From Geobacter sp. (GTDB taxonomy: Bacteria; Desulfobacterota; Desulfuromonadia; Geobacterales; Pseudopelobacteraceae), in contig PLYK01000020.1 of assembly GCA_003151775.1 (NCBI GenBank), positions 1 through 45,495 of the forward strand: a stretch of 45,495 nucleotides of DNA. The letters run 5' to 3'. Positions 1 to 45,495 of the stretch are shown piece after piece (the stretch's first letter is position 1; every line of letters begins with the position of its first letter). The notes beneath the pieces were generated by a model that had not been told where the DNA came from, ran no database searches, and worked only from the letters and a program-made list of their open reading frames with translations. Position numbers and translations under genes: made by a program.

Positions 1-80
1 CATGTCAAGGGCTGACCCCTCTGATTTCCACTGACCCCTCTGATTTCCACATGTCAAGGGCTGACCCCTCTGATTTCCAC
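1..80. repeat. Short direct repeats: three copies of ctgacccctctgatttcca(c), two preceded by catgtcaaggg
   Basis: Read directly: copies at 12-30, 31-50 and 61-80; catgtcaaggg at 1-11 and 50-60. Confidence 0.9.
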
Positions 81-321
81 AACAAGTGCGGGACAGTGCT
101 TCAGTTTAGAGCTTGTTAAGATTGTATTTAAGTGATAAGTTTCTCCTCCGTGTTACAGAAACGAGAGAGTATTGTGATAAATTGTTTGATATTAAGATAG
201 AAATGACCAAAACTATCGTCTTTTCGGATCTGAAAATAGCATTTTAACTTCAAGTTAAAGGTTCCGTCTTGGTTTCAGTTGGTATCGCAGAAGCGAATAA
301 AAACAAGAGGAGGTACATCAG

Positions 322-1464
322 ATGAGAAGGAAAGCGATCAATGTTATATTGGGATTGTTTGTGGCTCTGGTCTTTGGTTTGGCAGGGTGTGGGGGAGGAG
401 GTAGTTCCTCGCCAGCGCCTACTGCAACGGGCAAATTTGTAGATGCACCGGTAGAGGGGCTGAAATATGTATCTGGAGGACAAAGTGGCTTCACTGGCCC
501 CAACGGTGAATTTACGTACGAGGTAGGTCAATCGGTTACTTTCTCTGTTGGCGGCGTTATTGTTGGACAGGCACCCGGTGCCAGTACTATTACACCAATT
601 ACACTTGTACAGTCGGCGAATCCTGGAACTACCGTCACTACCGACACACCCGCTGTCATTCAAATGGCTCAATTTCTCTTGACTGCCAGCAGTTTGACTT
701 CAACAGGTATTAAGATTGATCCCGCTGTTACGACAGCAAGCACATCTCAAAATATAAATCTTTCTACCGCATCCACTTCCAGCAGCAGCGCCATGACAAA
801 CCAGATAGCGGTTGCAACCAATCGTGATGTAACAAATACAACTGATGCTCAAGCCCATATAACTGCTAGTATGAATGGTCTTGCTTCAGGGATCATCGTG
901 TTGCCACCAGTAACTATTATAGGAGGATCGACAAACTACTATCCACTTCAAGTAGGTAATAAATGGGTGTACACGAGTTTAGTCCCAGGAAAATACAGAA
1001 ATGATGAGGTTACTGGAACCGAGATTATCAATGGAATCTCTGCCTTTATCAAAGAAAGATTGGAACCGTCCCCAGACAACAATTATGAAAAAAGATGGTT
1101 GGTTTACGATACGTCATCAGTTCTTTTGTTAAGATTTTGGGGCAATGAGGGTGCAGATCCTGCAATTGATTTTTCACCACCTAGTATTGAATTCAAACTA
1201 AGTCCACAGGTAGGAGACAAGTGGTCTCTTTTCACTAGAATAAACTTCGAAGTATTATCTTTAAATGATACTGTAACCGTTCCCTCAGGTACTTTTATGA
1301 ACTGCATTAAGATCAAAGATACAGATAGCGTTTCGGGCAAAGTTCACCTTGTTCATTATGCTCCTAATATTGGAATGATCAGAAATGAACAGCCAGGCGT
1401 ATGGGTTGAAGAGCTTGTTTTCGCAAAAGTAGGTTCTAAATTATATGGTACTTCACCATTGTAG
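322..1464 (+). CDS. Putative secreted lipoprotein, function unknown
   Basis: ORF with signal peptide and lipobox (LVFGLAGC followed by GGGGSSS); upstream gaggagg-like RBS. Confidence 0.8.
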   Translation: MRRKAINVILGLFVALVFGLAGCGGGGSSSPAPTATGKFVDAPVEGLKYVSGGQSGFTGPNGEFTYEVGQSVTFSVGGVIVGQAPGASTITPITLVQSANPGTTVTTDTPAVIQMAQFLLTASSLTSTGIKIDPAVTTASTSQNINLSTASTSSSSAMTNQIAVATNRDVTNTTDAQAHITASMNGLASGIIVLPPVTIIGGSTNYYPLQVGNKWVYTSLVPGKYRNDEVTGTEIINGISAFIKERLEPSPDNNYEKRWLVYDTSSVLLLRFWGNEGADPAIDFSPPSIEFKLSPQVGDKWSLFTRINFEVLSLNDTVTVPSGTFMNCIKIKDTDSVSGKVHLVHYAPNIGMIRNEQPGVWVEELVFAKVGSKLYGTSPL

Positions 1465-1579
1465 TCGCAGATCGTTAGCAAGAGCTACTTATGCCGAGGA
1501 TGAGTGTTCTTCGTATAGGATTTGCCTCAGTCACTCTTTACTCAGGCATTCTTGAATAACAAGTGTCAGCTATTGACAA

Positions 1580-1611
1580 GACCGGCCTAATAATACGGGC
1601 CGGTCGTTTTT
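1580..1611 (+). terminator. Rho-independent terminator
   Basis: gaccggcc-taataatac-gggccggtc followed by gttttt. Confidence 0.85.
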
Positions 1612-2246
1612 AGTTCTGTTACTAAATACAATCCTCTTTCCAGTGCCCACTTTTGTCCTCGATGTGAAGTCAGCTCTTACTAGCACTCCCCCCTACCTTA
1701 TTAATCTTCAAAACACTCATTGTGCAGAATCACAGATAATTGTAATATCCGCCCTGTTCTATCACTGCACCCATGCGTTAAAAATAAGGATCAATTTGCA
1801 CAAGAGGTCTGCCCGCTTCGGGCCGTGCTGGTTCCCCCATGGGGTAGGTGTCTTACTTGCTCATCGTGGATTATAGCGAGTGCGAGTGGGCTTGTTAGCA
1901 GGTTTGCAGCTTGCTAGGGCGTTCCGGGCTTGCTTCTGTTCAGGAGGGTAGCTACGGCGCTGCATCTGTTTGTTTTCTCTTCTTAGCCCGGCTCGCTCTT
2001 GGATTGATTGAGCGCTGAAGCTAGAACCGGGCCGCTCATGTTCTGAGTCTGTTCGTTCTTGGATCATGGAGCGCTTGCACTCGCTTGATTGCCATTATGG
2101 GGCGGGCTGGTTCGCTGCACTGTCTGGAGACAGGAAGATGATAGATAAGGGCTGGCGAGCTTGAAGCTCTTGTCATTACTGTACTCAAGCTCCTTGTATC
2201 GAATTTGCTCGCTCGGATTCTATTACAGCACCTGCTACAGCATGAA

Positions 2247-2279
2247 CAAAAAGAGCCTGCAACATAAAGCTGCAAGCCC
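2247..2279 (-). terminator. Terminator downstream of tRNA-Arg
   Basis: Minus strand gggcttgcagc-tttat-gttgcaggctc followed by TTTTTG; 11-bp stem including wobble pairs. Confidence 0.7.
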
Positions 2280-2289
2280 TTGATATTAT

Positions 2290-2366
2290 TGGCGTCCCCG
2301 AGACGATTCGAACGTCCGACCCCTTCCTTAGGAGGGAAGTGCTCTATCCTGCTGAGCTACGGGGAC
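2290..2366 (-). tRNA. tRNA-Arg (anticodon CCT), CCA encoded
   Basis: Minus strand GTCCCCGTAGCTCAGCAGGATAGAGCACTTCCCTCCTAAGGAAGGGGTCGGACGTTCGAATCGTCTCGGGGACGCCA; 7-bp acceptor stem, loop CTCCTAA, T-arm GTTCGAATC. Confidence 0.95.
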
Positions 2367-2445
2367 AGATAGAAGTGAGGGACTTTTATACCAGAGTTGC
2401 TCCACTGTTTCAAGCTAAACGCTCGACTGGTGTTCCTCACGGACA

Positions 2446-2961
2446 CTAAAACTTGAGCAGCGAGAAAACCTTCCCCTCCGGCAGCCTCTTGCGCCCTTCG
2501 AGAAATTCCAGCTCGGCCATGAAACAGCAATCCACGATCTCCCCGCCCATGCTCTGCACCATATCGACCACCGCGGCCATGGTGCCGCCGGTGGCCAACA
2601 GGTCGTCGGCGATCAGGATGCGCTCGCCCGGCTTGAAGGCGTCCTTGTGGATCTCCAGGGTGTCGGTGCCGTATTCCAGGTCATAGGTCTTGCTGAAGGT
2701 CTCCGAGGGGAGCTTCCCCGGTTTGCGCACCAGCACGATGCCGGCCCCCAGTTTGTATGCCAGGGCCGAGCCGATGATGAAACCGCGGGCCTCCACGCCG
2801 ACCACCTTGTCCACATGCGCGCCGATGTAGTGGTGCGACATCAGATCGATCATGCGGTGATATGATCTGGCGTCCTGCAGCAGGGTGGTGATGTCCTTGA
2901 AAACGATCCCCTTCTTGGGGAAGTTCGGTATGTCGCGGATGATGTTCTTCAACTCGTCCAT
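2446..2961 (-). CDS. apt: Adenine phosphoribosyltransferase
   Basis: [28 protein letters not shown]...; PRPP-binding motif [13 protein letters not shown]. Confidence 0.95.
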
Positions 2962-3000
2962 CAGGTCAGGCTCCTTATCGATAATGAGGTTCGAAAAAGC

Positions 3001-3250
3001 ATGTGCCACAGAGTCGCAGAGACACTGAGGTAACAAAATCAAAAGGTTACACCATTTCGGTGAATGAAACAAACGCAAAAGGGAAAAAACCTTAAAGGCG
3101 TCCGGAACTGGGATGAATAGGATGAACGCCGATAGATTCTAACCCCGATTAAATTTTGGTTTTGACGTTATCTGCGTTCATCCCATTCATCGGCGGTTAC
3201 ATAAGGATCTTTTCGATATTTCTCCGTGTCTTCGTGGCTCTGTGGCCTGA
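3001..3250. repeat. Nested inverted-repeat intergenic element (cacagag...ctctgtg outer arms; gggatgaataggatgaacgc / gcgttcatcccattcatc inner arms)
   Basis: Read directly; arms at about 3005-3032 / 3223-3248 and about 3110-3131 / 3172-3192. Confidence 0.75.
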
Positions 3251-3265
3251 CTGCCCTTGTAAGGT

Positions 3266-4234
3266 CTATCCTTCCGACAGTTTGCGCAGCTTCTCCAGGC
3301 ACTTGGACTCGATCTGGCGGATGCGCTCCCTTGTGACGCCGAAGCTCTGGCCTATGGTGTCCAGGGTCTGGGGCTCCTTGTCGTCCAGGCCGAAACGCAG
3401 AGACAGTATCTTTTGCTCGCTCTCGGTGAGTTCATCGAAGAAGCGGGTGATCATCTCGAAGCGGCTGACGTTTTCCAGCAGCTCCGACGGCGACACCATG
3501 GAGCTGTCCTCGATGGTGTCGATGAGGAAGTAGTCGTTGCCGTCGCCTATGGGGGTCTCCATGGAGCAGGTGCGCCGCAAGAGGGTCATGAGCCGGCGGG
3601 TGTAGGCCACCTTGGCCTTCATGGCGTCGGCCACCTCCTGGACTGCCGGCTCGCGCTGCAGGGTCTGGGAGAGGGCGCGGGTGGCCTTGAGCATGCGGTT
3701 GATGTCGTCGGAGACGTGCACCGGCAGGCGGATCGTCCGGGACTGGTTGACCAGTGAGCGCTCGATGGCCTGGCGGATCCACCAGGTGGCGTAGGTGGAG
3801 AAGCGGCATTCCTTGGCGAGGCTGAAGCGCTCCACCGCCTTGATCAGCCCCAGGTTTCCCTCCTCGATCAGGTCCAGGAAGGGGAGGCCGCGGTTGATGT
3901 AGCGCTTGGCGATCTTGACCACCAGCCGTAGGTTGGACTCGATCATCTTGTCCCTGGCGGCCTTGTCCCCCTTTTCAATCTTGCGGGCCAGTTCCTTCTC
4001 CGACTCGGCGTTCAGAAGCGGAGTGCGCTGGATGTCCCGCAGGTAGATCTTGATGGCGTCGTCGTAGCTTTCCAGCTCTTCCAGGGGGAGCTTCCCGTCG
4101 GCAGCCTCCTCCTCATGAACCTCCTCGTCGTCCTGAAACACCAATGGCTCTTCCACCTCATCCAGGGCCAGGGCGATATCGACCAGGGGCTCTTTTGCAA
4201 TGAATACGTTGTCCAGAAGGTGATCACGTTGCAT
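3266..4234 (-). CDS. rpoS: RNA polymerase sigma factor RpoS-like (sigma-70 family)
   Basis: [32 protein letters not shown]-terminal [20 protein letters not shown]; adjacent to pcm and surE. Confidence 0.93.
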
Positions 4235-4251
4235 AGTCGGTCCTCGCTCTT

Positions 4252-4914
4252 TTACATGCTGTCGATATTCCAACCCTGCCGGCCGACCAGGGGCACGAAA
4301 CGGCACCCGACCGACGCCTCGGTCTGCAGGGTTCCGTCCGTATCCTTCACGATCCTGAGCAGGCGCTGTTCGATCTCATTCCCCACCGGGATCACCAGCC
4401 TGCCGCCGACGGCGAGCTGGTCGGTCAGCACCTGCGGTACGTCGGGCGCCCCGGCCGTGACCATGATGGCGTCGAAGGGGGCCTCCTCATCCCAGCCGAT
4501 GGGGCTGTCGTCACTGTCGTTGATCCGCAATTTTACGTTGAAAAGGCCGAGGGAGTCGAGGCATTTTCTCGCCCGCATCGCCAGGGGGCGGATACGTTCG
4601 GCCGTGCAGACCCGGTCTGCCAGGGTCGCAAGGATGGCGGTCTGGTAGCCTGAGCCGGTCCCGATCTCCAGCACCTTTTCCGTGCCGGTCAGGGCCAGAA
4701 GTTCGGTCATCATGGCCACCATGTACGGCTGGGAGATGGTCTGCTTCTCACCGATGGGCAGGGGGGTGTCGCTGTAGGCCTGGGCCGCGAACGCCTCCTG
4801 GACAAAGATATGGCGCGGTATCCTGAGCATGGCGTCGATGACCCGGCGGTCGCTGATGCCGCGCCCTATGATCTGCTCCTGCACCATCCGTTTTCTGGCG
4901 ATCTCGTAGTTCAT
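4252..4914 (-). CDS. pcm: Protein-L-isoaspartate O-methyltransferase
   Basis: [16 protein letters not shown] motif; surE-pcm-rpoS synteny. Confidence 0.95.
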
Positions 4915-4975
4915 GTGTGTGTGCCCCGTGGGAAAAAGACACTATACCAGAGGCCAGGGGGCATGTCCAGAGGCG

Positions 4976-5719
4976 TCACAGGGACCATTGGGAAAGAACC
5001 TTCATGGAGTCGTAATTGGTCATGTCCAGGTGCAGCGGGGTGATGGAGACGTGCCTGCGGTTGAGGGCGTGGATGTCGGTCCCCTCGTCGTCGTTGAAGG
5101 CCGGTTCCTCGCTGCCGATCCAGTAGTATTTGCGGCCGCGGGGGTCGGTCTTGTCGATGATCGTGCCAGCGAAGGAACGCTTGCCCTGGCGGGTGACGAG
5201 GGTGGGCCGCATCTCCTCGGCCGGGCAGTCTGGGATGTTGACGTTGATGAAGGTGTCGGCCGGCAGCCCGTTGGCCAGGACCTGGCGGGCGATCCGCAGG
5301 GCCACCCCGGCGGCGGCGTCGAAGTGGCCGTGGCGTTCGTAGGTCGCCAGGGAGACGGCGATGGCCGGGATGCCCATGAGGTTGGCCTCCATGGCCGCGG
5401 CCACGGTGCCCGAGTAGGTCACGTCGTCCCCCAGGTTGGGGCCGTGGTTGATGCCGGAGACCACCAGGTCGGGTCTTTCAGGCAGCAGGCTGTGGATGCC
5501 CATGTTGACGCAATCGGTCGGCGTGCCGTCCACGGCAAAGAACCCCTTGCGCAGCTCGAAGACCCTAAGCGGCGAGTGCAGGGTCAGGGAATGGCCGGCT
5601 GCGCTCCGTTCCCGGTCCGGGGCCACGACCGTGACGGTGCCCAGTTCGCCCAGGGCCGCGGCCAGGGCCAGGATGCCGGGGGCGTGGATGCCGTCGTCGT
5701 TGGTGACCATGATGCGCAT
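4976..5719 (-). CDS. surE: 5'/3'-nucleotidase SurE
   Basis: MRIMVTNDDGIHAPGILAL; SGINHGPNLGDDVTYSGTVAAAMEA. Confidence 0.95.
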   Translation of the reverse strand: MRIMVTNDDGIHAPGILALAAALGELGTVTVVAPDRERSAAGHSLTLHSPLRVFELRKGFFAVDGTPTDCVNMGIHSLLPERPDLVVSGINHGPNLGDDVTYSGTVAAAMEANLMGIPAIAVSLATYERHGHFDAAAGVALRIARQVLANGLPADTFINVNIPDCPAEEMRPTLVTRQGKRSFAGTIIDKTDPRGRKYYWIGSEEPAFNDDEGTDIHALNRRHVSITPLHLDMTNYDSMKVLSQWSL

Positions 5720-5930
5720 GGGATACATCCTGTAATGGCGTGTTGGGAATTGGGTAGTTATCTCACGGAATGGGGCACAAATCAAGGTGCTGTTCCTTGC
5801 TGCCTGAACCTGTGACGTCCCACGGGTTTTTGGTTTTGTGTTTACAAAATAACGGGAAGTGGGTACATTCAGCAGCCAAACAGGGTTTTGAGGGATATGT
5901 CATCCAAACGCATATCAGGAGGTTAGGGCT

Positions 5931-6917
5931 ATGAAAGCAGTTTTGATGGAAGGTTTCGGCGGTATCGAGGTGCTCAAGGCGGGAGAGGTGGAACGTCCCG
6001 TGCCCGGTGAGGGGCAGGTGCTGGTCAAGGTGCATGCCACCAGCATCAACCGTCCAGACATGGTGCAGCGCGAGGGCAAATATCCGCCTCCGCCGGGGGA
6101 TTCGGAAATCCTGGGCCTGGAGGTAGCCGGCGTGATCGAGGAGCTGGGGCCGGGGGTCAGCGGCTGGCAGGTGGGGCAGCGGGTCATGTCCCTGGTGGGG
6201 GGCGGCGGGTACGCCGAGTATGCCGTGGCCTATGCCTGCCACCTGATGGCCATACCGGAGGCCATGTCGTTCGAGGAGGCGGCCTGCGTCTGTGAATCCT
6301 ACATCACCGCATTCCTGAACGTCTTCATCATCGGCGAGTTCCGGGACCGGCAGACCGCCATCCTGCACGGCGGCGGCGGCGGAGTCAACACGGCTGCGAT
6401 CCAGCTCTGCCGCGCCCTTGCCCCGGCCTGCAAACTGATCGTGACCGCTTCGCCGGAGAAGATGGAGCGAGTCAGGCAGGTGGGCGCGGATTTCCTGATC
6501 AATTTCCGCGAGATCCCGGATTTTACCGAGGCGGTGAAGGAGTACACCAACAAGAAGGGTGTTGACCTGATCCTGGACCACATTGGAGCCAAATACTTGG
6601 CGCCCAACATGAACTCCCTGGCCTACAAGGGGCGGCTGGTGGTCATCGGCGTGACCAGCGGCATCAAGGCCGAGCTCAACCTGGCCCTGATGATGGTGAA
6701 GCGGCAGCAGATCATCGGCTCCGTGCTCCGCTCCCGGCCGGTTGCGGAAAAGGGTGAGATCGTGGCGGAGTTCACCCGCCGCGCCCTGCCAAAGTTCGCC
6801 GACCGCACCGTGGCGCCGATCATCGAAAAGGTCTTTACCATCGACCAGGTGGCGGATGCCCATCGCATGATGGAAGAGGACAAGCATTTCGGCAAGATCG
6901 TGTTGAAGATACAATAG
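5931..6917 (+). CDS. Zinc-type alcohol dehydrogenase-like / NAD(P)H quinone oxidoreductase (PIG3-like)
   Basis: MKAVLMEGFGGIEVLKAGEVERPVPGEGQVLVKV...; MDR-superfamily pattern. Confidence 0.9.
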   Translation: MKAVLMEGFGGIEVLKAGEVERPVPGEGQVLVKVHATSINRPDMVQREGKYPPPPGDSEILGLEVAGVIEELGPGVSGWQVGQRVMSLVGGGGYAEYAVAYACHLMAIPEAMSFEEAACVCESYITAFLNVFIIGEFRDRQTAILHGGGGGVNTAAIQLCRALAPACKLIVTASPEKMERVRQVGADFLINFREIPDFTEAVKEYTNKKGVDLILDHIGAKYLAPNMNSLAYKGRLVVIGVTSGIKAELNLALMMVKRQQIIGSVLRSRPVAEKGEIVAEFTRRALPKFADRTVAPIIEKVFTIDQVADAHRMMEEDKHFGKIVLKIQ

Positions 6918-6926
6918 TACATAATC

Positions 6927-7080
6927 CCCTCCCCCAGCGTGGAAGGGCCAGGGAGGGGGAAAGGGGCTGCAAATTTATGAGGATCGCTACCACCCCCGGC
7001 CCCTCCTAAACTAGGAGGGGAGGAAAAACTCCCAGTTCTTCTCCCTCCTTGATAAGAAGGGGGGCAGGGGTGGTTGATTC
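6927..7080. repeat. Intergenic composite of palindromic C/G-rich repeats
   Basis: ccccctcc...ggaggggg; cccctcctaaactaggagggg; ctccctccttgataagaagggggg; accacccc...ggggtggt. Confidence 0.75.
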
Positions 7081-7137
7081 CCCATCCCAGTATTTGCCCC
7101 CCTTTTCTTTTTTCTCTGTATGTGGTAATCCTCATAT

Positions 7138-7671
7138 GTGGAAGATCTCCTGAATAACTACCGCCACCTGGTTGCGCGCATCGACGCCCTCTGTCACTGC
7201 ATTGCGGAGGCGCTGGGGGAGCAGATCACCTGCTCCGGGGGGTGCAGCGCCTGCTGTACGTCCATCACGCTCTTTCCGGTTGAGGCTGCGGCACTGGCCA
7301 CGGCCCTGGATGCGCTCCCCGAAGAAGATGCGGATGAGATCCGCCGCCACGTGGCGGAACATGCAGATGGGGAGCGGTGCCCGCTGCTCCATAACCACCT
7401 GTGCCTGCTGTATGGCGCCCGCCCGATCATCTGCCGCACCCACGGCCTCCCCATCATCTACGGCACCGGGGAGGAGCGGCGGATCGATTATTGCCCCCGC
7501 AACCTGACCGACAGCGAATCGCTCCCCGGCTCCGTCATCATCGACCTGGACAACCTCAACTCGCTCCTGGTGGCTGTCAATGCGCTCTTTCTGTCCAAAT
7601 CCGAAGTCTTCGATTCGCCCGAGCGGCTCACGATCACAGAGGCGCTCCTGGGGCGCACCCCCCGTCGCTGA
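7138..7671 (+). CDS. YkgJ-family cysteine cluster protein (GTG start)
   Basis: CSGGCSACCTSITLFPVEA...CPLLHNHLCLLYGARPIICRTHGLP. Confidence 0.85.
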   Translation: MEDLLNNYRHLVARIDALCHCIAEALGEQITCSGGCSACCTSITLFPVEAAALATALDALPEEDADEIRRHVAEHADGERCPLLHNHLCLLYGARPIICRTHGLPIIYGTGEERRIDYCPRNLTDSESLPGSVIIDLDNLNSLLVAVNALFLSKSEVFDSPERLTITEALLGRTPRR

Positions 7672-7712
7672 ACTCTTTCACCGTTTGCGCCGATACAAAC
7701 TATGAGCCCAAG

Positions 7713-7798
7713 TTGCATTCAAGTTGACATTTTGAAGACCTTTGAGGTTTTTAAAACCTCAAAGGTCTGGCCTGAAATATGTGCCATCTTGAATGCAA
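7713..7798. repeat. MITE-like nested palindrome (TTGCATTCAAG...CTTGAATGCAA enclosing a perfect 33-bp palindrome)
   Basis: 11-bp arms at 7713-7723 / 7788-7798; agacctttgaggtttt-t-aaaacctcaaaggtct at 7736-7768. Confidence 0.85.
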
Positions 7799-7834
7799 AA
7801 GCGATTAATACCGATTTCACATCAAGGAAACCCC

Positions 7835-9016
7835 ATGACCCGCATCACCCTGCACAAAAACGAAGACAAACGCGTCAAGGCCGGCCATCCCTGGGTATTC
7901 AGCAACGAGATACGGGAGGTGACCGGCGAGGACACTACACCCGGCGTTGCGGCCGAGCTGTACGACGCCGGCGGCGGCTTCATCGGCTGCGGCCATTACA
8001 ACCCCCGCTCCCTGATCGCCTTTCGCCTCCTTGCCCGCCAGCGGGAGGATCTGGACACGGCCGATTTCTACGAGCAGCGCATCGCCGTTGCCCTGGCGCA
8101 CCGCCGGGCGCTCTATCCCGCCTCTGCCACCTTCCGGGCCGTGTACGGCGAGAGCGATTTTCTCCCCGGCCTGGTGGTGGACAAGTACGGCGACCGCCTG
8201 TCTGTGCAGTTTCTGTCGGCAGGCATGGATCGGCGCAGGGATATCTTGCTTGAGGCGCTGCAAAGGGTCTTTGCCCCGGCCGGGATCATCGCCCGCAACG
8301 ACGTGGGGGTAAGGCTTTTGGAGGGGTTGGAGGAGCGGGTGGAGTTCCTGGCGGGCGAGATCCCCGACCTGGTGGAGATGGAGGAAAACGGCCTCCGATT
8401 CCAGGTGAACCTGCGTGAGGGGCAGAAGACCGGCGGCTTCCTTGACCAGAAGGAGAACCACCTGCTGCTGAAGGGGGTCTGCGGGGGGAAAGCCGTGCTG
8501 GACTGCTTCTGCTATACCGGGAGTTGGGCCGTGCATGCTGCTGCGTTCGGCGCCGCGTCGGCCCTGGGTATCGACATCTCGGCCCGGGCCGTGGCCCAGG
8601 CGGGCCGCAACGCCGAATTGAACGGCCTGGCTGGCAGGGCTGCCTTCGAGGAGTGCGATGCCTTCGAGCGCCTGCGCTCCCTGCACCACGAGGGGCGGCG
8701 TTTCGGGGTGATCGTCATGGACCCGCCGGCCTTTGTCAAGAGCCGCAAAAATATCGCCGAGGCAACCAAGGGGTATCTGACCGTCAACCGCCGCGCCCTG
8801 GAACTCCTGGAGCCGGGCGGCTACCTGATCACCTGCTCCTGCTCCTTCCACATGGGCCGGGAACCGTTCCGCGACCTGCTGGTGCAGGCCGCCCGCCAGG
8901 CCAAGCGCGAGGTGCGCCTGGTCACGGCCCGCTCCCAGGCCCCGGACCACCCGGTCCTGCTCTCGTTCCCGGAGTCGGAGTACTTAAAGTGCGTCGTGTT
9001 GCAGGCGGTGGGGTAG
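7835..9016 (+). CDS. Class I SAM-dependent rRNA (cytosine) methyltransferase, RlmI-like
   Basis: MTRITLHKNEDKRVKAGHPWVFSNEI (PUA-like N-terminus); VLDCFCYTGSWAVHAA; VMDPPAFVKS. Confidence 0.92.
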   Translation: MTRITLHKNEDKRVKAGHPWVFSNEIREVTGEDTTPGVAAELYDAGGGFIGCGHYNPRSLIAFRLLARQREDLDTADFYEQRIAVALAHRRALYPASATFRAVYGESDFLPGLVVDKYGDRLSVQFLSAGMDRRRDILLEALQRVFAPAGIIARNDVGVRLLEGLEERVEFLAGEIPDLVEMEENGLRFQVNLREGQKTGGFLDQKENHLLLKGVCGGKAVLDCFCYTGSWAVHAAAFGAASALGIDISARAVAQAGRNAELNGLAGRAAFEECDAFERLRSLHHEGRRFGVIVMDPPAFVKSRKNIAEATKGYLTVNRRALELLEPGGYLITCSCSFHMGREPFRDLLVQAARQAKREVRLVTARSQAPDHPVLLSFPESEYLKCVVLQAVG

Positions 9017-9033
9017 GGGGGAGCGGCCCAATA

Positions 9034-9064
9034 GGAATTATAGGACTTATGGGACTTATGGGAC
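9034..9064. repeat. Short 9-nt tandem repeat (ggacttatg)
   Basis: ggaattata-ggacttatg-ggacttatg-ggac read directly. Confidence 0.8.
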
Positions 9065-9180
9065 AGGTGTATCTCCCTGGCCAGACATCATTCTTTATCA
9101 GTTCAAAAATCATTGATGGCCGCATCCCGGCTTGCACTCCCGGCAGGTGTCGTATAACCTTACCTTGAAGGAGACCACCC

Positions 9181-10227
9181 ATGACCGGACATATCATCGA
9201 CCTGCGCAGCGATACCGTGACCCGGCCCACGCAGGGTATGCGCGACGCCATGATGGCCGCCCAGGTGGGCGACGACGTGTGGGGCGACGATCCCACCGTC
9301 AACAGTCTCCAGGCGACCGTTGCGGAACGCAGCGGCAAGGAGGCCGCCCTGTTCCTCCCAAGCGGCACCCAGAGCAACCTGGCGGCCTTGATGGCCCATT
9401 GCGAACGGGGCGACGAGTATATCGTGGGCCAGTTGGCCCATACCTACAAGTGCGAGGGGGGCGGCGCCGCCGTGCTCGGCTCCATCGTGCCCCAGCCCAT
9501 CGAGAACGAGGCCGACGGCACGCTGTTGCTCCACAAGGTGGCAAGCGCCATCAAGCACCACGGCCCCGGCCTGGGGGCACACTATGCCCGCACCCGGCTC
9601 CTGGCCTTGGAGGACACCTTCAACGGACAAGTGCTCCCGGCCGGGTATGTTGCCGAAGCCACGGCCCAGGCCCGTGAACGGGGCCTTGCCACGCACCTGG
9701 ACGGGGCGCGGATATGCAATGCGGCGGTCGCAAGAGGCGAAACCCTGGCCCAGGCCTGCGAGCCCTTCGATTCCGTGTCCATCTGCTTTTCCAAAGGGCT
9801 GGGGGCGCCGGTGGGGTCGGTGCTGGTCGGGCCGCGAGCATTCATCGAGCGCGCACACCGCTGGCGGAAGGTGCTGGGGGGCGGCATGCGCCAGGCCGGT
9901 TTTCTCGCAGGGGCGTGCCTGTACGCCCTGGACCGTCACTTCGACCGTCTGGCCCAGGACCACGCCAATGCCGAACATCTGGCCAAGGGGCTCGGGGAGA
10001 TCGCCCAGGTGACGGTCAAAGGGCAGGGCACCAACATGGTGTTCGTCCAGTTCCCGGAGCAGGAGTGCGTGCCGTTGCAGGAATACCTTGCCGAACGCGG
10101 GATGCTGGCAAGGGTGACGCTCACGACGCGCCTGGTCACGCACCTGGATGTGACGACAGCCGATATGGATACTTTCGTACGAGCCGTGAAGCAGTACTTC
10201 AACCTGAGAGAAAGGATATCGGTATGA
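9181..10227 (+). CDS. ltaE: Low-specificity L-threonine aldolase
   Basis: IDLRSDTVTRPTQGMRDAMMAAQVGDDVWGDDPTV; PLP lysine region SICFSKGLGAPVGSVL. Confidence 0.93.
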   Translation: MTGHIIDLRSDTVTRPTQGMRDAMMAAQVGDDVWGDDPTVNSLQATVAERSGKEAALFLPSGTQSNLAALMAHCERGDEYIVGQLAHTYKCEGGGAAVLGSIVPQPIENEADGTLLLHKVASAIKHHGPGLGAHYARTRLLALEDTFNGQVLPAGYVAEATAQARERGLATHLDGARICNAAVARGETLAQACEPFDSVSICFSKGLGAPVGSVLVGPRAFIERAHRWRKVLGGGMRQAGFLAGACLYALDRHFDRLAQDHANAEHLAKGLGEIAQVTVKGQGTNMVFVQFPEQECVPLQEYLAERGMLARVTLTTRLVTHLDVTTADMDTFVRAVKQYFNLRERISV

Positions 10228-10811
10228 TAAAGGGCAGCGACAAACGACAAGCCGATTACATCATCGATGCCATCTTTCTGAACCGATGGTCACCCCGCGC
10301 CATGTCAGGAGAGGAGATACCGGCAGAGGATTTGATGGTGCTGTTCGAGGCGGCCCGCTGGGCGCCCTCCTCCTTCAACAACCAGCCCTGGCGCATCCTC
10401 TATGCCCGGCGCAGCAGCGAGCACTGGCCGCTCTTCTTCGACCTGCTGGTGGATACCAACAGGGTGTGGTGCGTCAACGCAGCGGCGCTTCTGGTGATGG
10501 CCTCCAAGACCACCTTCGATTACAGCGGCAAGCCGTCCCGCACCCACTCCTACGATACTGGGGCCGCCTGGGAGAACCTGGCCCTGCAGGGCAACCTGCG
10601 GGGGTATGTGGTCCACGGCATGCAGGGGTTCGACTACGACCGGGCCCGGACGGCCCTGAATATCCCGGACGACTACCTGGTGGAGGCCATGGCGGCCATC
10701 GGGCGGCCCGGCCGGGTGGAGGATCTGCCGGAGGCGTTGCAGGAGCGGGAGACCCCCAATGACCGGCGCAAGCTGGCGCAGACCGTGTGCGAAGGGCCGT
10801 TTTGCCTATGA
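10224..10811 (+). CDS. Nitroreductase family protein
   Basis: MIKGSDKRQADYIIDAIFLNRWSPRAMSGEEI...FEAARWAPSSFNNQPWRI; ATGA overlap with preceding gene. Confidence 0.9.
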   Translation: MIKGSDKRQADYIIDAIFLNRWSPRAMSGEEIPAEDLMVLFEAARWAPSSFNNQPWRILYARRSSEHWPLFFDLLVDTNRVWCVNAAALLVMASKTTFDYSGKPSRTHSYDTGAAWENLALQGNLRGYVVHGMQGFDYDRARTALNIPDDYLVEAMAAIGRPGRVEDLPEALQERETPNDRRKLAQTVCEGPFCL

Positions 10812-10935
10812 CAAACAACGACACCCACCCCCCTGCTGGATCGCTGCGGCGCACTGCTCAAGAGCAGGCCTACCGGGACTAATGTGATGGATGTGCAGGT
10901 CATTCTGGTACACCCGCCGACAGGAGTATAATGCC

Positions 10936-11616
10936 ATGACCCCCAGAACCTTCGCCATCGGCGACGTACACGGCTGCGCCCGCACCCTGCGGCACCTGGT
11001 CACGCAGGTGATCCGCCTGGCCCCCGGCGACAGTCTCTACCTGCTGGGGGACCTGATCGACCGGGGACCGGACAGCAAGGGGGTTTTGGACTTTATCTTC
11101 CGGTTGGACGCAGCCGGCTTCAACGTCACGTCGGTGCGGGGCAACCACGAGGAGATGTGCCTGCGCGCCCCCTACAACCAGTCGGCCATGGACATGTGGA
11201 GCGCCAACGGCGGCCAAGCCACCCTGGCCAGTTTTCAGGCCGACGGTCCGGGCGACATCCCCCACCGCTACCTGCACCTCCTCCATTCCCTTCCCTACTA
11301 CGTGCTGCTGGACGACTTCGTCATCGTCCATGCCGGTCTCAACTTTGAGTTGACGGCCCCCTTCGACCCCTTCGACGACACCGGCGCCATGCTCTGGACC
11401 CGTTCCGATGTGGTGGACCGGCAGCGCATCGGCGGCAGGCGGCTGGTGTGCGGCCATACCATGGTCACACGGCAACAGCTCGAAGCCTCGCTGCACAGTG
11501 ACAAGATCATGCTGGACAACGGCTGCGTCACCGCCAGGTGGCCCGACATGGGATGCCTGGCAGCCCTGGAGCTGAACAGCATGCAGCTCTCATTTCAGAA
11601 AAATATCGATCTATAG
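10936..11616 (+). CDS. Serine/threonine protein phosphatase-type metallophosphoesterase
   Basis: FAIGDVHGC, LLGDLIDRGPDSKGV, VRGNHEEM motifs. Confidence 0.92.
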   Translation: MTPRTFAIGDVHGCARTLRHLVTQVIRLAPGDSLYLLGDLIDRGPDSKGVLDFIFRLDAAGFNVTSVRGNHEEMCLRAPYNQSAMDMWSANGGQATLASFQADGPGDIPHRYLHLLHSLPYYVLLDDFVIVHAGLNFELTAPFDPFDDTGAMLWTRSDVVDRQRIGGRRLVCGHTMVTRQQLEASLHSDKIMLDNGCVTARWPDMGCLAALELNSMQLSFQKNIDL

Positions 11617-11692
11617 GACGTATTCTGTCATATATCTCTATTACATATCGCTCAATGGCTTCGTCGATGAGTTCGGTTTTCATAATGGGCTT

Positions 11693-12520
11693 CTATTTGC
11701 TTATGGTGGCGTTCTCAATGAGAACTTTGTAACGGTACCCGTATCCGAAGTCCCGGTCCTTGGCAACGGTCCCTTTGACTGTAACCACATCGTCCAGGTG
11801 GGGCGTTGCCGTGGTGGTGCACACCAGGTTATGGGTGCCCTTGGACTGGGAGCCTGTGCCATCCTGGATATGTACCCAGATTCTCTTCATGATCCCTGAG
11901 GTTACCTTGACGATCTTGCCCCGGACAACGATCTGCTTCTTGTCGAGCTTGGCCCTGTTGTGGTAGATCTCGGCAATGGTGAAGGCATTGGGGCCGACGG
12001 CCTTTTTTACTGAAATCCGCTTCTCCTTGGGCATCACGGCAACCTTGCTGCCCATGGGTAAGGTTTGCTTCTGTGGCGGGGCGGCTGTGGGCGGGGTGAT
12101 TGGCGTGGCGGCCTTTGCCGGGCTGCTTGCCGGTGCTCCGGCAGGTTGCGGGACAACGCCATTGGAGAAGACGATGGTGTCGAAGGTGCGTTTGAGGGTT
12201 TTGCTTTCGAAGTTCTTCATGACAAGACCTTCCTTGAAACTCATGCGGTCGCCCTCTTTGGCCCTGGTCTGCGTCACGGCTATCCAGATCTTTTCGCCGT
12301 TGCCTTTCTGCAGGTAGATATAGCTGTAACCGCCGTTGTTCAAAACTTGCAGCACTTTGCCGGAGATGGGCTCCGATTGCTGGTGGGTCGTCGATTGGGC
12401 GGGGTATTCGATCTTCGGGTGGCCGGCCGGTACGTTGGGGGTATTCGGTTCGGCAAAGGAAACGGCGGCAACGTTGCAAAAAACGATGAACGTAAGGGGC
12501 AGGAGGCGTCTATTTTTCAT
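11693..12520 (-). CDS. Secreted protein with two OB-fold-like (nucleotide-binding-like) regions
   Basis: Signal peptide MKNRRLLPLTFIVFCNVAAVSFA; repeated GKVLQVLNNGGYSYIYLQ... / GKIVKVTSGIMKRIWVHIQDGTG...VTVKGTV. Confidence 0.7.
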   Translation of the reverse strand: MKNRRLLPLTFIVFCNVAAVSFAEPNTPNVPAGHPKIEYPAQSTTHQQSEPISGKVLQVLNNGGYSYIYLQKGNGEKIWIAVTQTRAKEGDRMSFKEGLVMKNFESKTLKRTFDTIVFSNGVVPQPAGAPASSPAKAATPITPPTAAPPQKQTLPMGSKVAVMPKEKRISVKKAVGPNAFTIAEIYHNRAKLDKKQIVVRGKIVKVTSGIMKRIWVHIQDGTGSQSKGTHNLVCTTTATPHLDDVVTVKGTVAKDRDFGYGYRYKVLIENATISK

Positions 12521-12615
12521 GTGATCCTCATTTTTGAATTTACCAGCTCGTAATTTTTGATACTATCACGAAAGTCCGACAACAAGCAGCTCAAAAAAAG
12601 AGGGGACAGGATACT

Positions 12616-13296
12616 ATGCAGAGCAAAGCGGTCGTTCTTTACAGCAGCGGTCTTGATTCAACCACCTGCCTGGCCATGGCCCAGGCAGAAGGGTTTACCC
12701 CCTATGCCATCAGCTTTTCCTACGGCCAGCGGCACAGCCGTGAACTGGAGGTGGCCAAGGCCAATGCGGTGCGGCTGGGCGCCTCCGAACACCTGGTGGT
12801 GGAGTTCGACCTGCGCCTGATGGGGGGGAGCGCCCTGACGGCTGATATTGCCGTGCCCAAGGAGGGGGTGGGGAGCAATATCCCGGTCACCTATGTGCCG
12901 GCCCGCAACACCATCTTTCTCTCCTTTGCCCTGGGCTGGGCCGAGGTGCTGGGGGCCTTTGACATCTTCATCGGCGTCAACGCCCTCGATTACTCCGGCT
13001 ACCCGGACTGCCGGCCCGCCTATATCGCGGCCTTCGAGGCCATGGCCAACCTGGCCACCAAGGCCGGCGTGGAAGGGACGGGGCGTTTTCGCATCCATAC
13101 GCCGCTCATCGACCTGACCAAGGCCGAGATCATCAAAAAGGGGGTCGAGCTGGGGGTCGATTACGGGCTGACCCATTCCTGCTACGATCCGACGCCGGAG
13201 GGGCTTTCTTGCGGGCAATGCGATTCCTGCCGTCTGCGGTTGAAGGGGTTTGCCGAGGCAGGGCTGAAGGACCCGCTCAGGTATGTGAGCCGGTAA
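12616..13296 (+). CDS. queC: 7-cyano-7-deazaguanine synthase
   Basis: [19 protein letters not shown] (PP-loop); C-terminal [14 protein letters not shown]. Confidence 0.96.
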
Positions 13297-13383
13297 TATC
13301 ACGTGCCATGTCGATGAAGAAGGCGCACCCCGCTGGGTCAAGCCGGTTGGTTAATCTGTTGATAATTTTTTCTAATATTGTGC

Positions 13384-13427
13384 CAGCAAAACGCCCGCAT
13401 TATGCGAACGTTTTTTTGTGGTAACAA
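13384..13427. repeat. Left 44-bp inverted repeat bounding the RM island; contains a hairpin
   Basis: cagcaaaacgcccgcattatgcgaacgtttttttgtggtaacaa; 40/44 match to the reverse complement of 18726-18769. Confidence 0.9.
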
Positions 13428-13449
13428 TCACGGATGGATTTTATCTGCA

Positions 13450-13490
13450 CCAAAACGCCCATGTACAGTGCCGTGGGCGCTTTGTTATTT
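13450..13490. terminator. Bidirectional Rho-independent-type hairpin
   Basis: caaaacgccca-tgtacagtgccg-tgggcgctttgttattttt. Confidence 0.6.
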
Positions 13491-13532
13491 TTCAACCCTC
13501 GTTCAGTTGTGTCCCGTCCGCTGCCGATGGTG

Positions 13533-14285
13533 CTAGTCACAACTGTCATATTGCTGTGCCGGATGAATTTGCGATACCCCACATCCAGATCGTAATGACA
13601 GGATACCTTCACTTGTAACTACCGCGTCCGCACAAGGGTAATTTGAATTGTAGTTCGTGTCGCATCTAATGGGAACAATGCTGTTATTATCCGCATGGAC
13701 GTAGCGCACTTCAAACTGCGTCGTTGGCACATCCTCTGCGATGGCAACCCCGCTGTAGACTTCAGTCCAAGACCCGCCTCCCGAGTGAATCAACGGTCGC
13801 TGCCCATCGACATGGGGAAAGCGTAGCGAACCAGCTGTCGCTTCTTGTCCGTCCGACAGTCGCCGAACGCGGAACTCATACCACGTTGCTTCAGCCTCTT
13901 CTCGGCAAGGAGATAGCCAGCAGAGATATCGACCACACCTCCAATCGAAAAGCGATCTCACTCCAACAAAGTTGCCTTCATGTCCTGAATTCTCCACCCA
14001 ACCGCCAGTCGTCGATGCCGCATCCTCATCATCTCGTGTCCCCCAACGGGAGAAAATCAAACCATGCCCTTGCCAACCGACTCCTGGACGGAAGATGTCG
14101 GTTTGGAAACCAAAATATATACCGTAACCACCAATATACCCTTGATAGAGTTGAAAATACCGACCGGGTGAACGCTCGTCGCCAGAAACGAATTCGACCT
14201 CAAAAACAAGATCGTGAAGAAGTTCTTTCGGGAAGTACCACCAGCCGTAAGCCATCCCTTGTGGTAACTTTATAGAAGTTGGCAT
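13533..14285 (-). CDS. Hypothetical protein, possible DUF3472-like
   Basis: ORF with aaagggg RBS 5' of ATG at 14285; MPTSIKLPQGMAYGWWYFPKELL...GGYGIYFGFQTDIF...GLIFSRWGT; family call is by resemblance only. Confidence 0.6.
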   Translation of the reverse strand: MPTSIKLPQGMAYGWWYFPKELLHDLVFEVEFVSGDERSPGRYFQLYQGYIGGYGIYFGFQTDIFRPGVGWQGHGLIFSRWGTRDDEDAASTTGGWVENSGHEGNFVGVRSLFDWRCGRYLCWLSPCREEAEATWYEFRVRRLSDGQEATAGSLRFPHVDGQRPLIHSGGGSWTEVYSGVAIAEDVPTTQFEVRYVHADNNSIVPIRCDTNYNSNYPCADAVVTSEGILSLRSGCGVSQIHPAQQYDSCD

Positions 14286-14535
14286 ATTCTGTATAACCCC
14301 TTTCAGTAACACAAAGTTCTTCAATCCTGCTCCGAGTATTCGTGCATTGTTTTTGATTTAACCCAAGTTGCCGCTCCATGGATATTTCCATCTGGCGCCG
14401 AATCTCCGATCCAGACATGTGCAACATAGGGGAAATAACAGTCTGTTATCATTCTTCGCCCTGTGTAGCCGCAATCTCAATCATCTGCATGTAGTCGCAG
14501 CTGTCAAGATTGGCACCCAGTTCTTCAAGGCGTTG

Positions 14536-14784
14536 TCATATTAGTCCGATTTTTGTCGGCAGCCCAACGCCGATACGCGGGCTTAAAAAATCAATTTTCA
14601 GCAGGTCAGTTTCAAGAAGAGGACTACCATCATCATTGCATAGCTGGATTTTTACCATCGCTTCAAAATCATAATACTGTATAGTGCACCGCGCAGGAGC
14701 TGTAGCTACGCGTAGTATCTCATCGGCTTTTTGCAGATCCAGATTTTGTCCCATGTGCTGCACCTCTTGGTCAGAATTCTTCAC
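14536..14784 (-). CDS. Small hypothetical protein
   Basis: 82-aa ORF overlapping the end of the upstream ORF; no recognised domain. Confidence 0.4.
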   Translation of the reverse strand: MKNSDQEVQHMGQNLDLQKADEILRVATAPARCTIQYYDFEAMVKIQLCNDDGSPLLETDLLKIDFLSPRIGVGLPTKIGLI

Positions 14785-15098
14785 CTATCTTGTGGAACAC
14801 CGTGCCATTCCAATCGAACTGGCTGATTGTTTGGTGCGCCGCATTAAATATGCTGGTTTCAGCTTCTTCGCCGGGAATTAGAGGGCGATGAAATTCAGAC
14901 GAACATACGCATGCTTTCGAATCATAGAAAACTTGGGAGATCAGGTTTTCATGCCCGCCATTGGCAACTTTCTTTGCAAATAAAAGCATGTCTGACAATT
15001 CATTAGCTTTTGCATAGCGGCTTACAAGTGTGATGCCGAATGCAACCAATGTGCCGGGGTCTACTTGGGACGCTTTTTTCGTAGAAGTATGAATTCAT
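14771..15098 (-). pseudogene. Small hypothetical gene apparently frameshifted at an A6 tract
   Basis: Strong RBS aaggag then ATG at 15098 (MNSYFYEK...) but the long ORF lies in another frame (KASQVDPGTLVAFGITLVSRYAKANELSD...); the frames would join by a 1-nt change in gaaaaaagc. Confidence 0.5.
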
Positions 15099-15272
15099 AG
15101 TTAATGCTCCTTTTAGAGTTTGCTCGCCATAGCCTACCAGAAACGAAAAAATCAGCAATCCAAGTGAAAACGCTTTTCTTTTTGTTTAATGTTAACCCCT
15201 TTGGATGGCATGTAAACCAGCACCCTGTCATAGACATGCTTTCACGAAATTAAACAAAATCATTCCTTTTGT

Positions 15273-15524
15273 CTAGTGCCCCCACACTTGAAAGGCAAGC
15301 ACCGCAGCATTTAACAGACCCACAACAACGAGAAGTAATGTCAGCCAGTTTAGTCTGTCCGCTGTCTTTTGTTGCTCTTGAGCAAGAAGTACCTGAAGCC
15401 TTTGCTCAGCGTTGCGCCTTGCATCAGGATCACCAAAGCCGTTTCCGTCTGCAAACATTTCAAGTATCTCTTTAATCTCGTTTCGAGCCATGCTTTTTAC
15501 TCCATTGAAGGTGTCATTAGACAA
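15273..15524 (-). CDS. Small protein with C-terminal transmembrane helix
   Basis: 83 aa; LNWLTLLLVVVGLLNAAVLAFQVWGH. Confidence 0.6.
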   Translation of the reverse strand: MSNDTFNGVKSMARNEIKEILEMFADGNGFGDPDARRNAEQRLQVLLAQEQQKTADRLNWLTLLLVVVGLLNAAVLAFQVWGH

Positions 15525-15557
15525 AGTGGTTCATTCTGACCGGTTGAAGAAGGAGGG

Positions 15558-15950
15558 CTATCTTTTGGTATAATCATACTTGTCGAGACCAAGCTCATCT
15601 CTGATGCCCTCTCGAACTAATCGTGCCAAATCTCCAACTGCATCTGAATATGCTTTGTTGTCTTGTCCGTGACGCGCATCCACCAGACGTATCATAGTGT
15701 CAATCTCATCTTTATGACAATAAAGCTGAAACTTGGTGTTTGTTTGTGTGAGCATTTCCCCCAATTCAGTGCCACTCACTCGATTCGCTGTAATTGCGAA
15801 AAAAGCTGGCAAAAATGAATGCAAAGCATCTAAACGATACTCCATGCGCTTCTTGGCTATTTCGTGCCGTCTATTTAAGGCGCTATTCACAAACCATCCG
15901 ACGACGACAATTACAACAGCAAAAATTGTTATCCAGTCGTGAATGTTCAT
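15558..15950 (-). CDS. Small protein with N-terminal transmembrane helix
   Basis: 130 aa; MNIHDWITIFAVVIVVVGWFVNSALNRRHEIAKKRMEYRLDALHSFL. Confidence 0.65.
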   Translation of the reverse strand: MNIHDWITIFAVVIVVVGWFVNSALNRRHEIAKKRMEYRLDALHSFLPAFFAITANRVSGTELGEMLTQTNTKFQLYCHKDEIDTMIRLVDARHGQDNKAYSDAVGDLARLVREGIRDELGLDKYDYTKR

Positions 15951-16058
15951 GGGTATGATTCCCCCTGATCCAGTATTTTGTCCACCGCGCCATTAGATAA
16001 AATGTTTCATTCTGTTTAGTGTAGGCTCCCCAATCTGGAACATATAGGAACTACTACC

Positions 16059-17000
16059 TTATCTCGGTCCCAGAAAACGGTCGCCGTTGAAATGTATCAG
16101 GTGCTCCGGGATGTCGGCAAGCCAGACCTCGGTATCCCAGGCAATGTTCTTGGCGAACTTTTTAAACTCCGCCATGTCAGGGAATGCCGAAACGTATATT
16201 TTGCCGGCTGTGCTTTTAAACATGGCTTCAAGCTCGATGACCCGCTTTTTGGAAACGGGACCGTGCGACGTGACGACCTCTATAAGGAACAGCCAGTTTT
16301 TCTCGGCGTCGAAAAGAACGACATCCGGAAGCTTGTCATGGTTGAACTCCACGCCATGCGCCGCCAGCCCTTCCTTGTCGACGATAAGCAACTTGTCGGC
16401 GGTGTCCCCGAGGTAAAGCAAGGTTGCGCCCGGTGCGAAGTTCAAGGCAAACTCCTTGACGACTGCGGCTTGCACTTCGTTGTGCTTGCCGGGGGAGAGA
16501 CTAAACTCCCGCCCATCGGCGAGTTTGAGGGGTATCCTATGCAGTTCCCGGCTTTGCCGATACGTTGCGGCAAGGCTTCCCTGATCCTTCTTGAATTTCG
16601 TCGCAGCCCGCTCCCATGCACCTGTCCCGAATTTCCGGATTGCAGTCAAGGCGGCTTCCGTAAGCCGATAATGCGCTCTTGGCGAATTCGTCGACAAGCC
16701 GGGAAGATCGGGGTTGTAAAGGACAACATGTGCCTGCTCGAACTGGTGCAAAACCTGCCGTCTGAAAGTTTCACGGGTGTTGGGTTTGTATTCCCTACCG
16801 TAGTTGTCCCGGACGAAATACATGATGTTCTTTGTGACCGTCTGGCTTGAGGCGGTTGCATCACGCCATTTGGTTTTTTCCTTCACATTGCACAACGAAA
16901 GCAGGGTATAGGCAGAAATTTCATTTTGTTGCGCCGTAGGCAAACCCAGAGCTTTAAGGATGGCTTGCGCGTCTTCCAGCTTTCCCATCATCCCCCCCAT
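16059..17000 (-). CDS. BsuBI/PstI-family type II restriction endonuclease (predicted CTGCAG specificity)
   Basis: C-terminal DVVLFDAEKNWLFLIEVVTSHGPVSKKRVIELEAMF; adjacent adenine methyltransferase; likely start near 16991. Confidence 0.85.
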   Translation of the reverse strand: MGGMMGKLEDAQAILKALGLPTAQQNEISAYTLLSLCNVKEKTKWRDATASSQTVTKNIMYFVRDNYGREYKPNTRETFRRQVLHQFEQAHVVLYNPDLPGLSTNSPRAHYRLTEAALTAIRKFGTGAWERAATKFKKDQGSLAATYRQSRELHRIPLKLADGREFSLSPGKHNEVQAAVVKEFALNFAPGATLLYLGDTADKLLIVDKEGLAAHGVEFNHDKLPDVVLFDAEKNWLFLIEVVTSHGPVSKKRVIELEAMFKSTAGKIYVSAFPDMAEFKKFAKNIAWDTEVWLADIPEHLIHFNGDRFLGPR

Positions 17001-18501
17001 TCAACAGAACAGTGCTTACATAGTCATTTAGAATGCCGTTGCTCATCCGGGCTTCCCGCACCTTTGCGCCTATTTCCCGGATGATTTCAAGCGGTGGCAA
17101 CGGAGTGCTCCGCAACTCCGTAGCGCTTACCTGGGTGTTGCCGTTGTAGGTGCGGAAATAGTCGTCCAGGATGCGGCAATTCAAAAGCGCGGCAATCCCG
17201 TATGCCTCTTCTATTGACAGCTCGCCCTTCGGCTTGTGGATGTAGTTGACGTGGTTCTCGAACCCAACAAGGTCGTGCGGCTGGAATTCTCCAGCAATGT
17301 AAGGGGCGGCAATGAGGCGGCGCTCCTCCTCCTTGGCGCTGAAACGCCTTAGCAGCACATAGTTCCTGTTGGGCAGCAACAGGTAAGCGCTGTCGTCGTT
17401 GCTCACTATGTACTGCTGCTTTCTCATCGGGAGGGGGTGCATGACCCGCATCGGGACGACATGCTGCATCCAGAGCAGGGGTGTGGCTTCTTCGCTGGTT
17501 ATGAACTCGGTGGCCCGGAACGGAACAACGGGACCAGTCGAAATTTCAAAGCCATATGCGTGCAATTTTCCCTGCCAGGTGTGGACAAGCTCGATAATCT
17601 GCTCATCATGGTCGCTTGTCGGGATAAACAGGTGCTTGTTGACGGTGGCGAGATCCACGAGGTCGCGCAGCAAGGCACTCCGTTTTCGCGACCGGTCAAG
17701 ATCGCCGATCCCGGCGGAAGACGTTATGGTAGCGCGCCCGGTAGCCTTCCAGCCATCCTGCCGCTTCGCCCGCAGGATCACATGCTCCTGCAGGACTTCG
17801 TCCTTTGCAAAAGCATCCTTCCTGCTGCCGAACAGGTGGATGTGCTCCGGGCGCATCAGAGCAAAGAACCGTTCGCGGAACAGCCTGAAATAAGGACCGG
17901 CGGCAAAGCTCCGCGGCACAATGAAAACAAGCTCTCCGCCGGCGCGCAACATGTAGGCGGAAATCGCCATGAATATGGCGTAGATGTTGGGCTGTCCGTG
18001 CACGACAAAGGAGGCGGCTTGCGCCCGGGCGTCGGCTTTGTTCAGCTTGAAATATGGCGGGTTTGAAATAACGACATCATATGGCTCTTCGGTGTTCCTG
18101 AACAGCGACCCGTCCATGTGATGGGCGTTTTCCAGCACGAAATCGGTCGTCCTGATGTCGAAGCCCAGTTCTGTGCCTTTGGTCGCAAGCCATCGCCTTG
18201 CGTAGTCAAGGCACTCATGGAGCAATGGCGCTAAACCCTTGTCGAACTCATAGGCAGTGAGATGGATGTGTGGCGTGCCGGCGAGCCTTTCCAGAAGGGC
18301 ACAGCTTAACACTCCGGTTCCGGCTCCAGGATCAAGGACGCGGATGCATTCCTTTTTTGGGGGCGCATACAGTCCCGCCATGAATTCCGCAACCGGCTCC
18401 GGGGTCAGATACTGACCGTGCGTCTTTTTGTGCTCGTCGCTTTTCGCAGCGGCATATTCTCTGCCTGCCCGGTCGGCGATGATAGTGGGGCGCTCGTGCA
18501 T
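16954..18501 (-). CDS. N6-adenine DNA methyltransferase (Eco57I / BsuBI-PstI type)
   Basis: VLDPGAGTGVLSCALLERL, DVVISNPPYFKL; start MHERPTII preceded by ggaaagga RBS. Confidence 0.88.
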   Translation of the reverse strand: MHERPTIIADRAGREYAAAKSDEHKKTHGQYLTPEPVAEFMAGLYAPPKKECIRVLDPGAGTGVLSCALLERLAGTPHIHLTAYEFDKGLAPLLHECLDYARRWLATKGTELGFDIRTTDFVLENAHHMDGSLFRNTEEPYDVVISNPPYFKLNKADARAQAASFVVHGQPNIYAIFMAISAYMLRAGGELVFIVPRSFAAGPYFRLFRERFFALMRPEHIHLFGSRKDAFAKDEVLQEHVILRAKRQDGWKATGRATITSSAGIGDLDRSRKRSALLRDLVDLATVNKHLFIPTSDHDEQIIELVHTWQGKLHAYGFEISTGPVVPFRATEFITSEEATPLLWMQHVVPMRVMHPLPMRKQQYIVSNDDSAYLLLPNRNYVLLRRFSAKEEERRLIAAPYIAGEFQPHDLVGFENHVNYIHKPKGELSIEEAYGIAALLNCRILDDYFRTYNGNTQVSATELRSTPLPPLEIIREIGAKVREARMSNGILNDYVSTVLLNGGDDGKAGRRASHP

Positions 18502-18637
18502 GTTGAATCCTTTCCGGTGCCCCAACAAAATACAATCAACCGACAATTCCTTCAACGCTTTTCTGGCATTCTGCTGGGCAGGCGACACATCGGTTCCCTG
18601 ATCTCCAAAATCGCCCCCCTGATCCAGTATACCCACC

Positions 18638-18682
18638 CCGACCCAAACGATGCCCCGCGCAAGGCTTCAGACGTTGGGTCGG
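18638..18682. repeat. Hairpin ccgacccaaacg ... cgttgggtcgg upstream of the methyltransferase gene
   Basis: Inverted repeat with one bulged base, read directly. Confidence 0.75.
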
Positions 18683-18725
18683 CTTCGAATGAATCGCTGG
18701 TCATAAGGTTCGAACCGCCATCCCG

Positions 18726-18769
18726 TTGTTACCACAAAAAAACGCCCGCTTTATGCGGGCGTTTTGCTG
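18726..18769. repeat. Right 44-bp inverted repeat bounding the RM island; contains a perfect terminator hairpin
   Basis: ttgttaccacaaaaaaacgcccgctttatgcgggcgttttgctg; inverse of 13384-13427 with 4 mismatches. Confidence 0.9.
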
Positions 18770-18860
18770 ATACATGCAGTTGATTTTTTTCAACACCTTT
18801 GTGGAATGGCTTGCCCGGTGGGTGCGCCTTTTCTTCTGCTCAAGACAGGGGTATGTGGGG

Positions 18861-19226
18861 CTATTTCGTGGTGGCGAACCGGTCTTTGAAAAACCGCTTG
18901 ATGGAATGGCCCATGTCCCTGAACCACTCCCTCATGGATCTCCCCGCCTTCTTTGCGGCCTGGCCCGATTCCTTGCCCCCTTCCTTGAGGGCCGGCCCGG
19001 TCTCCTTGCCGAGTTTTTTGAAACCCTGACCGACCTTATTGCCACCTTCCTTAAAGGCGTGGCCTACATCCTTGCCCCCATCTTTAAATGCCTTTCCAGT
19101 CTCCTTGCCGAATTTTTTCAGCCCCTGGCCGGTCTCCCTGCCGTCTTCCTTGAGGGAGGTATCCGCGCGGCAGGGAACGGCCGCCAGCGAAATAAGCAGT
19201 ATGACTATGCCCCCTCTTCTTCCCAC
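18861..19226 (-). CDS. Small secreted protein of 11-residue LEA/apolipoprotein-like amphipathic repeats (GTG start)
   Basis: aaggag-6nt-GTG; signal peptide GRRGGIVILLISLAAVPCRA; repeats LKKFGKETGKA FKDGGKDVGHA FKEGGNKVGQG FKKLGKETGPA. Confidence 0.75.
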   Translation of the reverse strand: MGRRGGIVILLISLAAVPCRADTSLKEDGRETGQGLKKFGKETGKAFKDGGKDVGHAFKEGGNKVGQGFKKLGKETGPALKEGGKESGQAAKKAGRSMREWFRDMGHSIKRFFKDRFATTK

Positions 19227-19277
19227 GGAAATCTCCTTCTCAAGGGAGTTCGGGTTCATTCCTCGTCAAAGTCCCTG

Positions 19278-20282
19278 CTATGCCTGGGCCGCCTGAACCG
19301 CCGTGATGGCGGTGACGTTGACGATATCGTCCACGGAACAGCCCCGGGACAGGTCGTTGACCGGCTTGGCCAGGCCCTGGATGATCGGGCCGACCGCCTC
19401 GGCGCCGGCCACCCGCTCCACCAGCTTGTAGGCGATGTTGCCGGCGTCCAGGTCCGGGAAAACCAGCACGTTGGCCTTACCGGCCACGGAGCTGCCGGGG
19501 GCCTTTTTCTCGCCGACCTTGGGGAGCAGGGCGGCGTCGGCCTGGAGCTCGCCGTCGATCTGCATATCCGGCTTGATCTGCCGGGCGATCTCCAGGGCCT
19601 TGAGCACCTTGTCGCAATCGGGGTGGCTGGCGCTCCCCTTGGTGGAGAAGGAGAGCAGGGCAACGCGGGCGTCCACGTCCAGGAAGGCCTTGCAGTTGCC
19701 GGCCGTGGCAACGGCGATCTCGGCCAGGGCCTGGGCGTCCGGGTTGGGGTTGACGGCACAGTCGGCGAACAGGATGATGCCGTTCTCGCCGAAGCTCGCT
19801 GTCTTGGTAACCATCAGGAAAAAGGAGGAAACGGTCTTGATCCCCTTGGCCGGGCCAACGGTCTGGAAGGCGGCCTTGAGCACGTTGCCGGTGGTGCCGG
19901 TGGCGCCGGCAACCTGGCCCCCGGCGTCGCCGTTGCGTACCATCATGCCGGCGTAGTATAGGTTGTCCGGTGCGGTTAAGAGGGCGCGGGCCTCTTCGGG
20001 GGTCATGCCCTTGGCCTTGCGCAGCTCGACGAAATCAGCCACGTACTGTTCCAGTTTGGGGGAGTCGGCCGGGTTCAGCAGCTCAACCCCTGCCAGGTTG
20101 ACCCCCTTGGCGGCGGCTTCGGCCTGGATTTTGGCCGGATCGCCCAGGATGACGACCCGTGCCAACTCCTCCTTGACGATCTTCTCGGCGGCGAACAGCA
20201 TCCGCTCATCGTAGCTCTCCGGCAGCACCACGGTCTGCCGGTTCTTCCTGGCCTTCTCCTTGATCTGGTCAACAAGATGCAT
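19278..20282 (-). CDS. pta: Phosphate acetyltransferase
   Basis: [36 protein letters not shown]-terminal [36 protein letters not shown]. Confidence 0.95.
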
Positions 20283-20407
20283 GAGTAGTAACCTCCTTGG
20301 CAATGAATAGAACAGGGGTATATATATAGTTGAAACCGTGGCTGCGGTCAAACAAAAAAACATGACCAGTCAGGCTTTTAGTAAGGTTTAATAGTTTAAA
20401 ACGAGAT

Positions 20408-21598
20408 TTAAAATTCGACTCCCATGGCGTCGGCAACGGTATGGATATCCTTGTCTCCCCGACCCGACAGGCAGACCACGATAGTCTGGTCTTTGGACAG
20501 GCTCGGGGCCAGCTTCAGGATATGGGCGATGGCGTGGGAAGACTCCAGGGCAGGCATGATCCCCTCCTCCCTGGTCAGCACATTGAACCCTTCCAGCGCC
20601 TCGTCGTCAGTAATGGAGACATACTCGGCCCGCAGGGTCTCTTTCAGCCAGGAATGCTCGGGACCCACGCCGGGATAGTCGAGGCCGGCCGAGATGGAAT
20701 GGGCCGGCGTGATCTGGCCGTACTCGTTCTGGAGCAGGTAGGTCTTGTTGCCGTGCAGGATGCCGGGCGAACCGGCGCAGAGGGCGGCTGCGTGCTTGCC
20801 GCTCTCGATGCCGTAGCCTGCCGCCTCGACCCCGATCATCTTGACCTTGTGGTTCTTCAGGAAGGGGTAGAACAGGCCCAGGGCGTTGCTGCCGCCGCCG
20901 ACGCAGGCCACCAGGTAGTCGGGCAGGCGCCCTTCGGCTTTCTGGTGCTGCTTTCTGACCTCGTTGCCGATGACCGACTGGAAGTCGCGCACCATCATGG
21001 GGTAGGGGTGAGGCCCGGCCACGGTGCCGATGACATAGAAGGTGTTCCGGATGGTGGTCACCCAGTTGCGCATGGCCTCGTTCATGGCGTCCTTGAGGGT
21101 CGCCGTGCCGGCGGTGACCGGCGTGACCGTGGCCCCCAGAAGCCGCATGCGGAAGACGTTCAGGGCCTGGCGTCGGGTATCCTCCTCGCCCATGAATACC
21201 TCGCACTCCATCCCGAACAGCGCGGCGATGGTGGCGGTGGCCACGCCGTGCTGGCCCGCCCCGGTCTCGGCGATGACCCGTTTTTTGCCCATCCGTTTGG
21301 CCAGAAGCCCCTGGCCGATGGTGTTGTTCACCTTGTGTGCGCCGGTATGGTTCAGGTCTTCGCGCTTGAGGTAGATTTTGGCGCCCCCCAGCTTTTTGGT
21401 CAGTTTCTCGGCGTAGTAGAGCGGATTGGGACGGCCCACGTACTGGCGCAGGTAGTATTCGAACTCTTCCTTGAACTCCCGGTCGCGGCGGTAGTGTTCG
21501 TAGGCCTTTTCCAGCTCCAGGAGCGCCGGCATGAGTGTTTCTGGGACGTAGCGTCCGCCGAATGCGCCAAAGTGTCCATATTTATCGGGAAGTTTCAT
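20408..21598 (-). CDS. trpB: Tryptophan synthase beta chain (TrpB1)
   Basis: [41 protein letters not shown]. Confidence 0.97.
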
Positions 21599-21619
21599 GT
21601 TGCCACCTAGTTTGTGCGT

Positions 21620-23317
21620 TTAATGGGTAATGGGTCGATAAAAGGCCACCCGATACGGGGTGGTGTCGGAGTGGTAGATGGAATCAAGGGCAAAGCCCGG
21701 AGCGGCTGAAGCCAGCCCGGAGTCTGGAAACGCCGGTTCCGAGACTTCAAGCACAAGCAGGTCCACCCGGTTGCGAATGGCGTAGGCATGGACCTCCTCA
21801 AGAGGTGCTACCGGCAGCGCGGTCCAAAGACCATCCAGATAATAGATCATCTTGTTCCATGGAACCATGTAGTTTTTCCCGGCGCCGTAGTGGGCGGCTG
21901 CCCACTGGCCCGACTTGCGGGCGTCCTCGGCATAATGGAGCCGGGCGCTGCGGCTTGCATCCTCGGGCACGGCTGGTTTGTCCACGGTACCCGTTTCCGG
22001 AGCAAAGAGTTTCGCTATGAGCCCGTCGCCGTACCGGTCCAGGTCGTATACCATGATGCTCAGGGTGCACAGCGCGATCACCACGGCGCCGATACGCCGG
22101 TCATCCTGAAACAGTTTCCGGCCCGCTGCCTCCACCGCAAACACCATTCCTGCGGAGGCAAGGATGACGAGAAGCGGCGCATAGGGCACGAGGTATTTCC
22201 ACCACCCCTCGGTGAAGACCGGCAGGATCAGCAAAATTAGAAACGGCGCTGCGATGGTGATCTTCTTCTTTGCCGAAGCATCCCCCCAGGGGACGAAAAG
22301 CGAGAAGAGCGCCAACAGTGCCAGATACACGGGGAAAACATTGGGGAAATGCAGGGCGCCGCTGTTGTTCGGAATCCTGCCGGGCAACTCCATCGCAAGG
22401 TTGTGGATATAGACCCGGCCGCTTTTGGCGGGGTCCTGGAGGAGATAGCCCGCCAGGTCCCCGATGCCGGACGGCACCTGCCATTTCAGCCTCCCGTCGG
22501 GCGTGAGCCCCCAGAGATCGCCATTGTCCTGTTCACCCTTGTCATTGTCGTGGTAGATCCTCGACTTCATCCAGATCAGGACGTAGGTCGCCTTGGGGCT
22601 GATGACGAATGTGCCGTAGTTGTGCTTGAGAAACAGCAGATACGGTGAAGCGGCAAGAAAAAACACCAAGATCGTCGTTGAGACGATGCGGGGCATGAAC
22701 GTACGAAATGCCTGCCTCCCCTGGGAGATGAGGAGCGCCACGACAGTGAGGACCATGATCAGGAAACCTTCCGAGCGGCTCATATAGGCGCAACAGAACG
22801 CACAGCCCGCGCCGCAGGCGTAGAGCAGCGAATTGCGCACAACAGCGCGGCAGAGCAGTCCCAGGGCTGTGACGAGGAAGACAGTATAATAGATCTCCGG
22901 TTCCGTGGAGAACGTGATCCAAAGGAAGTGGGGTGTCACGGCGGTAACCAGGGCTGCAATCAGGGCTATTCTGCGCCCCAGGAGCCCGTCGGCAAGGAAG
23001 TATACCGAGGCGGTGAGCAGCACGCCCATGACCGGAGCGATGAGTCCGGCCGTGCGCAGGAGGTCGTGTATCCCAAGAATGCTGTCCACCCCGGCTATGA
23101 TGATGGGAGGGAGCGGCGTCGCCCAAAGGGCCTGCCACCCGAGGCCTATCCCCATCTGGATGTTCCGGGCGATCTGGAGGTAGGTGTGTCCGTCTGCCGA
23201 GATGCCGAGCGGATGAGAGAATCTCCACATGACGAGGCTCGACAGGAGCAGGGGAAACAGGGGGAGCCACCCCATGGCCCGGGAGAATGAATCAGTTCGC
23301 TTGGCCTGCTGCTGCAT
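21620..23317 (-). CDS. Multi-pass membrane glycosyltransferase, GT39/ArnT-like
   Basis: Many TM segments; N-terminal GISADGHTYLQIARNIQMG. Confidence 0.7.
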   Translation of the reverse strand: MQQQAKRTDSFSRAMGWLPLFPLLLSSLVMWRFSHPLGISADGHTYLQIARNIQMGIGLGWQALWATPLPPIIIAGVDSILGIHDLLRTAGLIAPVMGVLLTASVYFLADGLLGRRIALIAALVTAVTPHFLWITFSTEPEIYYTVFLVTALGLLCRAVVRNSLLYACGAGCAFCCAYMSRSEGFLIMVLTVVALLISQGRQAFRTFMPRIVSTTILVFFLAASPYLLFLKHNYGTFVISPKATYVLIWMKSRIYHDNDKGEQDNGDLWGLTPDGRLKWQVPSGIGDLAGYLLQDPAKSGRVYIHNLAMELPGRIPNNSGALHFPNVFPVYLALLALFSLFVPWGDASAKKKITIAAPFLILLILPVFTEGWWKYLVPYAPLLVILASAGMVFAVEAAGRKLFQDDRRIGAVVIALCTLSIMVYDLDRYGDGLIAKLFAPETGTVDKPAVPEDASRSARLHYAEDARKSGQWAAAHYGAGKNYMVPWNKMIYYLDGLWTALPVAPLEEVHAYAIRNRVDLLVLEVSEPAFPDSGLASAAPGFALDSIYHSDTTPYRVAFYRPITH

Positions 23318-23328
23318 GGAGGGCTGCC

Positions 23329-23985
23329 TTAATGGTGAGAGATATTCTGGTCTGCCGGCGCCGGCACGCGGTCAAGAGCGTTTTTGGCGTTGGAGATGAA
23401 ATCAACGATCCTGCAGATGTCCTTCTTCCCCGGCCCGGATTCCACGCCGCTGGAAACGTCCACGCCATAGGGGCGCACCTTGCGGACAGCCTCAGCCACG
23501 TTCCCCGGCGTCAGTCCGCCGGCCAGGATGATACGGTTGGACTGGGCCGCGCAGGCGGCAATCTCCCAGTTGAACGTCTGCCCGGTGCCGCCGTGGGCCG
23601 CGGGCGACCAGGCATCGAGCAGAAACGCGGCAACCCGGTAATCCCGCATCGGTTCAAGGGAGGTGATGTCCTTCACGCGAAAGGTCTTGATGACGCGGCG
23701 CCTGACCGAGTCGCAGTACCCCGGTTTTTCCACGCCGTGAAGCTGGACCAGGTCGAGGCCGCACTGGTCGATGGTCGCATTCACCATATCCAGGGACTCA
23801 TCGACGAACAGGCCGACGGTCTGCACGAAGGGGGGCAGATGGCGGATGATGGCGGCGGCCTGTTCGGGGAACACGTGCCGGGGGGATTTGGGGTGAAAGA
23901 CAAAGCCCAGGGCATCGGCTCCGGCGTCAATGGCCGTCAGGGCATCCTCAAGGTTGGTTATGCCGCAGATTTTTACCTTTGTCAT
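23329..23985 (-). CDS. trpF: Phosphoribosylanthranilate isomerase
   Basis: MTKVKICGITNLEDALTAIDAGADALGFVF; GLTPGNVAEAVRKVRPYGVDVSSGVES. Confidence 0.97.
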   Translation of the reverse strand: MTKVKICGITNLEDALTAIDAGADALGFVFHPKSPRHVFPEQAAAIIRHLPPFVQTVGLFVDESLDMVNATIDQCGLDLVQLHGVEKPGYCDSVRRRVIKTFRVKDITSLEPMRDYRVAAFLLDAWSPAAHGGTGQTFNWEIAACAAQSNRIILAGGLTPGNVAEAVRKVRPYGVDVSSGVESGPGKKDICRIVDFISNAKNALDRVPAPADQNISHH

Positions 23986-24042
23986 ATTTGTTTTGCCTCT
24001 GAGTCTCCGTGGCAGATTGTCTGTCGGATGTTAGCCTCGTGA

Positions 24043-25398
24043 TTACAGATACACCTGGGGCAGCCGCTCCAGCGCCTCTCGGATCTTCTGCTCCGGATAC
24101 TCGTAGTCCTCCAGGCCGCCGGAGAGGTAGGTGTCGTAGGCGCCCATGTCCAGTTGACCGTGGCCCGACAGGCCGAACAGGATGGTCTTTTCCTTCCCCT
24201 CCTCCTTGGCCAGCACCGCCTCGTCGATGGCGGCCCGCACGGCGTGGGACGATTCGGGGGCCGGGATGATCCCCTCACTGCGGGCGAAGAGCAGTGCGCT
24301 TTCGAAACAGGCGTTTTGCTTGTAGGCCTTGGCCTCGATCTGTCCGGCGTGATACAGCTGGGAGACCAGGGGGGACTCGCCGTGATAGCGCAGCCCGCCG
24401 GCATGGATGCCGGGCGGCATGAAGTCGTGCCCCAGGGTGTACATCATGGCAATGGGCGCCATCTTGGCGGTATCTCCGTAGTCAAAGGCATAGACCCCCT
24501 TGGTCAGGGTCGGGCAGGAGGCCGGTTCCACGGCCATGCAGCGCACATCCTTGCCGGCGGCCCGGTCGGCGATAAAGGGAAAGGCCAGCCCGGCGAAGTT
24601 GGAGCCGCCGCCGCAGCAGGCGATGATCACGTCCGGGTAGTCGCCGGCGATCTTCATTTGCTCACGGGCCTCCTGGCCGATCACGGTCTGATGCAGGCAG
24701 ACGTGGTTGAGCACGCTCCCCAGGGCGTAGTTGGTGTCGCTATGGGTGGCGGCGTCCTCCACCGCCTCGGAGATGGCCATTCCCAGAGAGCCCGGGCATT
24801 CCGGGTCGTGGGCCAGGATGGCGCGCCCCGCATTGGTGAATTCCGAGGGGGATGGGATGACCTGGGCGCCCCACAACTGCATCATGCTCTTGCGGTAGGG
24901 CTTTTGGGTGCAGGAGATCTTGACCATGTAGACCGTGCACTCAAGGCCGAACAGGGAGCAGGCCAGGGCCAGGGAGCTGCCCCATTGGCCGGCGCCGGTC
25001 TCGGTGGCCAGGCGGCGGATGCCGGCCTGCTTGTTGTACCACGCCTGGGGGATGGCCGAGTTGGGCTTGTGGGAGCCGGCCGGCGAGACTCCTTCGAACT
25101 TATAGTAGATCCTGGCCGGGGTGCCGAGCGCCTTTTCCAGGCGATGGGCGCGATAGAGCGGCGACGGCCTCCAGAGCTTGTAGATCTCCCGGACCTCGTC
25201 CGGGATGTCGATCCAGCGGTTGGGGGACATCTCCTGCTCGATCAGCGCCATGGGGAAGATGGCCAGCATGTCGTCCGGGGTGAGCGGTTTGAGGGTCTGG
25301 GGATTGATGACCGGCGCCAGGGGACCCGGCATGTCGGGGATGATGTTGTACCACTGCCGGGGGATCTGGTCTTCGCTGAGAAGAATCTTGGTATTCAT
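24043..25398 (-). CDS. TrpB-like PLP-dependent enzyme (TrpB2 family)
   Basis: [52 protein letters not shown]. Confidence 0.93.
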
Positions 25399-25439
25399 GT
25401 GGTTTCTCCTTTAGCCTGAACAGTAAGGCTGACGTGCCG

Positions 25440-26756
25440 TTACTCCAAATTATCCTCAATACGGATGAAGCCGGTCTTCTGGCTGATAACGTCGAAACGG
25501 TCAATCTCTGCCAGGGCGTCCTGCACGGCCCCTTCCCGGGCCTCGTGGGTCATGATCACGATCGGCACCGGCGCCTCGTCGTAGGCTTGGTGCGAGGTCT
25601 GGACCATGGATTCGATGCTGATGCCGTGCTTGCCGAGGGAGCCGGCGATGGCGGCAAGCACGCCCGGTTTGTCCAGGGCGCTGAACCGGAGCATGTACTT
25701 GCTGCTGATCTCGGACATGGGCTTGAGCGGCAGCGTGACGACCTGGTCATCCATGAAGCCCAGTGGCGCCATCCTGCGTCCGGCGCCGGCCAGCATGCTG
25801 CGGGAGAGCCCGATCAGGTCGCCGACAATGGCGCTGGCGGTGGAGTTCTGGCCGGCGCCCCGGCCGTAGAACATCACCGGGCCGACGAAATCGCCGCTCA
25901 GACGGATGGCGTTGAACACGCCGTTCACCTCGGCCAGCGGGTTGTGCAGCGGGATCATGGTGGGGTGGACCCGGGCCTCCACCTGGCCGTCGGTCAGCTT
26001 GCCGATGGCCAGAAGCTTGATGCGGTAACCGAACTCGCTGGCGAATTTGACGTCCAGGCCGCTGATGCGGGAGATCCCCTCGGTATAGATGCTGTTGAAG
26101 TCGATGCGCGTGCCGAAGCAGAGGGAGACCAGGATCGCCAGCTTGTGGGCCGTATCCACCCCCTCGATGTCAAAGGTCGGGTCGGGCTCGGCGTAGCCCA
26201 ACTTCTGGGCCGCCTTGAGTACGTCGGCAAAATCCGCCCCCTCCTGGGTCATTCGGGTCAGGATGTAGTTGCATGTGCCGTTCATGATGCCGAACACCGA
26301 GCCGATGCGGTTGGCGGCCAGGTTCCCCTTGATGGAGGTCAGCACCGGGATGCCGCCCCCCACCGAGGCCTCGAACTGCACCTCGACTCCCTTGCGGGCC
26401 GCGGCGGCAAAAATCTCGTCGCCATGCAGGGCCAGGAGCGCCTTGTTGGCGGTGACGATATGCTTCCCCTTTTCGATGGCCTTGAGCACAAAGCTCTTGG
26501 CCGGTTCGTATCCTCCCACCAGTTCGATCACCACCGAGATCTCCGCGTCGTCGAAGATGGCATTGACGTCGGTGGTCAGGCAGGCGGGATCGACCGTGAC
26601 GCCCCGGTCGCTGGTGATATCCAGGTCAGCGATCCTTTTCAGCACGATGCCTGCCCCGACCTTGCTGCGGATGACGTCCGAGTTCTGCTGGAGCAGCTTG
26701 ACCACCCCGGCCCCGATATTGCCGTAACCTATCAGACCTACCTTGATATCGCTCAT
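25440..26756 (-). CDS. hom: Homoserine dehydrogenase with C-terminal ACT domain
   Basis: KVGLIGYGNIGAGVVKLL; IMNGTCNYILTRM; ACT region LDKPGVLAAIAGSLGKHGISIESM. Confidence 0.95.
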   Translation of the reverse strand: MSDIKVGLIGYGNIGAGVVKLLQQNSDVIRSKVGAGIVLKRIADLDITSDRGVTVDPACLTTDVNAIFDDAEISVVIELVGGYEPAKSFVLKAIEKGKHIVTANKALLALHGDEIFAAAARKGVEVQFEASVGGGIPVLTSIKGNLAANRIGSVFGIMNGTCNYILTRMTQEGADFADVLKAAQKLGYAEPDPTFDIEGVDTAHKLAILVSLCFGTRIDFNSIYTEGISRISGLDVKFASEFGYRIKLLAIGKLTDGQVEARVHPTMIPLHNPLAEVNGVFNAIRLSGDFVGPVMFYGRGAGQNSTASAIVGDLIGLSRSMLAGAGRRMAPLGFMDDQVVTLPLKPMSEISSKYMLRFSALDKPGVLAAIAGSLGKHGISIESMVQTSHQAYDEAPVPIVIMTHEAREGAVQDALAEIDRFDVISQKTGFIRIEDNLE

Positions 26757-26770
26757 TGACTAACCTCGTA

Positions 26771-27202
26771 TTAGTCTTCCGCCGGTTCTTCGGTCTTGGC
26801 GCATGCCTCGATCTCGTCCAGGATGCCGTTTACGAAGGCCGGAGAATCCTTGTCGCCAAATCGGCGAGCGATCTCGATGGCCTCGTTGATGGTGACCTTC
26901 TTGGGGATGTCATTCCTGAACATCAGTTCATAGGTGGCCAGGCGCATGACGTTCAGGTCCACTCGCGGCATGCGGGCCAGGGCCCAGTTCCTGGAACGGG
27001 CCTTGATGGCCGTGTCGATGGTCTCGCGGTGCTCCTGCACCCCCACCACCAGCCCCTCGGCAAACTCCCTGATCGTGGCCGGGATGTCGCCCTGCTCCTC
27101 GCGGAAGGTTTGCAGGGTTTCGCGCAGCCCGGTGGCGGGGTTGACGTCCAGGGCATAGAGTATCTGCAGCGCCAGTTCGCGCGCTTCCCGTCTAACACCC
27201 AT
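26771..27202 (-). CDS. nusB: Transcription antitermination factor NusB
   Basis: [42 protein letters not shown]. Confidence 0.95.
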
Positions 27203-27669
27203 TATTTCAGGGCTTTCAGCAGGTTGGCGGACTCAATGGCGCCCGCGGCCGCCTCGAACCCCTTGTTGCCGGCCTTGGCGCCGGCCCGCTCAACGGCCTG
27301 CTCGATGGTGTCGGTGGTCAGAACGCCGAAGATGACCGGCACGCCGCTCTCCAGGGATACCATGGCCACGCCCTTGGACACCTCGGCCGAGACGAAATCG
27401 AAATGGGGGGTCGAGCCGCGGATCACCGCACCCAGGCAGATGACGGCGTCGTACTTCCCGGCCTGGGCCAGCTTCTTGGCGGCCAGCGGGATCTCGAAGG
27501 CGCCCGGCACACGGGCCACATGGATGTCCTGGTCAGCGGCGCCGTGGCGAATCAGGGAATCAAGGGCCCCTTCCAGCAGGCGTTCGGAGATGAAGCTGTT
27601 GAAGCGGGCGACAACGATACCGAATTTCAGGCCTTTGGCGTCGAGGTTGCCTTCAAAGTATTGTGGCAT
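27202..27669 (-). CDS. ribH: 6,7-dimethyl-8-ribityllumazine synthase
   Basis: [52 protein letters not shown]. Confidence 0.96.
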
Positions 27670-27788
27670 GGCGAGCTCCTTTTATCGGTCGTTGATAATC
27701 TGCTGCGGACTCCGTCCACATAAAGAAATCAAAATGTTATCATATTTTTTTGTGACAAGGGAGAAAAAAGTGCACTCAGGGCCGTTGT

Positions 27789-27953
27789 CTAGTGTCCCGT
27801 GCGGTTAGTCGTGGGAAGTAATTCCGAGCAATTTTGGCTGGTGCCAAGGCGCGGCGACGCAGGTGTAGCAGGGTCTACATCAAGGAGCCGCAACGCCGGC
27901 AGCAGACAAAAGAGCCGGAATTACGAGTACGAACTAACCGCACGGGACACTAG
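27789..27953. mobile_element. 165-bp MITE-like inverted-repeat element
   Basis: Termini ctagtgtcccgtgcggttagt / actaaccgcacgggacactag (21-bp perfect TIR), imperfect complementarity throughout, central hairpin tgtag-cagggt-ctaca. Confidence 0.85.
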
Positions 27954-29151
27954 GGCCGTGGAAGGCGATGGCCCCGTTGTAGTCGGCCAGCAGGAACTGA
28001 GTTCTCAGGTTCTTCTCATGCCGTTTTGCCGCTTTTGCGGCATGGTTGCAGACCAGCTCCAGCAGTCCGGGGTCGAAGTTGGAGGCGATGACGATCTCCC
28101 TGGCGGTGTTGGCCGGGGCTATGGCCGCGGTGACGGCCTCGGGAAGCCCTGCCTCCACGGCCCACCCCAGGAGGCGGGACAGGTCCAGCTCCGAGGCGGC
28201 GGCATGGGTGTTCTCGTGACCGCAGGCGATCTTGAGCAGCTTGGCGAACTGGCAGGCGACGAGCGGCTGAACAAAGCCCCTCTGGGCGCAGGAGCGCAAG
28301 GCATGGGCCACGTGGTCCCCCATCATGACAAAGGCCTCGTCCGGGAGCAACACCCGCTCCCCGGTAACGGGATGGGCGGCTGCATGGTTGAGAAGGCGCT
28401 GGGCCGCCAGCTCGCTGGTGCGGCCGGTGGAAAGGACCACGTTCCCGCAGCCGCAGGCGCGGGCCACGTCCAGGGCGGTGTCGATGGTGTCGGTCCAGGC
28501 TTGGGCCGACAGGGGGCTGACGATGCCGGTGGTGCCGAGGATCGAAAGGCCCCCCTGGATGCCGAGGCGGGCGTTGAGGGTTCTCTGCGCCCGCAGCTCG
28601 CCGTCCGGGATGCTTATGGTGACTAGGAGCGTGAATGGTGAATCGTTGATCGTGAATGGTGAATGGTGAATCGTGAATGGTGAATCTAGAGGCGTTAATC
28701 GTGAATGGTGAATGGTGAATGGTGAGTCTTGAATCGCTTCGCGGACCGCCTGCTCGATCATCCGGCGCGGCACCGGGTTGATGGCCCACTCGCCCGGCGC
28801 TACGGCCAGGCCCGGTTTGGTGGCCTTGCCGATGCCGGCGCCCCCTTCGATGTTGATGGTGCTTCCCCCTGTGGAGGAGCAGGGGAGGGGCGGGATGAGT
28901 GCCACCCTGGCATGCAGTTCGGCCCCGTTGGTCACGTCCGGGTCGTCGCCCGCATCCTTTACCACGAAGCATGCGGCTTCGTCGGCGGTGAAGCTCTGTC
29001 CGTGCAGCGGAAACGTGGCGGAGATCCCGGCGGGCAGCTCGATAACGACCTCGGAGACCTCTGCCTGGCGGGCGAGCATCAGGGCCGCGCCCTTGGCCGC
29101 CGCTGCGGCGCAGGCACCGGTGGTATAGCCGTGTCGCAGGGTCTTTTTCAT
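27934..29151 (-). CDS. cbiD: Cobalt-precorrin-5B (C1)-methyltransferase
   Basis: LRHGYTTGACAAAAAKGAALML; GTTGIVSPLS; C-terminus runs into the MITE-like element. Confidence 0.93.
   Translation of the reverse strand: MKKTLRHGYTTGACAAAAAKGAALMLARQAEVSEVVIELPAGISATFPLHGQSFTADEAACFVVKDAGDDPDVTNGAELHARVALIPPLPCSSTGGSTINIEGGAGIGKATKPGLAVAPGEWAINPVPRRMIEQAVREAIQDSPFTIHHSRLTPLDSPFTIHHSPFTINDSPFTLLVTISIPDGELRAQRTLNARLGIQGGLSILGTTGIVSPLSAQAWTDTIDTALDVARACGCGNVVLSTGRTSELAAQRLLNHAAAHPVTGERVLLPDEAFVMMGDHVAHALRSCAQRGFVQPLVACQFAKLLKIACGHENTHAAASELDLSRLLGWAVEAGLPEAVTAAIAPANTAREIVIASNFDPGLLELVCNHAAKAAKRHEKNLRTQFLLADYNGAIAFHGPSVPCG
28630..28731. repeat. Heptanucleotide tandem repeat (gtgaatg/gtgaatc) inside cbiD
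   Basis: Degenerate 7-nt units read directly; encodes SPFTIHH-like heptapeptides in frame. Confidence 0.9.
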
Positions 29152-29796
29152 CTATGTCCCTGCGGCAATGATCGCCAGGGCGTTCACCACCGCAGCCGCC
29201 ACGTTGGAGCCACCCTTGCGCCCCATGTTGGTGATGAAGGGGATGGAGCCGTCCGTGGCCGCCAGGGCTTTCTTGCTCTCCTCGGCCCCCACGAAACCGA
29301 CCGGCAGGCCGATAATCAGGGCCGGCTGCGCCACGCCTTCACTGACGAGCCGCAGCAGCTCGAACAGGGCCGTGGGGGCGTTGCCGATGACGAAGATGCG
29401 GTTGTCCGGGGAGGCCACGGCCTTGCGCATGGCGGCAACGGATCGGGTGACGCCATAGCTATGGGCCGCCTCGGCCACGTCCGGGTCGGCCACGTGGCAG
29501 ACGGTCCGGCAGCCGAAGGAGGCCAGGCGGGCCTTGCCGATGCCGGACAGGGCCATGTTCGTGTCGGTGACGATAGCGCAGCCGCTTTTGATGGCCGCCA
29601 CCGCCTTTTCCACCACCCCGTCGGAAAACACCATGGAGCCGGCATACTCGAAATCGGCGCTGGTATGGATGCTGCGGCGCACCACCTGCCACTCGGCCTC
29701 GGGCCAGCCGTGGTCCCCGGCTTCCTGGTCGATGATACGGAACGATTCGGCCTCGATCTCCTCCGGTTTCATGGTCAGGGAGTCCATCAGCGCCAC
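29152..29796 (-). CDS. cbiC: Precorrin-8X / cobalt-precorrin-8 methylmutase
   Basis: RRSIHTSADFEYAGSMVF; IFVIGNAPTALFELLRL; GLPVGFVGAEESK. Confidence 0.94.
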   Translation of the reverse strand: MALMDSLTMKPEEIEAESFRIIDQEAGDHGWPEAEWQVVRRSIHTSADFEYAGSMVFSDGVVEKAVAAIKSGCAIVTDTNMALSGIGKARLASFGCRTVCHVADPDVAEAAHSYGVTRSVAAMRKAVASPDNRIFVIGNAPTALFELLRLVSEGVAQPALIIGLPVGFVGAEESKKALAATDGSIPFITNMGRKGGSNVAAAVVNALAIIAAGT

Positions 29797-30170
29797 CCCA
29801 AAAGGTCCAGCGCCTCGTTGATCCGCTCGCTCTCCACCTCGGCCAGCTTGCGGTGCACCCCCAGGTGCGCGCCCATCTCCATGACCAGGCCGGGGTGGCG
29901 AATTTGGGCCGCCTCGATCTCCTCGGGCAGGTCGTGCAGCACATGGGCGCCCATGAAGAGGAAATAGGGCATGAGCAGGATGCGTTCGGCGCCCTGAGCC
30001 ACGCAGGCGTCGATGCCGTGCTGGATGTCCGGTTCGTGCATCTCGCGGAACGCGACCTCGACGATCTCGAAGCCGGTCATCTCCTGCACCATCTTTGCCA
30101 CCTCGCGGGCCGCGTCGTTTGCCTGGGGGATGCGGCTGCCGTGAGCCATCAGCAGAATTGCGGTTTTCAT
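29787..30170 (-). CDS. cbiX: Sirohydrochlorin cobaltochelatase CbiX-like
   Basis: MKTAILLMAHGSRIPQAN...AFREMHEPDIQHGID...ERILLMPYFLFMGAHVLHDLP. Confidence 0.92.
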   Translation of the reverse strand: MKTAILLMAHGSRIPQANDAAREVAKMVQEMTGFEIVEVAFREMHEPDIQHGIDACVAQGAERILLMPYFLFMGAHVLHDLPEEIEAAQIRHPGLVMEMGAHLGVHRKLAEVESERINEALDLLGWR

Positions 30171-30240
30171 TGTACCTCGCTTTGTGATGTGAGTGGTGAT
30201 GCGGGTGGTTTTGGTGTAAAAAGTGGTCCTAATTACATAA

Positions 30241-30269
30241 TTGACAACATGTAGCCAGTTGGCTACACT
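30241..30269 (+). promoter_or_regulatory. Sigma70-type promoter (ttgaca-17-tacact) overlapping palindromic operator tgtagcca-gt-tggctaca (30250-30267)
   Basis: Read directly. Confidence 0.75.
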
Positions 30270-30275
30270 AAGTCC

Positions 30276-30371
30276 ATGGTGGAAATTCGCAAAACAGACC
30301 TTTTTGCTACGTGGCTTGACAACCTGCGCGATGTTCATGCAAAGGCTCGTGTCCTGACAAGGAACCTATAG
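30276..30371 (+). pseudogene. Truncated HigB/RelE-like (addiction module killer) toxin remnant
   Basis: Translates MVEIRKTDLFATWLDNLRDVHAKARVLTRNL*, resembling only the N-terminus of such toxins; upstream of an intact antitoxin. Confidence 0.65.
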
Positions 30372-30380
30372 GAGTTAACA

Positions 30381-30677
30381 ATGCCAAAAACCGCTACCAG
30401 TCGCTATGATGTTGCCGAGCATCTCCGGACTCCGGAGGAAATGGCAGCCTATCTTGAAGCATGCCTTGAAGAGGCTAACGGCGATGCAGCCTTCATCGCT
30501 AAAGCGCTCGGTGACATAGCACATGCCCAAGGAATGTCTCAAGTCGCTCGCGTTGCCGGTCTTTCCCGTGAAAGTCTTTATAAGGCGCTTTCAGGTGAAC
30601 GGGTACCAAGCTTCGATACAATCCTCAAAATCGTCGCGGCGCTGGGACTCAAACTGCACGCAGAAGCTGCTCGATAA
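30381..30677 (+). CDS. HigA-like antitoxin (addiction module antidote, HTH)
   Basis: AYLEACLEEANGDAAFIAKALGDIAHAQGMSQVARVAGLSRESLYKALSGERVPSFDTILKIVAALGLKL. Confidence 0.9.
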   Translation: MPKTATSRYDVAEHLRTPEEMAAYLEACLEEANGDAAFIAKALGDIAHAQGMSQVARVAGLSRESLYKALSGERVPSFDTILKIVAALGLKLHAEAAR

Positions 30678-30900
30678 ATTTTTTCATCGACATTGCCAGA
30701 CAATTGCTTTTTGGTGGAGTTACGTTACTGGTCACGCAACTCCAGACAGAATCGTGCCGGCTTTCAACAATTTCCTTTCCAATTCGTATCCGATCCCCGC
30801 AACCTTTCCTAAGGCCCGCTCACGGGCTCATCGATTTGTGCTGCATCAGCATGGCAATGAGGGAGCACGATGGGGTCATGTCTGCATTCTAGGTGGGTGT

Positions 30901-31176
30901 TCAAGTCTTACGGTCCCGGTCATAGGGGCTGATGACGTTTGTACACTCTTTGCAGCGATAAAAATATCGATCTTTTCTCAGGACCGTGTACAGGCCGAAG
31001 GCAAACAGCAGCATCCAGTCCATTACGCCGACAACCCAGCCGAAGTACCAGCCGGTTGCCAATCCGACCAAAAAACCGGCTATGATCCAGCGCACGCCAT
31101 ATCTTCTCCGGTCGGAGAGGGGGATTGTTTCACCGCAAAAACCGCATGCAGTGAATGGGGGGAAGTCCGTCGTCAC
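30901..31176 (-). CDS. Small zinc-ribbon-like membrane protein (GTG start overlapping nuoG stop)
   Basis: CGFCGET...two hydrophobic segments...YRCKECTN. Confidence 0.6.
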   Translation of the reverse strand: MTTDFPPFTACGFCGETIPLSDRRRYGVRWIIAGFLVGLATGWYFGWVVGVMDWMLLFAFGLYTVLRKDRYFYRCKECTNVISPYDRDRKT

Positions 31177-33245
31177 GCCTGTTCTCTCTGGTTGATTATG
31201 ACGCCGGCTCCTGTGGCATCCAGATCCTTCAATGCTTTCCACGGTCCGCTCAGCGGCTCATCCACCACGGCCTCGCCCAGGCGCTGCATCAGCAGGGCAA
31301 TAAGCCGTGCGGACGGGGCCACGTCGCCGCCGGGGGCGTCTATTCCGTGCACCCGCGGCGGGTGCAACTCGGGGGTGAGCCCCTTGATCGGCAGGCCGGG
31401 GTTCATCACCTTTTTGAAACGCTGGGCACGTCCCTCGTTATTGATATAGATGCCCTCCTGCTCCACCCAGGCGGTGGTGGGCAGCACCACCCCGGCCCGC
31501 GCCACCAGCCCGGTGGGCCGCCAGTCAGCGGCTGCGAGCACGGCGATCCCTTGCGGGAGTTCGTGGTGGAGGTCGGCCTCAAAGGAGATGATCCCCTTAA
31601 TCCGGCCATCGGCAAGGGCCGCTGACAGCGCCACGCCATGATGCTGCCGGGCCAGTTCGGCGCAGCCGAAGGCGTTTGGGCCGTCCAGGATGAAGGCCAG
31701 TTTCGGTTCCGGTTGAAGTCCCCCTTTGTCAAAGGGGGATTGAGGGGGATTTGCCGTTTCGATGGATGATGAAATCCCCCCCGACCCCCCTTTTGTAAAG
31801 GGGAGAGCAAAGGCAGATTGAATATTTTTTAACGCCTCTAACCCCTGGCGGCTGGTGCCGCAGATGATGACCGGGCGCTTGGTCTCTGCCAGCGGCACGT
31901 CGGCCAGGGAGGCGATATACTCGAATTTGAACGGAAGGGGCCCCCTCACCCGGCCTTCGGCCACCCTCTCCCCAGGGGAGAGGGGAGGCTGTGTGCCTTC
32001 TCCCTCCGGGAGAAGGGCAGGATGAGGGGCTATGGCGTACACCCGCGCCCCGCTCCGCCACGCCTGGCGCACGGCCAGGGCCATCATGGGGGCCTCGTCC
32101 AAGAGGTCGCACCCCACAAGGACCACCAGGTCGGCGCTGCGCACATCCTCCTGGGAGGCGCTGTTCTCCGTTGTCAAGAGCGAGACCGCCTTACCTGTCA
32201 GTTCGGCACGGTCCGTGTCGTTGAACAGGCAGAGCGTGCCGGCGCCGAGCATCTCCCGCAAGCGGGCGGCCATGATGTTCCCCGCAAGGTCCATGCGGGT
32301 AGAACCCACAATGGCCAGGCTGTCCGGACCGTGCAGTTCCAGGAATTCGCCCAGGAGCGTCGCCAGGGCGTCCAGGGCCTCGTCCAGGCTGACCGGCTTC
32401 CCGTCCACCAGGGCTTGGCGCGGCCGTTCCGGGGTATTGACGCCGGCGTTTGAGAAGCGTCCTTTGTCGCAGATGAACCAGCCGTTGACATGATCGTTCC
32501 TGCGGGCCGTTGTCTTGAGCAGTTCGCGGTAGCGCGCCATGGGAACGGTGTTGCACCCCAGGGAGCAGTGGGGGCAGACCGAGGGGGCCATGTCGTAGTC
32601 CCAGTAGCGGGCGCGGAAGCGGGCGGTCTTGTCGGTGAAGACCCCGGTGGGGCAGATGTCCACCAGGTTACCGGAAAAGGGGGATTGAAGCGGCCCGTCG
32701 TCCTGGCGGCCGAAGTAGACGATGGCGGCCCGCCCCATGGCGCCGAAGTCGGCGCCGCCGGCGTACTCCTGGTAGAAGCGGGAGCAGCGGTAGCACTGGA
32801 TGCAGCGGTTCATCTCGTGTTCGATGAACTCGCCCAGGTACTGGTTGTTGTAGGTGCGTTTTTTGCCGTCATAGCGCCGGATGCCGTGGCCCCCCGCAAT
32901 GGTGAAGTCCTGTAACTGGCACTCGCCCCCCTCGTCGCAGACCGGACAGTCGTGGGGGTGGTTGATCATCAGCCACTCGATGACGCTCTTGCGCATGGCC
33001 ATCGCCTCGTCGTCGGTGGTGGAGACCACCATGCCGTCCTGGGCCGGCAACATGCAGGACATCTGCACCCCCTTGACCGGACCGTCCAGCATCTTCACGG
33101 CGCAGACCCGGCAGGCGCCGGCCTTGCCCAGGGCAGGGTGCCAGCAGAAATGGGGGATGGGGATATCCACCGACTGGGCCGCTTCGAGCACAGTGGTCCC
33201 CTCGGGGACTTCAACCGGTATGTTGTCGATGATTAGTTTGATCAT
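31173..33245 (-). CDS. nuoG: NADH-quinone oxidoreductase subunit G-like (2Fe-2S/4Fe-4S, molybdopterin-fold)
   Basis: HFCWHPALGKAGACRVCAVKM; HDCPVCDEGGECQLQD; RCIQCYRCSRF; CPHCSLGCNTVP. Confidence 0.93.
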   Translation of the reverse strand: MIKLIIDNIPVEVPEGTTVLEAAQSVDIPIPHFCWHPALGKAGACRVCAVKMLDGPVKGVQMSCMLPAQDGMVVSTTDDEAMAMRKSVIEWLMINHPHDCPVCDEGGECQLQDFTIAGGHGIRRYDGKKRTYNNQYLGEFIEHEMNRCIQCYRCSRFYQEYAGGADFGAMGRAAIVYFGRQDDGPLQSPFSGNLVDICPTGVFTDKTARFRARYWDYDMAPSVCPHCSLGCNTVPMARYRELLKTTARRNDHVNGWFICDKGRFSNAGVNTPERPRQALVDGKPVSLDEALDALATLLGEFLELHGPDSLAIVGSTRMDLAGNIMAARLREMLGAGTLCLFNDTDRAELTGKAVSLLTTENSASQEDVRSADLVVLVGCDLLDEAPMMALAVRQAWRSGARVYAIAPHPALLPEGEGTQPPLSPGERVAEGRVRGPLPFKFEYIASLADVPLAETKRPVIICGTSRQGLEALKNIQSAFALPFTKGGSGGISSSIETANPPQSPFDKGGLQPEPKLAFILDGPNAFGCAELARQHHGVALSAALADGRIKGIISFEADLHHELPQGIAVLAAADWRPTGLVARAGVVLPTTAWVEQEGIYINNEGRAQRFKKVMNPGLPIKGLTPELHPPRVHGIDAPGGDVAPSARLIALLMQRLGEAVVDEPLSGPWKALKDLDATGAGVIINQREQA
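31718..31806. repeat. Palindromic repeat element inserted in frame in nuoG (element A)
   Basis: tccccctttgtcaaagggggattgagggggattt ... gaaatcccccccgaccccccttttgtaaagggga; encodes LPFTKGGSGGISSSIETANPPQSPFDKGGLQ. Confidence 0.88.
31936..32030. repeat. Second palindromic repeat element inserted in frame in nuoG (element B)
   Basis: gccccctcacccggccttcggccaccctctccccaggggagagggg ... ccttctccctccgggagaagggcaggatgaggggc; encodes PHPALLPEGEGTQPPLSPGERVAEGRVRGPLP. Confidence 0.88.
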
Positions 33246-33254
33246 TTTCGATGT

Positions 33255-34520
33255 TCAATTCCCCAAAGGGCATTTCCCCCCGGTGATATGCTCCCTCACC
33301 TCGTCCTCGAACAACCTCAGCATCCCCTCCACTGGTCCCATGGCGCCGGGGGCAAGGGCGCAGAAGGCGTAGTTCAGCATGTGGACATGTTCCCGCAGGA
33401 TGTCGATATCGGACGCTTCGCCATGGCCGGCTTCGATTCTCTCCAGGATGTGCTGCACAAAGGGGAGCCCTTCCCGGCAGGGGGTGCACCAGCCGCAGGA
33501 TTCCCGGGCAAAGAAGCGGACCAGGTTGAGGGTTGCTGCCACCATGCAGGTGGTCTGGTCGAAGACCACAACCCCGCCGGTGCCCAGGCGCGAGCCGGCC
33601 TTGGCCACCGGGTCGAAGTCCATGGCCACTGCCCAGTGTTCCTTGGTGAAATAGGGAGTGGACGCCCCGCCGGGGATGCAGGCCTTGAAGCTGCTGCCGG
33701 GCCGCATGCCGCCGCAGTGGGTGTCGATGATCTCGCCCAGTGGGATGCCGATGGGAAGTTCCAGGCAGATGGGGTTGCGCACGTGGCCGCTGACGCAGAA
33801 GAGCTTGGTGCCGGAACCTTCCGGCGTGGCGGCCAGGGCCTTGAACCAGGCCGGACCGTGGGCGACGATGGCCGGTATATTGGCCAGGGTCTCCACGTTG
33901 TTTACTACCGTGGGCTGGCCCCACAGCCCCTTTACGGCCGGAAAGGGGGGTTTGACCCGGGGATTGGCCCTGATCCCCTCCAGGGCGTTCATCAGGGCGG
34001 TCTCCTCGCCGCAGATGTAGCGGCCGGCCGACAGGTGCACGTCCAGTTCCAGGCTGAAGCCGCTGCCGCAGATGTCGCTGCCCAGGAAGCCGGCCTTGTG
34101 GGCAAAGTCTATGGCGCTGCGCAGGTTAAGGGCAGCCTGCTCGTAGCCGCGGCGGATGAAGATGAAGGCGCGCTCCACCCCCAGGGCAAAGCTGGTCAGG
34201 GCCATCCCCTCCACCAGCAGGTGCGGGTTGTGCTCCAGCAGCACCCGGTCCTTGTATGTGCCAGGCTCCATCTCGTCGCTGTTGCAGATCAGGTAGCGCG
34301 GCCCCGGCAGGTCGCGGGGGACGAACGACCACTTCCTGCCGGTGGGAAATCCTGCCCCGCCCCGTCCCCGCAGGCCGGAGTCGATCACTGCCTGCTGCAC
34401 GTCGTTGGGCGACATCCCGGCCAGCGCCTTCCGGAGGGTCTGGAAACCGCCGTCGGCCAGGTATTCGTCAAAGGTCACGGCCCGGTCGGGAGGGTTATTT
34501 TTGAAGAGGATAGTGTCCAC
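33255..34520 (-). CDS. nuoF: NADH-quinone oxidoreductase subunit F-like (flavoprotein)
   Basis: GLRGRGGAGFPTGRKW; CNSDEMEPGTYKDR; ESCGWCTPCREG. Confidence 0.95.
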   Translation of the reverse strand: MDTILFKNNPPDRAVTFDEYLADGGFQTLRKALAGMSPNDVQQAVIDSGLRGRGGAGFPTGRKWSFVPRDLPGPRYLICNSDEMEPGTYKDRVLLEHNPHLLVEGMALTSFALGVERAFIFIRRGYEQAALNLRSAIDFAHKAGFLGSDICGSGFSLELDVHLSAGRYICGEETALMNALEGIRANPRVKPPFPAVKGLWGQPTVVNNVETLANIPAIVAHGPAWFKALAATPEGSGTKLFCVSGHVRNPICLELPIGIPLGEIIDTHCGGMRPGSSFKACIPGGASTPYFTKEHWAVAMDFDPVAKAGSRLGTGGVVVFDQTTCMVAATLNLVRFFARESCGWCTPCREGLPFVQHILERIEAGHGEASDIDILREHVHMLNYAFCALAPGAMGPVEGMLRLFEDEVREHITGGKCPLGN

Positions 34521-34521
34521 G

Positions 34522-34995
34522 TTACCGGGACTCCCGGTGGCCGGCGATGATGGCTGCGGCCTGTTCCGGGGAGACCGGGCCGAAGAGACGGTCGCCGATC
34601 ATCAGGGCCGGGCCGTTGCCGCAGTTGCCCAGGCAGCAGCAGGGGAGCAGGGTAACGGCGTTGTCGGCGGTAGTTGCGCCGGCCGCGATCCCCAGGCGCT
34701 GCTCCAGGTGGCGCAGGAGTGTTTCGCCCCCCATGGCCCAGCAGGAGATGGAGTCGCACACGTGCACCACCACCCGTCCCACCGGCCGGCGGTAGATCAT
34801 CTCGTAGAAGGTGGCCAACTCCTCCACCTGCAGGGGGGAGAGCCCTAAGAGGAGGGCGGCGTCTGCCACGGCCTCGTCGGTAAGCCAGCCATAGTGGCGC
34901 TGCAACCCCTTCATAACGTCCACCGCGGCTTCGCGGGGGGTAATGGCCTTGGCTACGCGCTGTTCCAGTTCCTGTCTAAGTTGTGTCGGGATCAT
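34522..34995 (-). CDS. nuoE: NADH-quinone oxidoreductase subunit E-like (2Fe-2S thioredoxin fold)
   Basis: GLSPLQVEELATFYEMIYRRPVGRVVVHVCDSISCWAMGG; LLPCCCLGNCGNGPALMIGD. Confidence 0.94.
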   Translation of the reverse strand: MIPTQLRQELEQRVAKAITPREAAVDVMKGLQRHYGWLTDEAVADAALLLGLSPLQVEELATFYEMIYRRPVGRVVVHVCDSISCWAMGGETLLRHLEQRLGIAAGATTADNAVTLLPCCCLGNCGNGPALMIGDRLFGPVSPEQAAAIIAGHRESR

Positions 34996-35038
34996 GAAGA
35001 TAGATTATAAATGCTTTGCAGGCCGTGGCAAGGGGAAA

Positions 35039-36184
35039 TCACGGCAAAAAGTGCGCGAAGACCTGGTTGGAGAGGAGCATGCCGCGCCTGGTGAGGCGGA
35101 CCCTGTCGACGGCCGTTTCAAGCAGTTCCAGGGTCGTCAGCTTCGACACCTCCCTCCCGAACATTTCATCCAGGCCGGCCCCGAATTCCCGGCGGAACGC
35201 GTTTTTGTCCACGCCGTCCGCCATGCGCAATCCCAGGAACATGAACTCGGCCATGGCATCCTGCCGGGCGAGGGTCTGTACGTCCTGATGAGGAAGGCGA
35301 CCCTGGGCCACCGCCCGCGCATAGGCGTCAAGGTCTGCCGGGTTGCCGAAACGGACGCCGTACCCCGTGCGCAGGAAGGAGTGAGCCCCGGCCCCCAGCC
35401 CCAGGTAGCCGTCCCTGCGCCAGTAGCCGCTGTTGTGGTCCGAACGGCGGCCGGGCAGGGCGTAGTTGGCGATCTCGTAATGCTCGTAGCCGGCGGCCGT
35501 CAGGAGGTCGTCCGCCTCCTCGAACATGGCCGCCGCCAGATCCTCGTCCGGGAGAAGCGGGCTATCCTCGCCGTACCGCGCTGCAAAAGGGGTGCCCTCC
35601 TCCACGGTCAATCCGTAGACTGAGATGTGTTCCGGCGCCAGGGCAAGGGCCTGTTCCAGTTCGTGGCGCCACATGGGGAGGGTCTGGTCCGGCAGGGCAT
35701 GGATCAGGTCGATGCCGATGTTGGCAAATCCCGCATCCCTGGCCGCCTGAAAGGCCTCCTTGGCCTCTGTTGCACTGTGGATGCGCCCCAGTATCGTGAG
35801 CAAGGGGTCGTGGAAGGACTGCACGCCGATGGAGAGGCGGTTGACGCCGGCGGCGCGGAAGGCCGCCAATCGTTCCAGGTCCACGGTGCCCGGATTGGCC
35901 TCCAGGGTGATCTCGGCCTCCCGCCCCAGGCCGAACAGGGTTTCCGCCTGCTGCAGGAGCCGTGCAACCTGGCGGGGATCGAGCAGGGAGGGGGTGCCTC
36001 CGCCGAAATAGACCGACTTAAGCGGCCTCTCCGCTCTGAAGGCTTGGGCTGCCAGGCCCATCTCCGCCTGCAGGGTGTCGCCATACCCTTCCAGGTCGCC
36101 GGCGGCAGGTTCCTGGGAGACAAAGGCGCAGTAGGGGCATTTGCGGCGGCAGAAGGGGATATGGAGGTAAAGACGAGTGAACAT
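35039..36184 (-). CDS. hemW: HemW-like radical SAM protein (coproporphyrinogen III oxidase-like)
   Basis: LYLHIPFCRRKCPYCAF; SVYFGGGTPSLL; RLSIGVQSF. Confidence 0.94.
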   Translation of the reverse strand: MFTRLYLHIPFCRRKCPYCAFVSQEPAAGDLEGYGDTLQAEMGLAAQAFRAERPLKSVYFGGGTPSLLDPRQVARLLQQAETLFGLGREAEITLEANPGTVDLERLAAFRAAGVNRLSIGVQSFHDPLLTILGRIHSATEAKEAFQAARDAGFANIGIDLIHALPDQTLPMWRHELEQALALAPEHISVYGLTVEEGTPFAARYGEDSPLLPDEDLAAAMFEEADDLLTAAGYEHYEIANYALPGRRSDHNSGYWRRDGYLGLGAGAHSFLRTGYGVRFGNPADLDAYARAVAQGRLPHQDVQTLARQDAMAEFMFLGLRMADGVDKNAFRREFGAGLDEMFGREVSKLTTLELLETAVDRVRLTRRGMLLSNQVFAHFLP

Positions 36185-36236
36185 CAGGACGTAAGGTGGG
36201 CCGTGGGGATTGCGGTAACAGATGGAGACGCGGGCT

Positions 36237-36353
36237 TCATTTTTTCTTCAGGCTTTTAATATGCTCCTTGAAATGCTTGATAACGGCGGGAAGAAGCGAA
36301 ATAAGAACCACTGCAACTATCCCCAGGAGGATCAAAATTTTTTTATCAGGCAC
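36237..36353 (-). CDS. Putative 38-aa single-TM microprotein (GTG start), absent from the supplied ORF list
   Basis: Manual translation MPDKKILILLGIVAVVLISLLPAVIKHFKEHIKSLKKK. Confidence 0.4.
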   Translation of the reverse strand: MPDKKILILLGIVAVVLISLLPAVIKHFKEHIKSLKKK

Positions 36354-36424
36354 ACAGCCCCCTTTTGAAGGTATCTTATGTTTACAGTCTATTTATAAGA
36401 AATCCGGATAAAGAATACAACATT

Positions 36425-36660
36425 TATAACAAGCAATGGTTCTTCACGGTTGTGAGTATGGCCTGGAACGCCAGGACTTAGGCATTCTAAGCGAGAGAAG
36501 CCGGGAAGGCGTCACGGATTCAGGACAAAGTTTATGGATTGCAATTTCAGCCGGATTGAGTACAATGTGCCGTCAACTCGGACGCCCTGCTGAGGTATCT
36601 GAAAACTCTGAAATAGCAGCGACGCTAACCAAAGGCCTGCCCCGCGGCGGGCCTTTATTC
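36425..36660 (+). ncRNA. Candidate structured RNA / leader ending in an intrinsic terminator
   Basis: Consecutive hairpins (cctgg-aacg-ccagg; cttag-gcatt-ctaag) followed by terminator at about 36627-36660; no family identified. Confidence 0.35.
36627..36660 (+). terminator. Intrinsic terminator upstream of the DUF507 genes
   Basis: aaaggcctgccccgcggcgggcctttattcttt. Confidence 0.75.
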
Positions 36661-36671
36661 TTTGGGGGCAT

Positions 36672-36959
36672 ATGCGACTGAGAGAAGACCAGATACACCG
36701 ACTGGCCGAAAAGGTGTACAATGACCTTGCCAACGATGGGCTGATCACGCCCAAGGGGGAGCGGAGCGCCGTGGTGGCGGGGATCGTCAAGACCATTAGC
36801 CGGGATTTCAGCCGCGAGCAACAGCTGGAGCGCGACGCCGAACGGCTGCTGGACGAGACCGTAGCCGCTATGGGGCGGGGCGCCGCTGAGATCGACAGGC
36901 GCAAGATGCTCAGGCTGATCAAGGAAAAGCTGGCAAAGGAACGGAAGATCGTATTATGA
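36672..36959 (+). CDS. DUF507 family protein
   Basis: MRLREDQIHRLAEKVYNDLANDGLI...; 95 aa. Confidence 0.85.
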   Translation: MRLREDQIHRLAEKVYNDLANDGLITPKGERSAVVAGIVKTISRDFSREQQLERDAERLLDETVAAMGRGAAEIDRRKMLRLIKEKLAKERKIVL

Positions 36960-37216
36960 GCCTCTCGGAAGACCGCATATCCCACATGGCCCACGAGGTC
37001 GTGGATTTCATATGGAGCGAAGACCTGGCCGATGTAACCGACGAAAGCCGGGCCCTGGCCCGGGTCAAGCAATCCCTGGGCGCCTTCTTCGGCGCCGTGG
37101 AGGAGATCGACGAGGCGGTGCGCGCCAAGCTTCGGAACCGTGCGCCGGGAAGCCGGGACTGGGATGTCCTCTACCAGAAGTTCTACCAGGAAGAGCTGGC
37201 AAAGCGGCATCTGTAA
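36956..37216 (+). CDS. DUF507 family protein (second copy)
   Basis: MSLSEDRISHMAHEVVDFIWSEDL...; overlaps first copy by 4 nt. Confidence 0.83.
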   Translation: MSLSEDRISHMAHEVVDFIWSEDLADVTDESRALARVKQSLGAFFGAVEEIDEAVRAKLRNRAPGSRDWDVLYQKFYQEELAKRHL

Positions 37217-37238
37217 CTCAAAACGGAAAGATCACAAC

Positions 37239-38120
37239 ATGCTCGACCCCGAACTCACAGCACAGCTCAAGCGGGTGCTGACCTCGCTGGAACAACTCCT
37301 GCCGCGACCCATCCCGGCTATCGACTGGTCCGTCACTACTGCCGCCAACTGGCGCCGCCACTCCTTTGCCGGTTACCTGGAGCCGCTGGACGTAGTGGCG
37401 GGCATCACTCTGGACGACCTCCTGGGTATCGACGAACAGAAGCGGGTGGTCGAGGAGAATACCCGCCAGTTCCTGGCCGGGCTGCCGGCCAACAACTGTC
37501 TGTTGTGGGGGACCCGGGGGACCGGCAAGTCGTCCCTGGTGCGGGCCATCCTCGACAGCTATGCGGTCCGGGGGCTGCGGGTCATCCAGGTGGACAAGGA
37601 CGATCTGGTGCACCTGCCGGATATCGTCGATGTCATCAAGACAGAGCCGTACCGTTTTCTCGTATTCTCCGACGACGTCTCCTTCGAAACCGGCGAGTCC
37701 AGCTACAAGATGCTGAAGAGCGCCCTGGACGGCTCTGTCTACGCGCCGCCGGAGAATGTCCTGATCTGCGTCACCTCCAACCGCCGTCACCTGGTGCCCG
37801 AGTACGAGAGTGACAACCGCGGGGCCATGCTCTATAATAATGAACTCCACCACGGCGAGGCGGTGGAGGAGAAGATCTCCCTGTCCGGGCGCTTCGGCCT
37901 CTGGGTGGGCTTTCACCCCTTCAGCCAGGACCAGTACGTTGAGGTGGTCAGCCAGTGGGTGGGCAAGCTGTGCGTCAGGCTGGACACCGAGCCGATCTGG
38001 GATGACGAGACCCGGCAGGCGGCCATCCTCTGGTCCCAGCAAAAAGGGGACTGCAGCGGCCGCATCGCCTACCAGTTCGCCAGCCATTGGGTGGGAAAGC
38101 GCTTATTGGCCCAGCGTTAA
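37239..38120 (+). CDS. DUF815 family AAA ATPase
   Basis: NNCLLWGTRGTGKSSLVRAIL Walker A; VFSDDVSFE; TSNRRHLVPE. Confidence 0.9.
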   Translation: MLDPELTAQLKRVLTSLEQLLPRPIPAIDWSVTTAANWRRHSFAGYLEPLDVVAGITLDDLLGIDEQKRVVEENTRQFLAGLPANNCLLWGTRGTGKSSLVRAILDSYAVRGLRVIQVDKDDLVHLPDIVDVIKTEPYRFLVFSDDVSFETGESSYKMLKSALDGSVYAPPENVLICVTSNRRHLVPEYESDNRGAMLYNNELHHGEAVEEKISLSGRFGLWVGFHPFSQDQYVEVVSQWVGKLCVRLDTEPIWDDETRQAAILWSQQKGDCSGRIAYQFASHWVGKRLLAQR

Positions 38121-38205
38121 AGGCCGATTTCTGCCACAGGGACACAGAGACGCAGAGGAAAATCAAGGTAAGCGAATAGAAAAGTAAAAACGAATTGAGT
38201 TACAG

Positions 38206-38238
38206 CAGGGCCATGGGCACGTGCCCGCGGCCCTTTTT
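38206..38238 (+). terminator. Rho-independent terminator
   Basis: agggccatgggcacgtgcccgcggccctttttc. Confidence 0.85.
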
Positions 38239-38254
38239 CACGAAAGGCAGGTTC

Positions 38255-40348
38255 ATGTTTCACGCTCCATATAAGCCGTTCCTGGTCGCACTGACCGGTG
38301 TTTTTCTCTGCCTCCCTGCCGCAATCTCATCCCGAGCCGACGATCCGGTCTCCCTTGCTGCCGCGCAGTTCCGTGAAAAGGATTACAGCGACGCTTATGC
38401 CATGGCCAAGAAATGCGCAGAATCGCCCCAGCGGAGCTTTCTGCTCGGCGTGGCCGCCCTGCGCCTGGGAAGGGGGGACGAGGCCCTGCCCCTGCTGGCC
38501 CAGGCCGAGCAGAAGCTGCCGCTCTTGGCGGACTACGCGGCCCTGTACCAGGCCGAGGCGCTGCTGAAACAGAAGCGGTATGCCGAGGCCGCGGCCAAGG
38601 CCGTGGCCGTTGCCAGGACCTATCCCGGCTCCCTGCTGGTCCGCCGCGCCGGCAAACTGGCCGCGGACAGCCTGTTCGGGGCCGCTGATTACCGGGGGGC
38701 GCTCAAAGCGTACCAGGCCTTTGTGGAGCAATACGCAGCCGGCGGCGACTCGGTGGATGCCCTGTTCCAGTCGGCCCGCAGCCGGGAGGGGATCGGCGAC
38801 AAGGAGGGGGCGGCCCAGGTCTATCGCAGCGTCTGGTTGAATAACCCGACCTCGGCCCAGGCGAAACAATCACGGGAACGGCTGGCCGACCTGGAAAAGA
38901 GCGGCGTCAAAACCGCCGGGTTTGCGCCTGAGGATCTTTTCCGCCGGGCTTCCAGCCTGTATACCCGGAACGAGTTCACCGCGGCCCTGAAGGCACTGGC
39001 AACGATCCCGACCGATGGCCAGCCCGTGGGCTTTGCAAGCCGGGTGGATTTCCGGACCGGCATGACCCACTACCGCTTGCGGAATTTCATGCTGGCCGAG
39101 AAGTATTTCCTCCGGGCAACCGCCAGCCCTGTGGCTGACATCAGCTCCGAGGCGCGTTTCTGGCGGGCCAAGTCCCTGGAGCGCCGGGACCTGGATGCGC
39201 AGGCCTATGTCCTCTACATGGAACTGGCCGGCGAAGGGAAGGGGCACCAGTTTGCCGACGACGCCCTGATCGAGGCGGCCGGCCTGCGCAAGAACATGGG
39301 GAGCTTCGCCGAGGCGGCACACCTGTTCGAGCTGCTTCCCAAGAGTTTCCCCGAGTCGAAATTCGTGCCCCGGGCTACCTGGGATGCTGCCTGGTGCCGC
39401 TACCTGGCCGGCGGCTACGCCGTGGCCGCCGAAGCGTTCAAGGCGCAGCTCAAAGACGATAGCGTGCGGGAGAAGGCGTTGTATTGGCTGGCCAGGGCGC
39501 TGGAAAACACGGCGAATGCCGATGCCGCCGTCTATTACCGCCAGCTTATGGATGAATACCCGGCCGGTTTCTACGCCACCTGGTACCGGGACCGGCAGGG
39601 CATCGCAGATTTGCGCCAACCCCTGGGCCCTCGCAATGCCCTGGCGGAGTTGCCCCTGTTGTCCGGCTTCGAGAAGCCGCGCCTGCTGGCTGCACTGGGG
39701 ATGGTGGAGGATGCGCGGGCCGAGATGGCGGCTGCCCGCAAGAGGATCGGCGATAGGAAGGTGCCGTTCCCGGGACTGGCCCGCGTCTACCTGGAGACCG
39801 GGGACTACGGTTCCGCCATCGCCCTGTTCCTGCAAAACCGGCCGATAAAGTGGGAAGCAGTGACCCTGCCGCTCTGGACGGCCGGCTATCCGGTGGCATA
39901 TACGGAACAGATCCGGCAGCAGGCCGCCGCCAACGGCCTCTCGGAGGGGTTGGTCTTTGCCCTGGTCCGGGCCGAAAGCAGTTTTTCTCCGACCATAAAA
40001 TCCGGCGCCGGGGCCATCGGCCTGATGCAACTCATGCCGGCCACCGCCAGGATGACGGCAGGGGAGAAGGGGCATTTCGACCCCCAGCGTCTCGTTTCGC
40101 CCGATTGCAACCTTACACTGGGGACCAGACATCTCCGGGAACTGCTAATGGGGTTTGACGGGGATGTGGTCTATTCCATCGCCGCCTACAACGCCGGGGC
40201 AACGGCTGTGGAACGGTGGAAGAAGAGCTTCAAGGGGCTGAAGAAGGACGAGTTCATCGAAAACATCCCCTACCAGGAGACGCGGGAGTACGTTAAGAAG
40301 GTCTATGCCTCTGCCGCCACCTACCGGCAGTTGTACGGGATCAAGTAG
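38255..40348 (+). CDS. Soluble lytic murein transglycosylase-like protein (Slt-type)
   Basis: Signal peptide, TPR-like repeats, C-terminal ALVRAESSFSPTIKSGAGAIGLMQLMPATA. Confidence 0.93.
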   Translation: MFHAPYKPFLVALTGVFLCLPAAISSRADDPVSLAAAQFREKDYSDAYAMAKKCAESPQRSFLLGVAALRLGRGDEALPLLAQAEQKLPLLADYAALYQAEALLKQKRYAEAAAKAVAVARTYPGSLLVRRAGKLAADSLFGAADYRGALKAYQAFVEQYAAGGDSVDALFQSARSREGIGDKEGAAQVYRSVWLNNPTSAQAKQSRERLADLEKSGVKTAGFAPEDLFRRASSLYTRNEFTAALKALATIPTDGQPVGFASRVDFRTGMTHYRLRNFMLAEKYFLRATASPVADISSEARFWRAKSLERRDLDAQAYVLYMELAGEGKGHQFADDALIEAAGLRKNMGSFAEAAHLFELLPKSFPESKFVPRATWDAAWCRYLAGGYAVAAEAFKAQLKDDSVREKALYWLARALENTANADAAVYYRQLMDEYPAGFYATWYRDRQGIADLRQPLGPRNALAELPLLSGFEKPRLLAALGMVEDARAEMAAARKRIGDRKVPFPGLARVYLETGDYGSAIALFLQNRPIKWEAVTLPLWTAGYPVAYTEQIRQQAAANGLSEGLVFALVRAESSFSPTIKSGAGAIGLMQLMPATARMTAGEKGHFDPQRLVSPDCNLTLGTRHLRELLMGFDGDVVYSIAAYNAGATAVERWKKSFKGLKKDEFIENIPYQETREYVKKVYASAATYRQLYGIK

Positions 40349-40426
40349 GCTGGCACGCTCTTGCCGATTGCATTTGGCGGGGGATTTCCGTATACTCCAA
40401 TACTTTACTACTATTTGGGGGGAGAG

Positions 40427-40807
40427 ATGATTCAGATCGATTTCGACAAGATGGGCGGACTGATCCCGGCCATTATCCAGGACCACGCCTCGGGCGAGGT
40501 GCTGATGGTGGCCTTCATGGACAAGAAGACCCTGGACCTGACCCTGGAGAGCGGCAAGACCTGGTTTTTCAGCCGCACCCGCAACAAATACTGGATGAAA
40601 GGTGAGGAGTCGGGCAACACTCAGGAGGTGATGGAGGTGCTGACCGATTGCGATGCCGACACCGTGGTGATCAAGGTCAAGCAGAACGGCCCGGCGGCCT
40701 GCCACACCGGCAACCGCAGTTGTTTTTACGTCAAGTGGGAGAACGGAGAATGGGTTGAGCATAGCAACCCCCTCTTTAACCCGGACGAAGTATATAAGAA
40801 GGGATGA
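40427..40807 (+). CDS. hisI: Phosphoribosyl-AMP cyclohydrolase
   Basis: [68 protein letters not shown]. Confidence 0.96.
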
Positions 40808-40857
40808 ATGCGAAAAAATCGCATCCATTAGGAAAATCGACATCAAGCGAGGTTGTT

Positions 40858-41733
40858 ATGAGTAATATTTTGAACTTTGGTATTCCCAAAGGGAGTCTTG
40901 AAAACGCCACCGTCGAGCTGTTCAGCAAGGCCGGCTGGCAGATCAGCATCTCGTCCCGCAGCTACTTCCCCGGCGTTGACGATAGCGAGATGAACTGCAA
41001 GCTGATCCGTCCCCAGGAGATGGGCAAGTACGTGGAACGCGGCACCATCGATGCCGGGATCGCCGGCCGCGACTGGGTCAGGGAAAACCAGGCGGATGTG
41101 GTCGAGGTCTGCGAGATGGTCTACTCCAAGGTGTCGCGCCGCCCGGCCCGCTGGGTGCTGGTGGTGGCCGGCGACTCCAAGGTCCAGGGGCCGGAAGACC
41201 TGCACGGCGCCACCATCTCCACCGAACTGGTCGGTTTCACCAAACGCTACTTTGCCGAGCGCAACATCCCGGTGAACGTGGAGTTCTCCTGGGGCGCCAC
41301 CGAGGCCAAGGTGGTCGACGGCCTGTGCGACGCCATCGTGGAGGTGACCGAGACCGGATCGACCATAAAGGCCAACGGCCTGCGCATCGTCTGCGACCTG
41401 ATGGAGTCTGTGCCGGTCATGATCGTCAACAAGGCCTCCTGGGCCGATCCCTGGAAACGGGAGAAGATCGAGCAGATCGCCACCCTTCTGAAGTCGTCCC
41501 TGGCTGCCGAGGGGATGGTCGGCCTCAAGATGAACGCCCCGGCCGACCGGATCGAGGCTATCACCAAGGTCCTGCCCAGCCTGAAGAATCCGACCATCTC
41601 GCACCTGTACAACTCCGACTGGCTCTCCGTGGAGAGCATCATGTCCGAGAAAGAGGTGCGCCGCATCGTGCCGAAGTTGTTGAAACTGGGAGCGGAGGGG
41701 ATTATCGAGTATCCTTTAAATAAGATCATTTAG
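40858..41733 (+). CDS. hisG: ATP phosphoribosyltransferase (long form)
   Basis: [41 protein letters not shown]-terminal regulatory domain. Confidence 0.95.
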
Positions 41734-41742
41734 AGAAACGCC

Positions 41743-41970
41743 ATGACATGTACACGAACCGGCGATGACTGTCGCTGCACCTACACCCCGGCCTGCTCAC
41801 GGCGCGGCAACTGCTGCCAGTGCGTGGCCTTTCACCGCGAGCAAGGCCAGGCGACCGGCTGCATGTTCACCCCGGCCGGGGAGAAAAGCTATGACCGCTC
41901 CCTGGCCAACCTGATGCGGGACCGCAAGATCTCCAAATTACCCTCCACACCATGCTCTCCTTTGACATAA
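41743..41970 (+). CDS. Small cysteine-rich protein (DUF6485-like)
   Basis: MTCTRTGDDCRCTYTPACSRRGNCCQCVAFH. Confidence 0.75.
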   Translation: MTCTRTGDDCRCTYTPACSRRGNCCQCVAFHREQGQATGCMFTPAGEKSYDRSLANLMRDRKISKLPSTPCSPLT

Positions 41971-42863
41971 CCCACAACGATCATTGCCGCAGGCTGGAGA
42001 GCTTCCTGCGCACCATCATGCCCCTGGCCGCGCCCGGCTACTGCCGCAAGCTGATCAAGAGCGGCGCGGCCCGTCTCGATGGCGCCAACGCCACTACGGA
42101 CACCATGCTGGTTGTGAACGACCGGGTAACCCTGAAGGAGAGCGCCACCGCAGCATCCCTTCTCAGCCCGACCCGTCCGGCGCTTGATCTCCTCTACGAG
42201 GACGACCAGGCGGCCATCGTAAACAAGCCGGCCGGCCTCCCCATGCACCGCACCGCGGAGCGGGAAGAAAACCTGGTTGACGAGGGAATGGCCTACATGG
42301 CGTGGCGCGGCACCCCGTGCAAGCTGTACCCGGTGAACCGCCTCGACCGGGGGACATCGGGGGTCGTCATCCTGGCAAAGAGTTCCTCGGCAGCAGGCAT
42401 GTACGGCCGCCAGGTCAAGGAGACCGGCCTGGACAAGCTCTACCTGGCCCTGGTGACTGGGATTCCCGACGAGAGCGGCGTAATCACGGATCCGCTTGAC
42501 GACAAGGAGTCAGAGACCCGCTACACGGTTCTACTGCAAGGGGCGGGCAACGCCCTCTTGGCCGTGACGCCCATCAGCGGGCGCATGCACCAGATCAGGC
42601 GGCACCTGGAAATGATCGGCCATCCGGTTCTGGGGGACAAGCGTTACGGCGTGGGAGAGCTGCCCGATTATGACGGGTTTGCCCTCCATTCGTTCCGCAC
42701 CATCGTGGTCAGGCCGGAGGCGGGACCACTGACGGTCTGCGCGCCGCTGCCGGATGGTTTTTGGGGACTGGCGCAGCGATATCTGGCCCAGACACCGGAG
42801 GCTGTCATTGCGCGCTTGGATGCGTGTCTGGCCGTGGCTTGCGAGGCAACCCCGGGCCTATAA
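41952..42863 (+). CDS. RluA-family pseudouridine synthase with S4-like N-terminus
   Basis: VNRLDRGTSGVVILAKSS; MHQIRRHLEMIGHPVLGDKRYG. Confidence 0.92.
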   Translation: MLSFDITHNDHCRRLESFLRTIMPLAAPGYCRKLIKSGAARLDGANATTDTMLVVNDRVTLKESATAASLLSPTRPALDLLYEDDQAAIVNKPAGLPMHRTAEREENLVDEGMAYMAWRGTPCKLYPVNRLDRGTSGVVILAKSSSAAGMYGRQVKETGLDKLYLALVTGIPDESGVITDPLDDKESETRYTVLLQGAGNALLAVTPISGRMHQIRRHLEMIGHPVLGDKRYGVGELPDYDGFALHSFRTIVVRPEAGPLTVCAPLPDGFWGLAQRYLAQTPEAVIARLDACLAVACEATPGL

Positions 42864-42884
42864 CCCAAAGAAAGGTTGGGGCCA

Positions 42885-42930
42885 AGAATTCCCCCCTTTG
42901 ACAAAGGGGGGCCAGGGGGGATTTGCCTTG
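42885..42930. repeat. Solo arm of the cccccctttgacaaagggggg repeat family
   Basis: ttcccccctttgacaaaggggggccaggggggatttgcc; matches arms of 31718-31806. Confidence 0.85.
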
Positions 42931-42988
42931 AGTTTTGGTTGTAGCCGTCAGGTCACCGCCTGAATCCACCCACCCGAAAGAAACAAAA

Positions 42989-43315
42989 ATGAAAAAGTGC
43001 CCATTCTGTGCCGAAGAAATCCAAGACGATGCGATAAAGTGCAAGCACTGCGGCGAGTTCCTCGACCCGTCCGCCCGGCCGCACTCCGGAGAGGCCGGCG
43101 CCAAGTGGTATTTCCGGAAAGGCTTTATCGTCATCGCGCTCTTGAGCGTGGGACCTCTGGCCTTGCCGCTCATCTGGTTGCGACCGAATACGTCGCGCAA
43201 CTGGAAGATCGGGCTCACCATCGTAACCCTTGTGCTCAGTTGGTTCCTGTACCAGGCAACCCTGGAATCCATGAAGAACCTCTCCGAGTATTTCAAGCTT
43301 CTTAACGGGCTGTAG
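42989..43315 (+). CDS. Zinc-ribbon membrane protein
   Basis: MKKCPFCAEEIQDDAIKCKHCGEFLD plus TM segments. Confidence 0.8.
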   Translation: MKKCPFCAEEIQDDAIKCKHCGEFLDPSARPHSGEAGAKWYFRKGFIVIALLSVGPLALPLIWLRPNTSRNWKIGLTIVTLVLSWFLYQATLESMKNLSEYFKLLNGL

Positions 43316-43431
43316 ACCGGGCGGGCCGATTGTATCTGAAGATGCTTGCTGCCTGTGATGCGGCTTTTCTGTTTTATTGCCGACCGTAATGTAGTACAAA
43401 TCACACACCACTCACCGGAGGAGGCGCAACC

Positions 43432-44196
43432 ATGGGCGGACAGACCATCTTCATCACCGGGGCATCGGCAGGCTTCGGCGCCGCCTGCGCCCGTATCTTC
43501 GCCCAGGCGGGCAATCGCCTGATCCTGACGGCCCGCCGCATCGATCCTTTGCTGGCCTTGCAGAAGGAATTGGCAGGCACGGCCGATACTTACATCATCC
43601 CGCTGGACGTGCGCGACCGGGAGGCGGTGCAGGGGGCGGTGAACTCTCTGCCGGAACCGTTCCGCGAGATCGACGTGCTGATCAACAGCGCCGGCCTGGC
43701 CCTGGGGCTGGAACCGGCCCATCAGGTCAGCCTGGACGACTGGGAGACCATGGTGGACACCAATATCAAGGGGCTCATGTACTGCACGCGCCTGATCCTG
43801 CCCGGCATGGTGGCCCGCAACCGGGGGCACGTCGTCAACATCAGCTCCACCGCCAGCTCGTGGCCCTATCCGGGCGGCAATGTGTACGGCGGCACCAAGG
43901 CCTTTGTGACCCAGTTCTCCCGCAACCTGCGCTGCGACCTGCTCGGGACCAAGGTGCGGGTAACCTGCATCCAGCCCGGCATGGCCGAAACCGAATTTTC
44001 CAAGGTCCGTTTCAAGGGTGACGAGGAAAAGGCGGCCAAGGTCTACGAAGGGGTCGAGGCCCTGACGGCCGGCGACATCGCCGAGACGGTGTACTGGGCA
44101 GTCAGCCGTCCTCCCCATGTGAACATCAACACCCTGGAGGTCATGTCCATCGACCAGGCGTGGGCGCCGTTTGCGATCCACCGGGAAAAACAATAA
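43432..44196 (+). CDS. SDR family NAD(P)-dependent oxidoreductase (YdfG-like)
   Basis: IFITGASAGFGAACARIFA; YGGTKAFVTQFSRNLR. Confidence 0.93.
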   Translation: MGGQTIFITGASAGFGAACARIFAQAGNRLILTARRIDPLLALQKELAGTADTYIIPLDVRDREAVQGAVNSLPEPFREIDVLINSAGLALGLEPAHQVSLDDWETMVDTNIKGLMYCTRLILPGMVARNRGHVVNISSTASSWPYPGGNVYGGTKAFVTQFSRNLRCDLLGTKVRVTCIQPGMAETEFSKVRFKGDEEKAAKVYEGVEALTAGDIAETVYWAVSRPPHVNINTLEVMSIDQAWAPFAIHREKQ

Positions 44197-44214
44197 GTAC
44201 GAAAAGGATACGAC

Positions 44215-45018
44215 ATGGCAAAGGAATTATACGTAGGGCACCTGTCGGAAGAGGTGACGGAAGAGGAACTGCGCAAGCTGTTCTCGGTGATGGGGACCGT
44301 GACCTCCGTGCACCTGATTATCGACCCCGAGACCAGGGAGTTCAAGCGCTGTGCGTATGTGCGCATGGCGGCGGACGTAGACCCCAGGGATGTGGTCGAG
44401 ACCTTGGACGGCGCATATTTGGTGGACCGGGTCATCACGGTCAGCATCGCCCGCCCGCAGAGTGAACTCAAACCGGGTAGACCGGGCGGCGCCGGAAGGC
44501 CGGGACCCGGTGCGCGGCCAAAAACCGGGGCCGGAGCAAGGTTCGGCGCGAGACCCAAACCGGGCGCGGGAGCAAAACCGGGTGCTGGAACAAGGACTGG
44601 CGAAAGAGCGCGGCCTAGTGCGGGAACAAGGCCTGACGCAGAAGCGAGGTCTGGTGCTGGAACAAGGTCTGGAGCTGAAGCGAGGACCGGTGCTGGAATA
44701 AGGTCTGGAGCAGAAACGAGGTCCGGCGCAGGAGCAAGTCCGGGTACGGAAGCGAGGTCTGGTTCGGGAACGAGAACCGGTTCGCGAGCAAGGTCTATTG
44801 CGGAATCAAGAATTGGCGCCGTATCGAGGTCCGGAGCCGAAGCACGGTCTGGTACTGGACCAAGGGCCGGCGCGGGAAAGCGGTCTGATGCCGGCGCAAG
44901 GCCCGGCGCGGGGGCAAGGCCCAGCGCAGGAGCAAGGCCGAAAAGTGGCGACCGTAGCGGCAGCAGCAGGCCTCCCCGCCCAGGCGGCGAAAGGAAAGGT
45001 CCGCGCAAGGGGCGCTAG
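44215..45018 (+). CDS. RRM RNA-binding protein with long R/G/A/S-rich repeat tail
   Basis: KELYVGHLSEEVTEEELRKLFSVMGTV...FKRCAYVRMA; tail of 6-aa repeats. Confidence 0.9.
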   Translation: MAKELYVGHLSEEVTEEELRKLFSVMGTVTSVHLIIDPETREFKRCAYVRMAADVDPRDVVETLDGAYLVDRVITVSIARPQSELKPGRPGGAGRPGPGARPKTGAGARFGARPKPGAGAKPGAGTRTGERARPSAGTRPDAEARSGAGTRSGAEARTGAGIRSGAETRSGAGASPGTEARSGSGTRTGSRARSIAESRIGAVSRSGAEARSGTGPRAGAGKRSDAGARPGAGARPSAGARPKSGDRSGSSRPPRPGGERKGPRKGR

Positions 45019-45097
45019 CGACTATCCTGGAAAGACAAAGCTGTATCTCACAGAGGCACAGAGGAAAACAGTAACGAAAATCGTTAACGGCAATTAG

Positions 45098-45224
45098 TCA
45101 CGCGACGACGCAACGACGCAACGAAAGGCAAAAGCTTGAAAGAATGTAATTACGGTCTGAACTTGGGAATGGCCCTGATTTGATAACGGCTTGGTTTCCG
45201 TCGCGTCGTTGCGTCGTCGCGTGA
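45098..45224. repeat. Inverted repeat (26-bp arms, one mismatch)
   Basis: tcacgcgacgacgcaacgacgcaacg (45098-45123) / cgtcgcgtcgttgcgtcgtcgcgtga (45199-45224). Confidence 0.88.
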
Positions 45225-45259
45225 GACCGCTTTTGGGTTTTGATTCTATGCCTGATGAT

Positions 45260-45495
45260 CTAAGGCACCAGCACCCCGGCCCCCCTGATCCTTCCTTCCC
45301 GCAGGGCCGTCAGCGCCTCGTTGGCCCGTTCCAGGGGGAATAGCTCCACTTCGGTACGCACCGGCACCTGGGGCGCCAGCTTTAGGAACTCCTCCCCATC
45401 GCGGCGGGTCAGGTTGGCCACAGACACGATGCTCCGCTCGCCCCACAGGATGTCGTAGGGAAAGGCCGGTATGTCGCTCATGTGGATGCCGCCGC
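45260..45495 (-). CDS. Zinc-dependent alcohol dehydrogenase, C-terminal part (runs off the window)
   Basis: MSDIPAFPYDILWGERSIVSVANLTRRDGEEFLKLAPQVPVRTEVELFPLERANEALTALREGRIRGAGVLVP. Confidence 0.8.
   Translation of the reverse strand, partial: GGIHMSDIPAFPYDILWGERSIVSVANLTRRDGEEFLKLAPQVPVRTEVELFPLERANEALTALREGRIRGAGVLVP

Follow-up and report, generated by a model that had tools for sequence, protein, structure and literature searches.

The gene for a NuoG-type Fe-S protein in a Geobacter-like bacterium holds two unlike palindromic repeats within its coding frame, which raises the question of how such DNA entered a conserved protein and why it has stayed there. The window, i.e., the whole stretch of DNA analysed in this study (45,495 nucleotides), belongs to a 2.95-Mb draft genome of 145 contigs that is 84% complete (G000). 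A preliminary description had placed two different palindromic elements in frame in nuoG, and this was borne out: the open reading frame at 31173-33245 on the reverse strand is uninterrupted, and the peptides quoted for the two elements were recovered exactly. The features concerned are the following.

31173-33245, reverse strand: nuoG, encoding an NADH dehydrogenase 75-kDa-type subunit of 690 aa; intact frame, host of elements A and B.
33255-34520, reverse strand: nuoF, the upstream neighbour of nuoG (Pfam Complex1_51K and others), used as negative control.
34522-34995, reverse strand: nuoE, which opens the small nuoE-F-G cluster (Pfam 2Fe-2S_thioredx).
31716-31806, reverse strand: element A, a MITE-like imperfect palindrome of 91 bp in linker 2, at about residues 482-512 (LPFTKGGSGGISSSIETANPPQSPFDKGGLQ).
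31942-32029, reverse strand: element B, located in linker 1, its palindromic core measuring 88 bp and containing internal hairpins, at about residues 407-435 (PHPALLPEGEGTQPPLSPGERVAEGRVRG).
42892-42927, forward strand: an intergenic half copy of A in the same window, 83% identical to A (E 4e-4).

The host gene encodes a recognisable NuoG, with Fe-S binding domains and a molybdopterin-like domain both present in the Pfam results (Fer2_4, NADH-G_4Fe-4S_3, Fer4_Nqo3, Molybdop_Fe4S4 and Molybdopterin), and the invariant cysteines of its Fe-S domains are kept across homologs. Bacterial NuoG chains of known structure (NADH-quinone oxidoreductase subunit G) are matched at E 2e-153 and carry a long insertion of their own near the first insertion site, and nuoG homologs were found in every relative searched. 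The gene sits in a small nuoE-F-G cluster and not in a 14-gene complex I operon; therefore, the word respiratory in the earlier label of a respiratory Fe-S protein needs care. With the inserts left out, nuoG gave a dN/dS of about 0.22-0.25 between the window's species and its congeners, and the 150 codons downstream of site 2 gave 0.15-0.25. Since purifying selection persists beyond the inserts, the gene probably functions with them in place and, given the intact frame and the conserved Fe-S ligands, a full-length product is very probably made.

Elements A and B have the inverted-arm architecture and the genomic distribution that had been attributed to them. The arms of A span 32 nt each and are 81% complementary (31721-31752 and 31772-31803), while B combines outer arms of 14 nt (86% complementary) with a perfect 10-bp internal hairpin (31964-31984). 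Folded as single strands of the gene sense, A reached -48.7 kcal/mol (z = -4.4, with none of 200 dinucleotide shuffles as good) and B reached -60.5 kcal/mol (z = -2.5, with 2 of 200 as good). BLAST against the genome itself located the A family at about 23 distinct places and the B family at about 16-17. A and B are unrelated dispersed families, mostly intergenic. The position of A was corrected at its start (31716 instead of 31718) and that of B narrowed to its palindromic core (31942-32029 instead of 31936-32030), and the intergenic relative that had been noticed at 42885-42930 corresponds to the half-A copy listed above, which is counted among the A places of the genome. Inverted repeats, short length, lack of autonomy and high copy number are shared with MITEs; no target-site duplication was obvious by eye in the aligned flanks of A and B copies, and neither element had a match in Rfam. 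Copies of both are free of stops in several frames, the fractions for A being rough because its frame count took both orientations of one palindrome, and the +2 frame, in which NuoG reads B, is free of stops in just 8 of 38 B copies.

Alignment with homologs showed that both elements are insertions and that they fall in two variable linkers. Site 1, which holds B, is flanked by '..GARVY' and '..LADVPL', and site 2, which holds A, is flanked by '..VIICG..' and '..LAFILDGPNAFG'. Rows with and without inserts were sorted by eye from the sequence ahead of any length measurement. Homologs without the repeats do not carry equally long unrelated sequence at these positions: their linkers measure 23-32 aa (median 29) at site 1 and 14-23 aa (median 19) at site 2, compared with 49 and 53 aa in the window, and repeat-bearing linkers range over 39-71 and 31-60 aa, respectively. 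One weak case (L005), with linkers of 32 and 36 aa, holds a weak remnant only. The figure of about 30 residues for each element is correct for the stretch that the element encodes and not for the net gain, which is 20 residues at the B site and 34 at the A site. Because B encodes about 30 residues for a gain of about 20, it must have displaced approximately 10 native residues, as judged from the alignment, and so is no clean addition.

In an AlphaFold model of NuoG built with 36 sequences (mean pLDDT 77), residues 413-433 within B and 486-509 within A scored below 50 and were flanked by confident segments, although the low scores at the inserts are partly expected, since the homologs in the model alignment lack them, and some Fe-S regions scored similarly low. 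Both linkers, which are poorly conserved and belong to the molybdopterin-oxidoreductase-like domain, are probably disordered, flexible loops.

Six genomes of the genus were compared, from the window's own (G000) to G005, with G001 as the nearest relative. At site 1, B is present in frame with matching edges in G000, G002, G004 and G005 and as a remnant in G003, while G001 has an A-family element in its place. At site 2, A is present in G000, is reduced to a remnant in G001 and is absent from the orthologs of G002-G005. Counting both orientations of a palindrome, A gave 27 match rows in G000, 38 in G001 and 0-3 in each of G002-G005, and B gave 37 in G005 and 41 in G004; these counts fit the NuoG pattern, and within the genus A occurs in NuoG only where it is abundant (G000 and G001). 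A may have jumped within the gene of G001, from site 2 to site 1: the left flanks of A at site 1 of G001 and at site 2 of G000 are similar (CAATCnGCC..GCT), hinting at local transfer instead of two independent arrivals, but the site-1 element of G001 finds its closest matches among the other copies in that genome.

Beyond the genus, a NuoEFG-type NuoG was present in 97 of the 141 genomes surveyed across the order, and linkers were read at 66 loci, where the anchors allowed. A third family, C (CCTTCGACTCCGCTCAGGG..CTGAGCGGAGTCGAAG), occupies site 1 in frame in G023 and G094, and a degenerate copy of it is likely present at site 1 in G096; a fourth family, D, lies in frame at site 2 in G125, and half-A elements lie in frame at site 2 in G021 and G115. 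These elements are generally repeats in their hosts as well: G023 and G094 each hold multiple copies of C, D is multicopy in G125 with dozens of matches also in G000 and G115, and A is multicopy in G021 and G024, while G115 has just one further A match. In total, four unrelated repeat families account for about eight events in two short segments of NuoG, all of them in the window's own bacterial family, and among the loci read recognisable repeats were not seen in the linkers of other bacterial families. The nuoG of G016 was rejected as a case of frameshifting by C and was not counted, as the contig (L012, G016:C111) becomes unrelated sequence directly past the site-1 C element, likelier a misjoin and probably a misassembly at the repeat.

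The neighbouring NuoF showed no insertion across about 30 members of the family, NuoEFG-type matches being single unbroken alignments. Additionally, surrounding frames were checked for a set of A and B copies from G000, G001, G004 and G005, candidate ORFs having at least 20 codons on both sides of the element and being mostly scanned with Pfam. This search for further in-frame copies yielded one clear second host among the A and B copies checked, cbiA (cobyrinate diamide synthase), in which conserved sequence flanks the element on both sides; it yielded no other.

L045 (G000:C60:41859-41893), with L299 in G001 and L212 in G004: half-A in frame in cbiA, in the linker between the AAA and glutamine-amidotransferase domains.

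The half-A of the G004 cbiA is similar to those of G000 and G001, and the gene was recognised on the amidotransferase side only. In G000, a half-B (L067, G000:C105:17244-17293) makes up the C terminus of NuoJ. Many ORFs over intergenic copies had no two-sided Pfam match and were not counted as genes. Separately, a half-B was observed just upstream of nuoK in G004 (L306), so that a second nuo locus is touched by B. Two other repeat-containing frames were noted in the window itself: CbiD (27934-29151, reverse strand) contains an in-frame tandem array of the TTCACCATTCACCATTCACGAT type that encodes DSPFTIHHS.. and about 28 extra aa, the array being shorter and diverged in G002 and absent in G001, G003, G004 and G005, and a 267-aa ORF (44215-45018, forward strand) begins like an RNA-binding protein and continues into a long tail of low complexity made of GARxGAG-type repeats.

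The rate at which insert B changes was compared with that of B copies elsewhere. Between G000 and G005, 9 of 87 sites differ in the NuoG insert, versus a dS of 0.45 for the gene, a contrast that taken by itself would point to constraint, and the nonsynonymous divergence of insert B from the window copy (0.10-0.14) resembles the value for the remaining NuoG sequence (0.11-0.12). Between G005 and G004, the NuoG copy of B is 97.7% identical, inside the range of 12 other orthologous copies (mostly 94-99%, with one outlier at 81%). Outside nuoG, too, orthologous B copies (L263-L294 in G005 and L303-L334 in G004) were seen to diverge far less than nuoG synonymous sites between these two genomes. Constraint on the inserted peptide was accordingly rejected as proof of function, other orthologous copies being equally conserved: insert B evolves no slower than B copies elsewhere, with no sign of peptide selection, and because B copies are slow everywhere, its slow change in NuoG gives no pointer to the peptide.

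Taken together, these results are probably best explained by selfish palindromes that insert widely and are tolerated by the disordered linkers of NuoG as long as the frame is kept. Elements A and B would be copies of two selfish, non-autonomous, MITE- or REP-like families spreading in this Geobacter-like family, presumably moved by a mobilising enzyme, and such copies would normally persist only in intergenic DNA. An element arriving in either linker of NuoG would be nearly neutral and tolerated provided that the frame remains open, and frame retention need not be rare, since GC-rich palindromes coding for Pro and Gly are often stop-free. Copies in the linkers would consequently pile up and last as translated loops, while copies elsewhere in needed proteins would be purged. 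The arrival of B at site 1 would predate the diversification of the genus, that of A in linker 2 would date to the common ancestor of the window's species and G001, and other families would have reached these linkers independently in other genera.

Alternative readings start from the same observations. The inserts may have been co-opted as loops that tune NuoEFG docking to a partner or its stability, with selection on the peptide preserving them, a reading that draws on the retention of B in frame across the genus, on its NuoG-like nonsynonymous divergence and on the repeated acquisition of inserts by the same two loops; it is nevertheless quite unlikely, as orthologous B copies elsewhere are just as conserved, lineages have wholly different peptides (A, B, C, D) at one and the same site, neither B nor most of the site-2 A is present in G001, and most relatives have no insert at all. 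Rather improbable, to the same degree, is that the elements act as nucleic-acid signals in nuoG, either as DNA-binding sites or as mRNA hairpins by which the transcript is slowed or stabilised, with translation incidental: the coding-strand hairpins are strong and B copies are slow at synonymous and other sites, in NuoG and elsewhere, but the full palindrome is lost in the remnants of G001 (site 2) and G003 (site 1), changes in the nuoG copies of G002, G004 and G005 weaken pairing, and Rfam gives no family match.

That the mobilising enzymes preferentially target the DNA of the linkers, which would then be more than permissive, is unlikely although slightly easier to entertain. The clustering of about eight events, involving four families, in two short segments, with none in NuoF, speaks for such a preference; against it, unrelated families are unlikely to share a target sequence, the edges of the elements differ in position inside each linker, and survivorship bias would be expected to produce the same pattern. 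Tolerance and target preference are indistinguishable here, as the elements could favour the sequence or the structure of the linkers. A combined reading, in which the linkers are a true acceptor site and captured palindromes are kept as loops tuning NuoEFG docking to a partner, is very unlikely; if true, parasitic DNA would be raw material to rewire a redox enzyme. An assembly artefact at the repeats was suggested by the 145-contig draft and by the G016 contig, which changes right behind its C element as repeat misjoins do, yet it is extremely improbable: the window copies are distinct variants whose nearest near-full copies in the same genome are 81-84% identical, nuoG is in frame on both flanks of each element, and B is in place in the single-contig G004 and a remnant in the single-contig G003. 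Tolerance of selfish palindromes in the NuoG linkers is retained as the preferred explanation.

Several known systems bear comparison with these elements. The Rickettsia palindromic elements (RPEs) are palindromes of about 100-150 bp in several families that occur in frame in unrelated housekeeping proteins, with nearly half of the reviewed R. conorii RPEs located in ORFs (PMC10969869). The likeness to RPEs put forward in the preliminary description concerns the outcome (a housekeeping protein with an in-frame palindrome) and does not extend to membership: among the A and B copies checked, only nuoG and cbiA are clear hosts and only the C-terminal end of NuoJ joins them, so that a large share of copies in genes was not found and nearly all of those checked lie outside conserved genes. 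The host group is also different, and here several unrelated families use the same two loops of one gene. GTAG/CGTC REPs are likewise mostly intergenic with some in-frame intragenic copies in several species, including single genes that were hit twice (uvrA of O. terrae and uvrB of R. conorii) and different REPs at roughly the same site in recB of two Xanthomonas species (PMC3733652). In contrast, the target here is NuoG and not a DNA-repair gene, and more families and events share one site than that study gives for recB; no GTAG or CGTC tetranucleotide was seen at the ends of aligned A and B copies, and the REP stem-loop measures 20-40 bp versus 88-91 bp. A and B work like RPEs and intragenic REPs, while membership in the RPE or GTAG/CGTC class is not supported.

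Mobilisation of A and B by RAYTs was considered in the same connection. Y1_Tnp genes occur in all six genomes of the genus, and nine Y1_Tnp regions had no A, B or C copy nearby, one D fragment, and different terminal repeats; the proposal was rejected because these genes carry unrelated terminal repeats of their own. RAYT-like genes (L343, L346, L347 and others) were observed to be bounded by short inverted repeats, e.g., AATAAGGGGACAGGC and its complement, that are unlike A-D and give a TIRtron-like arrangement.

Closer to the present host, the genome papers on G. bemidjiensis and G. metallireducens, from the same bacterial order as the window's species, describe genes that contain multicopy sequences, one paper stating explicitly that no frameshift results (PMC2996986, PMC2700814), and in G. 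metallireducens a heptanucleotide element present in 49 copies is found both in genes and between them (PMC2700814). Their main texts differ from the present findings in having neither nuoG nor cross-genus recurrence at one site (PMC2996986, PMC2700814). The non-autonomous inverted-repeat MITE Chunjie of Geobacter is also mostly intergenic (PMC10969869), but it measures 178-235 bp and has direct repeats in addition to its terminal inverted repeats, whereas A and B measure 88-91 bp and are nearly all palindrome. No paper describing NuoG as a host of such repeats was found in the open-access literature. The type of event is thus already known, and what distinguishes this case is the recurrent use of two NuoG loops by multiple families, which makes them an unusually hot target. 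Such segments can mislead homology models, alignments and short-read assemblies of their host genes. Known in-frame palindromic repeats are usually scattered single cases, whereas nuoG offers a natural series over dozens of genomes in which the same two loops are empty, filled by four repeat families or left with decaying remnants, so that the distinction between tolerated and useful translated selfish DNA, and the speed of its decay, can be put to the test.
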